Below, in pieces: positions 1 through 64,000 of a stretch of 64,000 nt of DNA. The position numbers and the translations under genes are program-made. Where the stretch lies: NCBI GenBank assembly GCA_017554615.1, contig JAFZHY010000022.1, forward strand, positions 1-64,000, written 5' to 3'. The DNA is from Clostridia bacterium (GTDB lineage Bacteria; Bacillota; Clostridia; UMGS1840; HGM11507). Below the pieces are notes generated by a model, which was not told the origin of the DNA, did not search any database, and saw only the letters and a list, made by a program, of their open reading frames with translations. Each line of letters opens with the position of its first letter. Position 1 is the stretch's first letter.

Positions 1-39
1 ATAGTAAGGATATCGGATATTGTCGAAAGGAGATTAGAT

Positions 40-1527
40 ATGAAAAAATTTATAGGATATATTCCTGCAGTTTTATTTACAGCCTTTTATCTTATTATGA
101 GTTTAACAGGAGCAAGTTTAATAATGCCGATGATTTTATTCTGGATGATTTGCTTCTGGTTATCTGCTTTATTACTTCATAAAGGGTTCTTCTTAGGAAG
201 TGTTTTAGGGTTAATTCCTGCAATATATATGATTTATATGAGTACACAGTATACGGGGCAAGTTATTAACATTGAACTTCCTCTTGGTGTTATACTGATA
301 CTCTTTTATGGAATATACGGCGTTTATGTATGGAAAAGGCGAGATGAACTAAAGACAGAGAATAAGGAGATATTTATTATGGTACTTAAAGTTATTTTAA
401 CAATAGGCGTAATTTTTGTCAGTGCGTATTCTGCCTTGTTATCAATGCTTATCCTTTCCTCAGAGGGAATAAATATGATTATAGCACTTATCGGAGCGTT
501 TATTATTCCGTCTTTACTTTTTGCTTTAATCTGGTTTAAAAAGAGAAAGAAAATTTTTCTTATCTGGCTGATAATTTTTGTTATTTATCTTATAGCACTT
601 GGTATTAACTATGGGATGATAAAATATGATGAAAGCATTACAATAAACACATCTCCAAACATAAAAGTTTCTGAGTATTTTCCGTTTGAGGAAGATTCAA
701 AAATAGTAAAGATAGACAGTAAAACATTAAAGTTGAAAGATAATTTGCCGAAAATTGATGGTGCAGCGGCACTTTTTCCTGTGTATTCAGCATTTGTACA
801 TGCTGTTTATCCTGATACAGTAAGACTTTACGATAATGAGGCTTTTCAATATAATAACACACCTGATGGCTACAAACTTTTAGCCGAAAAACAAACGGAT
901 GTTTTTATCGGTGTGTACCCGTCGGATGAGCAGAAAGAATATGCAAAAGAATGTAATACAACATTTAAATACACACCTATAGGTAATGAAGCGTTTGTTT
1001 TCTTTGTGCATAAGGATAACCCTGTCGAAAATCTTACAACCGAGCAAATTCAGGGTATCTATTCAGGCAAGATAACAAACTGGAAACAAGTAGGCGGAAA
1101 AAATGAAAAAATTGAAGCGTTCCAGAGAAACGAAGGAAGCGGAAGCCAAAGTATGCTTAAAAGATTTATGGGAGATGTTCCTATAATGGATGCACCAAAA
1201 GAACTTATAAACGACTTAATGGCAGGTATTATAGAAAGAGTTTCCAACTATAAGAATAGGACTAATTCTATCGGTTTTTCTTTTAGATTTTATGTTGAGG
1301 GTATTATAAAAAACCCTGATATTAAAATGGTTTCTATTGACGGTGTAAAGCCAAGTAGTGAAAATATTAAAAACGGAAGTTACTCGGTAGTAACTCCAAT
1401 ATATGCAGTTACATATGAAGAGCAAATAAATGAAAATGTAGATAAACTTCTTGATTTTATATTATCAGACGAAGGACAATATATTATAGAAGAAACTGGA
1501 TATGTAGGGATTTTATCTGACTTTTAA
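40..1527 (+). CDS. Seven-helix membrane protein fused to a PstS-like solute-binding domain
   Basis: The first 200 or so residues hold about seven hydrophobic segments (roughly 5-25, 27-46, 50-67, 80-97, 110-137, 142-165 and 171-193). The remainder, from about residue 235 to the end, is a periplasmic-binding-protein fold of the PstS type: an IDGAAALFPVY opening, the KITNWKQVGG segment and the NEGSGSQ phosphate-loop-like segment are all recognisable. PstS proteins normally are lipoproteins feeding a PstCAB ABC transporter, but no such transporter is in this window, so here the binding domain is probably held outside the membrane by its own helices and may sense rather than deliver ligand (inference). 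The ATG at 40 follows an AAGGAG ribosome site. The next gene carries a related binding domain, so the two are probably paralogues. Exact ligand is not shown by sequence. Confidence 0.75.
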   Translation: MKKFIGYIPAVLFTAFYLIMSLTGASLIMPMILFWMICFWLSALLLHKGFFLGSVLGLIPAIYMIYMSTQYTGQVINIELPLGVILILFYGIYGVYVWKRRDELKTENKEIFIMVLKVILTIGVIFVSAYSALLSMLILSSEGINMIIALIGAFIIPSLLFALIWFKKRKKIFLIWLIIFVIYLIALGINYGMIKYDESITINTSPNIKVSEYFPFEEDSKIVKIDSKTLKLKDNLPKIDGAAALFPVYSAFVHAVYPDTVRLYDNEAFQYNNTPDGYKLLAEKQTDVFIGVYPSDEQKEYAKECNTTFKYTPIGNEAFVFFVHKDNPVENLTTEQIQGIYSGKITNWKQVGGKNEKIEAFQRNEGSGSQSMLKRFMGDVPIMDAPKELINDLMAGIIERVSNYKNRTNSIGFSFRFYVEGIIKNPDIKMVSIDGVKPSSENIKNGSYSVVTPIYAVTYEEQINENVDKLLDFILSDEGQYIIEETGYVGILSDF

Positions 1528-1584
1528 AAAGTGGAAACTTTTACCGTAAATTTTAAGTCTAATAAATAACAGGGGGTGTTGTTT

Positions 1585-3324
1585 ATGAAAAAAAGAATAT
1601 TGATCATAGTTTTAGGTGTAATAATCTTGGTTATAGGTAGTATAGCCTATTTTGTTATAAATATGGATGAAGGCGCAAATGTGCAAAATGAAAATACTAT
1701 CAAATACATAAAATCAGAAGAAGGCTATGACTATGGCAGTGATACTGTATATATTGCAAGGGATAAGGAAACGAATGAGTTGATTCCTTTTGCAATAGGA
1801 CCTCTTGACGGATACAGTTATGCTTTTATTCAAAAAAACAGAGACTTTACTATTACCAAAGAACCGTATAATTCACCTTATAACGATTTGGGAGAAAAAT
1901 ATAAATATGATTCCTATATAGGCGAAATTACTTCAAGAGGACTTTTAACAGGCTTTGAAGACGGTGGCTTTAAGCCTGATAATGAACTTACAAAAGCTGA
2001 AATGGCATCAGCCTTTGCAAAATTGTTCAATATTACGGGAACAGACACTAAATCTTGCTTTAAAGATGTGCCTGAGAACCATTGGGCAAAAGAACAAATT
2101 ATGTCTCTTGTGGAAAGGGGCATATTTAAAAAGAGTAAAAATTTTAATCCCGATTCATCTGTTACCCGTGAAGAAGTTGTTGATATGGCTTTTTGTATGC
2201 TTTCCGATTTTGGAATGATTGATGAAGAAAAAGATTATGATTACTCTATGTGGATAGACTATGAGGAAATTACAGATTATGCCAAAGAGTCTTTTAAGAT
2301 ACTCAAGGCTAACGGATATCATATCTGGTATGACCTTATTGACCATGATTTTATGGATACCTCTGATGATGAATATTATTTCTATCCAAAAAGAAGTGTA
2401 ACAAGAATTGAATGTTGTGAGTTCTTATATCAGTTTATTCGTATATTCTTTAATAATAATGCACCGGCAATAGAGCGTGAAGATGCTCCTCAAATAGAAA
2501 TACCCGTTTTAGATGGGTCTACATCAACCTATCCAATAACACAGAATATATATAGTTCATATTACCATAACTCTAAAAATCATCCCGATTTTCCAAAAGC
2601 ACACAGTAAAACAGTTGCATCATATAAACGCCTGATTGACGGAGAGGTTGAAATGATATTCGTTCCTGACGCAGGAGAAGAGGTATTAAAATATGCAAAA
2701 GAAAAGAATGTAAAACTTAAGTTTGTACCGATTGCAAAAGAGGCACTTGTTTTCTTTACCGGAACAAATAATAAGGTTAATAATATTACCACTAATCAAC
2801 TTCACGATATTTATGTTGATAACAAAATAACAAATTGGAATGAAGTTGGCGGAGATGATGGTATTCTTGCTGCTTATTGCAGAAATGAAGATAGCGGAAG
2901 CCATGCTCAAATGGAAAAGTTTATTCTTAACGGAAAACAAATAAATGAAAATATATTAAAGGAACGCACTTCTATTATGATGTCAAGTATTCTTACAGAT
3001 GTTGATGATTATAACAGAAATAATGATGGTAATTATGCTATGGGGTATAGTTTGTTCTATTACTATTTAGTAAATTCTTCTGTGCTTGGTCCGCTTGATT
3101 TAAAATTCTTAAGTATCGACGGTATAGCACCAACTGAAGAAACTATTTCAGATGGAACCTACCCATATACAACAAATTACTATGCAGTAATTCGTGATGG
3201 CGAAAATAATCAGAAAGTTGATTTATTTTTAGAGTTAATGCAAGGCAAATATGGTGAAATGATTGCCGGACAAAGTGGATTAGGTGTCAGAAGATACTAT
3301 GGTGAATTTAATGTTGCAAATTAA
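1585..3324 (+). CDS. SLH-repeat protein with C-terminal PstS-like binding domain
   Basis: An N-terminal hydrophobic stretch (about residues 4-24) acts as signal anchor. Residues about 110-300 contain three SLH-type repeats (one carries GFEDGGFKPDNELTKAEM, the next NHWAKEQ and NFNPDSSVTREE), which normally bind secondary wall polymer. Residues about 310-579 form a PstS-like domain with KITNWNEVGG and NEDSGSH, matching the same motifs in the preceding gene at 40-1527. The start was set at the ATG at 1585, eight bases after AGGGGG, rather than an in-frame GTG at 1576 that overlaps that ribosome site. SLH plus PstS fusion is unusual; it suggests a wall-held ligand-binding protein partnered with the membrane-held one upstream. 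Ligand and role are not established. Confidence 0.75.
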   Translation: MKKRILIIVLGVIILVIGSIAYFVINMDEGANVQNENTIKYIKSEEGYDYGSDTVYIARDKETNELIPFAIGPLDGYSYAFIQKNRDFTITKEPYNSPYNDLGEKYKYDSYIGEITSRGLLTGFEDGGFKPDNELTKAEMASAFAKLFNITGTDTKSCFKDVPENHWAKEQIMSLVERGIFKKSKNFNPDSSVTREEVVDMAFCMLSDFGMIDEEKDYDYSMWIDYEEITDYAKESFKILKANGYHIWYDLIDHDFMDTSDDEYYFYPKRSVTRIECCEFLYQFIRIFFNNNAPAIEREDAPQIEIPVLDGSTSTYPITQNIYSSYYHNSKNHPDFPKAHSKTVASYKRLIDGEVEMIFVPDAGEEVLKYAKEKNVKLKFVPIAKEALVFFTGTNNKVNNITTNQLHDIYVDNKITNWNEVGGDDGILAAYCRNEDSGSHAQMEKFILNGKQINENILKERTSIMMSSILTDVDDYNRNNDGNYAMGYSLFYYYLVNSSVLGPLDLKFLSIDGIAPTEETISDGTYPYTTNYYAVIRDGENNQKVDLFLELMQGKYGEMIAGQSGLGVRRYYGEFNVAN

Positions 3325-3373
3325 AAATTAGTAACGATATACTTCTACTGCACTGAATAAGGAGGGATGCAAT

Positions 3374-3637
3374 ATGAAAAATAAAATAACATTTTCTAAA
3401 CTGTTTGTATATTGGTTTGTAACTTCCTTGATTTTAGGCTCGTTAAATATGTTCTTTGTTAAATCTTCAATTTTACATAATCTGATTTTGGCAAGTTTAG
3501 GTATTATATTGCTGATATATCCTATATATCCACATAATTTAGAAACAAAATATACACCAAAACAATGCAGATTATTTATACGCTTTTGCGGGGTAATTGA
3601 AATAATAATCTCATTTGCTACAAAAACAAAGTTTTAA
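3374..3637 (+). CDS. Small two-helix membrane protein, unknown
   Basis: Not recognised. It is 87 residues long with two hydrophobic segments (about 9-29 and 36-54) and a basic, cysteine-containing tail that may hold a further short hydrophobic stretch. A GGAGGG ribosome site lies 8 bases before the ATG, and the gene sits 49 bases after the SLH/PstS-like gene and 17 bases before the next secreted protein, so it is probably part of the same transcription unit. No function can be assigned. Confidence 0.6.
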   Translation: MKNKITFSKLFVYWFVTSLILGSLNMFFVKSSILHNLILASLGIILLIYPIYPHNLETKYTPKQCRLFIRFCGVIEIIISFATKTKF

Positions 3638-3654
3638 GATAGGGTGGTCTGATT

Positions 3655-4263
3655 ATGAAAAAGTTAATTAGTTTTATATTTATAACAATATTTTTATTAT
3701 CAATGCCAATAAGCGCTTTTGCAGGAAGTATTCCTGAAGATTTATTGCACTCAGACGATGCGCAGATTTTCTTTGCAGAGGTTGTTTATTACCATCCTGA
3801 TAAGGAAAAACCCGATATAGAATTATCGCCCATTTTTGTAATTAAAGGAGACGTTAAAACAGGGGGTAAACTTACATATTATAACCCTAATACAGTTGGC
3901 AATTTTAAGGTTAAAGAGGGTAATGTTTATCTTTTTACATACTTTGATGAACACAACCCCACAGACATATTTGAAGTTGAAAATAGTCAAATTTCAGGCA
4001 TTAAACTGAAAAATATACAAGGGGATATGTGGGAACGCTTTGAAAAATATCTTAATGAGGGAAAATATTTTGAAGCAGAACAGGAACGCCGTCAAAGGCT
4101 TGGGTTACCGCTGATGATTGATAATCCCTTGGCAATGGGAAGATTGCCTTTTCTTGAAAAACCTCACTTGGGAAAGATATTTTATATTGTCTTATTTGTA
4201 ATTGTGTTTACACTTGTATTTACCATCACAAGGTATCTGGTATCAAAGAAGAAAGATAAATAA
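3655..4263 (+). CDS. Secreted protein with C-terminal membrane anchor, unknown
   Basis: Not recognised as a named family. A typical signal peptide ends near residue 24 (hydrophobic run followed by ISAFAGS). The extracellular part of about 145 residues is soluble, and a single hydrophobic helix at about 175-195 is followed by a lysine-rich tail (VSKKKDK), giving a type I membrane topology. The ATG follows an AGGGTGG ribosome site. It lies in the 3.4-7.2 kb run of small envelope proteins; the shared strand and short gaps suggest co-transcription. Confidence 0.65.
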   Translation: MKKLISFIFITIFLLSMPISAFAGSIPEDLLHSDDAQIFFAEVVYYHPDKEKPDIELSPIFVIKGDVKTGGKLTYYNPNTVGNFKVKEGNVYLFTYFDEHNPTDIFEVENSQISGIKLKNIQGDMWERFEKYLNEGKYFEAEQERRQRLGLPLMIDNPLAMGRLPFLEKPHLGKIFYIVLFVIVFTLVFTITRYLVSKKKDK

Positions 4264-4298
4264 TCAAAGGATAAAACTCTAAAAGGGAGCTGAACAAA

Positions 4299-4577
4299 AT
4301 GGCACAAATTTACTTTAATGTTTTTTGTCTCTACGTTTTGCCAATAATTATTGGCTTAATATTTGGCATAATGAGTTGGAAAAGAAGAAAGACATATATT
4401 TTAACTATGCTAATGATTGTTGTTTGTATGATATTATGGTGTATTATTCCCAACATACATACACACGGTAGTGAATTACCAGGTTTAATATTGTGGATGT
4501 ATTCTTTTTTATCTTTAGCATTTTCTATTCTTGAAGTAGTTAAATTTATTGTTATTAAATTGAAAACAAGGGGCTAA
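4299..4577 (+). CDS. Small multi-helix membrane protein, unknown
   Basis: Not recognised. The protein has 92 residues and three hydrophobic segments (about 5-24, 31-50 and 62-84) separated by short basic loops (KRRK between the first two). An AAGGGAG ribosome site precedes the ATG, and the stop is only four bases from the next start, so translation is probably coupled to the zinc-ribbon protein that follows. Confidence 0.6.
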   Translation: MAQIYFNVFCLYVLPIIIGLIFGIMSWKRRKTYILTMLMIVVCMILWCIIPNIHTHGSELPGLILWMYSFLSLAFSILEVVKFIVIKLKTRG

Positions 4578-4581
4578 TTAT

Positions 4582-4848
4582 ATGAATTTTAGAAAAAGCA
4601 GAATTTTAATGTGGATAGGCTTTGCGATAGGTATTCTTATTATGGCTCTTGGAATAGGTTTTGAAAATGAAAAGATAACAGGTGGCTTTATGGCAGTTGG
4701 TTTTATTATATTTATTCTTGCCTTAATTCAAGCCTTTATTTACTGCATTTGCCCCTATTGTGGATATTCTCTTATGAATGTTCGCGGAGAAATTCCAAAA
4801 CATTGTCCTGAGTGTGGAAAATTACTGATTGATGAGTATGAGAAGTAA
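4582..4848 (+). CDS. Two-helix membrane protein with C-terminal zinc ribbon
   Basis: Two hydrophobic segments occupy about residues 8-25 and 34-55. The C-terminal 30 residues carry a CPYCG and a CPECG knuckle about 20 residues apart, the four-cysteine pattern of a rubredoxin-like zinc ribbon facing the cytoplasm if the helices form a hairpin. It starts four bases after the previous gene and closes the first part of the envelope-gene run, before a hairpin at 4868-4900. Such membrane zinc-ribbon proteins are common and functionally undefined; no more specific role is supported. Confidence 0.6.
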   Translation: MNFRKSRILMWIGFAIGILIMALGIGFENEKITGGFMAVGFIIFILALIQAFIYCICPYCGYSLMNVRGEIPKHCPECGKLLIDEYEK

Positions 4849-4867
4849 TTTGACTTAGTTTATTCTC

Positions 4868-4905
4868 AATATAAATAGCAGTATATACGCTATTTATATT
4901 TTAAT
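4868..4905 (+). terminator. Probable intrinsic terminator after the zinc-ribbon gene
   Basis: A 12-base inverted repeat (AATATAAATAGC at 4868 and its exact complement ending at 4900) with a nine-base loop is followed by a short, imperfect T run. The stem is AT-rich, so termination may be weak. It separates the gene ending at 4848 from the lipoprotein at 4935. Confidence 0.5.
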
Positions 4906-4934
4906 TAAGCCGATTTTAGAAAAGGGGGGCTATA

Positions 4935-5501
4935 ATGAAAAGATATGCAATAATTATTTTTACAATAATAGTCTTGATAGTATTTACAGGATGTAAAGAG
5001 GATAAAAAGAATTTATATCTTCCCGAAGCAACCAATGATAAAATATATACCACTATTGGTGGCAAAGAAAAACAGTTAGAAACAAAATCTGAATTTTGCC
5101 TTGTTTCAAAAACTAATATAATTGAGTTAAATTCAGATATAGAAAAGTTAAATATAGAGCCATTAAGCGTGGAATATGGGGCAGGAGATGGTTTTAAATG
5201 GACAATACACAAATATAGTGATATAGAAATTAAGACTTTGCTTTCTGACAACAATAAAAGCGTGATAAATAAAATATCTACAAAATCTCCTGTTTATAAG
5301 ACTATAAGAGATATCGGTGTAGGAGATAGTGTGTCAAAACTAATAGATTCATACAAAAATGATTTGGAATATTCCTGGTCAATAGAAAAAAGTTACTACG
5401 TATTTGACCCCCAAAATGATATTGGATTTAAGAGAATATTTTTTTATATAGATAATGATATTATAAATGAAATTATTATTGAAGACGGTATTGATGGTTA
5501 A
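4935..5501 (+). CDS. Putative lipoprotein, unknown
   Basis: The N-terminus is a lipoprotein signal: a basic start, a hydrophobic core and the lipobox-like VFTGC with the cysteine near residue 16. The rest is a soluble extracellular domain of about 170 residues without a motif I recognise. An AAAGGGGGG ribosome site lies just upstream of the ATG. The gene ends 34 bases before another lipoprotein (5536), to which it is unrelated by eye. Confidence 0.6.
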   Translation: MKRYAIIIFTIIVLIVFTGCKEDKKNLYLPEATNDKIYTTIGGKEKQLETKSEFCLVSKTNIIELNSDIEKLNIEPLSVEYGAGDGFKWTIHKYSDIEIKTLLSDNNKSVINKISTKSPVYKTIRDIGVGDSVSKLIDSYKNDLEYSWSIEKSYYVFDPQNDIGFKRIFFYIDNDIINEIIIEDGIDG

Positions 5502-5535
5502 AAGTAATATTACTAAAAATGAAAGGGTGAGGTTG

Positions 5536-6387
5536 ATGAAAAAGTTTTTTATTCTATACATGATTTTATGCGTTGTAATTCTATCAGGATGTGATGGTGC
5601 GAAAATAGGTGTAAATGGACCTGTGGAAAATCAGGTATCATATCTAGATGAAAAGTACGAACATAAAACATTTAAAATTATTGATGGTGTAGAAAGCGGA
5701 AACCTTATCCTTGCCGGAGCAGAAAATAGTTTTATATATGCTCTTGATGCGAACAAAGTTGATATTTTAATAGATGGCAAAAAGGCAGAACTTAAAGATT
5801 TAGAAGATGGTATGCCGATAGATGTTTATTATGAGGGCAATTTTGATAACGTTCCTCAAAAGCAAGGTGTACCCATTGATATTATATCTTTCTGTAAATT
5901 CATTAACGGTCATTCTATCGGAACTCAAAGAAATCCTGGTGGTTCACTTTATGACCTGAGTGGTCTTTACTTAAAAGTGCTTGAGGATTTATGGGAAATT
6001 GATGCAGGACTTAATGGCGATATAAAATATATTAGTGTTGATTTAAGCAAGGCGCCCGGAGAACTGACAGAGGGCGAAAAGTCGGCAATCAGTTATATAT
6101 TTGCAAAAGCACACGATAAACAATGTTTACAGCTTTCGTATGAAGAACTCGCTGAACAAGGGTATCTAAAGGGAGATATGCCATATTATTTTGAAGATGG
6201 AATCCTCTTTTCGATTACAGATAGCATGAAGGCTGAAGAGAAGTATAACGGACTTCGTGTGATTAAATTTGATGCAGTAAAATGGCGTAGCGGACTTGGT
6301 GCATACTTATTTACAGATTGCTCTGCATCCTGGCCACAAATGGGAACATGGACAGATTATAATGTCGGCGGACATGCCATTTCATAA
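5536..6387 (+). CDS. Putative lipoprotein, unknown
   Basis: The start at 5536 was chosen because it gives a lipoprotein signal (hydrophobic core then VILSGC) behind a GGGTGAGG ribosome site; a longer in-frame opening from 5467 would bury that signal and overlap the previous gene. The mature part, about 265 residues, contains an early beta-rich segment (residues about 45-115) and a later part with a run of acidic residues. No catalytic motif was recognised. It is followed 12 bases later by the membrane-anchored protein at 6400. Confidence 0.6.
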   Translation: MKKFFILYMILCVVILSGCDGAKIGVNGPVENQVSYLDEKYEHKTFKIIDGVESGNLILAGAENSFIYALDANKVDILIDGKKAELKDLEDGMPIDVYYEGNFDNVPQKQGVPIDIISFCKFINGHSIGTQRNPGGSLYDLSGLYLKVLEDLWEIDAGLNGDIKYISVDLSKAPGELTEGEKSAISYIFAKAHDKQCLQLSYEELAEQGYLKGDMPYYFEDGILFSITDSMKAEEKYNGLRVIKFDAVKWRSGLGAYLFTDCSASWPQMGTWTDYNVGGHAIS

Positions 6388-6399
6388 GGAGGAAAAACG

Positions 6400-7209
6400 G
6401 TGAAAAAAGTTTTATATCCGATACTGTGCTTTGTTTTAATATTTCCTGTTGTTTTTGGTACACTCTATATAATAGACCATAAAAGAATGGATGAAAACAA
6501 ACCCGTTGTTTTTTCAACGTGGGGTAAACAGTATGTTCCTCCTGTGAATGATTATCCTTTATCAAACAAAGAATATAAACATAGTTTTGTAGGTAAGGTT
6601 ATAGAAGAAACAACGACATATATGATAGTAGAGCCTGTAAAAGACAAAGCCGATATAGATATGGGCGAAAAAGTTAAGGTTGAATATGGAACAGACCATA
6701 TAGATTTTCTCTATGGAAAAGGCAGAAATGTTGTTATATATTTTGAGGGTACCCCCGAACAAATAAATGACGGTATGAAACTTATAAAAACTCAAGATAT
6801 ATCAACAGAGGGTTTTTGTGAGTTTGAAATAAAAGTTTATCCATCAGGAGAAAAGCATAAAAGACTTATATTAAGTCAGGATGATATTAAGAGTTTTACT
6901 TCATTTGGTCATATAGTGGATACTAACCTTTATTACTATGGTTTGGATAAAGTGATGATAACCATTAAAGGCTTTACAATGCCGCTTGAAAAAGCAATAG
7001 CCAATGGAAGAATTACTTTACACGGATTAATTGCAAAGGCAAATCAGGATGTATCTGATGGCGTTATTCCTGAACTTGTTTATAAGGATGGGGGAAGCCA
7101 GATATATAAATATCCTGACTATACAATTATAAAATACCACACCATTGACTCAAACCGTGATGTTTACATTGGTTCAACTGATATAGACATAGAAATTTCA
7201 AATAAATGA
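6400..7209 (+). CDS. N-terminally anchored extracellular protein, unknown
   Basis: A single hydrophobic segment at about residues 4-24, with lysines before it, and no lipobox cysteine indicate a membrane-anchored or secreted protein; about 240 extracellular residues follow. Translation begins at GTG behind a strong AAGGAGG site, 12 bases after the preceding lipoprotein gene. No family was recognised. It closes the 40-7209 run of envelope genes; a hairpin lies right after its stop. Confidence 0.6.
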   Translation: MKKVLYPILCFVLIFPVVFGTLYIIDHKRMDENKPVVFSTWGKQYVPPVNDYPLSNKEYKHSFVGKVIEETTTYMIVEPVKDKADIDMGEKVKVEYGTDHIDFLYGKGRNVVIYFEGTPEQINDGMKLIKTQDISTEGFCEFEIKVYPSGEKHKRLILSQDDIKSFTSFGHIVDTNLYYYGLDKVMITIKGFTMPLEKAIANGRITLHGLIAKANQDVSDGVIPELVYKDGGSQIYKYPDYTIIKYHTIDSNRDVYIGSTDIDIEISNK

Positions 7210-7214
7210 TAAAT

Positions 7215-7250
7215 TAGCCTATCACTTTTTTAAGAGATAGGCTATTACTT
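7215..7250 (+). terminator. Hairpin ending the envelope-gene run
   Basis: TAGCCTATC at 7215-7223 pairs exactly with GATAGGCTA at 7236-7244; a short T-containing tail follows. The T run is weak, so efficiency is uncertain. Confidence 0.55.
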
Positions 7251-7292
7251 TGAAGTTTTATGTAAAAAAATGTAATAAATTCATCCTTTATA

Positions 7293-7321
7293 TTGATTAT
7301 TACAGTTATTTATGCTATAAT
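7293..7321 (+). promoter_or_regulatory. Sigma-A type promoter for the Na/Pi cotransporter gene
   Basis: TTGATT at 7293-7298 and TATAAT at 7316-7321 are separated by exactly 17 bases, 44 bases before the chosen start codon at 7365. Confidence 0.75.
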
Positions 7322-7364
7322 ATCTTCGATTTTCAAGCAACGAGAAATAGCACGGAGGATAAAA

Positions 7365-9122
7365 ATGGATATTTACAGCATACTCAGTCTTATAGGAGGA
7401 TTGGTACTGTTTCTTTATGGAATGGAACTTATGGGAGACAGTCTTAAAAAACTTGCAGGGGGAAAATTAGAATCAATCTTAGGAAAACTTACATCCAACA
7501 GATTTAAAGGGTTCTTTTTAGGCTTTATTGTTACAGCCATAATTCAGTCTTCATCTGCAACAACAGTTATGTTGGTTGGGTTTGTTAACTCCGGAATTAT
7601 GACACTAAGGCAAACTATAAGTATTATAATGGGTGCAAATATAGGTACAACTGTTACTGCATGGCTGCTTAGTACTGCTGAAATAAGTGGTACAGCAATG
7701 CTTTTTAAACTTCTTAAACCTGAATCTTTTACACCTGTACTTGCTGCTGTCGGGCTTTTGATGAGTATGACTGCGAAGACTGACAGTAAGAAAAACACAG
7801 GAAATATTCTTATAGGTTTTGCTATTTTAATGTTTGGAATGAATGCTATGAGTGGTGCAGTATCAGGCCTTAAGGAAAATGAAAGTTTTACAAATATACT
7901 TACTATGTTTTCAAACCCTGTTATGGGCATACTTGTAGGTACTGTTTTTACAGCGATAATTCAATCTTCATCGGCTTCTGTCGGTGTGCTTCAGGCTTTG
8001 GCTATATCGTGTAACATTCCTTTTGCTATTGCCATTCCTGTTGTATTGGGGCAGAATATCGGTACAACTATCACTCCGATTATATCTTCGATAAGCGGAA
8101 ATACTGAATCAAAAAGAGTGGCAATGTCATGTTTATATATTAAAATGCTTGGCGTTGTTATAGTTATGGGTATATTTTATATACTTCATATTTTCTTCCC
8201 ATTTGAATTTATGAATTTAAATGCTTCTGCTACTGATATTGCTATTGTTCATACATTGTTTAATATCTTCTCTACAATAGTACTTATTCCTTTCTGTGGT
8301 TTTATAGAAAAACTTGCTCTTAAAACAGTAACATCCAAAAAGGAAGAAAAGGAAAAAGATATATTCGATACACTTGACGAAAGATTTTTATCCGTTCCTG
8401 CATTTGCAGTTGAAAAAAGTAAAGACCTTGTATGTGATATGTTAAAAATCACATATGATACATATAAAATAGCGACTGAACTACTTGATAAATATGACGC
8501 TAAAAAGTATGATAAAATAAAGGAATTAGAAACTTTAGTTGATAAATACGAAGATAAGGTAGGAACATATCTTGTAAAAATATCTGCTAAGCAGATGTCA
8601 GTTAAAGAAAGCCAGTCAGTAACTCAGCTTCTTCACTCAATAGGAGATGTTGAAAGAATATCTGACCACAGTTTTAATATTGCAAAAACATTAAAGGAAA
8701 TTGATGATAAAAAAATCAGTTTTTCCGACAGGGCAATTAAAGATTTAAAAATTATCATAGGTGCAGTTTCTGAAATTATTGAACTTACTTTTAAAGTTCT
8801 TACCGAAGAAGATACCGAACTTGCAAAGCATGTTGAACCTTTGGAACAGGTTATAGACAGAATTAACAGAAAAATCAAAGCAGGTCATATATCCCGTCTT
8901 ACACATGGCGATTGCACAATGGAATTAGGGTTTATATTATCCGATTTACTTAACAGTTTTGAAAGAATATCCGACCATTGTTCCAATATCGGTGTATGTG
9001 TTATCGAGGTTTCAAACGATTCCTTTGAAGTTCATGAATATCTTAACCATATTAAGAACGACGGTGGAAAAGAGTTCGCCGATTTATATCAGATATATAA
9101 AACCAAGCACTATATAGAGTAG
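7365..9122 (+). CDS. Na+/phosphate cotransporter family protein with C-terminal PhoU domain
   Basis: This is the NptA/YjbB-type Na/Pi cotransporter (585 residues). The membrane half (to about residue 310) contains the two inverted repeats typical of the family, each with a QSSSA motif: IIQSSSATT near residue 63 and IIQSSSASV near residue 203. The C-terminal half, about residues 335-580, is helical with two PhoU-like repeats, each containing an ERISDH motif. Family knowledge: the transporter moves inorganic phosphate with sodium, and the fused PhoU part probably regulates flux. The ATG at 7365 follows GGAGG and lies under its own promoter; a longer opening from 7293 would start inside the -35 box. 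It is the only phosphate transporter near the two PstS-like fusion proteins upstream. Confidence 0.9.
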   Translation: MDIYSILSLIGGLVLFLYGMELMGDSLKKLAGGKLESILGKLTSNRFKGFFLGFIVTAIIQSSSATTVMLVGFVNSGIMTLRQTISIIMGANIGTTVTAWLLSTAEISGTAMLFKLLKPESFTPVLAAVGLLMSMTAKTDSKKNTGNILIGFAILMFGMNAMSGAVSGLKENESFTNILTMFSNPVMGILVGTVFTAIIQSSSASVGVLQALAISCNIPFAIAIPVVLGQNIGTTITPIISSISGNTESKRVAMSCLYIKMLGVVIVMGIFYILHIFFPFEFMNLNASATDIAIVHTLFNIFSTIVLIPFCGFIEKLALKTVTSKKEEKEKDIFDTLDERFLSVPAFAVEKSKDLVCDMLKITYDTYKIATELLDKYDAKKYDKIKELETLVDKYEDKVGTYLVKISAKQMSVKESQSVTQLLHSIGDVERISDHSFNIAKTLKEIDDKKISFSDRAIKDLKIIIGAVSEIIELTFKVLTEEDTELAKHVEPLEQVIDRINRKIKAGHISRLTHGDCTMELGFILSDLLNSFERISDHCSNIGVCVIEVSNDSFEVHEYLNHIKNDGGKEFADLYQIYKTKHYIE

Positions 9123-9134
9123 TAGTGTATCAAT

Positions 9135-9176
9135 GACGGTAAAGTGTTTTAACATATTTACCGTCTAATTTTTTGT
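9135..9176 (+). terminator. Intrinsic terminator after the Na/Pi cotransporter
   Basis: GACGGTAAA at 9135-9143 pairs with TTTACCGTC at 9157-9165, followed directly by a T-rich tract. Confidence 0.85.
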
Positions 9177-9204
9177 TTACATTTGTTTTTTATTTTGTTA
9201 TAAT
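9176..9204 (+). promoter_or_regulatory. Sigma-A type promoter for lepA-hemW
   Basis: TTTACA at 9176-9181 and TATAAT at 9199-9204 with 17 bases between. It starts in the T tract of the preceding terminator and leaves a leader of about 80 bases before lepA. Confidence 0.75.
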
Positions 9205-9288
9205 AATATAGAATATCTTATAATAATAAAAAGTCGGACGATAAAAAACCTGGCTTATTTACTTATATAACTTTGAAAGGAATTTAAT

Positions 9289-11091
9289 ATGTCAGTTAAT
9301 CAGGAAAATATCAGAAATTTCTCAATTATTGCTCATATAGACCATGGGAAGTCTACTCTTGCAGACAGGCTTTTAGAGCATACCGGAATGGTAGCAAAAA
9401 GAGATATGAAAGAGCAACTATTAGATAATATGGAATTAGAGCAGGAAAGAGGCATCACAATTAAAGCAAGAGCAGTAAAAATGGACTATAAAGCCAAAGA
9501 CGGTAAAGAATATGTTCTTAATTTAATTGATACACCGGGGCATGTTGACTTTAACTATGAAGTTTCAAGAAGCCTTGCTGCATGTGAAGGTGCTATATTG
9601 GTTGTTGACGCATCTCAGGGAATAGAAGCGCAGACTCTTGCAAATACCTATCTTGCAGTAGAAGATAACCTTGAGATTGTACCTGTTATAAATAAAATTG
9701 ACTTACCGAGCGCAAGACCCCAGGAGGTTAAAGACGAGATAGAAGATATTATTGGAATAGAGGCGCAACACGCACCCCTTATTTCTGCTAAAATGGGAAC
9801 AAATATCGAGGAAGTTCTTGAGAAAATAATAGAGTATGTTCCTGCACCGGATGGGGATGAAAATGCACCGTTAAAAGCACTTATTTTTGACTCTTATTAT
9901 GACAGTTATAAAGGCGTTATAATTATGGTCCGTGTGGTTGACGGAAGCGTGAGCGTTGGGCAGACTATAAAACTTATGAATACCAAAAAAGAATTTGTGG
10001 TTACAGAAGCAGGATATTTAGAGCCTGACGGAACATATAACAGTGGCTCCCTAAAAGCAGGAGAAGTTGGATATATTGCTGCAAGTATCAAAAATGTTAA
10101 AGATACCCGTGTGGGCGATACTGTTACACTTTCTCAAGACCCTGCAAAAGAACCTTTACCTGGTTATAAAAAAGTTAACCCTATGGTTTTTTGTGGTATT
10201 TATCCTGCAGACGGTTCAAAATACAACGATTTAAGAGATGCGCTTGAAAAGTTGCAACTTAACGATGCAGCACTTATTTTTGAAGCAGAAACATCTGTGG
10301 CTTTAGGCTTTGGTTTCAGATGCGGATTTTTAGGTCTTCTTCATATGGAGATAATTCAGGAAAGGTTAGAAAGAGAATATAACCTTGATATTATAACAAC
10401 TGCTCCAAGCGTTATCTATAAAATAAATAAAACTGACGGTACCCAAATGGATATAGATAACCCTACCAATTTACCTGACCCGTCAGAAATTGCATCAATG
10501 GCAGAGCCTATTGTAAAGGCAATTATTATAACACCTACCGAATTTGTAGGAAATATAATGGAACTTTGTCAGGACAGAAGAGGTACTTATATAGATATGA
10601 AATATTTAGACAGTACCCGTACCCAACTGCACTATGAAATGCCGCTTAATGAAATTGTGTATGATTTCTTTGATGCCTTAAAATCAAAAACAAGAGGTTT
10701 TGCATCTTTTGATTATGAGTTGTGTGGATATAAGGAATCAAAACTTGTAAAACTTGATATTTTGTTAAATGGTGATGTAGTGGATGCTCTTTCTTTTATT
10801 GTTCATACTGAAAAAGCATATGGCAGAGGAAGAAGAATGGCAGAAAAACTAAAAGAAGTTATCCCTCGCCAACTTTTTGAAATACCTATTCAGGCAGCGA
10901 TAGGAAATAAAATCATAGCGCGTGAAACTGTTAAGGCTATGAGAAAAGACGTTCTTGCTAAATGTTACGGTGGGGATATCACAAGAAAGAAAAAACTTTT
11001 GGAAAAACAAAAAGAAGGAAAGAAGAGAATGCGTCAGGTGGGGTCTGTTGAACTTCCTCAGGAAGCATTTATGTCGGTTCTTAAACTATGA
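9289..11091 (+). CDS. lepA: Elongation factor 4 (LepA), ribosomal back-translocase GTPase
   Basis: Full-length LepA of 600 residues. The G domain is intact: P-loop AHIDHGKST near residue 15, the switch region [13 protein letters not shown] near residue 80 and NKID near residue 134. The later EF-G-like domains and the LepA-specific C-terminal domain, rich in basic residues ([17 protein letters not shown]), are present. LepA binds stalled or mistranslocated ribosomes and drives back-translocation. The start follows AAAGGA. The stop codon overlaps the hemW start by four bases, the usual lepA-hemW pairing in Firmicutes. Confidence 0.97.
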
Positions 11092-12185
11092 TGAATCTTG
11101 GAGTTTATATCCACATTCCGTTTTGTATTAAAAAATGTAATTATTGCGATTTTGCGTCTTTTCCTTTAAATGACCACAGCGAATACTTTAAAATGCTTAA
11201 AAAGGAAATTTTAATGTATTCAGATATATTAAAAACCAAAAAAATTGATACTGTGTTTATTGGTGGAGGCACACCTACTGTCGCAGATTATAAATATATA
11301 GGCGAAATTCTTTCTTTAATAAATTTAGACAAAGAATGTGAAGTTACTATTGAGGCTAACCCTAAAACACTAACTAAAGAGAAACTTAGAGCATATAAAG
11401 ACTATGGAATAAACCGCATAAGTATCGGTATGCAGTCTGCAAATGATAATGAACTTAAAATTTTAGGAAGAATTCATAATCATTACGACTTTTTAAAAAG
11501 TTATGAAATGGTAACAGACTGTGGTTTTTCAAATATAAATGTTGACACAATGTTTGGCATACCGTATCAGACATTTGATAGTTTTTCTTATACAATGGAT
11601 GAGGTTAAAAAACTAAACCCTGCACATATTTCTTCATATTCTCTTATTATAGAAGAAAACACTCCTTTTTTTACTATGGACTTGTCTTATCCTGACGAAG
11701 ATGTGGAAAGAAGAATGTTTGAGAGTCTTGATGAAATGCTTAGTGGATATAAAAGATACGAAATATCAAATTTTTCAAAACCTGGATATGAGTGTAAGCA
11801 TAATTTAAAATACTGGTCTATGGAAGATTATTTAGGTTTCGGTCTTGGTGCACATTCGTTTTTTGAAAATAAAAGATGGTCAAACTACTCTGATTTAGAT
11901 AGTTATATACTAAGTTTAAAAATGGAAAAAAAGCCGATTTTTGAAGAAAACAAGGAAGATAATAAAGAACTTTATAAAGATTATATTATAACAGGTTTAA
12001 GAAAGATAGACGGAATAAAAACTGATGATTTAAAGGATAGATACGGTATTGACTTAATTAAAGAAAAAGATAAGTTAATAAAGGAATATATAGATTCAGG
12101 ATATATGAAGTTTAATAACAACACTCTTTCTTTTACCAAAAAAGGAATTTCAGTATCAAATCATATTTTATCAAATTTAATATAA
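11088..12185 (+). CDS. hemW: HemW-like radical SAM haem chaperone (formerly annotated as coproporphyrinogen oxidase)
   Basis: Radical SAM protein of 365 residues. The cluster-binding CxxxCxxC is at residues 13, 17 and 20 (CIKKCNYC). As is typical of HemW rather than true HemN, the fourth cysteine of the HemN CxxxCxxCxC motif is missing. IGGGTPT (near residue 59) and the SIGMQS segment are characteristic. Family knowledge: HemW transfers haem to respiratory proteins and lacks coproporphyrinogen dehydrogenase activity. It overlaps lepA by four bases. The frequent next genes, hrcA-grpE-dnaK, are absent; a strong terminator follows. Confidence 0.88.
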
Positions 12186-12187
12186 TA

Positions 12188-12220
12188 AAGCCGGAGGGAT
12201 GTAACCTCCGGCTTATCTTA
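12188..12220. terminator. Bidirectional intrinsic terminator between hemW and tadA
   Basis: AAGCCGGAGG at 12188-12197 pairs perfectly with CCTCCGGCTT at 12205-12214. The plus side has a short T-containing tail and the minus side reads into CTTTATTATA, so it can serve both convergent genes. Confidence 0.8.
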
Positions 12221-12656
12221 TGCTATTAAAAAACTCATCTATAATTTTTTTACATTCTTCTTCCATTATCCCACCGTAAACAGTGGTTAAGCACATATTT
12301 TTATTTGTTATAAATATATTATCATTAGAAAAACACGCTCCGAATTTATAATCATATGCGCCAAAATATAAATTTCTTATTCTTGCGTTTAAAATAGCAC
12401 CTGCACACATAACGCAAGGCTCTAAGGTAACATACATATCGCAGTCATTTAGTCTCCAGTTTTTTGTTGTTTTAACTGCTTCTTTAATGGCAAGTATTTC
12501 CGCATGATGAAGAGGGTTATTGTTTGTTTCTTTAAGGTTATGGGAAGATGCTATAATTTTATTGTTCTTTACTATTATTGCACCAACAGGAATTTCTCCC
12601 TTGTTATATGCCTTTTTTGCCTCGTCTATTGCATATTTCATATAGTTTTGGTTCAT
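12213..12656 (-). CDS. tadA: tRNA-specific adenosine deaminase TadA
   Basis: Zinc-dependent deaminase of the cytidine/deoxycytidylate deaminase fold, 147 residues. The HAE motif (HHAEILAIKEA) and the PCVMCAGAI motif supply the zinc ligands and proton shuttle. TadA converts adenosine 34 to inosine in tRNA-Arg(ACG), allowing decoding of CGN codons. The ATG at 12656 was chosen; a GTG three codons upstream overlaps the AAGGTG ribosome site. It is convergent to hemW. Confidence 0.92.
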   Translation of the reverse strand: MNQNYMKYAIDEAKKAYNKGEIPVGAIIVKNNKIIASSHNLKETNNNPLHHAEILAIKEAVKTTKNWRLNDCDMYVTLEPCVMCAGAILNARIRNLYFGAYDYKFGACFSNDNIFITNKNMCLTTVYGGIMEEECKKIIDEFFNSIR

Positions 12657-12747
12657 TTTTATCACCTTTTTATATTTTACATATTTTAACTTTAAAAGTC
12701 AACTAAACATTTGGGTTATTAAGTTAGTCAAAATATTACATTTTTGA

Positions 12748-12776
12748 TTGACTATACTTTTTATTTGGTGTATAAT
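12748..12776 (+). promoter_or_regulatory. Sigma-A type promoter for serC-serA
   Basis: TTGACT at 12748-12753 and TATAAT at 12771-12776 with a 17-base spacer, 35 bases upstream of the serC start. Confidence 0.8.
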
Positions 12777-12811
12777 AAAGAATAATTTTATTAAGAAAAG
12801 AAGGATATTTT

Positions 12812-13894
12812 ATGGAAAGAGTATTTAATTTTTCGGCAGGCCCATCATCATTACCTCTTGAAGTGCTAAAAAAAGCAGCTTCTGAACTTACATGCTATGG
12901 AAATAGTGGTATGTCGGTTATGGAAATGAGCCACCGTTCAAAAGATTATGAAGAAATAATTTATAAAACAAATGAAATGTTTTATGAACTGATGAACATT
13001 CCTAAGAATTATAAAGTTTTATTCTTACAGGGTGGTGCATCAACTCAGTTTGCTATGATTCCTCTTAATTTATACGGAAAGAATATGAAAGCAGACTATG
13101 TTGTTACAGGTCAGTTTGCAGGTAAAGCAGCAGAAGAAGGCGCAAAATTCGGTAATGCCAATATTGTTGCTTCAAGTAAGGACAAAACATTTTCATATAT
13201 TCCAAAGTTAACAAACAGCGATTTTTCCAAAGATGCTGACTTTGTTCATATAACACTTAATAATACAATTTACGGTACAAGATATAATTACATACCTGAT
13301 ACAGGAAGTGTTCCGCTTGTTGCAGATATTTCATCATGTATATTATCTGAAAGCCTTGACGTTTCTAAATTTGGCCTTTTATATGCAGGTGCTCAGAAAA
13401 ACATCGGCCCTGCAGGTTTAACCGTTGTAATCATCAGAGAAGATTTAATAGGAAACGCTCTTCCTATAACTCCTACAATGCTTGATTACAGTGTTCATGC
13501 TAAAAATGATTCAATGTATAACACACCTCCTACATACAGTATTTATATGTGCGGCCTTGTTCTTGAATGGATAAAAAGCATTGGTGGTGTATCTAATATT
13601 GAAAAAATAAATATTGAAAAAGCAAAGATTTTATATGATTACCTTGACGAGTCAAATATGTTTAAAGGCTGTGTCGAAAAAGAAGACCGTTCTTTAATGA
13701 ATGCAACCTTTGTTACAGGTAATCCTGAACTTGACGATAAATTTGTAAAAGAAGCAAAAGCAAACGGAATTGTTAACATTAAAGGGCACAGAAGCGTTGG
13801 TGGTATGAGAGCAAGTATCTACAATGCTATGCCAATAGAAGGTGTTAGTAAATTAGTTGACTTTATGAAGAAATTTGAAATGGAAAATAAATAG
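12812..13894 (+). CDS. serC: Phosphoserine aminotransferase
   Basis: PLP-dependent class V aminotransferase of 360 residues, close to the usual length. The N-terminal NFSAGPSSLP signature and the Schiff-base lysine in AGAQKNIGPAG (K196) are intact, as is the GHRSVGGMRAS motif near the C-terminus. It converts 3-phosphohydroxypyruvate and glutamate to phosphoserine, the second step of serine synthesis, with serA encoded 26 bases downstream. A good ribosome site (AGAAGGA) precedes the ATG. serB is not in the window. Confidence 0.95.
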   Translation: MERVFNFSAGPSSLPLEVLKKAASELTCYGNSGMSVMEMSHRSKDYEEIIYKTNEMFYELMNIPKNYKVLFLQGGASTQFAMIPLNLYGKNMKADYVVTGQFAGKAAEEGAKFGNANIVASSKDKTFSYIPKLTNSDFSKDADFVHITLNNTIYGTRYNYIPDTGSVPLVADISSCILSESLDVSKFGLLYAGAQKNIGPAGLTVVIIREDLIGNALPITPTMLDYSVHAKNDSMYNTPPTYSIYMCGLVLEWIKSIGGVSNIEKINIEKAKILYDYLDESNMFKGCVEKEDRSLMNATFVTGNPELDDKFVKEAKANGIVNIKGHRSVGGMRASIYNAMPIEGVSKLVDFMKKFEMENK

Positions 13895-13920
13895 TTTGAA
13901 ATTATAAGTGGTGATAAAAA

Positions 13921-15078
13921 ATGAGTAATATTTTAACATTAAATAAAATTTCTAAGGTTGGTCTTAGTAAATTTTCATCTGACTATAAAATTTCTGATAA
14001 TATAGAAAATCCTGACGGAATTATATTAAGAAGTTTTAATATGCATGACTATACTATGCCTAAATCTTTACTTGCAATAGGCAGAGCAGGGGCAGGGGTT
14101 AATAATATCCCTGTTGATAAATGTGCGAAAGACGGTATTGTTGTATTTAACACTCCTGGTGCAAATGCCAACGCAGTTAAAGAACTTGTTCTTGCAGGGT
14201 TGTTCCTTGCATCAAGAGGCATTGTTGAAGGGGTTAAATGGGCAGAAACACTTAATTCTGATCAGATTGCAAAAGATGTTGAAAGTGGTAAAGGTGCTTT
14301 CACAGGCCCTGAAATTTTAGGTAAAAAACTTGGTGTAGTGGGTCTTGGCGCTATTGGTGTTCTTGTGGCTAATGCTGCTCGTCATCTTGGAATGGAAGTT
14401 GTAGGATACGACCCGTTCATTTCAGTTGAAGCGGCTTGGAGCGTTTCAAAATCTATTAAAAGAGCAACTGATTTAAAAGAAATTTATGAAACATGTGATT
14501 ATATCACTCTTCATTTACCATATAATAAAGATACTGCATCAATGATTAACACACAGACTATTGCACAGATGAAAGACGGAGTGAGAATTCTTAATTTCTC
14601 TAGAGCAGAACTTGTTGACCCTGAAGCAATTAAATCTGCAATAGATGATGAAAAAGTGGCAAAATATGTATGCGATTTTCCTAATAATAATCTTAGTACA
14701 TATAAAAATGTTGTTTCTATTCCTCATCTTGGAGCATCTACTCCTGAAGCAGAAGATAACTGTGCAGTTATGGCAGTTAAACAGATTATGGACTTTTTGG
14801 AAAACGGTAATATAGTTAATTCCGTTAACTTCCCGAAAGTTTCTATGCCAAGAACAACAGATGTAAGAATAACTGTTATCCATGAGAATATTCCTAATAT
14901 GTTAAGCCAGATTTCAAATCAACTTGCAAAAGACGGACTTAATATTGAAAGTATGATTAACGGAAGCAGAAATGATGTTGCATATACTATGTTAGACGTT
15001 ACAACTGATGTGAGCGATGCTGTTATAAAAGATATAGAAAGCATTGATGGTGTTATCAGAGTAAGAGTTATTAAATAA
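13921..15078 (+). CDS. serA: D-3-phosphoglycerate dehydrogenase with C-terminal ACT domain
   Basis: The 385-residue protein has the D-isomer 2-hydroxyacid dehydrogenase fold: the substrate segment GRAGAGVNNIP near residue 55, the NAD-binding GLGAIG near residue 141, the catalytic arginine in NFSRAELVD and the catalytic histidine in HLGAST. Residues about 317-385 form an ACT domain, the usual site of serine feedback in this family. It makes 3-phosphohydroxypyruvate for SerC. This is the short SerA type, without the extra intervening domain of long forms. Confidence 0.94.
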   Translation: MSNILTLNKISKVGLSKFSSDYKISDNIENPDGIILRSFNMHDYTMPKSLLAIGRAGAGVNNIPVDKCAKDGIVVFNTPGANANAVKELVLAGLFLASRGIVEGVKWAETLNSDQIAKDVESGKGAFTGPEILGKKLGVVGLGAIGVLVANAARHLGMEVVGYDPFISVEAAWSVSKSIKRATDLKEIYETCDYITLHLPYNKDTASMINTQTIAQMKDGVRILNFSRAELVDPEAIKSAIDDEKVAKYVCDFPNNNLSTYKNVVSIPHLGASTPEAEDNCAVMAVKQIMDFLENGNIVNSVNFPKVSMPRTTDVRITVIHENIPNMLSQISNQLAKDGLNIESMINGSRNDVAYTMLDVTTDVSDAVIKDIESIDGVIRVRVIK

Positions 15079-15086
15079 TATATATG

Positions 15087-15114
15087 GGGTTGAACAGAAG
15101 GTTCAACCCTTTTG
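15087..15114 (+). terminator. Intrinsic terminator after serA
   Basis: GGGTTGAAC at 15087-15095 pairs with GTTCAACCC at 15101-15109 across a five-base loop, followed by TTTT. The next gene starts only 14 bases later, so some read-through is likely. Confidence 0.75.
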
Positions 15115-15127
15115 TATGAGGTGCGTT

Positions 15128-15577
15128 ATGAATTATGAAATAGAAAGAAAATTCTTAGTAAAAGAATTTGATGAAAAACTTGCCAAAGATAAAGTTAAAA
15201 TCAAGCAAGGATATATTCTTTCAGGAAATGGTAAAGTTGTCAGAGTAAGAACATTTAACGATAAAGGATATATAACCGTTAAGTTCAGAAAGACTAATAT
15301 AAAAAGATTAGAATATGAATATGAAATTCCGTATGATGATGCTTTATCCCTCCTTGAAAATACCTGCGATGGCAAAGTTTTAGAAAAAACAAGGTATATT
15401 TATTATTACAAGGATAAAAAGTGGGAAATTGATGTTTTTGAAGGGAAAAACTCAGGTATAATCTTAGCCGAGATAGAACTTCAAAACGAAAATGAAGAAT
15501 TTGAAATTCCTGAATTTGTTATATGCGAAGTAACAAATGATAACAGATACTCTAATCACAATTTAGCAAAAAGGTAA
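15128..15577 (+). CDS. CYTH-domain triphosphatase-like protein
   Basis: The protein begins with the CYTH signature EIERKFLV and keeps the alternating charged beta strands of the triphosphate tunnel (KIKQGYI, VRVRTF, YITVKFR, RLEYEYEIP, and a late ILAEIEL). CYTH proteins hydrolyse tripolyphosphate, thiamine triphosphate or, rarely, cyclise ATP; the substrate cannot be told from sequence. At 149 residues it is the usual bacterial single-domain size. The ATG at 15128 sits behind GAGG; an in-frame ATG at 15116 overlaps that site. Confidence 0.85.
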   Translation: MNYEIERKFLVKEFDEKLAKDKVKIKQGYILSGNGKVVRVRTFNDKGYITVKFRKTNIKRLEYEYEIPYDDALSLLENTCDGKVLEKTRYIYYYKDKKWEIDVFEGKNSGIILAEIELQNENEEFEIPEFVICEVTNDNRYSNHNLAKR

Positions 15578-15602
15578 GAAAATATAAATTTTTTAAGATA
15601 GG

Positions 15603-15658
15603 AACCTCACGATATTTTTAAAAGTTAAGAATTAAGAATATTGTGAGGTTTATATTTT
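15603..15658 (+). terminator. Intrinsic terminator after the CYTH gene
   Basis: AACCTCACGATATT at 15603-15616 pairs with AATATTGTGAGGTT at 15637-15650 (13 pairs plus one G-T), followed by TATATTTTT. The loop is 20 bases. Confidence 0.8.
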
Positions 15659-15664
15659 TGCTTG

Positions 15665-15790
15665 TATAGTGATATGCTGACTTGGTCAGTGTCATATTTT
15701 ATTCACCTTAATAACTCGCAGAGCGAATATCACTTGACGTTAGTCAAATATCACTGCAAAGCAATATAACTCGCAACAATGCGAATAAAA
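15665..15790 (-). repeat. Array of mini-hairpins with AGTGATATT-type linkers (array 1)
   Basis: Read on the minus strand from the terminator of the parvulin gene, a series of short palindromes is joined by a conserved nine-base linker, AGTTTTATT, AGTTATATT or AGTGATATT. The palindromes are CGCATTGTTGCG, GCTTTGC, TTGACTAACGTCAA and TCGCTCTGCGA, with a further CTGAC/GTCAG pair beyond. The linker is conserved while the stems differ. Two more arrays of the same kind lie at 52901-52995 and 53543-53627. Function unknown. Confidence 0.7.
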
Positions 15791-15819
15791 CTGCCGAGTG
15801 ATCCAAAGAACACTCGGCA
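15785..15819 (-). terminator. Intrinsic terminator of the parvulin gene, joined to array 1
   Basis: TGCCGAGTG at 15792-15800 and CACTCGGCA at 15811-15819 form the stem; on the minus strand it is followed by GTTTTATT. The same nine-base arms recur in the terminator at 53622-53651. Confidence 0.8.
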
Positions 15820-15843
15820 TAATTTCAGAGGTTTTTATATAGA

Positions 15844-16587
15844 TTAAAATTTATCAACAGGGAACATAATTTTAAGTTGATTTACTTTAGATTTATAAGC
15901 CGCCTGTTGTTTTTCTGTTGTAAGCTGAACAAAAATACTGTCTTTAACATCTTCAAAAGGAATTTTTGCTGCTTCGTTTTTAGAATTAAGTTTAATTATG
16001 TGATATCCGAACTGAGTTTTAACAGGGCCCAAAATTTCCCCAACGCTCATTGAGAATACAGCATTATCAAATTCAGGAACCATCTGTCCTTTTGTAAACT
16101 GGCCAAGGTTTCCGCCATTCTGAGAAGATGGGCAGGAACTGTTCGCTTTAGCACACTCTTCAAATGATATTTTTCCTGAGTTTATTTCTTCTAATAACTC
16201 TTTTGCTTTTTCTTCATCTTCAACAAGAATATGACTTGCAGAAACAGTTTCAGGATTTATCATTTTTTCTTTATTGTTTTCATAAAAATCTTTTACATCC
16301 TGTTCGGTAACTTTAACATTTTCTACTGCTTTTGTAATAGCAAAGTTTGCAAGTAAGTCTTCCTTTAATTTCTGAAGTTCTTCTTTGAATACAGGGTTAT
16401 ATTCATAGTTGTTTTTCATAGCATCAAGTAAGAAAAGTTTTCTTGATATGATTTGTTCTAAAATAATTTCTCTTCCCTGAGGGTTATCATAATCCTGACC
16501 TCTCTGGCCAAGCATTTTAAGCTCTGTATCAACATCCTGTGATGTAATAGGGGAGCCATTAACTTTTGCAAGTATTTTAATTTCCAT
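15844..16587 (-). CDS. PpiC-type (parvulin) peptidyl-prolyl isomerase, cytoplasmic
   Basis: The 247-residue protein has an N-terminal SurA/PrsA-like helical region (to about residue 115) and a parvulin domain from about 120 to 215 with the family segments ASHILV, SSQNGGNLGQF, MVPEFDNAVFSM and TQFGYHIIKL. It lacks a signal peptide and lipobox, unlike PrsA, so a cytoplasmic foldase role is likely. The ATG follows AAGGAGA. It is 29 bases downstream of the NifX-like gene on the same strand and ends at a strong terminator. Confidence 0.88.
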   Translation of the reverse strand: MEIKILAKVNGSPITSQDVDTELKMLGQRGQDYDNPQGREIILEQIISRKLFLLDAMKNNYEYNPVFKEELQKLKEDLLANFAITKAVENVKVTEQDVKDFYENNKEKMINPETVSASHILVEDEEKAKELLEEINSGKISFEECAKANSSCPSSQNGGNLGQFTKGQMVPEFDNAVFSMSVGEILGPVKTQFGYHIIKLNSKNEAAKIPFEDVKDSIFVQLTTEKQQAAYKSKVNQLKIMFPVDKF

Positions 16588-16616
16588 TTTAATTTCTCCT
16601 TTTATGTAATTTTATA

Positions 16617-16991
16617 TTATTTGCAAGTTCCTGATTCGCATGAATGATTATGGTCGTGAGAGTGATTGCATTTAACAAATGGGTCGAATATAAGTTTTTT
16701 ATCAAGATATGCCATAACTGCATCGTCAGCAGAGCCTGTTACACCACCAAAAAAAGTAATTCCTGCTTCTTTTAAAGCATTCTGAGCACCCGAACCAATT
16801 CCTCCGCATATAACAATGTCAACATTGTTCATCTTAAGAAAATCTTTAAGCGCCCCATGACCTGCACCGTCAGTAGGTAGTATAAAAGAGTTTGTAATAA
16901 AGTTATTTTCCACATCATAAATTTTAAAGTATTGGGTATGTCCGAAATGATTAAATATCTGATTGTCTTTAAAAGTAACTGCAATTCTCAT
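16617..16991 (-). CDS. NifX/NifB-family (dinitrogenase cofactor-binding domain) protein with metal-binding tail
   Basis: The 124-residue protein shows the small Fe-Mo-cofactor-binding fold: MRIAVTF start, the NHFGHTQYFKIYDVE segment and VDIVICGGIGSGAQNALKEAGI. A C-terminal tail is rich in histidine and cysteine (CNHSHDHNHSCESGTCK), suggesting bound metal. No nitrogenase genes are nearby; in non-fixing anaerobes this family is of unknown role, possibly iron-sulfur or metal cofactor handling. It is followed on the same strand by the parvulin. Confidence 0.82.
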   Translation of the reverse strand: MRIAVTFKDNQIFNHFGHTQYFKIYDVENNFITNSFILPTDGAGHGALKDFLKMNNVDIVICGGIGSGAQNALKEAGITFFGGVTGSADDAVMAYLDKKLIFDPFVKCNHSHDHNHSCESGTCK

Positions 16992-17024
16992 AATTAAAAC
17001 CTCTTCTTAATTGTAAAAATTATT

Positions 17025-17060
17025 AGATAAAACCGACAAGATTTTTTATTTTCTTGTCGG
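17025..17060 (-). terminator. Intrinsic terminator of tRNA-Arg
   Basis: CCGACAAG at 17033-17040 pairs with CTTGTCGG at 17053-17060; reading the minus strand, the stem is followed by TTTTAT. It starts four bases beyond the tRNA 3' end. Confidence 0.8.
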
Positions 17061-17064
17061 CATA

Positions 17065-17139
17065 TGGCACCCTCAACGGGAATCGAACCTGTAACTGTCC
17101 CTTAGGAGGGGACTGTTATATCCATTTAACTATGAGGGC
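17065..17139 (-). tRNA. tRNA-Arg (anticodon CCU)
   Basis: A 75-base cloverleaf on the minus strand with the CCA end encoded. Acceptor stem GCCCTCA/TGAGGGT (with a G1-U72 wobble), D stem GTTA/TAAC, anticodon stem GTCCC/GGGAC around loop CTCCTAA (anticodon CCU, reading AGG), and TTCGATT in the T loop. The T stem ACAGG/CCCGT has one A-C mismatch at its third pair. Confidence 0.92.
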
Positions 17140-17145
17140 ATATAT

Positions 17146-17171
17146 AATCGAACTTTAAAATAAGTTCGATT
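17146..17171 (-). terminator. Hairpin between lysA and tRNA-Arg
   Basis: AATCGAACTT at 17146-17155 pairs perfectly with AAGTTCGATT at 17162-17171. There is no good T tract on the minus strand, so it may be a processing or partial termination site before the tRNA. Confidence 0.5.
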
Positions 17172-17182
17172 AATTGATAAAA

Positions 17183-18493
17183 TCAGTCTTCTAAAATATC
17201 ATTTTTAATAATATCTTCGTATGTTTCTCTTTTTATAATTACTTTGTCTTTACCGTCTTTAATCATTATAACAGGAAGTTTAGGTATACGGTTATAATTA
17301 CTTGCCATAGAATAGTTATATGCACCGGTAGAGAATACACATAATAAATCACCGACACAAATTTTGGGCATTAAAATATCCTTTGCAATTATATCTCCCG
17401 ATTCGCAGCATTTTCCTGCAATAGTAACTTTCTCAAAAGGAAGCCTATCCATCGCATTTGCAACAGCCATTGAATATTCTGCTTCGTATAGTGCATATCT
17501 TGGATTATCTGCCATACCACCGTCAACAGATATATATTTTCTTACATTTTTAATATCCTTAACAGCACCGACAGTATAAAGTGTAACACCTGCTTCGCCG
17601 ACTATTGAACGCCCAGGCTCCATAATTATTTTTGGCTTATTGATGTTCCTTTCATTGCATATTTTGTTTATAATAACTGCAACACTCTTTATATATTCGC
17701 CATATTCGATAGGGTCGTCATTTTCAGTGTATTTTATACCAAATCCGCCACCTAAATTAAGTTCTTTAAGTTCAACAGATAATTCTTCCTTAATATCTGC
17801 AAAAAAGTTAAGCATTACCTCTGCAGTTTTTTCGAAAGGCTCTAAATCAAATATCTGAGAACCAATATGGCAGTGTATTCCACACACATCTATATTAGTG
17901 AATTTTTTAGATTCTTTTATAATTTCTAATGCTTCTCCGTTTTCTAATGCAAAGCCAAATTTAGAGTCTATCTGACCTGTCATAATAAAATCGTGAGTAT
18001 GTGCATCAATTCCAGGTTTGATTCTAAATAGAACAGAAACTTTTTTATTTAGTTTCTTTGCAATATTATCTATATTTTCAAGTTCGTATATATTATCTAC
18101 AACTATTCTTCCTACATTGTTACTTATGGCAAAATACAGTTCATCTTCGGTTTTGTTGTTTCCGTGAAAGTATATTTTAGAAGCAGGAAAATCTGCCTTA
18201 AGAGCAGTGTAAAGTTCTCCACCTGAAACAACATCAACCCCAATGCCTTCTTCTTTTGCCAGTTTATACATATAAAGGCAGGAAAAGGCTTTTGAAGCAT
18301 AAAGAACTAAACCGTCATCATAATTTTTATCCAAAGCGTTTTTATAACTTCTTATATTATTTCTGATAAGGTTTTCATCCATTATATATAAAGGAGTTTT
18401 ATATTTGTTTGCCATATCACATAAATCTACACCTGACATAGTAAGGTGGTTTAAGGAATTTATATTGAATATGTTATTTATCATTGGTTTCAC
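17183..18493 (-). CDS. lysA: Diaminopimelate decarboxylase
   Basis: Fold-type III PLP decarboxylase of 436 residues. The PLP lysine is K68 in YASKAFSC; HCHIGSQI, the glycine-rich LGGGFGIKY, the EPGRSIVG phosphate-binding segment and the CESGD motif near residue 360 (active-site cysteine at the dimer interface) are all present. It converts meso-diaminopimelate to lysine, the last step of lysine synthesis. It has its own promoter upstream and is the first gene of a minus-strand group leading to tRNA-Arg. Confidence 0.95.
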   Translation of the reverse strand: MKPMINNIFNINSLNHLTMSGVDLCDMANKYKTPLYIMDENLIRNNIRSYKNALDKNYDDGLVLYASKAFSCLYMYKLAKEEGIGVDVVSGGELYTALKADFPASKIYFHGNNKTEDELYFAISNNVGRIVVDNIYELENIDNIAKKLNKKVSVLFRIKPGIDAHTHDFIMTGQIDSKFGFALENGEALEIIKESKKFTNIDVCGIHCHIGSQIFDLEPFEKTAEVMLNFFADIKEELSVELKELNLGGGFGIKYTENDDPIEYGEYIKSVAVIINKICNERNINKPKIIMEPGRSIVGEAGVTLYTVGAVKDIKNVRKYISVDGGMADNPRYALYEAEYSMAVANAMDRLPFEKVTIAGKCCESGDIIAKDILMPKICVGDLLCVFSTGAYNYSMASNYNRIPKLPVIMIKDGKDKVIIKRETYEDIIKNDILED

Positions 18494-18507
18494 CTCGCTA
18501 ATTACCT

Positions 18508-18536
18508 ATTATAACACAGCAAATAAAATTATACAA
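18508..18536 (-). promoter_or_regulatory. Sigma-A type promoter for lysA
   Basis: On the minus strand TTGTAT (plus 18531-18536) and TATAAT (plus 18508-18513) are separated by 17 bases, 15 bases before the lysA start codon. Confidence 0.6.
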
Positions 18537-18543
18537 TATTTTT

Positions 18544-19238
18544 TTATAAAGATATGTATTCAAAAATACCGTCTGATATTGCTTTTACAATTTTTAACTG
18601 ATATTCGTCTTTTGAAAGCATTTGTTCTTCGTTAGGGTTGGATATAAAACCACATTCGATTAAACAGGCAGGGGACTCAATTTTTTTTAAGATATAAATA
18701 TTATCCTTTGATTTTTTTGCCTCTCTGTTATTTTTCTTATCAAGATTTTCTTTTAAATGTTTTTGAATACACTCTGCAATAAGTAAATTTTCCTTATTGT
18801 TGTCTGAATAAAAAACCTGTGCACCTTTTTGATTTTTATCATCAAAGTAATTCATATGTATACTTAAAAAAATGCAATTTGGATAGTTGTTTGCAAGTTT
18901 TACCCTGTTTTTTAAATCTGAAATTTTCTTCTTTTTGGCATCCTGTCATTTAACATTGTGTCTGTATCCCTTGTCATAATAACATTAAAGCCTCTTTTTA
19001 ATAGTTCTTCCTTTAATTTTATTGAAATATTAAGATTTAAATCTTTTTCTTTTACACCGGTAATTCCTAATGCACCACTGTCTTCTCCACCATGCCCTGG
19101 ATCAATTATAATTGTATTTGATATAATATTTGCGCAAGTGCTTTTTAAAACACTGTTATAGGTTACAGATATTAAAACAAAGAGTATTACTAACGAACCT
19201 ACTAATATACAATTTTTCTTTCCAAACACATATATCAT
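18544..19238 (-). pseudogene. cwlD: CwlD-like N-acetylmuramoyl-L-alanine amidase, interrupted by a one-base frameshift
   Basis: Two consecutive reading frames together make one amidase_3 protein. The first (19238 to 18912) has a signal anchor, the zinc-site segment IDPGHGGEDSGA and MTRDTD. The second, open from 18945 to 18544, continues with KNRVKLANN, LSIHMNYF and CLIECGFISNP. The join falls at a run of five A on the minus strand (plus 18932-18936); restoring a sixth A would give a continuous reading through MPKKKKISDLKNRV. CwlD makes muramic-lactam in spore cortex, which is needed for germination. The break is therefore either a real mutation or a homopolymer sequencing error. No slippery heptamer for programmed shifting is present. 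Confidence 0.85.
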
Positions 19239-19351
19239 CTAATCACCTCTAAAATAAATATATGATTAAATGCTCTCTAAATTCTTTTATTTTTGAATAT
19301 TTATAATTTGTCCATCATATTATTTAATAAAAAATAAATGGAGGTATTATT

Positions 19352-20884
19352 ATGAATTTTCAAAATGAAAGTATAAAGAATTTGAAAAGTAAGTCCAAAA
19401 CTAACCAGAGCCAGAATTTTGATTGGGATATTATAGTTCCCGATTCCAAACCGGATATTAAATCTATAATTACAACTGACGGGGTTGTAAGTATTACAGG
19501 TAAGGAAATAATGCAGGACAGGGCAGTGATTAACGGAAATGTTAAACTCACAATTTTATATGTATCTTCAACAGAGCCTGAATGTGTAAAAAGCATAGAA
19601 AATATAAAGAGTTTTAACTATGTTTTAGAACTTCAGGATTTAAGACAGAATATGATTTTAAATCTTTATACCGACATAGTTAAAATTTCGTCTGAAATTT
19701 TAAACAGCAGAAAAATAAATGTGGCATGTATGCTTGAATTTTTTGCAACAGCCTATAACGAAGAGGAAACAGATTTTATAAGTAAAATAGAAGAAGACGA
19801 TATAAAATTTTATACTAAGGAAATAAGCACCTTAAAACTTATTGACTGTTTTGAAAAAAAGATTTCATTAAATGAGAATATTGAAGTTCCGTCAGGAAAA
19901 ATGAGCATTACGGAAATACTTAAAATCAAGCCTGAACTTTCCAATAAAGAATTTAAACTTATGAATAATAAATTTGCGCTTCGTACAAACCTTGAGTTTC
20001 TTACAATGTACAGAAGCGGGGATGATTTAGAAGAGATAGAGTGTATAAATTTAGGAATTCCTGTAAATGAAATTATAGATTGCGACTGTATAAAAGAAGA
20101 CTTATTGTCAGATTTTGATGTTGAAGTTTGCAACTTAAATTATATTTTAAAAGAAAACAGCGATAACGAAAAAAGAATAATACAAGTGTGTTGTGATTTG
20201 CTTGTTTGTGGCAAAATCTACGAAATGATGACCATAAGACCGATAGTGGATGCATACAGTTTAACCAATAACCTTAAATTAGAAAAAGCACCATACGACT
20301 ATGATTTGATTTTATGCGACACATCAGGTCAGTTTTCTACAAAGGACAGTTTTACCCTAAAATCAAAAGGCGACATTCAAAAAATACTGTTTTTAGACAT
20401 TAAGCCTGAAATTAAAAAGTTAACCAATATAAATCAGATTGCAGGAATAAAAGGGGATATACATGTAACTGTTTTATATATGTCAACCGATAATAAGATG
20501 TATTTTGAAAAGGCAATGCTTAATATGGAGCAGAATATACCTTTAAATGACAAAACGGAAAACTCGGTATGTGATTTAAAACTTTTATTAGATTCTCATT
20601 CTTACAATATCCTTTCGGATAATGTTATAGAGTTAAGAATTAATTTTAATTACAGAATAACTGCCAAAAAAAGTATTTCTCAGGAAATAATTAAAAATAT
20701 TGATATAGAAGAAGCATCAGGGCAAAGTATGGGGCAGGGAATAAAAGTATTCTTCTGTTCAGGAGATGAAAAACTCTGGGATATTGCAAAAAAATATAAA
20801 ACAACAGTTGATGATATTCTTATAGTAAACAATATGGAAAATTGCAACGAAGTAAAAAAAGGAATGAAATTACTAATTCCATAG
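19352..20884 (+). CDS. sipL: SipL-like SPOCS (DUF3794) and LysM spore coat morphogenetic protein
   Basis: The 510-residue protein has SPOCS/DUF3794 repeats: an N-terminal one with WDIIVPDSKPDIKSII (about residues 25-150), a second in the middle and a third near 330-450. It ends in a LysM domain (about 465-510, with LWDIAKKYKTTVDDIL). This is the domain order of Clostridioides SipL, which binds SpoIVA and is needed for coat assembly around the forespore. It starts behind GGAGGT, diverges from cwlD and precedes spoIIP by seven bases. No clear sigma-E site was identified. Confidence 0.85.
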   Translation: MNFQNESIKNLKSKSKTNQSQNFDWDIIVPDSKPDIKSIITTDGVVSITGKEIMQDRAVINGNVKLTILYVSSTEPECVKSIENIKSFNYVLELQDLRQNMILNLYTDIVKISSEILNSRKINVACMLEFFATAYNEEETDFISKIEEDDIKFYTKEISTLKLIDCFEKKISLNENIEVPSGKMSITEILKIKPELSNKEFKLMNNKFALRTNLEFLTMYRSGDDLEEIECINLGIPVNEIIDCDCIKEDLLSDFDVEVCNLNYILKENSDNEKRIIQVCCDLLVCGKIYEMMTIRPIVDAYSLTNNLKLEKAPYDYDLILCDTSGQFSTKDSFTLKSKGDIQKILFLDIKPEIKKLTNINQIAGIKGDIHVTVLYMSTDNKMYFEKAMLNMEQNIPLNDKTENSVCDLKLLLDSHSYNILSDNVIELRINFNYRITAKKSISQEIIKNIDIEEASGQSMGQGIKVFFCSGDEKLWDIAKKYKTTVDDILIVNNMENCNEVKKGMKLLIP

Positions 20885-20891
20885 AGGTAAT

Positions 20892-22076
20892 ATGAAAACT
20901 ACAAGAACTTATATAATAAGTCTTAGAAAAATAGCATCTTATTTTTTAATAACAGTTTTATCATTTTTACTGATACTAAGCGCATTTTTTAGTTTAAAAA
21001 AGGAAGAGTTTCTGGATAAGATTATAAGTTATCCGTTAAATAAGTCTATAATATCTGAGAATTTTCCTCTTATTTTTGACTATACAAATAAAGAAAATAA
21101 TATTTCGTTTGTAAAGGTTTTAAGTATTTTATTAAATGAAGATATATCTAACCCAGGAGCAATATTTTCAGATAAAATAAGTTTTATACATAGCGTAAAA
21201 AGTTATTTGCAAAGTGAATATTTAAATATAGACGAAAGTAATAATTACTATCTTCCTAAAATAATAAAGGAATTTTTTGAAAGCAGTAAAAAGGATAGTG
21301 AAAATATAAAGTATAACCCTGCAACTGAAACTACGGTTAAATCAATAAATGAAAAGGGTAATTATCTTGATAAAAAGGGAATAAGAATAGATAATAAAAC
21401 ATCCTATAATATAAATCTTGACAGTTTGTATAACGAAGATTTTTTTATTAAAAATACTGATGGATTACCACAGGTGTTGATAGTTCATACTCACGGAAGC
21501 GAAAGTTATAATCCTACAGACAGAAGCGAAGATGTAAATAAAAATATCGTGTTAGTCGGTAAAGAAATGAAAAATATCTTTGCCGAGAACGGAATAAATG
21601 TAATTCACTCGGAAAAAATGCATGATATTCCTAAATTTAATAATTCTTATAAAAATTCTTTAGAAACAATAAACTATTATCTTGATAAATATCCGTCAAT
21701 AAATATAGTGCTTGATATACACAGAGATGCAATGATAACGGATAAAGGGGAAGTGTTTAAAGTAGTCAATACTTTTAATGATGTAAAAGCATCTCAGGTT
21801 ATGTTTGTTGTAGGAACAAACAGTGGCGGCTTAAAACACGATAACTGGAAGACTAACCTTAAGTTTGCAATTCACTGTCAGGAAAGGTTAAATGCCTTAT
21901 TCCCTAATATTGCAAGACCTATCAATATAAGAGGCGAAAGGTTTAATCAACATGCAACAAACGGGTCTTTAATAATAGAAATCGGCACAAACGGAAATAC
22001 AATGGAAGAATCTTTAATTTCAGGAAAAATCACTGCACAGGCAATATCTGATGTTATTAAAAATTTTACAAAATAA
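20892..22076 (+). CDS. spoIIP: Stage II sporulation protein P (amidase/endopeptidase for engulfment)
   Basis: The 394-residue protein has one N-terminal transmembrane helix (about 17-37). Its C-terminal SpoIIP domain carries the hallmark HTHGSE (H199-E204), the DIHRDA segment and a late IEIGTNGNTMEES. SpoIIP, with SpoIID and SpoIIM, degrades septal peptidoglycan to drive engulfment. The small gap to the SipL-like gene suggests a sporulation operon. A strong terminator follows. Confidence 0.95.
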   Translation: MKTTRTYIISLRKIASYFLITVLSFLLILSAFFSLKKEEFLDKIISYPLNKSIISENFPLIFDYTNKENNISFVKVLSILLNEDISNPGAIFSDKISFIHSVKSYLQSEYLNIDESNNYYLPKIIKEFFESSKKDSENIKYNPATETTVKSINEKGNYLDKKGIRIDNKTSYNINLDSLYNEDFFIKNTDGLPQVLIVHTHGSESYNPTDRSEDVNKNIVLVGKEMKNIFAENGINVIHSEKMHDIPKFNNSYKNSLETINYYLDKYPSINIVLDIHRDAMITDKGEVFKVVNTFNDVKASQVMFVVGTNSGGLKHDNWKTNLKFAIHCQERLNALFPNIARPINIRGERFNQHATNGSLIIEIGTNGNTMEESLISGKITAQAISDVIKNFTK

Positions 22077-22087
22077 TCACAAATCTT

Positions 22088-22148
22088 AAAAAGCAGTTAT
22101 AAGTGGTTGGAAAGAATAATATGCCAACCATTTAAACTGCTTTTTTTA
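22088..22148 (+). terminator. Intrinsic terminator after spoIIP
   Basis: AAAGCAGTT on the left and AACTGCTTT on the right enclose a second inner pair (GGTTGG/CCAACC), followed by seven T. Confidence 0.85.
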
Positions 22149-22209
22149 TACCTAAAACTGACTTAAATTGATATATTTCGATTATGTTATTTATAAAATA
22201 AAAATAATA

Positions 22210-22238
22210 TTTACTATTTTGTAATATTTTGTTATAAT
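22210..22238 (+). promoter_or_regulatory. Sigma-A type promoter for hydCBA
   Basis: TTTACT at 22210-22215 and TATAAT at 22233-22238 with 17 bases between, about 60 bases upstream of the first hydrogenase gene. Confidence 0.7.
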
Positions 22239-22298
22239 TGGAGTGATTGTTAAATATGTAACATTAAAATTTTTTAAAGATGTTTAGGAGGATAGGAT

Positions 22299-22784
22299 AT
22301 GAGTAAAATTGATTACAGTATTGCTGACAAAGTTATTGACTCATATGGAAGAAAACAGTCGTCTTTAATTGCTATTATGCAAGATTTACAGGCAGAGTTT
22401 CATTATTTGCCTCAGGAAATTTTAGAATATATAGCAAAAGGGCTTGACATCAGTATTGCAAAGGTATACGGTGTTGCAACTTTCTATGAAAACTTTTCTT
22501 TAGAGCCAAAAGGAAAATATATAATTAAAATATGCGATGGTACTGCATGTCATGTAAGAAAATCTATTCCAATTTTAGAAACATTGAGAAAAGAACTTGG
22601 ATTATCAGATAAAAAGCATACTACCGATGATATGATGTTTACTGTTGAAACAGTTTCATGTTTAGGGGCTTGTGGTCTTGCACCGGCAGTTATGGTTAAT
22701 GAAAAAGTTTACGGTTCTATGACTCCGGAAAAAGCTATTGCCTTACTGGCTGAAATCAGAGAGGGGGAAGCAAACAATGGCTAA
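22299..22784 (+). CDS. hydC: Bifurcating hydrogenase subunit HydC (NuoE-like [2Fe-2S] protein)
   Basis: The 161-residue protein matches the NuoE/HndA thioredoxin-like ferredoxin family: a helical N-terminal part with YLPQEILEYIAKGLDI and VYGVATFYENF, then four cysteines in CDGTACH and SCLGACG for one [2Fe-2S] cluster. In HydABC complexes it works with HydB in NADH electron transfer. An AGGAGG site precedes it. It overlaps hydB by eight bases, indicating coupled translation. Confidence 0.92.
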   Translation: MSKIDYSIADKVIDSYGRKQSSLIAIMQDLQAEFHYLPQEILEYIAKGLDISIAKVYGVATFYENFSLEPKGKYIIKICDGTACHVRKSIPILETLRKELGLSDKKHTTDDMMFTVETVSCLGACGLAPAVMVNEKVYGSMTPEKAIALLAEIREGEANNG

Positions 22785-24663
22785 AATAAATTCACTAAGC
22801 GAATTAACTGCTTTAAGAGAACAGGCAGTTAAAACTCTTAATAAACAGAAGAAAAAAGTTCTTGTATGTTGTGGTACAGGCTGTGTTGCTGGTGGTTCAC
22901 TTATTATATACGATAAAATCAAGGCTTTTTGTGAAGAAAGAAACATTGATGTTTGCGTTGAACTTCAGCATGAACCTCATGAAGATAATATCGGCTTAAA
23001 GAAGAGTGGATGTCATGGTTTTTGTGAAATGGGTCCGCTTCTAAAAATTGAGCCTTTAGGAATTTTATATATAAAAGTTAAGCCTGAAGATGTTGCAGAA
23101 ATTGTTGAAAAAACAATTTTAAACGATGAAGTAATTGACAGACTTTTATATAAACTAAACGATAAAACATATCAGAGTCAGGAAGAAATACCTTTCTATA
23201 AAAAACAGACTCGTATGGTACTTGCAAACTGTGGTCAGAACGATGCAGAAGATATATTAGAATACATAGCAAAAGGCGGATATACTGCCTTGGAAAAAGC
23301 ATTGTTTAAAATGACACCTGACGAAATTTGCGAAGAAGTTGAAATTTCCAAATTAAGAGGTAGAGGCGGCGGTGGCTTCCCTACAGCAAGAAAATGGAAA
23401 CAGGTTAAAAGACAAACAGAAGAAATCAAATATGTTGTATGTAATGGGGACGAAGGCGACCCTGGAGCATTTATGGACAGAAGTATTATGGAGGGGGACC
23501 CTCACAAAATGCTTGAAGGTATGATGATTGCAGGTATTGCTACAGGTGCTTCTGAAGGTTATGTATATGTTAGAGCAGAATATCCTCTTGCAGTTAACAG
23601 ACTTAATATTGCTATCGATAAAGCAAGAGAATACGGACTTCTTGGTAAAAATATTTTAGGTTCAGATTTCTCATTTGACATTCATGTTAATAAAGGTGCA
23701 GGAGCATTCGTATGTGGTGAAGGAAGCGCTCTTACTGCATCAATAGAAGGTTCAAGAGGTATGCCAAGAGTTAAACCTCCAAGAACTGTTGAAAAAGGTC
23801 TTTTCGGAAAACCTACTGTTTTAAATAATGTTGAAACATTTGCAAATGTTCCTATAATTATTTCAAACGGTGCAGAAAACTTTAAAAAGATTGGTACTGA
23901 AAACAGCCCTGGTACAAAAGCATTTGCTTTGACAGGTAATGTGGTTAACACAGGTCTTATAGAAGTTCCTATGGGAACAACATTAAGAGAAGTTATCTTT
24001 GATATCGGTGGTGGTATCAAAGGCGGAAAAGAATTTAAGGCTGTTCAGATTGGTGGTCCTTCAGGTGGTTGCTTATGTTTACCTGACGAGCATCTTGATT
24101 TACCTATGGACTTTGACTCTCTTAAAAAAGTTGGAGCAATGATAGGTTCTGGTGGTCTTGTTGTTATGGATGACAGTACATGTATGGTTGAAGTATCTAG
24201 ATTCTTTATGAACTTTACTCAGAACGAATCTTGCGGTAAATGTGTTCCATGCCGTGAAGGAACAAAGAGAATGCTTGAAATTTTAGAAAGAATTGTTGGC
24301 GGAAACGGTACAGTAGAAGATATAGATTTACTTGAAGAATTATCAGATATGATTTCAAGTACTGCTCTTTGCGGTCTTGGTAAAACTGCTTCATTCCCTA
24401 TCCAGAGCACACTGAAATATTTTAAAGATGAATATCTTGCTCACGTTGTTGATAAGAAATGTCCTGCTGGAGACTGTCAGGCTCTTAAAACATTCTATAT
24501 TGATAAAGATCTTTGTAAAGGTTGTTCAAAATGTGCAAGAAACTGTCCTGTTAATGCAATTACAGGAGAAATCAAGAAACCATATGTTATAGATCCGGTT
24601 AAATGTATCAAATGTGGTGCTTGTGTAGAAAATTGTGCGTTTAATGCAGTTAAGGAGGGATAA
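22777..24663 (+). CDS. hydB: Bifurcating hydrogenase subunit HydB (NuoF-like, NADH/FMN-binding)
   Basis: The 628-residue subunit starts at ATG 22777, inside the end of hydC, behind GAGGGGG. Domains in order: an N-terminal thioredoxin-like [2Fe-2S] region with CCGTGC and CHGFCEMGP (to about 120), the NuoF FMN/NADH core with GRGGGGFPTARKW and GDEGDPGAFMD, the ESCGKCVPCREG cluster-binding segment, and a C-terminal two-cluster ferredoxin (CKGCSKCARNC and CIKCGACVENC). This is the usual composition in trimeric [FeFe] hydrogenases that couple NADH and reduced ferredoxin to H2. Confidence 0.94.
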   Translation: MAKINSLSELTALREQAVKTLNKQKKKVLVCCGTGCVAGGSLIIYDKIKAFCEERNIDVCVELQHEPHEDNIGLKKSGCHGFCEMGPLLKIEPLGILYIKVKPEDVAEIVEKTILNDEVIDRLLYKLNDKTYQSQEEIPFYKKQTRMVLANCGQNDAEDILEYIAKGGYTALEKALFKMTPDEICEEVEISKLRGRGGGGFPTARKWKQVKRQTEEIKYVVCNGDEGDPGAFMDRSIMEGDPHKMLEGMMIAGIATGASEGYVYVRAEYPLAVNRLNIAIDKAREYGLLGKNILGSDFSFDIHVNKGAGAFVCGEGSALTASIEGSRGMPRVKPPRTVEKGLFGKPTVLNNVETFANVPIIISNGAENFKKIGTENSPGTKAFALTGNVVNTGLIEVPMGTTLREVIFDIGGGIKGGKEFKAVQIGGPSGGCLCLPDEHLDLPMDFDSLKKVGAMIGSGGLVVMDDSTCMVEVSRFFMNFTQNESCGKCVPCREGTKRMLEILERIVGGNGTVEDIDLLEELSDMISSTALCGLGKTASFPIQSTLKYFKDEYLAHVVDKKCPAGDCQALKTFYIDKDLCKGCSKCARNCPVNAITGEIKKPYVIDPVKCIKCGACVENCAFNAVKEG

Positions 24664-24666
24664 TAA

Positions 24667-26367
24667 ATGGCTAAAGGAATTATGTATGTCGATGGCAGAA
24701 GAGTGCCTTTTGACGGAGAAAAAAATGTTTTACAGGTTATTAGAAATGCAGGTATAGAAATTCCAACATTCTGTTATTATTCTGAATTATCTGTTCACGG
24801 TGCTTGCCGTATGTGTGTTGTTGAAAATGAATGGGGAGGAATAGAAGCATCCTGTTCAATGGAGCCTAAAGACCAGTTAAAAATTAAAACAAACACCAAA
24901 AAACTTTTAAAACACAGAAGAATGATTCTTGAACTTTTACTTGCTGCTCACTGCAGAGATTGTACAATATGCAGCCGCAACGGAAAATGTAAGTTGCAGA
25001 AACTTGCAGTTCAGTTCGGTATCAGCAAAGTAAGATTTAACGATACAAGAACAATAGAACCATTAGATGAAACAAGCCTTGCAATAGACAGAGACCTTAA
25101 CAAATGTATCCTATGCGGCGACTGTGTTCGTGTGTGTGATGAAATTATGGGTATGGGAGTTATCGACTTTGCATACAGAGGCTCTGAACTTAAAGTTACC
25201 CCTGCTTTTAACAGAAATATTATCGATACTGATTGTATCGGTTGCGGTCAGTGTGCTGCAGTGTGTCCGACAGGTGCTATTACTGTTAAAAGAGATATCG
25301 GAAAAGTATGGGATGCTCTTCATGACGAAAATAAGAGAGTTGTATTCCAGATTGCCCCTGCAGTTCGTGTTGCAATAGGCGAAGAATTCCATATGGATAA
25401 AGGCTTAAATGTTATGGGAAAACTTGTTGCATCACTTAAGAGAATGGGTGTTGACGAAGTTTTTGATACAACTTTGGCTGCCGACCTTACAGTTGTTGAA
25501 GAATCAAACGAATTTATTGAAAGACTTGAAAATAACGGTAAATTCCCAATGTTTACTTCATGCTGTCCTGGTTGGATAAACTTTATTGAACATAGAAAAC
25601 CAGAACTTAGTCATAACATTTCTTCTTGTAAATCTCCTATGGAAATGTTTGGCGCAGTGCTTAAAGAATACTATAAGGAAGAGAAAAATAACGATGGCAG
25701 AGATTTATATGTTGTTGCAGTAATGCCATGTTCTGCTAAGAAAATAGAAGCAGGAAGAGAAGAATTTACAAGAAATAATGTGCCTGATGTTGACTGCGTA
25801 ATTACAACTCAGGAACTTGCAACAATGATTAAAGAAAGTGGTATCAGATTTACCGAACTTGAAGAAGAAGCACCTGATATGCCATTCGGTATAGGCAGTG
25901 GTGCAGGGGTAATCTTTGGTACAACTGGCGGTGTTGCTGAAGCAGTTATAAGAAGATGCCACGAAGAAAAAACTTCAAATGCACTTGCTGAAATTGAGTT
26001 CTGTGGCGTAAGAGGCATGGAAGCAGTTAAAGAAGCAACATTGAATGTAGGAGAAAAAGAAATTAAAATCGCAGTAGTTCACGGGCTTAAAAATGCTCAG
26101 GAATTATTAAAGAAATTAGAAAATAATGAAGTATATTATGACCTTGTAGAAGTTATGGCATGTCCTGGAGGATGTGTTGGTGGAGCAGGTCAGCCTCTTG
26201 GCTTTACTCCTGAAAAAGTAAAAAGAGCAAAAGGGTTATATAATGCAGATAAAGTTTCTCAGATTAAACATTCTGAAAGCAATCCTACAGTTTTAAGTTT
26301 ATACGATGGAGTTCTTAAAAACAGAACCCATGAATTATTACATGTTCACTATAATTTTGGCAAATAA
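24667..26367 (+). CDS. hydA: [FeFe] hydrogenase catalytic subunit HydA
   Basis: The 566-residue protein has an N-terminal [2Fe-2S] domain (CYYSELSVHGACRMC), a His/Cys cluster segment (HCRDCTIC), a two-cluster ferredoxin domain (CILCGDC and CIGCGQC), and an intact H-cluster site. The three H-cluster motifs are TSCCPGW (C299, C300), MPCSAKK (C355) and CPGGCVGG (C499, C503). It evolves or uptakes H2; with HydB and HydC encoded just upstream it forms the electron-bifurcating type. The GAGQP following the third motif differs slightly from the common GGGQP. Maturation genes hydEFG are not in this window. Confidence 0.95.
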   Translation: MAKGIMYVDGRRVPFDGEKNVLQVIRNAGIEIPTFCYYSELSVHGACRMCVVENEWGGIEASCSMEPKDQLKIKTNTKKLLKHRRMILELLLAAHCRDCTICSRNGKCKLQKLAVQFGISKVRFNDTRTIEPLDETSLAIDRDLNKCILCGDCVRVCDEIMGMGVIDFAYRGSELKVTPAFNRNIIDTDCIGCGQCAAVCPTGAITVKRDIGKVWDALHDENKRVVFQIAPAVRVAIGEEFHMDKGLNVMGKLVASLKRMGVDEVFDTTLAADLTVVEESNEFIERLENNGKFPMFTSCCPGWINFIEHRKPELSHNISSCKSPMEMFGAVLKEYYKEEKNNDGRDLYVVAVMPCSAKKIEAGREEFTRNNVPDVDCVITTQELATMIKESGIRFTELEEEAPDMPFGIGSGAGVIFGTTGGVAEAVIRRCHEEKTSNALAEIEFCGVRGMEAVKEATLNVGEKEIKIAVVHGLKNAQELLKKLENNEVYYDLVEVMACPGGCVGGAGQPLGFTPEKVKRAKGLYNADKVSQIKHSESNPTVLSLYDGVLKNRTHELLHVHYNFGK

Positions 26368-26377
26368 TTTTATTACT

Positions 26378-26417
26378 AAAATACTGGCAAGAAAATCTTG
26401 TCAGTATTTTTTTTTAT
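26378..26417 (+). terminator. Intrinsic terminator after hydA
   Basis: AATACTGGCAAGA pairs with TCTTGTCAGTATT (one mismatch or wobble), followed by a run of about nine T. Confidence 0.88.
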
Positions 26418-26454
26418 ATTTTTATAATAATAACCAAAAAGGGAAGTGTAATAT

Positions 26455-26904
26455 ATGAAAAAAATAACAAATAATCAATATAATGACCTGGTAAATGAAA
26501 AAACACCCGGCTCATCTTTGATAAGTAAAAGTTTAAAAGCGTTTGTAACAGGTGGCTTAATCTGTACAGTGGCACAAATTATTTTTAATCTTATGTTAAG
26601 TATCGGACTTGACGAAAAAACAGTTTCGTCATTTACATCAATCTCAATGGTGTTTTTAGGAGCGCTTTTTACAGGGCTTGGCCTTTATAATAAAATGGCA
26701 AAGTTTGGAGGCGCAGGAACATTGGTTCCTATAACAGGTTTTGCAAATGCAGTCGTATCTCCTGCACTGGAATTTAAATCAGAAGGTTATATACTTGGTC
26801 TTGGTGCAAAAATGTTCATAATTGCAGGGCCGGTATTAGTTTACGGTGTAACTGCATCAATAGTATGCGGATTACTTGTAATTTTATCAAGAATGGTATT
26901 TTAA
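26455..26904 (+). CDS. spoVAC: Stage V sporulation protein AC
   Basis: The 149-residue membrane protein has four hydrophobic segments and the family's early YNDLVNEKTPGS motif plus GGAGTLVPITGFANAV. SpoVAC is part of the channel that moves dipicolinic acid into the forespore and out at germination. It is first of three genes spoVAC-spoVAD-spoVAE with short gaps, the usual Clostridia set. The ribosome site is GGGAAG. Confidence 0.94.
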   Translation: MKKITNNQYNDLVNEKTPGSSLISKSLKAFVTGGLICTVAQIIFNLMLSIGLDEKTVSSFTSISMVFLGALFTGLGLYNKMAKFGGAGTLVPITGFANAVVSPALEFKSEGYILGLGAKMFIIAGPVLVYGVTASIVCGLLVILSRMVF

Positions 26905-26917
26905 ATAGGAGTAAATT

Positions 26918-27919
26918 ATGAAAAAAATAGGCAAACAAACAGTAGAATTAAAAAATAAACCTGTTATATCAGGCCATTATTCAATAGTCGGCCCAAAAGA
27001 AGGGGAAGGCCCTTTGGCAAGATATTTTGATAAGATTTTAGAAGACTCAAAATTCGGCGAGGACACATGGGAAAAGTCGGAAAGTAAGTTTGTAAAAACT
27101 GCCATAGAAAATGCGCTTAAAAAGGCAAATTTAACCGTAAACGATATAGATTATATATTTTCGGGCGACCTTTTAAATCAATGTGCGTCAAGCAGTTTTG
27201 CAATCAAGGATATGGAAATACCTTTCTTTGGTTTGTACGGAGCGTGTTCAACCATGGCAGAAAGCCTCTCTCTTGCCGCAATGACTGTTGACGGAGAGTT
27301 TGCTGAAAATGTAGTTGCAGTAACCTCATCACACTATTGTTCAGCAGAAAGACAATTCCGTTTTCCTTTAGAATACGGAGGAACAAGACCGGAAACTTCA
27401 CAATGGACAGTAACAGGCTCTGGCGCAGTCGTTGTTTCTGATGCAGGAGATGGTCCTTATATCAACAGATTAACAACAGGAAAAATTGTAGATTTAGGTG
27501 TAAAAGATGCAAATAATATGGGTGCAGCAATGGCACCCGCAGCAGCAGACACTATTATCACATTTTTTGAAGATACCAAGGAAGACCCTGACAGTTATGA
27601 CTTGATAATTACAGGAGATTTAGGGAAGATAGGTTCTGAGATTTTAAATGATATTCTTAGGAAAAACGGATATAAACTAAATAACTTAAATGACTGTGGG
27701 GTTTTGATATATGATATAGAAACTCAGGATGTTCATTCAGGGGGAAGCGGATGCGGATGCTCTGCAAGTGTTCTAACAAGTTTTATATTACCTCAGATAA
27801 TATGCGGTAAATATAAAAAAGTGCTTTTTATTGCAACAGGAGCATTAATGAGTACAACAACTACTCAGCAGGGTTCAAGCATTCCTGGTATTGCACACTT
27901 AGTGGAAATTATTAAATAA
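26918..27919 (+). CDS. spoVAD: Stage V sporulation protein AD
   Basis: The 333-residue protein is thiolase-like: an SIVGPKEGEGPL start, DLLNQCASSSFA and FGLYGACSTMAE around the residue equivalent to the thiolase nucleophile, and a C-terminal GGSGCGCSASV. SpoVAD binds dipicolinic acid in the SpoVA complex. It lies 13 bases after spoVAC and 13 bases before the preferred spoVAE start. Confidence 0.95.
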   Translation: MKKIGKQTVELKNKPVISGHYSIVGPKEGEGPLARYFDKILEDSKFGEDTWEKSESKFVKTAIENALKKANLTVNDIDYIFSGDLLNQCASSSFAIKDMEIPFFGLYGACSTMAESLSLAAMTVDGEFAENVVAVTSSHYCSAERQFRFPLEYGGTRPETSQWTVTGSGAVVVSDAGDGPYINRLTTGKIVDLGVKDANNMGAAMAPAAADTIITFFEDTKEDPDSYDLIITGDLGKIGSEILNDILRKNGYKLNNLNDCGVLIYDIETQDVHSGGSGCGCSASVLTSFILPQIICGKYKKVLFIATGALMSTTTTQQGSSIPGIAHLVEIIK

Positions 27920-27932
27920 CGGAGGAATAGTG

Positions 27933-28289
27933 ATGGAATATTTCTGGGCATTTGTTATTGGGGGAATACTTTGTATTATAGGTCAGTTACTCATAGATTT
28001 AACAAAACTGACTCCTGCAAGAATACTTGTCATATATGTTGTGGCAGGAACAATTCTTACCGTGTTGGGATTATATCAGCCATTGGTGGACTTGGCAGGA
28101 TGTGGGGCAACAGTACCACTTACAGGTTTTGGATATTCACTGGGAAAAGGAGTGTTAGAGGGTATAGATAAAAAAGGTCTTCTCGGCGTATTCACAGGAG
28201 GCCTTGAAGCAACAAGCGGAGGAATAGCCGCAGCAATCTTTTTCGGATTTTTAGTTTCTCTTATTTTTAAACCAAAGGAGAAGAAATAA
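27933..28289 (+). CDS. spoVAE: Stage V sporulation protein AE (SpoVAEb type)
   Basis: The 118-residue membrane protein has three or four hydrophobic segments and the family's GCGATVPLTGFGYSLGKG and GLEATSGGIAAAI segments. It completes the SpoVA DPA channel set. ATG 27933, six bases after GGAGGA, was preferred over an in-frame GTG at 27930. No clear terminator follows; the next structure is a hairpin array from 28333. Confidence 0.92.
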   Translation: MEYFWAFVIGGILCIIGQLLIDLTKLTPARILVIYVVAGTILTVLGLYQPLVDLAGCGATVPLTGFGYSLGKGVLEGIDKKGLLGVFTGGLEATSGGIAAAIFFGFLVSLIFKPKEKK

Positions 28290-28332
28290 AGATTGTAAGT
28301 GGGGTTTAGTTTTATGAGAATAAAAATATTTT

Positions 28333-28504
28333 AATGAAATCGTTCACGTTGTTCACGATGAAATCCAAACAAGTTTGGATGAAATCAAAGCCTTTGGTCT
28401 TTGATGAAATTAAATCCGTCTTCAATATTCCGACTTTCGTCGGATTTCATCACGAAGTGATTTCATCTGCATTAGCAGATTTCTTTCGTCGAAAGACGGA
28501 TTTA
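28333..28504 (-). repeat. Array of mini-hairpins with GATTTCATC linkers (array 4)
   Basis: A chain of small palindromes is joined by ATGAAATC/GATTTCAT linkers. Those read on the plus strand include TCGTTCACG...CGTTCACGA-like repeats, TCCAAACAAGTTTGGA, TCAAAGCCTTTGGTCTTTGA, TCCGACTTTCGTCGGA, TCACGAAGTGA and TCTGCATTAGCAGA. TAAATCCGTCTT at 28411-28422 is exactly complementary to AAGACGGATTTA at 28493-28504, so the right half can close into a multibranched fold. It directly follows the terminator of tRNA-fMet as read on the minus strand. An open frame through it (28334-28588) is not a gene. Confidence 0.7.
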
Positions 28505-28506
28505 GT

Positions 28507-28544
28507 TAAAAAAAGCACCTGCAAAAATTGCAAGTGCTTTTTTT
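28507..28544. terminator. Intrinsic terminator of tRNA-Met, possibly bidirectional
   Basis: AAAAGCAC...GTGCTTTT with inner TGCAA/TTGCA pairing, flanked by A and T runs on both sides. It begins right after the tRNA 3' end on the minus strand. Confidence 0.85.
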
Positions 28545-28621
28545 TGGTTGCGGAGAGCGGATTTGAACCACTGACCTTCGGATTATGAGCCCGACGAGCT
28601 ACCAAGCTGCTCCACTCCGCG
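28545..28621 (-). tRNA. Initiator tRNA-Met (anticodon CAU)
   Basis: A 77-base cloverleaf on the minus strand with CCA encoded. It is an initiator because base 1 (C) cannot pair with base 72 (A) and the D stem has A11-U24. The anticodon loop is CTCATAA. The anticodon stem TCGGG/TCCGA has G29-C41 and G30-C40 but G31-U39, so the usual three G-C pairs of initiators are two plus a wobble. Confidence 0.92.
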
Positions 28622-28811
28622 TCAACATATTATGGTATTACTATATCACACAAAATTAAGTTTGTCAATAAATATTTGAAATTATTTCTATATGATACTT
28701 TGATTATATGATAAACTACATTGAAATTATTACATTTTTAAAGAATTTTATGCATATTAAAATAATATCTTTTAATAAATATATTTTATTAACACAAAAA
28801 GTAAAAAAATG

Positions 28812-28840
28812 TTGACTTTAACAAAATGTTTTGATAAAAT
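28812..28840 (+). promoter_or_regulatory. Sigma-A type promoter for the T-box/ior operon
   Basis: TTGACT at 28812-28817 and TAAAAT at 28835-28840 with 17 bases between. Transcription would start near 28847, just before the T-box leader. Confidence 0.8.
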
Positions 28841-28846
28841 AATAAT

Positions 28847-29115
28847 GTTTAAAAGTGTTTGAGCAAAAACAAGTAGGTAATGTATAAGCCTCCAGAGAGT
28901 TGCCGTTTGGTGCAAGGCAATGGCAAAGCATTATTGAATACATTTTGTTAACTGCGTACCGAAAGTTTATTTAGTAGGCTGCGCCGGGCGTTCCCGTTAC
29001 AGAACAAGGGTATGATAGTACCTGTTAAGGCTATGGTTGTAAAATCATGGTGAACAGAGGTGGTACCACGGGAAGAATCTCGTCCTCAGCGTTTTAGTCG
29101 GAGGGCGTTTTTTTA
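28847..29115 (+). promoter_or_regulatory. T-box riboswitch leader, specifier probably UAC (tyrosine)
   Basis: All T-box landmarks are present: Stem I with AGTAGG, AGAGAG and GGTGCAAGG elements, the T-box proper AGAGGTGGTACCACG at 29056-29070, and a competing terminator (CGTCCTC at 29081-29087 with GAGGGCG at 29101-29107, then seven T). In Stem I, GTAATG (28876) pairs with CATTAT (28929) and CAAAA pairs with TTTTG below. The internal loop strand between them reads TGAA-TAC-A, placing TAC at 28939-28941 with the purine that usually follows the specifier. Uncharged tRNA would stabilise the antiterminator and switch on the symporter-ligase-iorAB genes. Class certain, amino acid probable. Confidence 0.93.
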
Positions 29116-29175
29116 TTGTGATTTAATATAATGATTTTGTTAATTTATTTGTAAGACTTGAAAGGGTGTATTTAA

Positions 29176-30711
29176 ATGTTATTAAAAATTTCATTGCTGA
29201 TAGTTTTCTTCTCAGTAATGATAGCAGTCGGGCTTATCTGCAGAAAGAATTCAACCGATGTTAACGGTTTTGTATTAGGGGGGCGTTCAGTTGGTCCCTG
29301 GCTTACAGCGTTCGCATATGGAACTTCATATTTTAGCGCAGTAATATTTGTTGGTTATGCAGGTCAGTTCGGTTGGAAATTCGGAATAGCATCCACCTGG
29401 ATAGGTATAGGTAACGCAGTTATCGGTTCACTTATGGCGTGGATAATATTAGGCAGAAGAACAAGGCTTATGTCTCAGCATCTTCATTCTGCTACAATGC
29501 CTGAATTTTTCGGTAAAAGATATTTAAGCACACCACTTAAAATAACAGCATCTGTTATTGTATTTATATTTTTAATTCCGTATACAGCATCTTTATATAA
29601 CGGTTTATCAAGACTGTTTTCAATGGCATTTCCAGGTATAGACTACTCTGTATGTGTAATAGTTATGGCAATTCTTACGGGAATATATGTTATTGCAGGT
29701 GGATATATGGCAACTGCAATTAACGATTTTATTCAAGGAATAATAATGATAATTGGTATAGTTGCAGTTATTTTAACAGTTCTTTCTCAGAACGGTGGTT
29801 TTTTAGAATCTTTAAAAGGTCTTGCTATGGTAGAAGACGCAGTTCCTGGAGTGTATAATTCATTTTTCGGTCCTGACCCGTTAGGCCTTATGTTTGTGGT
29901 TATATTAACTTCACTCGGTACATGGGGGCTTCCTCAGATGGTGCAAAAGTTTTATGCAATAAAGAGCGAAAATGATATAAATAAAGGAACAATTATTTCA
30001 ACATTATTTGCAGTTGTGGTTGCAGGTGGATGCTACTTCTTAGGAGGTTTTGGCAGACTCTACTCAGGTAAATTAAATGTAATAAACGGTTTACCTGAAG
30101 GTGGCTTTGATTCTATAATTCCTGCAATGCTTTCAAGCCTTCCCGATGTGCTTATTGCAATAGTGATAATTTTAGTATTGTCAGCATCAATGTCAACTTT
30201 ATCATCATTGGTGTTAGCCTCAAGTTCAACATTAACTCTTGATATGATAAAAGGTCATATAATTAAAAATATGACAGATAAAAAACAAGTTTTTATAATG
30301 AGAGTGTTTATAGTTATCTTTATTACTGTGTCAGCAGTTATAGCACTTAATAAAGATAAATTAGGATATATTGCCGATATGATGGGAATATCATGGGGTG
30401 CATTGGCAGGAGCATTCCTTGCACCGTTCTTATACGGACTTTACTTTAAGAAAACAACAAAACTTTCAGTCTGGGTATGCTTTATTTTAGGCTCAGGAAT
30501 AATGGTTTTAAATATGTTCTTTAGAAGTTCGTTCCCTATAATATTGCAATCACCAATTAACTGTGGTGTAAGTGCAATGGTGGCAGGTCTTGTAGTTATT
30601 CCGATAGTAAGTCTGATTACTAAAAAAATGGATAAAAACGAAGTGGAAAATATGTTTATGTGCTATGAAAAAGAAGTTGTAGTTCATGTAAAAGAATCTT
30701 TAGGAAAGTAG
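29176..30711 (+). CDS. Sodium:solute symporter (SSS family)
   Basis: The 511-residue protein has about 13 hydrophobic helices and the SSS pattern: an LGGRSVGPWLTAFAYGTSYFS segment in the second helix region, then GGYMATAINDFIQG near residue 175 and SASMSTLSSLVLASSS near 340, which corresponds to the sodium site. Substrate cannot be read from sequence; as the first gene behind a probable tyrosine T-box and ahead of an acid-CoA ligase and iorAB, an aromatic acid or amino acid is the best guess. A ribosome site GAAAGGGTG precedes the ATG. Confidence 0.88.
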   Translation: MLLKISLLIVFFSVMIAVGLICRKNSTDVNGFVLGGRSVGPWLTAFAYGTSYFSAVIFVGYAGQFGWKFGIASTWIGIGNAVIGSLMAWIILGRRTRLMSQHLHSATMPEFFGKRYLSTPLKITASVIVFIFLIPYTASLYNGLSRLFSMAFPGIDYSVCVIVMAILTGIYVIAGGYMATAINDFIQGIIMIIGIVAVILTVLSQNGGFLESLKGLAMVEDAVPGVYNSFFGPDPLGLMFVVILTSLGTWGLPQMVQKFYAIKSENDINKGTIISTLFAVVVAGGCYFLGGFGRLYSGKLNVINGLPEGGFDSIIPAMLSSLPDVLIAIVIILVLSASMSTLSSLVLASSSTLTLDMIKGHIIKNMTDKKQVFIMRVFIVIFITVSAVIALNKDKLGYIADMMGISWGALAGAFLAPFLYGLYFKKTTKLSVWVCFILGSGIMVLNMFFRSSFPIILQSPINCGVSAMVAGLVVIPIVSLITKKMDKNEVENMFMCYEKEVVVHVKESLGK

Positions 30712-30732
30712 AAAAAGAAAGGGGAGAAATAA

Positions 30733-32370
30733 ATGCCTATTACCGATATTTTGCAAAAAAATGCAGACTTTTATCCTAATGATGTAAGTCTTGTAGAAAT
30801 TAACCCTAAATTAGAAAATCAAGCCCGTATGACATGGAGAGAATATTCTCTTATTGAGTCTAATCCATCTGAAGCATACAGAAAGGAAATCACCTGGAGT
30901 GATTTTAATAAAAAGGCAAACAGATTTGCAAATCTTTTATTGTCAAGAGGAATAAAAAAAGGCGATAAAGTTGCAATACTTCTTATGAACTGTCTTGAAT
31001 GGCTGCCTATATATTTTGGAGCATTAAAAGCAGGAGCAATGGCAGTTCCCCTAAATTACAGATATACAGCCGAAGAAATAAGATATTGTCTTGACCTTGC
31101 AGATGCAGATGCCCTTGTATTCGGTCCTGAATTTACAGGCAGAGTAGAAGAAATCTGCTTTAAATCAAAGAAGGTTAAATTATGGTTATATCACGGAGAA
31201 GACTGTCCTACATTTGCAGAAAGTTATGATAAACTTACTACATATTTTTCAGAACTTAACCCTGATATAAAACTTACAGATGACGATTATGCGGCAATCT
31301 ATTTCTCATCAGGAACAACAGGCTTTCCTAAAGCCATTATCCATAAACACAGAAGCCTTACACACTCTGCAATGACCGAGCAGAACCATCACTCTCAGAC
31401 AAAAGATGATGTGTTCTTATGTATTCCTCCTCTATATCATACAGGGGCGAAAATGCATTGGTTCGGAAGTTTCTTAGTGGGTGGAAAAGCAGTTATTCTA
31501 AAAGGTATAAAACCTGAATGGATATTAAAATCAGTGTCAGAAGAACACTGTTCAATAGTATGGCTTTTAGTTCCATGGGCTCAGGATATCTTAGATGCTA
31601 TTGAGCGTGGGGATATAAAACTTGAAGACTATGAATTAAGCCAGTGGAGGCTTATGCATATAGGAGCACAGCCTGTTCCTCCAAGCCTTATTAAAAGATG
31701 GAAAGAAGTTTTCCCTAACCACAGTTATGATACAAACTACGGTCTTTCTGAATCCATTGGCCCAGGTTGTGTCCACCTTGGCGTTGAAAACGAGCATAAA
31801 GTGGGCGCAATAGGTAAAGCAGGTTTCGGATGGCAGACAAAAATTGTCGACGAAGAAAGAAACGAAGTTAAAAAAGGCGAAGTCGGTGAACTTGCAGTTA
31901 AAGGCCCTGGTGTTATGACTGCGTATTATAAAGACGAAAATGCAACCAACGAAGTGTTAAAAGACGGTTGGCTCTACACAGGGGATATGGCGCAGGAAGA
32001 TGAAGATGGTTTTATTTTCCTTGTTGACAGAAAGAAAGATGTTATCATCTCAGGCGGCGAAAATATTTACCCTGTCCAGATAGAAGACTTTTTAAGAAAA
32101 CACGATAGTATAAGCGATGTTGCGGTTATTGGTCTTCCTGATTCAAGATTAGGAGAAATTGCAACAGCCATAATTCAGATAAAAGACGGTTTAAAACTAA
32201 CAGAAGAGGATATAAACGATTTTTGTATGGACCTTCCAAGGTATAAACGTCCTCATAAGGTTATTTTTGCAGATGTGCCAAGAAATCCGACTGGTAAAAT
32301 AGAAAAACCTAAATTAAGAGAGATTTATTGTGGTGAAAGCGTAGTGGCAAAACAGAACGAAATAAAATAG
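30733..32370 (+). CDS. AMP-forming acyl/aryl-CoA ligase
   Basis: Class I adenylate-forming enzyme of 545 residues. The ATP-binding loop SSGTTGFPKA is near residue 195, the YGLSESIG motif near 337, the TGD core motif (WLYTGDMA) near 415, the hinge VDRKKDVIISGGENIYP near 434, and the catalytic lysine is in NPTGKIEK near the C-terminus. It activates a carboxylic acid to its CoA thioester. Its position between a symporter and iorAB suggests arylacetates such as 4-hydroxyphenylacetate or phenylacetate (inference); a fatty acid remains possible. RBS GGGGAG, 21 bases after the symporter gene. Confidence 0.88.
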   Translation: MPITDILQKNADFYPNDVSLVEINPKLENQARMTWREYSLIESNPSEAYRKEITWSDFNKKANRFANLLLSRGIKKGDKVAILLMNCLEWLPIYFGALKAGAMAVPLNYRYTAEEIRYCLDLADADALVFGPEFTGRVEEICFKSKKVKLWLYHGEDCPTFAESYDKLTTYFSELNPDIKLTDDDYAAIYFSSGTTGFPKAIIHKHRSLTHSAMTEQNHHSQTKDDVFLCIPPLYHTGAKMHWFGSFLVGGKAVILKGIKPEWILKSVSEEHCSIVWLLVPWAQDILDAIERGDIKLEDYELSQWRLMHIGAQPVPPSLIKRWKEVFPNHSYDTNYGLSESIGPGCVHLGVENEHKVGAIGKAGFGWQTKIVDEERNEVKKGEVGELAVKGPGVMTAYYKDENATNEVLKDGWLYTGDMAQEDEDGFIFLVDRKKDVIISGGENIYPVQIEDFLRKHDSISDVAVIGLPDSRLGEIATAIIQIKDGLKLTEEDINDFCMDLPRYKRPHKVIFADVPRNPTGKIEKPKLREIYCGESVVAKQNEIK

Positions 32371-32384
32371 AAGGGAAGATATAG

Positions 32385-34121
32385 ATGAAAAAGTTATTAC
32401 TTGGTAATGCTGCAGTTGCGAGAGGCGCATATGAAGCCGGTGTTAACGTGGTTGCCTCATATCCCGGAACTCCCAGCACAGAAATAACAGAAGAAATAGT
32501 AAAATATGACGAAATATATGCAGAGTGGTCTCCTAATGAAAAGGTTGCCGCGGAAGTGGCAATAGGAGCATCCATAGGCGGTGCAAGAGCAATGAGTTGT
32601 ATGAAGCATGTCGGCTTAAACGTTATGGCAGACCCTGTGTTTACAGTAAGTTATACAGGTGTTAACGGAGGGCTTGTGTTATGTGTTGCCGATGACCCTG
32701 GTATGCATTCATCACAGAATGAACAGGACTCAAGACACTATGCAAAAGCATCTAAAATAACAATGCTTGAACCTGCAGATTCTTCTGAATGTAAAGAATT
32801 TACTAAACTTGCATTTAAACTATCAGAAGAAATGGATACACCTGTGTTTATCCGTCTTTCTACAAGAGTATCTCATTCTCAGAGTATGGTAGAATTATCA
32901 GAAAGAGAAAATATAGATATTAAACCGTATGAAAAAAATATCGGAAAATATGTTATGATGCCTGGTAATGCAATAAAAAGGCATGTAGTGGTTGAAGAAA
33001 GAATAAATAAATTAAAAGAATATGCAGAAAAAAGCGATTTGAATGTAGTTGAAGATAATAATTCCAAAATAGGTGTTATCTCTGCAGGTATCGCATATAT
33101 GTATTCAAAAGAAGTGTTAGGGGATAAGGCAGACTATCTTAAATTAGGTATGGTATATCCTCTTCCTGAAAATAAAATAAAAGAATTCTGTAAAAACCAC
33201 GATAAAGTATTTGTTATAGAAGAATTGGATCCGTTTATTGAAGATTACTGTAAATCTCTTGGACTTACAGTATACGGAAAAGATATGCTAACTCTTCTTG
33301 GCGAATATACACCATCTATGATAAAAAAAGCAGTGCTTGGAGAAGAGCAACCAGAAGTATTACAAGCAAGTGAACCAATACCTGTAAGACCTCCTGTAAT
33401 GTGTGCAGGATGCCCTCACAGAGGAGCCTTCTATGTTCTTAAAAAATTAGGCTTAACTGTGTCAGGAGATATAGGATGTTATACCCTTGGTGCAACAGTT
33501 CCTCTTCAGTCGGTTGATACAACTATCTGTATGGGTGCATCAGTAAGTGCTGCTCACGGTATGGCAAAAGCAAGAGGTAAGGAATTTAATAAAAAATTAG
33601 TATCTGTAATAGGCGACTCTACATTTATGCATTCAGGTATAACAGGACTTGTTGATATTGTCTATAATAAAGGCAATAACACAGTTATTATTTTAGATAA
33701 CTCTATAACAGGTATGACAGGCCATCAGGATAACCCTACCACAGGTTATACAATTCGTGGCGAAGAAACAAAGCAGGTTAATTTAATAGCACTTTGCAAA
33801 GCAGTCGGCATAGATAATATAAGAGTATGCGACCCGTTTGATGTTAAAGAATTTGAAAAGGTTGTCAAAGAAGAAACAGAGAGGGAAGAACCATCTGTTA
33901 TCATCTCTCAAAGACCGTGTGCATTACTTAAAACAGTTAAATACACAGGCCACTGTAAAATAAATGATAACTGTAAAAACTGCAAAATGTGTATGAAATT
34001 AGGATGCCCTGCTATAACTGTTAAAGACGATAAGGTGGTTATCGACCAGTCTCAGTGTAACGGTTGTGGTTTGTGTGTAAATGTTTGTCCTTTTGGTGCG
34101 ATTAAAAAGGAGGATAACTGA
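32385..34121 (+). CDS. iorA: Indolepyruvate:ferredoxin oxidoreductase alpha subunit
   Basis: The 578-residue subunit has the N-terminal pyrimidine-binding domain (SYPGTPSTEITEEI near residue 24), a middle domain, the thiamine-diphosphate domain with GDIGCYTLG near 363 and GDSTFMHSGITGL plus DNSITGMTGHQ, and a C-terminal two-cluster ferredoxin (CKNCKMCMKLGCP and CNGCGLCVNVCPFGA). IorAB interconverts aryl pyruvates plus CoA with aryl-acetyl-CoA, CO2 and reduced ferredoxin. It is 14 bases after the ligase gene and one base ahead of iorB. Confidence 0.95.
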   Translation: MKKLLLGNAAVARGAYEAGVNVVASYPGTPSTEITEEIVKYDEIYAEWSPNEKVAAEVAIGASIGGARAMSCMKHVGLNVMADPVFTVSYTGVNGGLVLCVADDPGMHSSQNEQDSRHYAKASKITMLEPADSSECKEFTKLAFKLSEEMDTPVFIRLSTRVSHSQSMVELSERENIDIKPYEKNIGKYVMMPGNAIKRHVVVEERINKLKEYAEKSDLNVVEDNNSKIGVISAGIAYMYSKEVLGDKADYLKLGMVYPLPENKIKEFCKNHDKVFVIEELDPFIEDYCKSLGLTVYGKDMLTLLGEYTPSMIKKAVLGEEQPEVLQASEPIPVRPPVMCAGCPHRGAFYVLKKLGLTVSGDIGCYTLGATVPLQSVDTTICMGASVSAAHGMAKARGKEFNKKLVSVIGDSTFMHSGITGLVDIVYNKGNNTVIILDNSITGMTGHQDNPTTGYTIRGEETKQVNLIALCKAVGIDNIRVCDPFDVKEFEKVVKEETEREEPSVIISQRPCALLKTVKYTGHCKINDNCKNCKMCMKLGCPAITVKDDKVVIDQSQCNGCGLCVNVCPFGAIKKEDN

Positions 34122-34122
34122 T

Positions 34123-34689
34123 ATGACTAAAAATATAATGATTGTCGGAGTCGGCGGGCAGGGAACTTTACTTGCAAGCAGAATTTTAGGCAATACTGTA
34201 ATAGAAGAAGGCTATGATGTAAAAGTATCAGAAGTGCATGGTATGAGCCAGAGAGGCGGAAGCGTTGTAACCTATGTTAAATACGGAGAAAAAGTATATT
34301 CTCCGATAATCGACAGAGGGGAAGCGGATATTATCCTTGCCTTTGAACTTTTAGAAGCATACAGAGCACTCCCTTATCTTAAAAAAGGGGGTAAAATGAT
34401 TGTTAATACTCAGTCTATCGACCCTATGCCTGTTATAACAGGTGTTGCAAAATATCCTGAAAATATTGTCGAAAAATTATCAGCCGAAATTGATGTGCTT
34501 CCAATTGATGCATTAAAACTTGCAAAAGAAGCGGGAAATATAAAAGCAGTTAATGTTGTGTTAATCGGTGTAATGGCAAAAAGCACAGATATCCCTTATG
34601 AAAAATGGGTGGAAATAATTAAAAAAACAGTTCCTGAAAAGTTCCTTCAAGTAAACTTAAAAGCGTTTGATTTAGGATACGGTATTTAA
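34123..34689 (+). CDS. iorB: Indolepyruvate:ferredoxin oxidoreductase beta subunit
   Basis: The 188-residue gamma-domain subunit shows the characteristic IVGVGGQGTLLASRILG start and the SEVHGMSQRGGSVVTYVKYG motif. It pairs with IorA. The ATG at 34123 follows GGAGG at the end of iorA; a longer in-frame start would overlap iorA by 41 bases. A strong terminator closes the operon. Confidence 0.95.
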   Translation: MTKNIMIVGVGGQGTLLASRILGNTVIEEGYDVKVSEVHGMSQRGGSVVTYVKYGEKVYSPIIDRGEADIILAFELLEAYRALPYLKKGGKMIVNTQSIDPMPVITGVAKYPENIVEKLSAEIDVLPIDALKLAKEAGNIKAVNVVLIGVMAKSTDIPYEKWVEIIKKTVPEKFLQVNLKAFDLGYGI

Positions 34690-34714
34690 CAATTAAAGAT
34701 TTTTAGAATATAAT
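34686..34714 (+). promoter_or_regulatory. Candidate promoter for cotJABC overlapping the iorB terminator
   Basis: TTAACA at 34686-34691 and TATAAT at 34709-34714 are 17 bases apart. Initiation near 34721 would begin inside the left arm of the terminator hairpin, so such transcripts could not form it. Sporulation sigma-E control would be expected instead; this site is only a candidate. Confidence 0.35.
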
Positions 34715-34748
34715 AAAGCAGACAGGTTTTATATCTGTCTGCTTTTTA
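34715..34748 (+). terminator. Intrinsic terminator of the ior operon
   Basis: AGCAGACAG at 34717-34725 pairs with CTGTCTGCT at 34735-34743, followed by TTTT. Confidence 0.88.
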
Positions 34749-34775
34749 ACTTTAAGTAAAAAAGGAGAAATATAA

Positions 34776-34943
34776 ATGGATTTTGTTAATCAGATTGTAG
34801 GATACGCCTTTGTTCCGTATCAGACAACATTCAATACCTTCACTCCTGAAAAAGCATTGGAATGCGGCACTCTATTTCCTGAACTAAGCCTTAGTATGTG
34901 TGAATATTTAAATGGGGTTAAGGAGGATAAGTGTAATGGCTGA
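34776..34943 (+). CDS. cotJA: Spore coat associated protein CotJA (short)
   Basis: A 55-residue protein that short-ORF filters would miss. It begins MDFVNQIVGYAFVPYQ and contains PEKALECGTLFPELSLSM, the family's signature GTLFPEL segment. It has a good ribosome site (AAGGAG, nine bases before the ATG) and overlaps cotJB by eight bases. CotJA is a small coat protein made in the mother cell with CotJB and CotJC. Confidence 0.9.
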   Translation: MDFVNQIVGYAFVPYQTTFNTFTPEKALECGTLFPELSLSMCEYLNGVKEDKCNG

Positions 34944-35193
34944 AATGATATCAAGAAAAAGACTTTTAAGAGAAATAAAAGAAACAGATTTTGTGCTTAA
35001 AGATTTAAATCTTTATTTAGATACTCATCCTGATTGCAAACAAGCATTAAGTATGTTTGATAAGTTTGAGAAAAAATTAAAACAACTTGTTTATGAATAT
35101 GAAAAAATGTTTGGTCCTCTAACTCCGTCGGCAAATAATAATCTTGAAACATGGGAATGGATATGCGGTCCATGGCCATGGGAAAATTGTTAA
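34936..35193 (+). CDS. cotJB: Spore coat protein CotJB
   Basis: The 85-residue protein has the CotJB pattern: helical N-terminal half (KRLLREIKETDFVLKDLNLYLD), YEKMFGPLTP, and the aromatic C-terminal end WEWICGPWPWE. The ATG at 34936 was chosen, nine bases after AAGGAGG; an in-frame start at 34912 would lie further inside cotJA. It is the middle gene of the cotJABC operon. Confidence 0.93.
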   Translation: MAEMISRKRLLREIKETDFVLKDLNLYLDTHPDCKQALSMFDKFEKKLKQLVYEYEKMFGPLTPSANNNLETWEWICGPWPWENC

Positions 35194-35213
35194 TGGAAAG
35201 GGGAAACTAAATT

Positions 35214-35840
35214 ATGTGGGAATATCAGAAAAAATTACAATTTCCGATAAATATTAAAAATCCGGACCCTAAACTTGCAGCCTTTATAGTAAGCCAGTAT
35301 GGTGGTCCTGATGGCGAATTAGGAGCATCTATGAGATATCTGTCTCAAAGATATTCAATGAAAGATGATATGGCAAAAGGTCTTCTTACCGATATCGGTA
35401 CTGAAGAACTTGCTCACTTGGAAATGGTAGGAACCATTGTCCATCAACTAACAAAAAATGCAACTACAACTCAGATTGAAAACAGCCCAATGGCTGCATA
35501 TTATATCGACCATACAAAAGGCGTGTATCCTGCTGCTGCATCTGGAAATCCTTGGAAAGCAGAATATATAGGTGTTAAAGGCGACCCTATCGCCGATTTA
35601 GTGGAAGACTTAGCAGCAGAACAAAAAGCAAGAGTAACTTATGATAATATCTTAAAAATGTGTGATAATCCTGATGTTACAAGAGTAATCAGATTCTTAA
35701 GAGAAAGGGAAGTAGTCCACTTCCAGAGATTCGGTGAATGTCTTGATAAAATTCAGGAAAAAATCAAATCCAAAAAAATTATCGGCTGTGGTATGATGAA
35801 TGCAAATGAGTGCAAACCAAATTGTAACGATTTATGCTAA
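35214..35840 (+). CDS. cotJC: CotJC, manganese-catalase-family spore coat protein
   Basis: The 208-residue protein has the ferritin-like four-helix di-manganese fold: E in the GELGASMRYLSQRY helix, EELAHLEMVG near residue 64, EDLAAEQKARVTYD near residue 138 and EREVVHFQRFGE near residue 163 supply the metal ligands. Its cysteine-rich tail (CGMMNANECKPNCNDLC) is unusual and may cross-link in the coat. Such coat catalases may destroy peroxide or only serve structurally. Confidence 0.93.
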   Translation: MWEYQKKLQFPINIKNPDPKLAAFIVSQYGGPDGELGASMRYLSQRYSMKDDMAKGLLTDIGTEELAHLEMVGTIVHQLTKNATTTQIENSPMAAYYIDHTKGVYPAAASGNPWKAEYIGVKGDPIADLVEDLAAEQKARVTYDNILKMCDNPDVTRVIRFLREREVVHFQRFGECLDKIQEKIKSKKIIGCGMMNANECKPNCNDLC

Positions 35841-35860
35841 ATAAAGTCTTTTAAATTTTT

Positions 35861-35898
35861 AAAACCCCGAAACATGTCTTTGTTTCGGGGTTTAATTT
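35861..35898. terminator. Bidirectional intrinsic terminator between cotJC and the AraC gene
   Basis: AAACCCCGAAACA at 35862-35874 pairs with TGTTTCGGGGTTT at 35881-35893, with A/T-rich flanks on both sides. Confidence 0.88.
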
Positions 35899-36706
35899 AA
35901 ACAATATCTTTTGTCTTATTTTCATCTCTCCATTTTTTAGGAGATTCTCCAATATGTTTCTTAAAGAGTTTTGTGAAATATGTATATTCGTTAAATCCGC
36001 ATCTTTTGGAAATTTCTTCAACCGACAAGTTAGTGGTGGAAAGAAGATTTTTCGATTTTTTCAGTCTTAAATCGGTAATATAAGTAATCGGTGTAACCCC
36101 GTAAAACTGTTTGAAAATTCTTCTAAAATGTGTGTCAGTAATTCCTGACTGGTCTGCAATAACCTTTAAGGAAATCTCAGGGTCGCTGTAATTAACATCA
36201 ATATATTCAACCGATTTTCTTATCGAATAGCAAATCTTGTTAAAAAAGTTTTTCGTGTAATTTTCTTCGCTTATCTTTGCAATTATATCGTATAGAATTT
36301 CTCTTATTTTAACCTTGTACCCGTATGGCTCAACAATGCTTAAATTATATGCAGCCTTGTACTTGTCAATAAAGTAGTCTGTGTTCTCTGTCTCAAAGCA
36401 TAAAGGAAATGGGAAAGAGTTATCGTCATTTTCAGTTTCATAGTCAAATAAAATAGAATAATATGAAAAATTACCGAAAACTTTGATAGAATATATCTTG
36501 TTCTTTGGTAAAATCAATATCTGATTTTTCGACACAATAAAAGTCTTGCCATCACAGGTAACAGTCATCTGACCGGATGTAACAAAATCAAGACGCGCAA
36601 AATTATTTGAAGTACTTTTGTTAGACCAATCTTGAAAACCTGTGTATGAAGGTTTGTAAACTTCAATATATTTGCCCACAATAATATCATAGTAGTTTTC
36701 TTTCAT
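35897..36706 (-). CDS. AraC-family transcriptional regulator
   Basis: The 269-residue regulator has an N-terminal cupin-like sensing domain (about 15-110) and two helix-turn-helix motifs in the last 100 residues: LKVIADQSGITDTHFRRIFK followed by GVTPITYITDLRLKKS, and VEEISKRCGFNEYTYFTKLF with the typical P-x-x-W end (ESPKKWRD). The ATG at 36706 was taken because it follows GAGGTGG; an upstream in-frame start would read through the promoter. It diverges from the GH3 gene, whose promoter overlaps a 16-bp palindrome, so it probably controls that locus in response to a sugar (inference). Confidence 0.9.
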   Translation of the reverse strand: MKENYYDIIVGKYIEVYKPSYTGFQDWSNKSTSNNFARLDFVTSGQMTVTCDGKTFIVSKNQILILPKNKIYSIKVFGNFSYYSILFDYETENDDNSFPFPLCFETENTDYFIDKYKAAYNLSIVEPYGYKVKIREILYDIIAKISEENYTKNFFNKICYSIRKSVEYIDVNYSDPEISLKVIADQSGITDTHFRRIFKQFYGVTPITYITDLRLKKSKNLLSTTNLSVEEISKRCGFNEYTYFTKLFKKHIGESPKKWRDENKTKDIV

Positions 36707-36730
36707 AAAATCCACCTCAAATCTTATATT

Positions 36731-36760
36731 ATTATATAATATACCACCCCCAAAAGTCAA
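36731..36760 (-). promoter_or_regulatory. Sigma-A type promoter for the AraC gene
   Basis: On the minus strand TTGACT (plus 36755-36760) and TATAAT (plus 36731-36736) are separated by 18 bases. Confidence 0.65.
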
Positions 36761-36824
36761 CTTGAAATTTGCCAACCAGATGTTCGTAAAGTTCATATTG
36801 TTTCTAAATTTTTATGCCTATGGA

Positions 36825-36853
36825 ATACCATATATGGTATGATGTATTATAAC
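36825..36853 (+). promoter_or_regulatory. Promoter of the GH3 gene with a 16-bp palindrome at the -35 position
   Basis: ATACCATATATGGTAT at 36825-36840 is a perfect palindrome. TATAAC at 36848-36853 fits a -10 box, but the -35 position falls inside the palindrome and does not resemble TTGACA. This is the arrangement expected for an activator-dependent promoter; the divergent AraC protein is the candidate activator. Confidence 0.6.
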
Positions 36854-36876
36854 TAAGAATGGAGTAGTGGTCATTT

Positions 36877-38442
36877 ATGTTTCTAAACCTTGACGAACTT
36901 ACTCTCGAGCAGAAGATAGGTCAGCTTATCTGTGCGCGAGGTTTTTGTAATGATAAAGATAAAGAATTTATATTAGATATGGTTAAGAAAAGAGCAGTTG
37001 GCGGAATTCAGATGTCTTTTCATGGAGACTATAAAGAATTTGTCCATAAAGTGATTGAAACTGCCGACTATCCGATTCTTGTCTGCGCCGATATGGAAAA
37101 CGGTTATCCTGCAGGTAAATTCAAGTTTCCTTATCCGATGGGAATAGCATCATCAGGGGATTTTGATTTTGCCTATAACTTAGGCAGGGTTACAGCCATA
37201 GAAGCAAAGAAAGACGGTGTCAACGTTGCATGGGGCCCTGTACTGGATATGGCAGTTAAAGGCGCTGTTTGTAAAATAGGCAGATGTTTCGGGGATGACC
37301 CTGAGTATGTTGCAAAATTTGCAGGTGCAATGATTAAAGGCTTTCAGGACGAAGGGATGATTGTTACTGCTAAACATTTCCCTGACGGAAGCGATGTTAA
37401 GTGTGATACTCATATGCAGATAGGAGCATCGCAGTATACCGAAGAAGAACTTATTGAAAAAGATATTAAACCTTATATAGAAATTATGAAGAATATGGAC
37501 TTGTCAGGAATAATGACAATTCATAAGATTTTTGAAAAGATAGACCCTGACTATCCTGCCACATTATCGCCTAAGGTTTTGGGAATTATAAGAAACCTTG
37601 GCTTTGACGGAATCATAATGTCAGACTCTTTGGCAATGATGGCAATAGTTCAGAATTATGGTGAAGATAAATGTTTAGGTCTCTCAATTAAAGCAGGATG
37701 CGATATGGTGCTTCCTAACTATCGTCTTACATATAAAGAAAGTTTCGATTATCTGATGCAGGCATATGAAGACGGAGTGATTACAGATGAAAGGCTTAAC
37801 GAAGCAGTAAGAAGAGTACTTGAAGCACAGGTTAAAGCATCTAAACCTGCATCTTTATCAGAAGTTCCTAAAGAACTTGAAAATATCGTTGAAGAAGCAA
37901 AGAAAAAAAGTATTATATTTATAGGTAACGAAGATGGTGTTACCTCTAAGATAGATGAAAATAGTAAGAAACTGTTTGTTATGTTCCACGAAAATTCCTA
38001 TCAGGATGTCGGAATAAGCCGTGAACTTCAGGATGGTTATCTGTATTCTAAAGAAAATGTTTTAAAGAAGAAAGAAAAATTCTTGGAAGCATTCCCTGGT
38101 TCGGAAGTAGTTTTAATAAACGAATTTCCAAACCAGAGTGAAATTGAAAAAGTCTGCAACCTTATATCAAAAGCAGACGAAACAGTTTTCTACATATTCT
38201 GTAAAACAACAAGTTACTTAGGAAGTGACTCGATTACACAAAGAGCAGAAAGTTTAATTAAAGCAAACCTTGATAAAGCATCTGCCATTATCCACGTCGG
38301 CAATCCTTATGAGCTTGAAAAATATAAAGGCGCAAAAAGAATAATAACCACAACTTACGGTACAGATTGTGATGAATATATTATTAAAGCGTTAAAGGGA
38401 ATTTTTACACCTTGCGGTAAACTAACCGTAGATGTATTATAA
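36877..38442 (+). CDS. Glycoside hydrolase family 3 protein (NagZ-like)
   Basis: The 521-residue enzyme has the GH3 TIM-barrel: LTLEQKIGQLI start, the AKHFPDGSDV segment, a D177-T-H179 dyad as in beta-N-acetylhexosaminidases of the NagZ type, and the nucleophile D250 in MSDSLAM. The usual KHFPGHG is KHFPDGS here. A second alpha/beta domain follows from about residue 335. No signal peptide is present, so it acts inside the cell on imported sugars. It starts the plus-strand carbohydrate locus downstream of the AraC gene. Substrate is not determined. Confidence 0.87.
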   Translation: MFLNLDELTLEQKIGQLICARGFCNDKDKEFILDMVKKRAVGGIQMSFHGDYKEFVHKVIETADYPILVCADMENGYPAGKFKFPYPMGIASSGDFDFAYNLGRVTAIEAKKDGVNVAWGPVLDMAVKGAVCKIGRCFGDDPEYVAKFAGAMIKGFQDEGMIVTAKHFPDGSDVKCDTHMQIGASQYTEEELIEKDIKPYIEIMKNMDLSGIMTIHKIFEKIDPDYPATLSPKVLGIIRNLGFDGIIMSDSLAMMAIVQNYGEDKCLGLSIKAGCDMVLPNYRLTYKESFDYLMQAYEDGVITDERLNEAVRRVLEAQVKASKPASLSEVPKELENIVEEAKKKSIIFIGNEDGVTSKIDENSKKLFVMFHENSYQDVGISRELQDGYLYSKENVLKKKEKFLEAFPGSEVVLINEFPNQSEIEKVCNLISKADETVFYIFCKTTSYLGSDSITQRAESLIKANLDKASAIIHVGNPYELEKYKGAKRIITTTYGTDCDEYIIKALKGIFTPCGKLTVDVL

Positions 38443-38496
38443 AAATGTTAACATTATTAGTCATTATAAAGTATTAAAACAGAAGGAGAGATTAAA

Positions 38497-41400
38497 ATGA
38501 AAAAATGGCTATCAATTTTATTAGCAGTTACATTTATTCTCAGCATGGTTCAGCTGCCTGCTATGGCTGCCGGTTCTGCTGATATTTTAGATGTATCTGT
38601 TGAAGGAGGGACAGTAATACCTTCTTTTAGATCAGACGTTTATAACTATTGGGTTGGTATTTCGCCAAATGCGTCAATACCTGATGTAGTATATGAACTC
38701 GCAAATGGAAATGCGGATGTTACAGTAGAAAAAGCTTCCGACTTTAATGAAACAACAACCATTACCGTTGTAAATGGCGGAGAACCAAAAGTTTATTCCT
38801 TTAAATTCGTTGCAAAACACGAAAAGCAGGGAATGGAAACAAGTTATATATTAGACTCTGCAACATTGAATGACGGTGTAAATAATGCTATGGGTTATAT
38901 GGAGTTTGTTACTGCAGCTAGTAATGACCAAGCTTCTAAATACTCAAGAATTGGTTTTAATGGAATGAACACAAGAGATCAGCATTATTTCACAATTCTA
39001 AGATTTGACTTCAGAGGTCTGGACTATAATATATTTGAAGACTTTCAGTTAACTGTTTATGAACATACAGCTAATGCAGAAGGAACAGGATATATTTCTG
39101 TTTTTGCAGCTTATGAAGCACCATATAATGATAGTTGGCAAGGTTGGAAAGGTTGGGAATATTTTAAAGAACAATATCAGCCTGGTGATATACAACCAAA
39201 CGCATGGTATACAAACTTAGTTGATACAGGCAGATTGATTTTTGATAAAACATATCAGGCTCCCGTGGCTCCATCAGCAGCAGCGTCAAATATTGTGTTG
39301 GATGTTACAGAACCAGTTAGAAATATGCTTGTTAATGGCCGTGAACAATTTACTTTAGCAGTATATATGCCAAAGAGTGAAAACCAACACTTTGTTACTA
39401 ACTTTATTGCTCGTTTACAGCCTACAACTTCTAATACATATATTTCATATGCAACAAACACAAAAGATACCGATGCTAAATTAAAAGATGTTTCAGTTAC
39501 AAACGGTGCTCTTGATAAATTATTTAACCCTGATGAAACATCATATAAAATCGGTGTTGAAGAAGGAGAAGTTCCTGAAATTAGTTATGTAAGAAGCAGT
39601 GGTCATTCAACTGTTGAATATATTCCTGCAGAAGGAATTGGAGATACTGCAATACTTAGAGTTACTGCAGAAGATTCAAAAGTTCGTCCAATTGAATATA
39701 CATTTGAACTTGTTTCACTAGAAGATGCAGGTATTACAGAAAACGGGAAACTTACAGCAGGGGAATTCAAATATAGCAATAAAAAACTTAATGCAAGTGA
39801 AACTCTTGAAATAAGTGCAATCTTAGCTAATAATAACACCTCTGAAAAGAATGCAACAATAGTTTCAACTGTTAAAAAAGATAATGAACTTACATTCGCA
39901 AAAATCACAACTGAAGCAATCGGCAGCGGTGTTAAAAAGATTTATGATAGCGTAGAAACACCAGCAAATATTTCCGATGCTAAAGTTGAAGCATATCTTT
40001 TTGATACAGATGCAGAAAAATTGTTAACAGACAAAATATCTCTTTCAAATATAACTGATGACAAAACACTTGTTGATTCAGCAAAAGAAATCACATACGA
40101 TATTTTAGATGACGATGGTAATGTTAAATTCTATGGTAAGGCAAAAGCAAATGCTTCTTATCCATTCTTTGTAACAAAACCTGGCACAGATTATGCCGAT
40201 TTGGCAGAAGGCGATATGACAGATATCCTTGCAGCATTCGATGTTGTTAAAACAAATGCAAACGGTATCTGGAAATCAGATGTTAAAATTGATACAAATA
40301 ATGATACAGCATATAAAGCATATATCGTATTAGACGATGAAATTAAATCAGTTGATTGTCTATATGCAGATACTGATGCAAAAAATGCTTCAGCATCCGA
40401 AATTTTAGATATACTTAATTCTGATTTAGATGAAGATGCTAAAATTGAAAGCGTTATAGATTCAATATCTTATGATGTTTTAGGTTTAGATAGTAGTGTT
40501 TATTCTTATCTTTCTGAAGAAGATGTTATAGAATCATTCTACGATATTATAACTGAAGAAGACTTAGACGATGCTGATTATGAAGATATTATTTTAGCAT
40601 TTGAAAAAGCAGTTTTAGTTAACACATTAAACGAAGGTGCTGAGCTTTCTGCAGGATACATTATTGAAAAATTTGGATTCTCAGAATTAGAAGATTTATA
40701 TTCTAAGCTTACAAACCAGCGTAAAGCAAAATTTGATGCTTCTTTAATCAATAAGGATGTTACATTTAGTAAACTTCCTGAATTAATTAAAACAAATATC
40801 ATATTAGACTTAATATCATATCCTGAAAACGTTTCCGTTTCTAAAAATGTTATCGAAGATTTCGGCGAAGATATAGGACTTGATATTGAAGAATATGAAG
40901 ATTTGAAAAACAAATCAACATTTGTTCAGAAACTTGTTGACCAGGGCCCTTACCAAACAGTAAGCGCACTTAAAACTAAGTTTGATAAACTTATAAAAGA
41001 TGCTAACAAACCACAAGGCGGTGGCGGCGGTATAGTTGTTTCTGGAAACGACGGTTTTTTAGGCGCTATCGTAGGTGGAAAAGGTTCTTCATCAGATTAT
41101 TATGTTGATGTTATTGTTGAACAATCTAAAGTTCAGGTGTTTGGCGATGTTGCTAAAGATTCATGGACATATGAACCTACTAAATACTTAAACGAAAAAG
41201 GTATCTTAACAGGTACTGGAAATGGTAACTTTGAACCTGCTCGTTCAGTTACAAGAGGCGAATTTGTTAAAATCTTATGTCTTGCATTTAATTTAGAGTT
41301 AACAGACGAAGAAATCACATTCAGTGATGTTAACGACTCTATGTGGTACAGCCAGTATGTAAAAGCAGCAGTTAAAGCTGGTGCAGTAAATGGTAAAGGC

Positions 41401-41655
41401 GATGGCACATTTGGTGGCAACGATTCTTTAACAAGAGAAGATATCGCAGTTATAATTGCAAGAGTTTTAAATGCTGATGTTGCAGAAACAGAAGCTTTTG
41501 GCGATGATGCTGAAATTTCAGATTATGCAAAAGATGCTGTATATACATTAAAAGATATGGGCGTATTATCCGGTACAGGCAACGGCAACTTTGAACCAAA
41601 AAGAGCAGTTACCCGTGGAGAATGTGCAAAAATAGTTTACGAACTAATCAAATAG
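38497..41655 (+). CDS. Secreted S-layer-anchored protein with carbohydrate-binding-like and cadherin-like domains
   Basis: The 1,052-residue protein has a clear signal peptide ending near MAAG (about residue 25). A cadherin-like beta-sandwich (FRSDVYNYWVGI) follows, then a DNRLRE/CBM96-like module from about residue 115 to 320 (with LRFDFRGLDYN and LDVTEPVRNMLVNG). A second cadherin-like domain and a long acidic region come next. Three SLH repeats close the protein (about 880-1052; GNGNFEPARSVTRGEF and GDGTFGGNDSLTRED among them). A glycine-rich linker (PQGGGGG) precedes the SLH part. It likely tethers glycan-binding modules to the wall. AAGGAG precedes the ATG. Confidence 0.82.
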   Translation: MKKWLSILLAVTFILSMVQLPAMAAGSADILDVSVEGGTVIPSFRSDVYNYWVGISPNASIPDVVYELANGNADVTVEKASDFNETTTITVVNGGEPKVYSFKFVAKHEKQGMETSYILDSATLNDGVNNAMGYMEFVTAASNDQASKYSRIGFNGMNTRDQHYFTILRFDFRGLDYNIFEDFQLTVYEHTANAEGTGYISVFAAYEAPYNDSWQGWKGWEYFKEQYQPGDIQPNAWYTNLVDTGRLIFDKTYQAPVAPSAAASNIVLDVTEPVRNMLVNGREQFTLAVYMPKSENQHFVTNFIARLQPTTSNTYISYATNTKDTDAKLKDVSVTNGALDKLFNPDETSYKIGVEEGEVPEISYVRSSGHSTVEYIPAEGIGDTAILRVTAEDSKVRPIEYTFELVSLEDAGITENGKLTAGEFKYSNKKLNASETLEISAILANNNTSEKNATIVSTVKKDNELTFAKITTEAIGSGVKKIYDSVETPANISDAKVEAYLFDTDAEKLLTDKISLSNITDDKTLVDSAKEITYDILDDDGNVKFYGKAKANASYPFFVTKPGTDYADLAEGDMTDILAAFDVVKTNANGIWKSDVKIDTNNDTAYKAYIVLDDEIKSVDCLYADTDAKNASASEILDILNSDLDEDAKIESVIDSISYDVLGLDSSVYSYLSEEDVIESFYDIITEEDLDDADYEDIILAFEKAVLVNTLNEGAELSAGYIIEKFGFSELEDLYSKLTNQRKAKFDASLINKDVTFSKLPELIKTNIILDLISYPENVSVSKNVIEDFGEDIGLDIEEYEDLKNKSTFVQKLVDQGPYQTVSALKTKFDKLIKDANKPQGGGGGIVVSGNDGFLGAIVGGKGSSSDYYVDVIVEQSKVQVFGDVAKDSWTYEPTKYLNEKGILTGTGNGNFEPARSVTRGEFVKILCLAFNLELTDEEITFSDVNDSMWYSQYVKAAVKAGAVNGKGDGTFGGNDSLTREDIAVIIARVLNADVAETEAFGDDAEISDYAKDAVYTLKDMGVLSGTGNGNFEPKRAVTRGECAKIVYELIK

Positions 41656-41671
41656 TAAAGGAGTTGAAAGT

Positions 41672-44563
41672 ATGAAAAAAATATTATCTTTAATTTTAAG
41701 TTTAACAATTTTATTAAGTAGCTTTTCATTTACTTTTGCCTTTGCTGCAGATGTTTATGAAAAACCATCTAACTATGATGAAATGGCAGGAATTATTACT
41801 GCACTTAATATTGCAGATGCAAACTTTGTAAATCTTAACAGAAACATTACAAGAGGCGAATTTACAAAACTTGTTGTAAACGCTTCAGGACTTGCAGAAT
41901 ATGTAACAGCAAATGTTTTGGTTCCTCCATTCAGCGATGTTGCAGTTGATAATGAATATGCTGCATATATCGAATTTGCAAAAAGCAAAAGACTTGCTTT
42001 CGGTTATTCTGATGGTACATTTAAACCAGACGAAAGCATTACATTAACAGAAGCAATTGTTTATTTAACAAGACTGCTTGGTTATCAGAGTGTTGCAGAA
42101 GCAAATGGCGGATATCCAGGTGGATATCAGACACTTGCATACACAATCGACCTTATGAAGAGCATTAAAGTATCTTTAGACAGTTATGTTGATGTAAGTT
42201 GTGCTATAAACCTTATTTACAATGCATTAAATGCTAATGTGCTTATGGTTGATAGTTTATCATCTGATAGTTATAAAATATCAACAGGTAATACTTTAAT
42301 GTATGAAAACTTTAAAGTTCTTAAAGCAGAAGGTATAGTTGAAGGGGTTGACATAACAAACCTTGTTGGTCCTAACGATGTTGAACCTTATCACATCAAG
42401 GTTAACGATGCGCTAATCGATGTTGGCACTCTTTCTCCTAACTCATTCTTAGGTTACAATGTAAGTGCTTATTATAAAGTAACAGAAGATGTAAATGTTT
42501 TAATATACATCTGTGAAGCAAAAGGCGAAAACAATGTTGTTACAATTGATATTAATGATGTTGCAGATATTTCCGATTACACAGTATATAAAGCAGATGA
42601 TAGTGGAAAACAGAAATTATATAAATATATGCGTGGTGCATCTATTATATATAATGGAGCAGCAACAGATGCAAACTTTAATATTTCAATCTTCAACGAC
42701 GAAGACGGCGAACAACTTCAGGGAGAACTAAGACTTCTTGATAATAATAGCGACGGAGTATATGATGTAATATTTGTTGATGCCTATGAAGAATATATTG
42801 TTGGTAAAATTGACAGAACCAACAATATCCTTTACGATGCAAATGACTTTTCTAGAAATATTGTACTTGATGTAGAAGTTGATGATCCATATACAATCAT
42901 TTATAATATGGAAGGCGAAGAAATAAATATTGGTAAATTAAAAACAGATGGCAGCGTTGTTGTTTACAAATCAAAAGATGCTTATCAGGGCTATATAAAA
43001 GCATATTTCAGTGAAGAAAAAGTTACAGGTACATTTTCATCTTTTGGAGAAAATGATAAAAATAAAGATATTTGTATAATTGGTGATACTGAATACGAAT
43101 TATCTACATATGCAGAAGATATGAAATATGATGAAATATATCTTGGCAAAAATGTTGAAGTTCTTTTAAACGCTTTAGGGCAGATAGTTTCTATCAAAGA
43201 TGCTGACCAGTCAGGTGAAAAATGGGGTCTTCTTCGTGCAGTTACATATCATGAAGACGAAGCTGATGAATATATATTCCACATCATGAATGAATCAGGC
43301 GTTTTAGAAGAATTCCCTGCTGCAAAAAATATTACATTAGACGGTAACACTGAAAAAATTAAGTCTAATGACAAATTTGCAATGGATAATATGGTGCAAA
43401 CATTAAAAGATGTTGCAGTATCAGTAAATGCTTTTGGATTTACTACTGAAGAAATTGCAGAAAAGATTACTAATAAGAAATTAGACCAGTTAATTAGATA
43501 CAGAACTAATAATGATGCTAAAATCACATATATCGATACTGCTTTTGTAAATGGCGGCGGCCGTGCAACAAGATTAACAGTTAAACAAAATGACTCTGTA
43601 TATTTTGATACATACGCTAAAACTGTAGCCGCTGATATTGCATGGGTTGCAACAGCAGGTTCATCACATATCGGTACAAAATTCTATGGTGATTCTTCTA
43701 CTAAAGCATTCTTATATAACGGAGAAGATTCAGATTTATACGGTGTAGTTCCTATAACATCAATTGCACCATCACTTCGTCAGGTAGAAGGTTATGCATT
43801 CTATTCTGATTTAGACAGTATCTATCCAACTGCATTTATGGCAAAGAACGATGGAGATTCTGACTTTGACCCTACAGTTTCTAATAACTACGGTTTAATT
43901 AAGAAAATTACTACAGCAGTTGACTCTGAAGGTAAACCTGCACGTAAATTCTATATTTCCTGTGCAAATGCAGTAAAAGAATATATTGCTTCTGACCTTT
44001 CACTTGTTGCTATGAACTCTGCCAATATTAAAAACGCAGAAGGCGATTTCCTTGTTTCTGGTGAATTTACATTAGCAAACTTAAAGGTAGGGGATATAAT
44101 AACATTCTCAGCTGACTTTATAAGCGGAAACATTTCAAAATTTGAATTAGTTCTTCGTGATATAGAGGGCGAAGGTTACACAACATTTGTACTTACAAAC
44201 CGTATCAAAAACAGTCATCCTGGAGAATTTGGTTTTGTATATGAAGTTCAGAAAGATGGTTTCATTTATGTACCATATACAGCTGATACTTTAGGAGACT
44301 CTTCAATTAGTAATTATATTGAAGGAAAAATTGAAACATTTGCTTATAAAGCAGCAAAATTAGGTATGGGCGCAGTTACAGTATATGAACCATCAGAAAT
44401 AGAAAGCAGAATGGTTCGTCCTGGTTCAACTTCTGATATGTCCGCATATCGTGATTTTAAAGATATAATCGAAGATACTAATGACGAAAGTATTGTAACA
44501 AGAGTATTTATCCACTCATACGGTAATTATAACAGACCTATCGACATATTTATCTTAAAGTAA
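41672..44563 (+). CDS. Large SLH-domain surface protein, unknown function
   Basis: The 963-residue protein starts with a signal peptide (to about residue 27). SLH repeats follow over about 30-190 (RGEFTKLVVNASG, FGYSDGTFKPDESITLTEA), then about 770 residues of beta-rich sequence without a family I recognise. It sits 16 bases after the previous SLH gene and 13 bases before the next, with a strong AAAGGAG site, so the genes are one operon. A structural or substrate-holding surface role is plausible; no catalytic motif was seen. Confidence 0.75.
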   Translation: MKKILSLILSLTILLSSFSFTFAFAADVYEKPSNYDEMAGIITALNIADANFVNLNRNITRGEFTKLVVNASGLAEYVTANVLVPPFSDVAVDNEYAAYIEFAKSKRLAFGYSDGTFKPDESITLTEAIVYLTRLLGYQSVAEANGGYPGGYQTLAYTIDLMKSIKVSLDSYVDVSCAINLIYNALNANVLMVDSLSSDSYKISTGNTLMYENFKVLKAEGIVEGVDITNLVGPNDVEPYHIKVNDALIDVGTLSPNSFLGYNVSAYYKVTEDVNVLIYICEAKGENNVVTIDINDVADISDYTVYKADDSGKQKLYKYMRGASIIYNGAATDANFNISIFNDEDGEQLQGELRLLDNNSDGVYDVIFVDAYEEYIVGKIDRTNNILYDANDFSRNIVLDVEVDDPYTIIYNMEGEEINIGKLKTDGSVVVYKSKDAYQGYIKAYFSEEKVTGTFSSFGENDKNKDICIIGDTEYELSTYAEDMKYDEIYLGKNVEVLLNALGQIVSIKDADQSGEKWGLLRAVTYHEDEADEYIFHIMNESGVLEEFPAAKNITLDGNTEKIKSNDKFAMDNMVQTLKDVAVSVNAFGFTTEEIAEKITNKKLDQLIRYRTNNDAKITYIDTAFVNGGGRATRLTVKQNDSVYFDTYAKTVAADIAWVATAGSSHIGTKFYGDSSTKAFLYNGEDSDLYGVVPITSIAPSLRQVEGYAFYSDLDSIYPTAFMAKNDGDSDFDPTVSNNYGLIKKITTAVDSEGKPARKFYISCANAVKEYIASDLSLVAMNSANIKNAEGDFLVSGEFTLANLKVGDIITFSADFISGNISKFELVLRDIEGEGYTTFVLTNRIKNSHPGEFGFVYEVQKDGFIYVPYTADTLGDSSISNYIEGKIETFAYKAAKLGMGAVTVYEPSEIESRMVRPGSTSDMSAYRDFKDIIEDTNDESIVTRVFIHSYGNYNRPIDIFILK

Positions 44564-44576
44564 AGGAGGAAAAAGA

Positions 44577-45785
44577 ATGAAAAAGTTATTTATACTATTT
44601 ACTATTCTTACCTTGAGCTTAACTTACAGCGTAAATTCTTTTGCGTGGGCAGTAAGAGCACCAAGATATGAAGAAAATACAGGTTTGGTTAAAGGCGCAA
44701 ACGACATATTCTTTGAAGACTTTACCTCCTACGAAGAAGGAGCAATTCCTTCTTGCTTTACAACTGTTTATGCTGATGCAGCAAACCCTATCGAAGTTGC
44801 GGAGTATGAAGTTTCCGAAGGAAAGAAAAAGAATGTTTTAAAAATGGTTGATACAACATCAACTAACTATGTTGATATTGCAGTTCCAAAGGTTGACGGT
44901 GCTGTAACATTCGAAGTAAGAATTAAATTTAAGCCTACAACTACTCCTGGTTATGGTTTCATTATGGAATTCCAGGAAAATGGCGTAAACGCATTCAGAA
45001 TTATCAAGTTCTCAGCGGCAAATGACTCACTTTGTTTTGTAAACTCTGCAGGTAACAACCTTTTCTCAAGAGGTGCTGACTACAATAACCAGTGGTTTAC
45101 ACTAAAAGTAAGAATTGACCCTGAAACAAGAACAACAGGCGTAATATTAGAAAATGAAAACTTTGGAGAAGCAGCATTAGACCTTCAAAGAGCAAAAAAT
45201 ACATGGCACGATAAAGCAAATAAACGTGTAATGGCATATTCTCAGCAGTGGTTTAACGAGTTCACAGGTAAATCTGTTAACTCTATCAGACTTCAGTCTT
45301 ACGGTAGTTCAACAAGTGGTGAATACTTCATCGACTATATTAAACTTACAAAAGATGTTCCTGCTGAAGATTTTGAACCTGTAAAAGAAAGAGCAGAAAG
45401 CAAAACTGTTGACTATGTAGCAGCGCCTTCTGTACGTCTTGTTCCTAATATTATTAACTTACTATATAAAGACGAAGTTAAATACCTTGCAAACCCTATT
45501 ACAGTAGTAAATGGTCGTTCATTAGTTGATGTTAATAACTTTGCATCATGGTATGGATATACAGTAGCAAAGAATGGTACATCTTATGAACTAACAGGGG
45601 ATAAAGGCACATTAACATTTAATTTAAACGACTATTCATTTAATGTAAACGGTGTAGCGTATACAACTGATGTAGCACCAAGCGAAATCAAAGGTTGTGT
45701 ATATGTACCGGTTAAAAGTTTTGCAAATGCTTTAGGGGACGAAGTTCTATGGCAGAATGACCCTAAATGCGTAATAATTAAGTAA
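44577..45785 (+). CDS. Secreted protein with jelly-roll and copper-amine-oxidase-N-like domains
   Basis: The 402-residue protein has a signal peptide (cut near SFA-WA). A concanavalin/LamG-like beta-sandwich spans about 45-270, with FEVRIKFKPTTTPGYGFIMEFQ-like strands. The C-terminal 110 residues form a copper amine oxidase N-terminal (stalk) domain (VNGRSLVDVNNFASWYG and VYVPVKSFANALGDEVLW), common in surface proteins of Clostridia and not enzymatic by itself. It precedes the polysaccharide lyase by 13 bases and probably binds the same glycan. Confidence 0.75.
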   Translation: MKKLFILFTILTLSLTYSVNSFAWAVRAPRYEENTGLVKGANDIFFEDFTSYEEGAIPSCFTTVYADAANPIEVAEYEVSEGKKKNVLKMVDTTSTNYVDIAVPKVDGAVTFEVRIKFKPTTTPGYGFIMEFQENGVNAFRIIKFSAANDSLCFVNSAGNNLFSRGADYNNQWFTLKVRIDPETRTTGVILENENFGEAALDLQRAKNTWHDKANKRVMAYSQQWFNEFTGKSVNSIRLQSYGSSTSGEYFIDYIKLTKDVPAEDFEPVKERAESKTVDYVAAPSVRLVPNIINLLYKDEVKYLANPITVVNGRSLVDVNNFASWYGYTVAKNGTSYELTGDKGTLTFNLNDYSFNVNGVAYTTDVAPSEIKGCVYVPVKSFANALGDEVLWQNDPKCVIIK

Positions 45786-45798
45786 GGAGGGGTACAGT

Positions 45799-48700
45799 AT
45801 GAAAAAGTTTTTATGTTTACTTTTAATTATTTCAATGATGATTCCTGCAGGAATCACTGTATCTGCCGCAGAAGTTAGTTGGGGAAACATCTTAGATACA
45901 GCAATGCCATTTAGACCAGACCATAATTATGTATCCCAGAATAACCCACCATCATTTTCTTGGCCTCTTGTAAGCAACACTGCTTTATATGAACTAAGAA
46001 TTTGCACAGATAAAGAAATGCAGAATGTTGCATTTGAAAAAATAGGTATTCCAAGTAACGTTTATAACTTTAACGTTATGTTTGAAACTGAAAAAAAATA
46101 TTACTGGGCAGTAAGATTTAAAGAAGGTTCTAACTATTCTACATGGTCAGAAACCAGAGAATTTATGATTGATGCTGACGCAGTTGATTTCAGAATGGAA
46201 GAATTCACTCCTGAATATATCAATTCTTTAATTGATTACAATAAGCATCCAAGACTAATCTTAAATGACGATATAATCGCTCAGTTAAGAAGTCTTAAAG
46301 GCAAAAAAACAAATATGATGGAAACTTTAAAAAATAAAACTGAACTTGCAATGGCTAAAGATTTTCCATCAAAAGAAGAAGTTAAAGCAATGTTTGATGC
46401 TGGTGCTGCTGGTACAAACGGTGCTAACTACTGGGCATATGCAATGGATGTTGGTAATGTTGCTTTAATGTATCTTGTTACACAGGATCAGAAATATCTT
46501 AACTTTGTTGAAGAAAAATTAATTCATATGCAAACATGGGTTCCAAAAGAATTATTCGTATTCAATTCTAACTCAGATACAACATCTCCATACTTTGTAA
46601 ATGCTATTGCTTATGTTTATGACTGGTTATATAATGACCTATCAGACGAAGCAAGAAAAGCAGGTAAAAAACTTATTGAAAACCATATCGAAAGATGGTA
46701 TGAATACTACGGTGGCGGAAGCACAAGAGCGAATATGAATTCACTATATGCTAAACCTGCCGCATCTCACCAGTGGAGAGGTCGTCAGATTTCTCTTGGT
46801 GCTCTTGCAATTTATGAAGATTCTCAACTTGCAAGAAATATTATAGCAAATATTTTACCATTATATATTAATGCGCTTCCAATGACAGGGGATGACGGTT
46901 CATTTGAAAATAACCCGTTCTATTCTACATCTTCTGCTACACAGGATGCTGAATTCTCAGACGCATTATATACTGCTACAAATGGCGTAATCAATGTTAG
47001 AAAGAATGTTGCTTTCCAGAACAGAGACTACTATCTTACATATCAATGGCCTGTTGGCGGATTCATCTCTATCTTAGGAGACCAGAACCGTCAGACATCA
47101 ATAACTGCTGATATGTATATCCCAACAATTCAGGCTATCGTTGCTACAGATTCTTATAACAGCATCCAAAGAGGTATCAACGCATGGATGATGAAGAAGA
47201 GTGGTAAAGATAAAGATGACTATTACCATACAAACTCAATTGCAACAGCAATCAGAAATAATAATGCAGATGTAGAATACATCGCACCAACAATGCTTCC
47301 AAAAGCAAAATTATTTAAAGATGCAGGTATCGTATCTTTATTCTCAGATGTAACTGATGATAATAAAGTTGCTATGATATTCCGTTCAAGTGACCACGGT
47401 TCATTAGGTCATATGCATCCTGATAATAACAGTTTCTTTATCCAGGCTCTTGGCGAAAACTTAGTTATCGACTCTGACTACTATGATTCATACCTAAGTG
47501 ATTTCGACCTTAACTGGAACAGAAAATCATACGCACATAACACTATCACATATGATATCGGTACAGGTCAGCCTTATGACGATAAAACTGCTCAGGGCCA
47601 TATCACAGATTACTTAACATTCTCAGACTTTGACTTAGTAGCAGGGGATGCTACAAAAGCATATAAAGGCGGAATTGGTAAATTCCAGAGAGATATTATC
47701 TATGTAAGACCTGACACATTTATCGTTATCGACGATTTAGCAGCAAGAGCAGGTAAAGAATCTGAATTTGAATGGTGGATTAACTCTTCAGGTCAAATCA
47801 GTCTTTATAATGAAGGCAATGGTCTTCAGTCTGTTAAAAACGAAGCAGCCCTTGATTTAAAAGTTGCTTACCCTGATAATGTAACAGCATACTATAACAA
47901 TGCATTTGAAGGTCCAGACGGTGCTTATGCTGGTGCACTTAAAAATAATGCAGCAACTGACTTTGAAAACAGAGTTTACTTTAAAACTGAAAAAACAGCA
48001 GGAACCAAAATGGTTACTACTATGAATATTCATAAAGTAAGAGATGGTCAGGCATATATTAAAGAAACTACTATTGATAATGTAGTTAAATTAGAATTTG
48101 AAGACGGTACTGTTGTTTATGTTAAAATAGACGATGCAGAATCAGTAACAATCGATGGTTTCACATTCTTCGGTCGTGCACTTGCAGTTAAAGGCGATCG
48201 TTATATGGTAGTTCGTGAAACAAGTCTTACAAAGAATGGTATGTTACTATTTGAAGCAGATGTTCCAACATCTTGCGCATTCGGTAATAACGAAGTATCT
48301 TTATCTTCTCAGGATAATGAAGCAAGAGCAAAAGTATATCTTCCAAATGTAACAGACTTTACTTTAATAAGAGACGAAGAAAGACTTCCTCTTACAGTAG
48401 GCGAACAGAAATATACAATCAAGCCTGAAATCGACGGCGACTATGTAATATTTGATATGTACTATAATTCATATAATATATATCTAAATGACAAACCGTT
48501 ACCTGGCGCTGAAACAGTAGTTAACTTTGAAGTAACAGTTGACGGAGTAACAACAGTATATCCTGTAAAAGGATACATAAACGGTAACCAGATTTACGCT
48601 GAATGGGCAGGTCCAACAAGTGGTAAACATAACTACTTAATGGTTAGCTCATACGGTGTATCAGGAAAATTAACAAATAAAGACAGACTTCTTTCAGTAT

Positions 48701-49224
48701 CTGAAGACACACCTTTAATATTAAATAAAGAAAACCCTTCTATCGTATTGAAAGGAGTTAAAAACAATACTGTACCATTTGTAAGTGATGATAATAACAA
48801 TATTCTTGAAGGCGAACTTGTTTCAAGCGTTCCTGCTATCGAATATACAGAAGTAATCGGTACACCTGGTACAAACTACTGGACAAATCTTCAGGACGGT
48901 ACTCCTCATAATGATACAACTCTTCAGAGAATCAATAACATTAACGATATCGTTACATGGACACTTGAAGTTCCTGAAAGCGGATACTATGACCTTGTAA
49001 TGTCTTGCTCAACTCTATCAGGTTTAACTGCAGACAGATTAATCTCAGTTGGCGACTTAACATTTGATGCAAGATTCCAGACAGATATCTATAACGACCT
49101 TGACAGTTACAGATTCGATACTAATGTTTACTTAGAAAAAGGCGAAACAAAAGTTACAGTTTATGTAACAGGTGCAGGTTCAATGATTCATGACTGGGTA
49201 GGTTTAATCCCTGCTGATAAATAA
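45799..49224 (+). CDS. Secreted heparinase II/III-type polysaccharide lyase
   Basis: The 1,141-residue protein has a signal peptide (to about 25). An Ig-like module follows (FRPDHNYVSQNNPPSFSWP region, to about 125), then an alpha/alpha-toroid (starting near NKHPRLILNDD; WAYAMDVGN, SHQWRGRQISLGA), and the heparinase II/III beta domain (GHMHPDNNSFFIQALGENLVIDSDYY) from about 530 to 770. The histidine and tyrosine of the last motif are typical of the lyase site. A C-terminal beta-sandwich like a carbohydrate-binding module closes it. The exact uronate glycan cannot be inferred. It ends the SLH operon; a hairpin follows. Confidence 0.85.
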   Translation: MKKFLCLLLIISMMIPAGITVSAAEVSWGNILDTAMPFRPDHNYVSQNNPPSFSWPLVSNTALYELRICTDKEMQNVAFEKIGIPSNVYNFNVMFETEKKYYWAVRFKEGSNYSTWSETREFMIDADAVDFRMEEFTPEYINSLIDYNKHPRLILNDDIIAQLRSLKGKKTNMMETLKNKTELAMAKDFPSKEEVKAMFDAGAAGTNGANYWAYAMDVGNVALMYLVTQDQKYLNFVEEKLIHMQTWVPKELFVFNSNSDTTSPYFVNAIAYVYDWLYNDLSDEARKAGKKLIENHIERWYEYYGGGSTRANMNSLYAKPAASHQWRGRQISLGALAIYEDSQLARNIIANILPLYINALPMTGDDGSFENNPFYSTSSATQDAEFSDALYTATNGVINVRKNVAFQNRDYYLTYQWPVGGFISILGDQNRQTSITADMYIPTIQAIVATDSYNSIQRGINAWMMKKSGKDKDDYYHTNSIATAIRNNNADVEYIAPTMLPKAKLFKDAGIVSLFSDVTDDNKVAMIFRSSDHGSLGHMHPDNNSFFIQALGENLVIDSDYYDSYLSDFDLNWNRKSYAHNTITYDIGTGQPYDDKTAQGHITDYLTFSDFDLVAGDATKAYKGGIGKFQRDIIYVRPDTFIVIDDLAARAGKESEFEWWINSSGQISLYNEGNGLQSVKNEAALDLKVAYPDNVTAYYNNAFEGPDGAYAGALKNNAATDFENRVYFKTEKTAGTKMVTTMNIHKVRDGQAYIKETTIDNVVKLEFEDGTVVYVKIDDAESVTIDGFTFFGRALAVKGDRYMVVRETSLTKNGMLLFEADVPTSCAFGNNEVSLSSQDNEARAKVYLPNVTDFTLIRDEERLPLTVGEQKYTIKPEIDGDYVIFDMYYNSYNIYLNDKPLPGAETVVNFEVTVDGVTTVYPVKGYINGNQIYAEWAGPTSGKHNYLMVSSYGVSGKLTNKDRLLSVSEDTPLILNKENPSIVLKGVKNNTVPFVSDDNNNILEGELVSSVPAIEYTEVIGTPGTNYWTNLQDGTPHNDTTLQRINNINDIVTWTLEVPESGYYDLVMSCSTLSGLTADRLISVGDLTFDARFQTDIYNDLDSYRFDTNVYLEKGETKVTVYVTGAGSMIHDWVGLIPADK

Positions 49225-49260
49225 ATTATAAAGTTTATTTTAACTTCTTAAATTTAAATA

Positions 49261-49293
49261 TACCTGTGGTTGCAATTTTTGTAACCACAGGTA
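49261..49293 (+). other. Perfect inverted repeat after the lyase gene
   Basis: TACCTGTGGTT at 49261-49271 is complementary to AACCACAGGTA at 49283-49293. It is probably a transcription-ending or RNA-stabilising hairpin, but the plus strand continues with A rather than T, so it is not a standard terminator. Apart from the promoter listed at 49391-49453, nothing else was found in the gap 49225-49504. Confidence 0.6.
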
Positions 49294-49390
49294 TAAAAAA
49301 ATAAAAAGTTTTAAAATTTATTTTAGTTTTTTATCATAATTAATATTGTTTTTTAATAACAAATAAACAATAAATATATAGGTTAATAAA

Positions 49391-49453
49391 TATTCGTTTT
49401 GTTTATTCATATTCGTTTTTTCCATATATATTAAAAATTGAATATGGTATAAT
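49391..49453 (+). promoter_or_regulatory. Extended -10 promoter with upstream TATTCGTTTT direct repeats
   Basis: TGGTATAAT at 49445-49453 is an extended -10 element; no good -35 box lies 17 bases upstream. Two copies of TATTCGTTTT begin at 49391 and 49410, 19 bases apart, about two helical turns, which suggests a bound regulator on one DNA face. Confidence 0.55.
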
Positions 49454-49504
49454 TTTCGTGTAGTTTATGAAATTTATATATTTTAAAAAAAAAGGAGAGA
49501 TTTT

Positions 49505-50806
49505 ATGAAAAAAAGAATTTCATTACTTGTAGCAATCGTAATGCTTTTCTCTTCAGTTGCTGCTTATGCTGTATCTGATGTTGAATATGCATGGTACGAT
49601 GAAGACGACAGCAAATTTTATGTATTTGGTACTTATGCTAACGATACAGTTGGTTCAGGTGCTTACAAAGTTTCTGACGTTGGTGTATACGTTAACGGTG
49701 AAAAATTCACATACCTTCAGGATGGTATCACAGTTCCAAATGCTGCTGAAGCAAAATTTGGTTTTGAATTTACTGGTTCACCAAGCGAATTTAAAGTTCA
49801 GCCATACACAACTAACTCTTATGGCGAACACTTAGGCTTTGAAAGAGAATTAGATTTAACTGCTGATAACTTAGGCAACGAAATCAAAGTTTCTAACAAC
49901 GCTTTATTAAAAAATGTTTTCGTTCACAGAGATATTGCTGCTAACGTTAACGTTTTAACAGGTATGTATCCTGCATTTGACCCAGAAGTTAAAGAATACG
50001 AAGTATACGGTTACTTTGGAGCAGGTAATGCTAACATGACATCAGTAGAATTATACTGTGAAGCATTTGACCCTGCTGCTGATATCGATATCGTAGACAG
50101 TTTCACAAGCTGGAACTCTGGTAACGGTGCTGCTCTTTATGGTAAAGATGTTGCTACTGGCACATTTAATAACAAAAAAATCGTTACAGTTACTTCAGCT
50201 GACAAATCAAATACTGAAACTTACATCTTTAATATCAACACAAACAACATTTACAAAAACGATGCACAGAATGTTTCTTATATGACACTAAATTCTGGTT
50301 ACAACGTTGAAGTAAACGGTGCTAATGTAACAAAATCTGCTGCTCCAGCAACTGGTGCTGCTCTTACAGTTAAACCTTCAGTTGGTGCAACATATAACAA
50401 ATATGCTGTTATGTCATTCCCTATCACAGCTAATATGGCTACAACTGATAATATCGCTCTTAACATGAGAGCTACTAACATCAGCTATGCAAATGGTTTC
50501 AAAAACCTTACAATTGCTGCAAGAGCATTTGATGCAACAAATAACACTGTAGGTAAAATCGGCGGTACATTTACTGTTCCTGATACTACTGTTATGAAAA
50601 ACAACACTACATCTTATGCTACATCTAACATTTTCTTAGATGTTACAGAATTAGTTAAAGATGCTATTGATGCTGATCAAACCAGTGTTGATATAGCTGT
50701 TCAGATTATTGACGCTGAAGCTGATGGTTGTGCTGTTGTTCCTTCTTGGACTATCACATATATGACATACACAAACAACTACAGACCAGTTCTACTTGTT
50801 AAATAA
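49505..50806 (+). CDS. Abundant-looking secreted protein with cadherin-like and DNRLRE-like modules
   Basis: The 433-residue protein has a signal peptide (to about residue 22). A small N-terminal beta domain follows (about 25-130), then a cadherin-like sandwich (PAFDPEVKEYEVYGYFG), and a DNRLRE/CBM96-like module (about 265-433, with FLDVTELVKDAI), resembling the module of the SLH protein at 38497. It lacks SLH repeats. Its codons are strongly biased to GCT, GTT, AAC and GGT, unlike its neighbours, suggesting high expression. An AAAGGAGAG site precedes the ATG. A small gene follows after 21 bases. Confidence 0.75.
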   Translation: MKKRISLLVAIVMLFSSVAAYAVSDVEYAWYDEDDSKFYVFGTYANDTVGSGAYKVSDVGVYVNGEKFTYLQDGITVPNAAEAKFGFEFTGSPSEFKVQPYTTNSYGEHLGFERELDLTADNLGNEIKVSNNALLKNVFVHRDIAANVNVLTGMYPAFDPEVKEYEVYGYFGAGNANMTSVELYCEAFDPAADIDIVDSFTSWNSGNGAALYGKDVATGTFNNKKIVTVTSADKSNTETYIFNINTNNIYKNDAQNVSYMTLNSGYNVEVNGANVTKSAAPATGAALTVKPSVGATYNKYAVMSFPITANMATTDNIALNMRATNISYANGFKNLTIAARAFDATNNTVGKIGGTFTVPDTTVMKNNTTSYATSNIFLDVTELVKDAIDADQTSVDIAVQIIDAEADGCAVVPSWTITYMTYTNNYRPVLLVK

Positions 50807-50827
50807 TATAAAGGAGGAAATTTGAAT

Positions 50828-50968
50828 ATGAAAAATTATGTTAAACCTGAATTAAACGTTTCAGAAATCAAAAACACAAATAATATTGCCTCCTTATCAG
50901 GATGGTTAGAAGTAAATGACACTTATAACGGAGTTGCACTTGCTTCTTACGAAATCGTATCTGAATAA
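50828..50968 (+). CDS. Small peptide gene (46 residues), unknown
   Basis: Not recognised. The peptide begins MKNYVKPELNVSEIKNT and ends in a polar stretch with an acidic tail (YEIVSE). A strong site (AAGGAGG, nine bases before the ATG) and the 21-base gap from the secreted protein gene suggest co-expression. Short peptides with a Y-x-KPE leader are frequent in Clostridia and some are candidate modified-peptide precursors, but no modification gene is adjacent, so none is claimed here. A clear terminator follows the stop. Confidence 0.55.
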   Translation: MKNYVKPELNVSEIKNTNNIASLSGWLEVNDTYNGVALASYEIVSE

Positions 50969-50982
50969 TTTTAGATAACTTT

Positions 50983-51020
50983 AAGGACAGATTAGAAATA
51001 ATCTGTCCTTTTTGTTTTTT
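50983..51020 (+). terminator. Intrinsic terminator after the small peptide gene
   Basis: AAGGACAGAT at 50983-50992 pairs with ATCTGTCCTT at 51001-51010, followed by TTTGTTTTTT. Confidence 0.88.
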
Positions 51021-51037
51021 TATTATAAATCTATAAA

Positions 51038-51066
51038 TTGACAAAATATTAAAAAAATGTTATTAT
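51038..51066 (+). promoter_or_regulatory. Sigma-A type promoter for paaK
   Basis: TTGACA at 51038-51043 and TATTAT at 51061-51066 are 17 bases apart, about 34 bases before the chosen start. Confidence 0.78.
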
Positions 51067-51099
51067 ATATATAGATATATACATAAAAGGAAGATGAAA

Positions 51100-52407
51100 A
51101 TGGCTTTAAATTACTATCAAAAAGATATTGAAACAATGCCTGTTGAAGATATTAAAAAGCTTCAATCAGAAAAACTAAAAAAACAGGTTAAGCATGTTTA
51201 CGAAAATGTTGAATATTATCGTAATCTTATGGATGAAAAAGGCGTTAAACCAGAAGATATTAACGGAATAGAAGATTTGCATAAACTTCCGTTTTTATCA
51301 AAGAGCGATTTAAGAGACGCATATCCATACGGTCTTTTGGCAAAACCTCTTAGCGAGTGTGTAAGAATTCATTCCACATCAGGCACAACGGGTAAAAGAG
51401 TTGTCGCTTTTTATACTCAAAGTGATATTGACCTTTGGGAAGACTGTTGTGCAAGAGCAATAGTTGCAGCAGGTGGCACAAAAGAAGATGTTTGTCAGGT
51501 TGCATACGGATATGGGCTTTTCACAGGTGGATCGGGGCTAAACGGTGGCTCTCACAAAGTAGGGTGTTTAACTTTGCCAATGTCATCAGGCAATACCGAG
51601 CGCCAGATTCAGTTTATGATAGATTTAAATGCAACAATTCTATGTTGCACACCGTCTTATGCCGCATATATAGGCGAGTTTTTAAAAGAAAAAGGTTATG
51701 GTCCGTCAGATATTCCTCTTAAAGCAGGGATATTCGGTGCAGAGCCTTGGACAGAAGAAATGAGGCAGGGGATAGAAAAAACTCTTGGAATAAAAGCGTA
51801 TGATATATACGGGCTTACAGAAACATCAGGCCCTGGGGTTTCTTTTGAATGTAGTGAGCAGACAGGTATGCACATTAATGAAGACCATTTTATAGCAGAA
51901 ATAATTGACCCTGACACAGGCGAAGTTTTACCTGAAGGCTCTAAAGGGGAACTTGTGTTTACATCTTTAGATAAAGAGGCATTTCCTCTTTTAAGATATC
52001 GCACAAGGGATATATGCGTACTTAATCGTAAACCTTGCTCATGCGGAAGAACATTAATTAAAATGTCAAAACCTATGGGCAGAAGCGATGATATGATGAT
52101 TATTCGCGGTGTTAATGTTTTCCCTAGCCAGATAGAAACTGTGCTTTTATCCGAAGGCTATCAGCCTAACTATCAGATTATTATAGACAGGGTAAATAAT
52201 ACTGACACATTTGATATAAATGTTGAAATGAATCCTGAGCAGTTTACCGATAAATTAGGCGATATTATTGCTCTTGAAAAGAGCCTTGCAGAAGCAATGA
52301 AGAATATTCTTGGAATAAACCCTAAAATTCATCTTCTTGCACCAAAATCAATAGCAAGAAGTGAAGGCAAAGCAGTTCGTATAATTGATAAACGCAAACT
52401 TATTTAA
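51100..52407 (+). CDS. paaK: Phenylacetate-CoA ligase (PaaK type)
   Basis: The 435-residue enzyme is the short PaaK form of adenylate-forming ligases. It has the ATP loop HSTSGTTGKR near residue 90, YGLTETSGPG near 238, the LLRYRTRDI region near 300, and the GRSDDMMIIRGVNVFPSQIE hinge near 327. The C-terminal lysine is in the last helix region (SEGKAVR). Substrates in the family are phenylacetate and relatives. In many anaerobes it is linked with iorAB and an ACT protein; here the ACT gene follows by 18 bases, while iorAB lies 16 kb upstream. The ATG at 51100 was chosen because it fits the AAGGA spacing. Confidence 0.92.
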   Translation: MALNYYQKDIETMPVEDIKKLQSEKLKKQVKHVYENVEYYRNLMDEKGVKPEDINGIEDLHKLPFLSKSDLRDAYPYGLLAKPLSECVRIHSTSGTTGKRVVAFYTQSDIDLWEDCCARAIVAAGGTKEDVCQVAYGYGLFTGGSGLNGGSHKVGCLTLPMSSGNTERQIQFMIDLNATILCCTPSYAAYIGEFLKEKGYGPSDIPLKAGIFGAEPWTEEMRQGIEKTLGIKAYDIYGLTETSGPGVSFECSEQTGMHINEDHFIAEIIDPDTGEVLPEGSKGELVFTSLDKEAFPLLRYRTRDICVLNRKPCSCGRTLIKMSKPMGRSDDMMIIRGVNVFPSQIETVLLSEGYQPNYQIIIDRVNNTDTFDINVEMNPEQFTDKLGDIIALEKSLAEAMKNILGINPKIHLLAPKSIARSEGKAVRIIDKRKLI

Positions 52408-52425
52408 TCTTAGGAGGAGTTTATT

Positions 52426-52857
52426 ATGGCAATTAAACAACTTACAGTTTTCGTAGAAAATAAACAGGGTGCATTAGTTTCTATCACAGATATTCTTGCT
52501 TCTAATAATATCAATATCCGTGCATTATCCATTGCAGAAACTGAAAGTTTTGGTATATTAAGACTGATTGTTAATGACGAAAAGAATGCTAAAAAATTCT
52601 TAGAAGATGCAGGATATCTTATTAAGGAAACAGATGTTGTAGGCGTAAAAATTGGCGACGCTCCTGGTAAATTAACAGGCGCTCTTGATGTTTTGTATAA
52701 AGCAGGAATAAATATGGAATATCTCTATGCCTTTATGGCAAGAACTGAAAAACACGCTTATGTTGTTTTAAGGGTTAAAGATAATGATTTGGCAGAAAAA
52801 GCACTTGTTGATGCAGGTTATCATCTTATTACCGAAAGTGATATTTGTAAACTATAA
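52426..52857 (+). CDS. Double-ACT-domain protein
   Basis: The 143-residue protein is two ACT repeats: residues about 3-70 (VFVENKQGALVSITDILASNNINIRALS-like) and about 72-140 (GDAPGKLTGALDVLYKAGINMEYLYA). ACT domains bind amino acids; this family frequently follows paaK and probably senses an aromatic amino acid. A strong AGGAGG site precedes it. Because the pair is a unit, it may regulate the ligase allosterically (inference). Confidence 0.87.
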   Translation: MAIKQLTVFVENKQGALVSITDILASNNINIRALSIAETESFGILRLIVNDEKNAKKFLEDAGYLIKETDVVGVKIGDAPGKLTGALDVLYKAGINMEYLYAFMARTEKHAYVVLRVKDNDLAEKALVDAGYHLITESDICKL

Positions 52858-52870
52858 TATTAAATTTATT

Positions 52871-52898
52871 GAGGCACCATTCGTAAGAATGGTGCCTC
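52871..52898 (+). terminator. Intrinsic terminator of the paaK-ACT operon, joined to array 2
   Basis: GAGGCACCATTC at 52871-52882 pairs with GAATGGTGCCTC at 52887-52898 across four bases; AGTTATATT follows, which is also the first linker of the hairpin array. Confidence 0.8.
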
Positions 52899-52900
52899 AG

Positions 52901-52995
52901 TTATATTCGCCATATGGCGAGTGATATTGCTTTGCAGTGATATGAGTCTGCGACTCGTGATATATCGGCTACGCCGAGTTTTAGGCGAATATAAT
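52901..52995 (+). repeat. Array of mini-hairpins with AGTGATATT-type linkers (array 2)
   Basis: Following the terminator, linkers AGTTATATT, AGTGATATT, AGTGATAT and GTGATAT alternate with palindromes TCGCCATATGGCGA, TTGCTTTGCA, GAGTCTGCGACTC and TCGGCTACGCCGA. The outermost bases TTATATTCGCC (52901-52911) are exactly complementary to GGCGAATATAA (52984-52994), so the transcript could close into a multibranched fold. It shares the GCTTTGC unit with array 1. Confidence 0.72.
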
Positions 52996-53030
52996 ATTAC
53001 TTCAAGCAGTTGAAATAAGTTTTTTATATG

Positions 53031-53067
53031 TAAAAAAGGAAGACAACTTCTTTAATAAGTGTCTTCC
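53031..53067 (-). terminator. Intrinsic terminator of the S23-like gene
   Basis: GGAAGACAACTT at 53038-53049 pairs with AAGTGTCTTCC at 53057-53067 apart from one bulge; on the minus strand the stem is followed by six T. Confidence 0.8.
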
Positions 53068-53111
53068 ATTGATAAATTTTTATTTAATCAGGTAAAAGTA
53101 TAGGATAAATT

Positions 53112-53471
53112 TCACAATACTGTTTTAGATTTAATTGTTGTTAATGATGAAATTAACATTCTACGAATTGTTCCACATTCATTTCTCATTTTTTTGTATG
53201 TTTCTTCATTCATGCAATTTGTTTCAAAGAGAAGTTCTAACCAATATTCCGTTTCATAACATTCTTTTTGAGCAATTTCAAGTTTTGATATAAAATCTTT
53301 ATTACTTTGTGCATATTGACCTTCATGAAGATTTGCTCCTATTGATGTTGCAGACCGTAAAAGTTGATTTGCCAATATAGTTTCTTTCTGAGTTTTTTTA
53401 ATTTCTCTACATATATAAACTATATCTTTTGCAAATTGTTTTGCTTTATCTCTTAAAATACTATTTGCCAT
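53112..53471 (-). CDS. Four-helix-bundle protein (23S rRNA intervening-sequence protein family)
   Basis: The 119-residue protein has the family signature: a basic first helix (ILRDKAKQFAKDIV), NQLLRSATSIGANLHEGQYAQSNKDFISKLEIAQKECYE split over two helices, and a final basic helix. The S23/IVP family is found inside rRNA intervening sequences and also as stand-alone copies of unknown role; Avd of diversity-generating retroelements has the same fold. No rRNA or reverse transcriptase is nearby. The ATG at 53471 was taken because it follows GAGGTGGAG. It is the only gene between two hairpin arrays. Confidence 0.88.
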   Translation of the reverse strand: MANSILRDKAKQFAKDIVYICREIKKTQKETILANQLLRSATSIGANLHEGQYAQSNKDFISKLEIAQKECYETEYWLELLFETNCMNEETYKKMRNECGTIRRMLISSLTTIKSKTVL

Positions 53472-53542
53472 ATAACTCCACCTCAATAATTATTATAAAT
53501 TAGTTATATTGCTTTTTCAAGTAATAATTACAAACTATTAAA

Positions 53543-53627
53543 GAAAACAACTTGCGTATGCAAATACCACTTGCGAAGCAAATATCGCTTACATAGTAAA
53601 TATCACTTGACGATAGTCAAATAAAAC
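53543..53627 (-). repeat. Array of mini-hairpins with AGTGATATT-type linkers (array 3)
   Basis: On the minus strand, from the terminator of the fumarate reductase gene, the units are AGTTTTATT-TTGACTATCGTCAA, AGTGATATT-TTACTATGTAA, GCGATATT-TTGCTTCGCAA and AGTGGTATT-TTGCATACGCAA. The TTGAC unit is nearly identical to one in array 1 (loop TATC against TAAC), and the adjoining terminator arms are the same. Confidence 0.72.
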
Positions 53628-53651
53628 TGCCGAGTGTATTAACACTCGGCA
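53622..53651 (-). terminator. Intrinsic terminator of the fumarate reductase operon, joined to array 3
   Basis: TGCCGAGTGT at 53628-53637 pairs with ACACTCGGCA at 53642-53651; on the minus strand it runs into GTTTTATT. The arms match those of the parvulin-gene terminator at 15792-15819. Confidence 0.82.
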
Positions 53652-53659
53652 TATAAATT

Positions 53660-55255
53660 TTATTTTCTTGTGTAATCTGGTAAAAGTTTAGGAGAAACAT
53701 CATTTGTTTCTATTCCTGCGTCTTTAATTTCTTGCTCAAATTTATCAATATGAGAAAGAGTAAGTTTACCTAAATTAACATTTTTTGCTTTTTGTGCGGC
53801 ATTTTTTCCTGCACTTCTTCCGAATACGATAATATCAAGAAGAGAGTTACCCATAAGTCTGTTTCTTCCGTGAATTCCGCCAACTGCTTCTCCTGCAACA
53901 TAAAGGTTTTCTATATTGGTTGTCATACAGTCTTTATTTATATCAAGTCCACCGTTCTGGTAATGAAGTGTAGGGTAAACTATAATAGGCTCTTTTCTTA
54001 TGTCTATTCCGTATTTACCGAACATTCTTAGCATTGCAGGTATTCTTTTTTCTATTGTACCAACTCCTCCGATTTTTTCAATCATAGGTGTATCAAGCCA
54101 AACGCCAAGACCGTTACCTGTCTCAACTCCGTTTCCTCTTTCGTAACATTCACGGATAATTGATGCTGCAGAAACGTCTCTTGTTTCAAGAGGGTGCATA
54201 AATGCTTCGCCTTTTGCATTTATAAGTTTAGCACCAAGTGAACGCACCTTTTCTGTAACAAGCGCTCCGAAAATCTGTTCGGGATATGCTGCACCTGTTG
54301 GATGATACTGAAGAGTATCTGCATAAAGAAGTTTTGCACCTGCTCTGTAACCGATAACAAGACCGTCTGCAGTTGCGCCATAGTGGTTAGAAGTAGGGAA
54401 GCCTTGATAGTGCATTCTTCCTGCGCCACCTGTTGCAATAATAACAGTTTTAGCCTTTGCCACAAGAAGTTCGTCTGTTTCCATATTTAAAAGAACAGCA
54501 CCCGCAGCATTACCATTTTCGTCAAGTATAAGTTCTATTGCAGAAGTAAAATCAACAACCGGAATTTCTCTGTTTATAACTTCATCACGAAGAGTTCTCA
54601 TAATTTCTGCACCTGAGTAGTCTTTTGCCGCATGCATTCTTTTCCTTGATGTTCCTCCACCGTGAGTAGTAATCATATTACCTTCTTCATCTTTATCAAA
54701 TTCAACGCCAAGATTATTAAGCCAGTATATAGCATCAGGAGCATCGCAAACAAGTTTTGACAAAAGTTCTCTTTTTGCTGCATAATGTCCTCCGCCAAAA
54801 GCGTCAACAAAGTGAATAGCAGGGGAATCGTTTTCCTTATCTGCTGCCTGAATTCCGCCTTCTGCCATCATAGTATTGGCATCACCCATACGAAGTTTGG
54901 TAACAATCATAACATTTGCACCTGCTTCGTGCGCTTCTATTGCGGCGCTTGTTCCTGCACCGCCTCCGCCTATAATAAGAACATCAACATCGTAGTCAGG
55001 TTTAGATAGGTCTACACTGTCTGATTTTATTCTGCTGTGTGCAGATAATGATGCTGCAAGTTCTTTTGGCACTTTTTCGCCTTTGTTAGGGCCGATTTTT
55101 AAAGTTGCAAATTCGTTTTCTTTATAATCGGGATGGAATGCCTTAAGTAAATCTTCTTTTTCCTTGGCAGTCATTCTTGTTGGCTCAAGTTTAATATTAT
55201 TTTCTCTTGCTTTCTCAACCAATTTTAAAGACTCTGTAAATTTTTCGCTATACAT
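53660..55255 (-). CDS. Soluble fumarate reductase / succinate dehydrogenase flavoprotein subunit
   Basis: The 531-residue flavoprotein starts its FAD domain with DVLIIGGGGAGTSAAIEA near residue 88 and carries the HGGGTSRKR segment, TGGAGRMHYQ, QYHPTGA and the arginine-bearing capping region, ending with GEAVGGIHGRNRLMGNSLLD. An N-terminal extension of about 80 residues precedes it. No signal peptide or membrane subunit is present, so the enzyme is probably cytoplasmic, as in thiol:fumarate reductase or NADH-dependent forms. It is the last gene of the Hdr/Flx operon and follows its iron-sulfur partner. The ATG at 55255 is preferred over a GTG at 55264 that touches AAGGAGG. Confidence 0.87.
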   Translation of the reverse strand: MYSEKFTESLKLVEKARENNIKLEPTRMTAKEKEDLLKAFHPDYKENEFATLKIGPNKGEKVPKELAASLSAHSRIKSDSVDLSKPDYDVDVLIIGGGGAGTSAAIEAHEAGANVMIVTKLRMGDANTMMAEGGIQAADKENDSPAIHFVDAFGGGHYAAKRELLSKLVCDAPDAIYWLNNLGVEFDKDEEGNMITTHGGGTSRKRMHAAKDYSGAEIMRTLRDEVINREIPVVDFTSAIELILDENGNAAGAVLLNMETDELLVAKAKTVIIATGGAGRMHYQGFPTSNHYGATADGLVIGYRAGAKLLYADTLQYHPTGAAYPEQIFGALVTEKVRSLGAKLINAKGEAFMHPLETRDVSAASIIRECYERGNGVETGNGLGVWLDTPMIEKIGGVGTIEKRIPAMLRMFGKYGIDIRKEPIIVYPTLHYQNGGLDINKDCMTTNIENLYVAGEAVGGIHGRNRLMGNSLLDIIVFGRSAGKNAAQKAKNVNLGKLTLSHIDKFEQEIKDAGIETNDVSPKLLPDYTRK

Positions 55256-55268
55256 TGCATCCACCTCC

Positions 55269-55943
55269 TTATTTTTCTATTTCTCTGTTGTTATATAATT
55301 CTTTTATTTCTTCAATAGGTTTATCCATCAATGCTTCTATAAGATCATTAAATGTACCGTCTTTTATTTCTTTAACTCTGTTTTCAAGATGTTTAGATTT
55401 TGGAGCAAGGTATTTTCCGTTAATTCTTCTTGCAAGCATTGCTACCTGAGGATGAGAGATACCTGCAGGGCAACGGGAAGAACACACTCCGCACATTACG
55501 CAGTCAAAAGATTCTTCTGCGCATTTTTCAAATTCGCCTCTTTGCGCATATGCTATGTATTGCATAACATTAAGTTCCTGAGTACACGCTTTTGTACACG
55601 CGTTACATCCGATACAAGCATATATTTCAGGATAAAGTTGCATCATTATCTGTTCATTTACAGAAATTTTATCCATATCATATACTTTCTTTACAAGAGG
55701 GAAGAATGGGAGAGTTGCAATATACATTCCGTCTTCTACCTTTGTCTGACAAGCAAGACAAGCCTTTAATTCAGTCTGCGGATAAACTCTGTATATAGTT
55801 GCACAAGCACCGCAAAAACCGTTACGGCATCCACAACCTCTTTTAAGCTGGTAACCTGCGTATTCCATAGCAGTCATAATTGTAAGATTTTCCGGCACCT
55901 GATACTTTTTGCCGAATAAGAATATATTAACCATTTTTTCCAT
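55269..55943 (-). CDS. Fumarate reductase-type iron-sulfur subunit
   Basis: The 224-residue protein has an N-terminal [2Fe-2S] domain (CGCRNGFCGACATIY near 38-53 and CLACQ near 70) and two cluster motifs, CIGCNACTKAC and CVMCGVCSSRC. It resembles the N-terminal two thirds of thiol:fumarate reductase subunit B but lacks its CCG (HdrB-like) domain, which here is supplied by a separate HdrB upstream in the operon. It would carry electrons to the flavoprotein encoded 14 bases downstream. Confidence 0.85.
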   Translation of the reverse strand: MEKMVNIFLFGKKYQVPENLTIMTAMEYAGYQLKRGCGCRNGFCGACATIYRVYPQTELKACLACQTKVEDGMYIATLPFFPLVKKVYDMDKISVNEQIMMQLYPEIYACIGCNACTKACTQELNVMQYIAYAQRGEFEKCAEESFDCVMCGVCSSRCPAGISHPQVAMLARRINGKYLAPKSKHLENRVKEIKDGTFNDLIEALMDKPIEEIKELYNNREIEK

Positions 55944-55957
55944 TTTGGTAATCCTCC

Positions 55958-56788
55958 TTAATATTCATCAGGTAATTCGTCAAGTTGGTCGCAACGGAAA
56001 ACAGGGCCGTCTTTGCACACATATTTATCTCCAATGTTGCATCTTCCGCATTTTCCTACGCCACATTTCATTTTAAGTTCCATAGTTGTATAAACCTGAG
56101 TTTTATCATAACCCATGGAAATAAGACCTTCTAATGTAAATTTTATCATTATAGGAGGACCGCATACGATAACTGTTTTATTGGTATCAAAACCTAATTC
56201 TTTAACATAGTTCGGAACAAAGCCGACATGTCCGTCCCAGCCATCCTGTTCACGGTCTATTGTAAGATGCACGTCTATACCGTCATCCTTTATCCATTCG
56301 TTGATTATTTCATCATAATCTACCAAATCTTCTTTACTTCTTGAACCGTAAACAATATCTATTTTGCCATAGTTTTCTCTATAATGTCTGCAATAGTTTA
56401 TAACCGAGCGAAGAGGAGCAAGACCTATACCACCTGCAATAAATAATAAGTCTTTACCTTTAAATACTTCTTCAACAGGGAAAGGGTTTCCGTAAGGACC
56501 TCTTATTGTAATCTGCTGACCTTTTTCAGCCTGATGAAGCCATTCGGTTACACAACCACATTTTTTAATAGAAAATTCCATATATTCGGTGTTGGTAGGG
56601 GATGATGTGATAGAAAACATCGCTTCTCCAACGCCTGGAATGGATAGCATTGCACATTGACCTGGTTTATGGTCAAATGCTTTTTTACCGTCAGGAGTAA
56701 CAACTCTGAATGTTTTTACATCAGGTGTATCAATTCTTACATCAGTTATAACACCGATTGTTGGAATCAATGCTTCAAAATTATTCAT
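55958..56788 (-). CDS. FlxA-like FAD/NAD(P)H-binding oxidoreductase subunit
   Basis: The 276-residue protein belongs to the ferredoxin-NADP reductase-like family: flavin segment FSITSSPTN, the nucleotide-binding FIAGGIGLAPLRSVI near residue 117, VYGSRSKEDL and CGPPIMI, and a C-terminal [2Fe-2S] site (CGVGKCGRCNIGDKYVC). It is the probable NADH entry point of an Flx-Hdr complex. Sulfite reductase subunit B and hydrogenase gamma have the same fold, but no sulfite reductase is encoded here. Neighbours abut with one- or two-base gaps. Confidence 0.85.
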   Translation of the reverse strand: MNNFEALIPTIGVITDVRIDTPDVKTFRVVTPDGKKAFDHKPGQCAMLSIPGVGEAMFSITSSPTNTEYMEFSIKKCGCVTEWLHQAEKGQQITIRGPYGNPFPVEEVFKGKDLLFIAGGIGLAPLRSVINYCRHYRENYGKIDIVYGSRSKEDLVDYDEIINEWIKDDGIDVHLTIDREQDGWDGHVGFVPNYVKELGFDTNKTVIVCGPPIMIKFTLEGLISMGYDKTQVYTTMELKMKCGVGKCGRCNIGDKYVCKDGPVFRCDQLDELPDEY

Positions 56789-56789
56789 T

Positions 56790-57806
56790 TTAATTTCCTC
56801 CTAACTCTTTCATTACTTTAACTATATTCATTGAGATAGGGCATCTGTTAAGACATCTTCCGCAACCTACACAACTAAACATACCGTCATTATTTGTTGG
56901 GTAATATACAAGTTTATGCATAAATCTCTGACGGAAACGCTCTTTCTGAGAGTTTCTTGAATTTCCGTGAGCCATTTTTGTAAAGTCAGAGTACATACAA
57001 GAATCCCAGCAACGGTATCTTATTACTTTATTTCCTGTATTAAAATCTTTAATGTCATAGCACTGACAGGTAGGGCAGACGAATGTACAAGTTCCGCAAC
57101 CTAAACAACTTTGGGATAGTTCATCCCATTTTGGAGAATCAAAAAATTCGTTTGTTTTTCCACTTCCGAATTTTTCGGCGCTCAAATTAGCAAGAGGAAG
57201 TTTTTTCATAATTTCTCTTGTACGCTCTTTTTGTGCTTCAACAACTGAAGAATCACATTCTGTAAGAAGTGAAGAAATTAAACTTATAAGTTTTTCGCCT
57301 TTTTTTGTTTTTGCATCAAAGAAAATTTCATCATTTTCAATATAGCATACAACATCGCCCGAAGGGGAAGTTGCATCTATTGAGAATGTATTACAAAAGC
57401 AACTTTCGCTTGGCTTTGTACAAGCAAGAGAAACTATAACTGCGTGATTTCGTCTGTTTGCATAGTATGAATCGAAAGGCTCGGTTAAAAACACTCTGTC
57501 AAGAATTTCAAAACTCTTTACATCACACGCTCTTACACCGAATATAACAAAATCTTCACATTCTTCTCTTAAATCTAAAATCTCTATGTTTTTACCCTGA
57601 GTTTTAAAATTAACCAAATCTTCTGTCTGTGGGAAGAAAAAGTCTTTAGGGCTTTTATTGGTATTAAGTCTTTCGCTTAATTTAACGCCTTCTTCCCATT
57701 TTTTATATTCTGCATAGTCTTTGTTGTCAACAGGAAGGTAAAGAGAGTAATTATTACTGATAGTAAAAAACACATCATTAAGTTTATCTAAACTGCATTT
57801 AAACAT
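56790..57806 (-). CDS. FlxB-like iron-sulfur electron transfer subunit
   Basis: The 338-residue protein has an N-terminal part like the beta subunit of NAD(P)-linked hydrogenases and sulfite reductase subunit A (VIFGVRACDVKSFEILDRVF near residue 88). A C-terminal two-cluster ferredoxin region follows (CLGCGTCTFVCPTC and CVGCGRCLNRCPIS). It bridges FlxA to the rest of the complex. It overlaps the next upstream gene by eight bases. Confidence 0.82.
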   Translation of the reverse strand: MFKCSLDKLNDVFFTISNNYSLYLPVDNKDYAEYKKWEEGVKLSERLNTNKSPKDFFFPQTEDLVNFKTQGKNIEILDLREECEDFVIFGVRACDVKSFEILDRVFLTEPFDSYYANRRNHAVIVSLACTKPSESCFCNTFSIDATSPSGDVVCYIENDEIFFDAKTKKGEKLISLISSLLTECDSSVVEAQKERTREIMKKLPLANLSAEKFGSGKTNEFFDSPKWDELSQSCLGCGTCTFVCPTCQCYDIKDFNTGNKVIRYRCWDSCMYSDFTKMAHGNSRNSQKERFRQRFMHKLVYYPTNNDGMFSCVGCGRCLNRCPISMNIVKVMKELGGN

Positions 57807-58791
57807 TATTTTCCCTCCTTACAGCATCTGATGGCTCAACATCATCTACGGTGTAGTTAACAAGCGGAGCTCGTAAACCCACTTCTTCTCCTGCCTGATA
57901 TTCGCCATAAAATTCGTTTATATCTTTAATAAACTTTCTGTTTAATAAGTGAAGAGGGATATCCTGAGGACATACTCTTGAGCATTCTCCACAGTCAGTA
58001 CATCTTCCTGCAACGTGGAATGCTCTTATAATATGAAACATTTTTTCTTCAAAACTGTCTGCTGCAGCCTTGTTGGCAATTCCTGATTTAGGGTTGTCAA
58101 ACACGCAGTTTTCACAAGTACAAGCAGGGCAGACATCACGACAAGCGTTACATCTTATACATTTTGAAAGTTCATTTTGCCAGAATAAAAAGCGTTCGTC
58201 TTCTGTCATATTTTCTAATTTTGAAACCATATCAAAACGGTCAGAATCTAAAACTTCTCCGTCGTCGCCTAAAAGTTCGTCATAGTAAACGTGTTTTTTG
58301 CTTTTGCATGACATACATTTTTCGCATAATACATCAGTTATGTCAATATATTTATCATCTTCATAAAGAGTAGATACTTTTATTTTATCGTTTTCTGAAG
58401 TAATGCTTAAAATTCCGTCGCCTGAAAGATTTTTAACCTTTTTGATATCTGCCATTCCATCACAGCCAACGCCTATAACATATACTTTTTCTTTGTCTAT
58501 TCTGTGTTCTGTAAGAAGTTGATTAAAACTGTATGTATCGCATGGCTTTAAAAATACTAAAATTTTACCGTCTGAATTTAGCGTTTCTTTTATAAGATAT
58601 TTTGAAAGGTTTGCTGCGCAAAAATCGTTCCACACAAAGTCCTTTTCAATAGAGTTTTTATCATAAAAGACATATGGAGTAACATCATAGCCAAACTCAC
58701 CGGCCTTTAAGCCAAGAACTCGGTTTACGGTGCCATCTGATAAAAGTGATGTTGCTTTATTTATAAGCATTTCGCGTGTTATTTTCTGCAT
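57799..58791 (-). CDS. FlxC-like iron-sulfur electron transfer subunit
   Basis: The 330-residue protein has an N-terminal FrhB-like region with VFLKPCDTYSFNQLL and CEKCMSCK, and a C-terminal pair of cluster motifs, CIRCNACRDVCPAC and CTDCGECSRVCPQD. It is paralogous in layout to the FlxB-like neighbour. It overlaps MvhD/FlxD by 13 bases and FlxB by eight, indicating coupled synthesis. Confidence 0.8.
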   Translation of the reverse strand: MQKITREMLINKATSLLSDGTVNRVLGLKAGEFGYDVTPYVFYDKNSIEKDFVWNDFCAANLSKYLIKETLNSDGKILVFLKPCDTYSFNQLLTEHRIDKEKVYVIGVGCDGMADIKKVKNLSGDGILSITSENDKIKVSTLYEDDKYIDITDVLCEKCMSCKSKKHVYYDELLGDDGEVLDSDRFDMVSKLENMTEDERFLFWQNELSKCIRCNACRDVCPACTCENCVFDNPKSGIANKAAADSFEEKMFHIIRAFHVAGRCTDCGECSRVCPQDIPLHLLNRKFIKDINEFYGEYQAGEEVGLRAPLVNYTVDDVEPSDAVRRENNV

Positions 58792-59216
58792 CGTAAGTCC
58801 TCCAGTCTTTTATTTTTTCCAAGTTTTTTAACCTTTTCGGTAAAATTATTCATTGTATCTGCAAATTTTGCACCCTCTGCTGCAGAAACCCATTCAACCT
58901 GGTATCTTTCTTTTTCAATTCCTAAAAAGTTAAGCATAGAGAATAAAAGCGCCATTCTTCTTCTTGTATAGTAATTTCCTGATGTGTAATGGCAGTCTCC
59001 TGGGTGGCATCCGCAAAGAATTACTCCGTCTGCGCCTTTCTGGAATGCGCGAAGAATAAACATAGGGTTAACTCTGCATGAACAAGGAACTTTTATAATT
59101 TTTACATTGTCGGGGTAGTTAAGTCTGTTGTTACCAGCAAGGTCTGCCCCTGCATATGAACACCAGTTACAGCAAAAAGCAACTATATTTGGTTTGAATT
59201 CATTATTTACTTGCAT
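58779..59216 (-). CDS. MvhD/FlxD-type hydrogenase iron-sulfur subunit
   Basis: The 145-residue protein has the MvhD signature: FCCNWCSYAGADLAG near residue 14, VPCSCRVNP and CGCHPGDCHY, together binding a [2Fe-2S] cluster. In Mvh-Hdr and Flx-Hdr complexes it delivers electrons to HdrA. No nickel-iron hydrogenase genes are present, so the Flx-like genes take that part. It overlaps hdrA by 10 bases. Confidence 0.9.
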   Translation of the reverse strand: MQVNNEFKPNIVAFCCNWCSYAGADLAGNNRLNYPDNVKIIKVPCSCRVNPMFILRAFQKGADGVILCGCHPGDCHYTSGNYYTRRRMALLFSMLNFLGIEKERYQVEWVSAAEGAKFADTMNNFTEKVKKLGKNKRLEDLRCRK

Positions 59217-61201
59217 ATTGCATCCACCTCCGCCATAATTTGTGAATTTTTAAATCCGTTAAGGTCCATAGCACCTGACGGACAAACAACAGTACAAGCA
59301 CCGCATCCCTGGCAAACTGCAGGGTTAACTTTTGCTACACGACGCATCTTCGTTGTTCTGTCTGGCATACGGAATTCTTTTTCGTTATATGTAATTGCAC
59401 CATATGGGCATACATTAGCACACATAGAACATCCGTTACACATAAGTTCGTCAGAACTTGCAACACAAGGATTTCCTTTAAGTTTATCTTTTACAAGAAG
59501 ACTTATAACTTTTGATGCTGCAGCACTTGCCTGAGATACAGTTTCAGGAATATCTTTAGGCCCCTGACATGTACCTGATAGAAAAACTCCTGCAGTAGGG
59601 CTTTCAACAGGGCGAAGTTTAGGATGCGCTTCTGTGAAAAAGTCGTTAGTGTCCATACTTGCAGTAAGTTTTGTTGCAAGTGAACGTGCAGATTTATCAG
59701 GTTCTATCGCAGTTGCAAGAACTACAAGGTCTGCTTCTATATGAAGTTGTTTATTAGAAAGTAAGTCGGACGCCTGAACCATAAGTTTATTACCCTCAGG
59801 GCAAACTTTACCAACCATACCTTTAATATAATGAACGCCGTATTCTTCAACTGCTCGTCTGTAAAATTCGTCAAAACTTTTACCAGGAGTACGAACATCG
59901 ATATAGAATACATAAACTTCTGTATCAGGATATTTATCCCTTACAAGCATTGCGTGTTTTGCAGTGTACATACAGCATATTTTTGAACAGTATTCTTTGC
60001 CTTTTTCGGCACATGAAGAACATCTTGAACCAACACACTGAACAAACACAATGGTATGAGGATGTTCATTATCTGACGGACGAAGAAGTTTTCCGTGTGT
60101 CGGACCTGCTGCGTTTGTCAGTCTTTCAAATTCTAAAGAGGTTATAACATCTTTAGACTGGTTATATGCAAATTCGTCAAACTTATCAAGGTTTATTGTG
60201 TTAAACCCTGTCGCTGCAACAATAGCACCGTATTTTTCTTCAATTATTTCGTCTTTTTGTGTGTAGTCTATTGCACCTGCAGTACAAAGTTTTGAGCATA
60301 CTCCGCATTTACCTGTTTTAAGCATTGTGCAATAGTCAGCATCAATGGTTGCAACCTTTGGAACAGCCTGTGCAAAAGGAATATATATTGCACGTCTTTT
60401 ATCCATTCCCATATTAAATTCGTTAGGAACATTTTTCTGCGGACATTTTTCAGTACAAAGACCGCAGCCTGTACATTTTGTTTCGTCAACAAAACGCGCT
60501 TTTTTTCTTATTTTTACATCAAAATTACCTACAAACCCACCGATTTCTTCAACTTCACTGTAAGAAAAAATACGGATGTTTTCATGCTGACCTGCATCCA
60601 CCATTTTCGGTGTTAGAATACAAGCAGCACAGTCAAGGGTAGGGAATGTTTTATCAAGTTGAGCCATTTTTCCGCCTATTGTCGGCTTTGTTTCAACTAT
60701 GTCAACCATAAAACCTGCATCTGCAATATCGAGTGCAGTCTGAATACCGGCAATACCTCCGCCGATTACAAGTGCTCTTTTGGTTACAGGAGTTTCCCCT
60801 GGTGTAAGAGGAGCGTTAAGATTAACTTTTGCAACTGCTGCTTTACCTAATATTATTGCTTTCTTGGTTGCATCTTCCATATCTTTATGTATCCATGAGC
60901 ATTGTTCTCTTATGTTTGCAATTTCAACCATATATGGATTTATACCTGCTTTTTCAGCAGTTTTTCTAAAAGTTGCTTCGTGCATTCTTGGTGAGCAGGA
61001 GCAAACAACAATTCCTGTAAGGTTATGTTCTTTAACAGCATCAATAATCATATCCTGACCTGCCTGAGAACACATATATTGATAATTTGTAGAAAATACA
61101 ACGCCCTGTTCATTTTTTAAGGCATCGGACACTTTTTCCACATCAACTGTACCTGCTATGTTAGTACCACACCAGCATACAAATACGCCTATTCTTTGCA
61201 T
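59207..61201 (-). CDS. hdrA: HdrA-like electron-bifurcating flavoprotein
   Basis: The 664-residue protein starts with the HdrA N-terminal CWCGTNIAGTVD segment. It has a Rossmann FAD site (RALVIGGGIAGIQTALDIAD near residue 141), a conserved TLDCAACILTPK segment and a first pair of cluster motifs (CTGCGLCTEKCPQ, plus CGVCSKLC). A C-terminal ferredoxin follows (CNGCSMCANVCPYGA and CQGCGACTVVCPSGA). In this family the FAD site is where bifurcation occurs. It lies between FlxD and HdrC. Confidence 0.93.
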   Translation of the reverse strand: MQRIGVFVCWCGTNIAGTVDVEKVSDALKNEQGVVFSTNYQYMCSQAGQDMIIDAVKEHNLTGIVVCSCSPRMHEATFRKTAEKAGINPYMVEIANIREQCSWIHKDMEDATKKAIILGKAAVAKVNLNAPLTPGETPVTKRALVIGGGIAGIQTALDIADAGFMVDIVETKPTIGGKMAQLDKTFPTLDCAACILTPKMVDAGQHENIRIFSYSEVEEIGGFVGNFDVKIRKKARFVDETKCTGCGLCTEKCPQKNVPNEFNMGMDKRRAIYIPFAQAVPKVATIDADYCTMLKTGKCGVCSKLCTAGAIDYTQKDEIIEEKYGAIVAATGFNTINLDKFDEFAYNQSKDVITSLEFERLTNAAGPTHGKLLRPSDNEHPHTIVFVQCVGSRCSSCAEKGKEYCSKICCMYTAKHAMLVRDKYPDTEVYVFYIDVRTPGKSFDEFYRRAVEEYGVHYIKGMVGKVCPEGNKLMVQASDLLSNKQLHIEADLVVLATAIEPDKSARSLATKLTASMDTNDFFTEAHPKLRPVESPTAGVFLSGTCQGPKDIPETVSQASAAASKVISLLVKDKLKGNPCVASSDELMCNGCSMCANVCPYGAITYNEKEFRMPDRTTKMRRVAKVNPAVCQGCGACTVVCPSGAMDLNGFKNSQIMAEVDAICK

Positions 61202-61215
61202 AAGTTGCTCCTCCT

Positions 61216-61602
61216 TTACTTAGTATATTTTCTTAATGCACTCACGATTAACTGCTGAGGTGTTTTGTCGTCAATTAAAGCGGGAATGTCATCTGTTTTA
61301 AGATGGTTATTGCCTTGCTTTCTTATCACAGAAAGTCTTATTGCTTCAACAAGTTTTGCAGGTTCTACGCCTCTTGGGCATCTGTCAATACACGCAAAAC
61401 AGGTTAAGCATTTATATATAGATTTTGAATTCATCAACGGTTCAATATCGCCTGATTCAACCATATAGACAAACTGATGCGGATGATATTCCATTTCGTC
61501 ATATGCAGGGCAGGTGGCACTGCATTTTCCGCAACGCATACATTTTTTCACATTAACTTTGCTTGTACGGATAATTTCGTTTTGTATATCTTTATTTGTC
61601 AT
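61216..61602 (-). CDS. hdrC: HdrC-like iron-sulfur subunit
   Basis: The 128-residue protein has the two HdrC cluster motifs, CMRCGKCSATCP near residue 16 and CLTCFACIDRCPRG near 69, and the usual length. It passes electrons between HdrA and HdrB. It starts two bases after the HdrB stop, with a good AGGAGG within the end of that gene. Confidence 0.92.
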   Translation of the reverse strand: MTNKDIQNEIIRTSKVNVKKCMRCGKCSATCPAYDEMEYHPHQFVYMVESGDIEPLMNSKSIYKCLTCFACIDRCPRGVEPAKLVEAIRLSVIRKQGNNHLKTDDIPALIDDKTPQQLIVSALRKYTK

Positions 61603-61604
61603 AC

Positions 61605-62390
61605 TTAATTATCCTCCTTTATGCCAAATGCATCTGCAAGAATTTCTGTAAAATATTTAACGGGCACAGGGCAACCGTTTTTTTCAAGATTATACTTGCA
61701 AAGAGGGCAAGGGGTAACAATCATTTCGGCACCTAATTTAACAGCGCTTTCCCATATTTTTGAACTTTTTTTGTTCGCACTTTCTTTATCTTCTAAAGAT
61801 ATGTACCCTCCGCAACATTCGTTTCTCATAGGGTAAATAATAGCCTCGCCACCGATTGCTTTTATCATCTCTTCAATTATTGAAGGGTTTTCTACATCGT
61901 CTGTTTTCATAATCTTGCCAGGGCGAAGAAGTAAACATCCATAATATGCGGCAATTTTTTTACCGTTTAAAGAATTTACTGAATTTTCTTTTACTTTGTC
62001 AAACCCTATGTAATCTCTTAAAAGTTCAAGATAGTGTATAACTTGAGTTTCCCCGTTATACTCTTTATCTTCTTTTATATACTGGTTTACTCTAAAATTA
62101 AAGTCCTTGTCTTCTTTCATTGCGTAGTTTGTCTGTTTAACTACGTTATGACATGCAGAACAAGCAGTAACAAGCATTTGCTCTTTTTCTTTTGCGTAAG
62201 TAAGAAGTCTTACTGAAGAAAGTTTTGTTGCAATTTCGTCGTTAGTGTTTGTGAACACACCGCCGCAACATTGCCAGTTTTCAACTTCTTCTAAAGTAAC
62301 GCCAAGTTTTTCGGCGCATTTTACTGCATATATATCTAATTGTTTCGCTTTTGTTTTTAAAGTACATCCGGGAAAGTAGGATACTTTCAT
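61605..62390 (-). CDS. hdrB: HdrB-like CCG-domain subunit
   Basis: The 261-residue protein has two CCG repeats. The first has YFPGCTLKTK near residue 5, QCCGGVF and CSACHN; the second has YYGCLLLRP, ECCGGYI and CPLCKYN. These bind two noncubane [4Fe-4S] clusters in methanogen HdrB, where heterodisulfide is reduced. In this non-methanogen the terminal acceptor is unknown; fumarate through the downstream Frd-like pair is the candidate. Confidence 0.92.
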   Translation of the reverse strand: MKVSYFPGCTLKTKAKQLDIYAVKCAEKLGVTLEEVENWQCCGGVFTNTNDEIATKLSSVRLLTYAKEKEQMLVTACSACHNVVKQTNYAMKEDKDFNFRVNQYIKEDKEYNGETQVIHYLELLRDYIGFDKVKENSVNSLNGKKIAAYYGCLLLRPGKIMKTDDVENPSIIEEMIKAIGGEAIIYPMRNECCGGYISLEDKESANKKSSKIWESAVKLGAEMIVTPCPLCKYNLEKNGCPVPVKYFTEILADAFGIKEDN

Positions 62391-62423
62391 TTACCTTTCC
62401 TCCTCATAAGTAAGCAGAATTTT

Positions 62424-63800
62424 TTAAACCATCTGTTCAGGATGGAACACTTCGTCAAATTTTTCTTCGGTTAAGAAACCAAGTTCTACACAAGCCTGTT
62501 TTAAAGAAATGTTATCTTTAAATGCTTTTTTTGCAGTTTTTGCTGCATTTTCATATCCTATGTATGGGTTAAGAGCAGTAACAAGCATAAGTGAATTGTG
62601 AAGATTGTGATGCATTTTTTCTTTGTTTGCTTTTATGCCAACTGCACAGTTATTGTTAAAGGAAATAATCGCTTCTGATAAAAGTCTTGCAGACTGTAAA
62701 AAGTTATAGATACATACAGGCATAAATACATTAAGTTCAAAATTACCCTGAGATGCAGCCATACCGACACTAACATCGTTACCCATTACCTGAACAGCAA
62801 CCATTGTAACTGCTTCACACTGTGTAGGGTTAACTTTACCAGGCATAATTGAAGAACCAGGCTCGTTTTCAGGAATAAATATTTCGCCAAGACCGTCTCT
62901 TGGTCCGCTTGCAAGCCAACGGATGTCGTTTGCAATTTTTAGCATATCACAAGCAAGAGCCTTTATTGCACCGTGTGCAAACACCAATTCATCTTTTGAT
63001 GTAAGTGCATGGAATTTATTTTCTGCTGTAACAAAGTTTTTACCTGTAAGAAGTGCAACTTTTTTAGCAACTACTTCGCCGAATTCTTTAGGCGCGTTAA
63101 GACCTGTTCCAACTGCTGTACCACCAAGCGCAAGTTCTAAAAGAGGGGATATTGAACGCTCAATAAGTTCAACATCGCGTTCCAAACTTGATCTCCATCC
63201 GCTTATTTCCTGACTGAATGTAATAGGAGTAGCATCCTGAAGATGTGTTCTTCCGCTTTTAACAATACCTTCGTTTTCTTTTTCAAGTCTTTTAAATGTT
63301 TCTATAAGTGTTTTTGCAGCAGGGATAAGTTTATCCTCTAACATAAGAACTGCTGCAATATGCATAGCAGTAGGGAATGTGTCATTTGAAGACTGGCTCA
63401 TATTAACATCATCGTTCGGATGAAGAAGTTTTTTGCCTAAAATCATATTACCTCTGTTGGCAATTACTTCATTTGCATTCATATTAGACTGTGTGCCTGA
63501 ACCTGTCTGCCATACAACAAGAGGGAAGTTATCATTTAATTTTCCCATAATTACTTCATCACAAGCACTTTCTATTGCGCTTAGTTTTTCATCTGTCATT
63601 TTTTCTTTTTTAAGTTCGTTATTTGCCTGAGCCGCTGCTTTTTTAAGTATGCCGAATGCGTGGATAATTTCCTTAGGCATTGTTTCTATATTAACGCCTA
63701 TCTGGAAGTTTTCCTGGCTTCTTTGTGTCTGTGCAGCCCATAATTTATCGGCAGGTACTTTAACCTCGCCCATTGAATCGTGTTCTATACGGTATTCCAT
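62424..63800 (-). CDS. fumC: Fumarate hydratase class II
   Basis: The 458-residue enzyme of the aspartase/fumarase family carries GSSIMPGKVNPTQCE near residue 315, where TQCE distinguishes fumarase from aspartase, and TGSGTQSNMNANEV near residue 98 and SGRTHLQDATP. It interconverts malate and fumarate without an iron-sulfur cluster. It sits between the dehydrogenase at the window end and the hdr genes, consistent with a malate-fumarate-succinate route. Confidence 0.94.
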   Translation of the reverse strand: MEYRIEHDSMGEVKVPADKLWAAQTQRSQENFQIGVNIETMPKEIIHAFGILKKAAAQANNELKKEKMTDEKLSAIESACDEVIMGKLNDNFPLVVWQTGSGTQSNMNANEVIANRGNMILGKKLLHPNDDVNMSQSSNDTFPTAMHIAAVLMLEDKLIPAAKTLIETFKRLEKENEGIVKSGRTHLQDATPITFSQEISGWRSSLERDVELIERSISPLLELALGGTAVGTGLNAPKEFGEVVAKKVALLTGKNFVTAENKFHALTSKDELVFAHGAIKALACDMLKIANDIRWLASGPRDGLGEIFIPENEPGSSIMPGKVNPTQCEAVTMVAVQVMGNDVSVGMAASQGNFELNVFMPVCIYNFLQSARLLSEAIISFNNNCAVGIKANKEKMHHNLHNSLMLVTALNPYIGYENAAKTAKKAFKDNISLKQACVELGFLTEEKFDEVFHPEQMV

Positions 63801-63814
63801 AATCTTTATTCTCC

Positions 63815-64000
63815 TTACTTATTTATTTCAGCATCTTTGATTATTGATTTTAATTTATCAGCGCTGTTTTTAAGTTTAGCAATTTCTTCATCTGTAAGAG
63901 GAGGGTTAACCATTCCTCTTATACCTGTGCTTCCTATAATAGAAAGTGTGCTTAAACATACATCGTCAATTCCGTATTCACCGTGCATCATTGTTGATAC
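63815..64000 (-). CDS. Malate/lactate dehydrogenase, C-terminal part (cut by window end)
   Basis: Only the last 61 residues are in the window. GEYGIDDVCLSTLSIIGSTG followed by PLTDEEIAKLKNSADKLKSII is the conserved end of LDH/MDH-family proteins. Because fumC follows 14 bases later on the same strand, malate dehydrogenase is more likely than lactate dehydrogenase, but the discriminating residues lie outside the window. Confidence 0.8.
   Translation of the reverse strand, partial: VSTMMHGEYGIDDVCLSTLSIIGSTGIRGMVNPPLTDEEIAKLKNSADKLKSIIKDAEINK

Follow-up and report, generated by a model that had tools for sequence, protein, structure and literature searches.

Gut-1 hairpin arrays are incomplete copies of a dispersed repeat of gut Clostridia, with an S23/IVP protein as candidate partner

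Hairpin arrays and neighbouring genes in the window

The window, i.e. the whole 64,000-nucleotide stretch of DNA that was analysed, is contig C22 of the source genome (G000; 1.278 Mb, 98.7% complete); G and L numbers hereafter designate genomes and loci of its relatives. Three arrays of short palindromes separated by AGTGATATT or close variants were found where a preliminary description had placed them, and a fourth, beside tRNA-Met, had escaped its count. Rfam 15 assigns the window arrays to the Gut-1 family (RF01706), two of the three scoring above the gathering score of 50 bits.

The first array (element 1, 15668-15819, minus strand) is a truncated copy of the GTGATAT linker type, identified from its sequence and from a Gut-1 match at 15722-15793(-) with 50.5 bits. 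Its left half comprises, on the minus strand, linker L1 (15784-15792), hairpin hp1, a linker (15763-15771), hp2 (15756-15762), a linker (15747-15755), hp3 (15735-15746), a linker (15726-15734) and hp4, followed by a centre (~15690-15712), the single remaining right-half hairpin (15677-15689) and an outer linker (15668-15676). The array opens on a cap hairpin, TGCCGAGTG/CACTCGGCA (15792-15819(-), arms 15792-15800/15811-15819), common to element 3 and to copies at C13:24955 and C13:70150, and a PPIC-type gene (15844-16587, minus strand) ends 25 bp from it.

Element 2 (52899-53001, plus strand) follows an ACT-domain gene (52426-52857, plus strand), its cap hairpin TGAGGCACCATTC/GAATGGTGCCTCA (52870-52899(+)), of a family also found at C5, C7 (two copies), C15 and C25, starting 13 bp past the gene end. 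Four left-half linkers (52899, 52920, 52936 and 52957) with hp1-hp4 are covered by a Gut-1 match at 52898-52968(+) with 63.5 bits. The centre GGCGAATATAA (52984-52994) is complementary to TTATATTCGCC (52901-52911), and one inverted linker (52993-53001) is present, without right-half hairpins. Element 3 (53543-53651, minus strand) has its cap at 53628-53651, L1 at 53620-53628, further linkers at 53599, 53581 and 53563 and a decayed right half; its Gut-1 match (53559-53629(-), 38.5 bits) stays under the gathering score. As had been reported, elements 1 and 3 share identical terminator arms, and their TTGAC-N4-GTCAA unit is identical as well. Elements 1 to 3 are thus all incomplete, being truncated or decayed copies.

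Between arrays 2 and 3 lies a gene for a four-helix-bundle protein of the IVP/S23 family (53112-53471, minus strand; 119 aa from its ATG; PF05635, E=1.7e-29). A promoter-like arrangement (53492-53520, minus strand; TTGAAA at 53515-53520, 17 nt, TATAAT at 53492-53497) adjoins element 3 at its decayed side, reads into this gene and is also present in G004 (L289). Beyond the right end of many copies (L289, L298, L343-L352 and window 53492-53520), we observed an outward TTGNNA-17-TATAAT-like promoter or the motif GNCATCTAAA, as if the unit supplied a promoter-like sequence to the gene behind it.

Element 4 (28334-28507, minus strand), of the ATGAAAT type, combines a centre AAGACGGATTTA, a cap-side TAAATCCGTCTT, three right-half hairpins and a degenerate left half with a weak Gut-1 match (28439-28508(-)). 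Its cap/terminator hairpin (28508-28546, minus strand) comes directly after tRNA-Met (28545-28621, minus strand).

Anatomy and copy number of the repeat

These arrays are incomplete copies of a repeat of ~200 bases dispersed in this gut bacterium and its relatives. A full copy reads cap hairpin, L-hp1-L-hp2-L-hp3-L-hp4, centre, L'-hp5-L'-hp6-L'-hp7-L', where L' is the reverse complement of the linker L, and this well-supported plan was seen in five linker versions (GTGATAT, GTGAAAT, GCGATAT, TCGATAT and GCTAAAT), several of which occur together in G000. Hairpin sequences differ between units while base pairing is retained. The centre consists of inverted linker 1 and the 5' arm of hp1 (CGCC/GGCG, TTGCC/GGCAA, AAATCC/GGATTT): the hp1 arm matched its own centre over its whole length in 34 of 54 comparisons, against 419 of 2,456 for centres of elements with different arms, a contrast that is supporting only since the parser misplaces some L1. 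The linker-hairpin units of the preliminary description are therefore real, but they form two inverted halves (4+3 hairpins when complete) rather than an open tandem array, and the hairpin it had taken for an intrinsic terminator is the conserved first, or cap, hairpin of the repeat. That description had not included the inverted right half, the long-range inverted repeat, any other linker type or Rfam's Gut-1 entry.

We estimate the copy number in G000 at ~25-30. A search with RF01706 returned 30 matches at E<=0.001 in these 1.28 Mb, 12 of them above the gathering score, so that the arrays are not the few copies that would have spoken against a genome-wide family; plus-strand matches are often immediately followed by minus-strand ones because the element has two inverted halves. 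The window contains 51 occurrences of AGTGATATT with at most one mismatch (32.6 expected; 0 of 100 shuffles reach 51), and a two-linker pattern matched 19 times in G000 while its reversed control gave 0. A linker-blind scan for 6-mers with at least three copies separated by hairpins with perfect four-pair stems yielded 13 strand-merged words in G000, 10 of them linker words (TGATAT, TGAAAT, CGATAT, TCGATA and GCTAAA are included), and 0 in a Markov-1 genome.

The elements also create spurious open reading frames of 60-100 aa (L078 127-438 and similar), which gene prediction may report as hypothetical proteins. Separately, G000 carries at least two further dispersed repeat families, of ~280 bp (C2:70655-70933, C5:24374-24650, C23:68613-68889, the end of C27 and others) and ~150 bp (C4:72801, C13:106337/106722), with several copies at contig ends.

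Stem pairing and loops

Pairing was assessed without bias on segments between exact linkers, taken without any stem criterion. The outer four positions were Watson-Crick paired in 98% of cases for GTGATAT, against 41% with 3' arms shuffled, and in 92% for TCGATAT, 90% for GTGAAAT, 89% for GCTAAAT, 81% for GCGATAT and 73% for ATGAAAT (shuffled range 31-42%). Among 22 complete elements, three or four Watson-Crick types occur at nearly every stem position, bearing out the earlier view that stem changes compensate each other. Pairing there reached 84-98% (29-48% when shuffled), values inflated because these elements were chosen by a stem criterion, and no general breakage of stems was found. With the same selection, the distinct stems comprise 1115 Watson-Crick, 7 G-U and 2 A-C pairs. 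RNA helices normally have several percent of G-U pairs.

The loops follow a strict pattern. On the strand that reads ATATCAC they are C(GNA)G or C(GNNA)G, and TNC/TNNC on the other; along one and the same strand, left-half loops are C(TNC)G/C(TNNC)G and right-half loops C(GNA)G/C(GNNA)G. As the loop type switches between the halves of a single strand, the rule tracks the linker strand and not one transcript. Position 3 of the GNNA loops has no purine preference, unlike RNA GNRA loops, and mini-hairpins of the d(GCGAAGC) type are described as extraordinarily stable DNA hairpins (PMC10527192, PMC4686876). Taken together, the scarce G-U pairs, the linker-strand loop rule and the stability of such DNA mini-hairpins favour DNA hairpins or cruciforms, rather than RNA, as the selected form.

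These observations bear directly on the original proposal for Gut-1, a structured, self-expressed non-coding RNA, e.g. an array of hairpins that would bind and titrate a protein factor, a proposal which we regard as unlikely here. The family was put forward in 2010 on the basis of metagenomes of the human gut, as an RNA regarded as certain and as having no regulatory role, rated 'Y' for RNA (Weinberg et al. 2010, PMC2864571), its model matches the window, and promoter-like sequence precedes the cap in some types (L288, L115), which would yield element RNA, so that some RNA role may exist. Against it stand the 7 G-U among ~1,130 pairs, a loop rule that follows linker orientation with no fixed strand, GNNA loops lacking the purine preference, and the tens of dispersed copies, with several linker types per genome and many behind terminators, which would be unusual for one sRNA.

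Association with IVP/S23 genes

G000 has four PF05635 matches, three of which have an element directly upstream, each with another linker (GTGATAT on C22, TCGATAT on C18 and GCTAAAT on C13). At the level of the order, an element stands directly upstream at 16 of 21 IVP loci, its right end against the gene start (scored by eye, unblinded), and class-level loci add at least nine IVP genes with an upstream copy. With a strict detector (score >=4), elements were found upstream in 13 of 42 windows, downstream in 3 of 42 and in 0 of 840 shuffles. Where the preliminary description had called for a linker-binding factor, the PF05635 protein adjoining array 3 can now be named as a candidate.

The linker type changes in step with the IVP clade across genomes, which is well supported by sequence comparison. 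Mapped on a tree of 38 IVP proteins, the 10 linker labels can be explained by 9 changes, the smallest number possible (mean 25 after shuffling, none of 200 shuffles reaching 9), a congruence inflated by near-copies among the proteins and drawn from mostly metagenome-derived assemblies. The GTGATAT clade (support 98/97) unites the window protein with those of G003 and G004 and two proteins of G050, spanning three families, and every upstream element in this clade uses the GTGATAT linker. Instead of repeated co-adaptation, such congruence could also result if each clade had started from a single gene-array pair that was then inherited or transferred en bloc.

Genomes with the cognate IVP also contain more exact triple-linker arrays (one-sided Mann-Whitney p=0.0012; 9 genomes x 3 linkers = 27 cells, reversed-pattern control 0 everywhere). 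Counts were 6, 53, 34, 9, 130, 3, 10, 4 and 0 with a cognate IVP, and 12, 2, 1, 0, 0, 0, 9, 6, 1, 0, 0, 0, 3, 0, 0, 0, 0 and 0 without. G001, devoid of IVP, has zero such arrays; G008, G006 and G002 have arrays without a cognate IVP, and the GTGAAAT and GCGATAT copies of G000 have no cognate IVP in that genome. At the loci examined in deeper IVP clades, no such arrays were seen.

Solved IVP relatives (2RLD and 2GSC) were each deposited with five chains, and S23p of Xanthomonas has been described as a toroidal homopentamer (PMC4990558). In the literature searched, mostly freely readable papers, we found no link between S23/IVP genes and such arrays.

Other IVP clades follow tRNA genes, with the repeats TATTCAC (L303, L318, L328) or TTTTCTC (L319, L320). 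At these five loci an inverted copy of the terminator arm lies downstream, flanked by two runs of ~7-base repeats in inverted orientation and without hairpins (CTATTCAC.../...GTGAATAG), apparently the same plan minus the hairpins. Distant IVP/four-helix-bundle genes were also observed on plasmids (L338-L342; Monoglobus, Bernardetia, Nostoc, Euhalothece, Chlorohelix), often beside restriction-modification or DNA-methylase genes, the Monoglobus gene lying between HsdS and HsdR, which suggests another context for the IVP family. That the IVP genes examined on plasmids of other phyla have different gene surroundings counts against a general pairing with such arrays.

Genomic placement and spread

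Every G000 copy that was examined lies in an intergenic space flanked by protein, tRNA or tmRNA genes, and none is inside an rRNA gene. Of the GTGATAT copies tabulated in G000, 14/14 have their cap next to the 3' end of a gene (4/4 in the informative cases), and 10/14 occupy convergent gaps, against 43/302 background gaps. Orientation relative to genes is thus far from random for this type, and the uniform orientation previously proposed holds for it genome-wide; it fails for other types, e.g. the TCGATAT half-copies of the relative G003. GTGAAAT/ATGAAAT copies follow tRNA-Thr, tRNA-Cys and tRNA-Met, and one stands ~40 bp past the tmRNA gene.

Two copies, C7:490-640 and C7:1825-1970, lie 1.3 kb apart and agree from the start of the cap hairpin to ~22 nt beyond the final linker, outside which the sequences are unrelated; these near-identical copies with unrelated flanks support the idea that terminator and array travel as a copied module. 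G003 has GCTAAAT copies of 170-171 bp at a dozen sites; their caps are closely similar and their flanks differ. Near-identical copies amid unrelated flanks indicate recent spread. Sister species differ likewise: an element stands behind a tRNA gene in G003 (L272) and none behind its orthologue in G000 (C17:6212-6311), the positions in G003 that are orthologous to the two C7 sites are occupied by TCGATAT elements, and G003 has a GCGATAT element (L251) where element 2 follows the ACT-domain gene (52857) in G000. Two hallmarks of mobile elements are therefore observed, near-identical copies at unrelated sites and presence/absence between relatives. No consistent target-site duplication was found at the C7 pair; the G003 GCTAAAT copies have mostly TA at both boundaries, longer direct repeats there being explained by neighbouring copies. 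Composites of ~400 bp, with TCGATAT and GCTAAAT elements side by side, were also noted in G003 at no fewer than four unrelated sites, i.e. at least C36:17500-17920, C44:32680-33080, C5:7430-7840 and C9:50710-51120.

Two candidate contexts were rejected. Integron cassettes, considered for the clustered copies in C7 and C25, are ruled out by intervening genes that are ordinary, chromosomal and of mixed orientation, and a prophage element by the hp1 pattern, present in only 6 of 2.9 million viral contigs and in at least 116 genome stretches.

Placement likewise weighs on a regulatory reading, in which IVP would autoregulate through its upstream array and the dispersed copies would form a regulon or transcription fences at gene ends. 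IVP genes just behind an array with outward promoter-like sequence would fit it, as would the many G003 GCTAAAT copies upstream of genes, but we consider it improbable given that GTGATAT copies lie behind genes, mostly in convergent gaps, that orthologous sites in sister species hold different types, and that the near-identical copies in unrelated surroundings suggest a recent expansion. Highly unlikely are REP/REPIN or MITE palindromes mobilised in trans by a conventional transposase, RAYT (Y1) or another, with an incidental IVP link: inverted halves, extragenic sites, high copy number and a conserved hairpin foot do resemble BIME/REPIN as portrayed for REPs (PMC3733652), but the 98.7% complete G000 has no Y1/RAYT match (PF01797) at E<=0.001 (8/9 genomes of the order have matches, mostly weak), the linkers do not correspond to GTAG or CGTC tags, no such tag at the hairpin foot appearing among the words of the unsupervised 6-mer scan, and the linker type tracks the IVP clade.

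A proposed selfish repeat with a putative protein partner

We favour, with a probability of about 60%, a repeat family of animal-gut Clostridia whose copies are mostly gene-less and decaying and which is paired with a PF05635 protein, i.e. a selfish repeat with the linker as its putative recognition site. The IVP protein would recognise the repeated 7-9 base linker beside hairpins, as single-stranded or extruded DNA, and the inverted linkers would present the same ligand on both strands. An element together with its IVP gene would represent the gene-bearing form, gene-less copies being propagated in trans, and new copies would be tolerated above all downstream of genes, in convergent gaps or after tRNA and tmRNA genes, where they would do least harm. 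Copying could proceed through host recombination, replication slippage or an enzyme; the repeat unit itself contains no recombinase. Linker binding, mobility in trans and DNA as the active form are what we infer from sequence.

A bolder version of this selfish repeat is possible, with the odds somewhat against it: an element without recognisable recombinase, in which a pentameric IVP would read a clade-specific heptamer beside DNA-stable mini-hairpins, and the pair, alone or with host replication and repair enzymes, would spread the ~200-bp unit. The same principle would extend to the hairpin-less arrays that follow tRNA terminators and may account for the intervening sequences (IVS) of rRNA genes.

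With these results, the orphan 'ncRNA' Gut-1 of 2010 gains a full anatomy and a candidate partner, and the widespread S23/IVP family (PF05635), whose role is unclear, gains a testable candidate DNA ligand, with linker swaps as a built-in specificity control. Were mobility to be established, the repeat would stand apart from other small bacterial repeats as a kind of its own, widespread in gut Clostridia, where it would also give rise to spurious open reading frames and broken assemblies.

Comparison with known systems

Gut-1 (RF01706) shares with the repeat three consecutive hairpins on RTGAWAT linkers, the first hairpin reading UUCGCC..GGCGA. Its 77-nt model corresponds roughly to the left third of the repeat, without the cap, hp4, centre, inverted right half, other linker types and protein gene, and it was described from human gut metagenomes only, as a non-coding RNA.

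The IVS of 23S rRNA genes with an S23p/IVP reading frame, e.g. in Coxiella, are similarly small, carry a PF05635 frame and inverted repeats, and are regarded as selfish. In Coxiella, tandem heptamers lie just upstream of the S23p frame (PMC4990558), by analogy an independent hint of a protein-repeat pair. The family described here shares the PF05635 frame (53112-53471 and further loci) but not the rRNA-gene location: IVS sit inside rRNA genes and are excised by RNase III, whereas the present repeats are dispersed between genes, mostly without a reading frame, and form a 7-hairpin array.

In REP/BIME/REPIN-RAYT systems, too, palindromes lie in extragenic inverted pairs, and some copies adjoin the single-copy gene of a cognate protein. 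In contrast with REP/REPIN, here the hairpins vary freely while the linker is fixed, and the partner is not a Y1 transposase but a four-helix bundle for which no nuclease function is known. BOX elements of Streptococcus pneumoniae have a modular boxA-(boxB)n-boxC structure, with repeated hairpin modules between conserved ends. Compared by plan alone, they share the modular hairpins with our repeat, which differs from them in its fixed 4+3 plan, its inverted second half and its partner protein.
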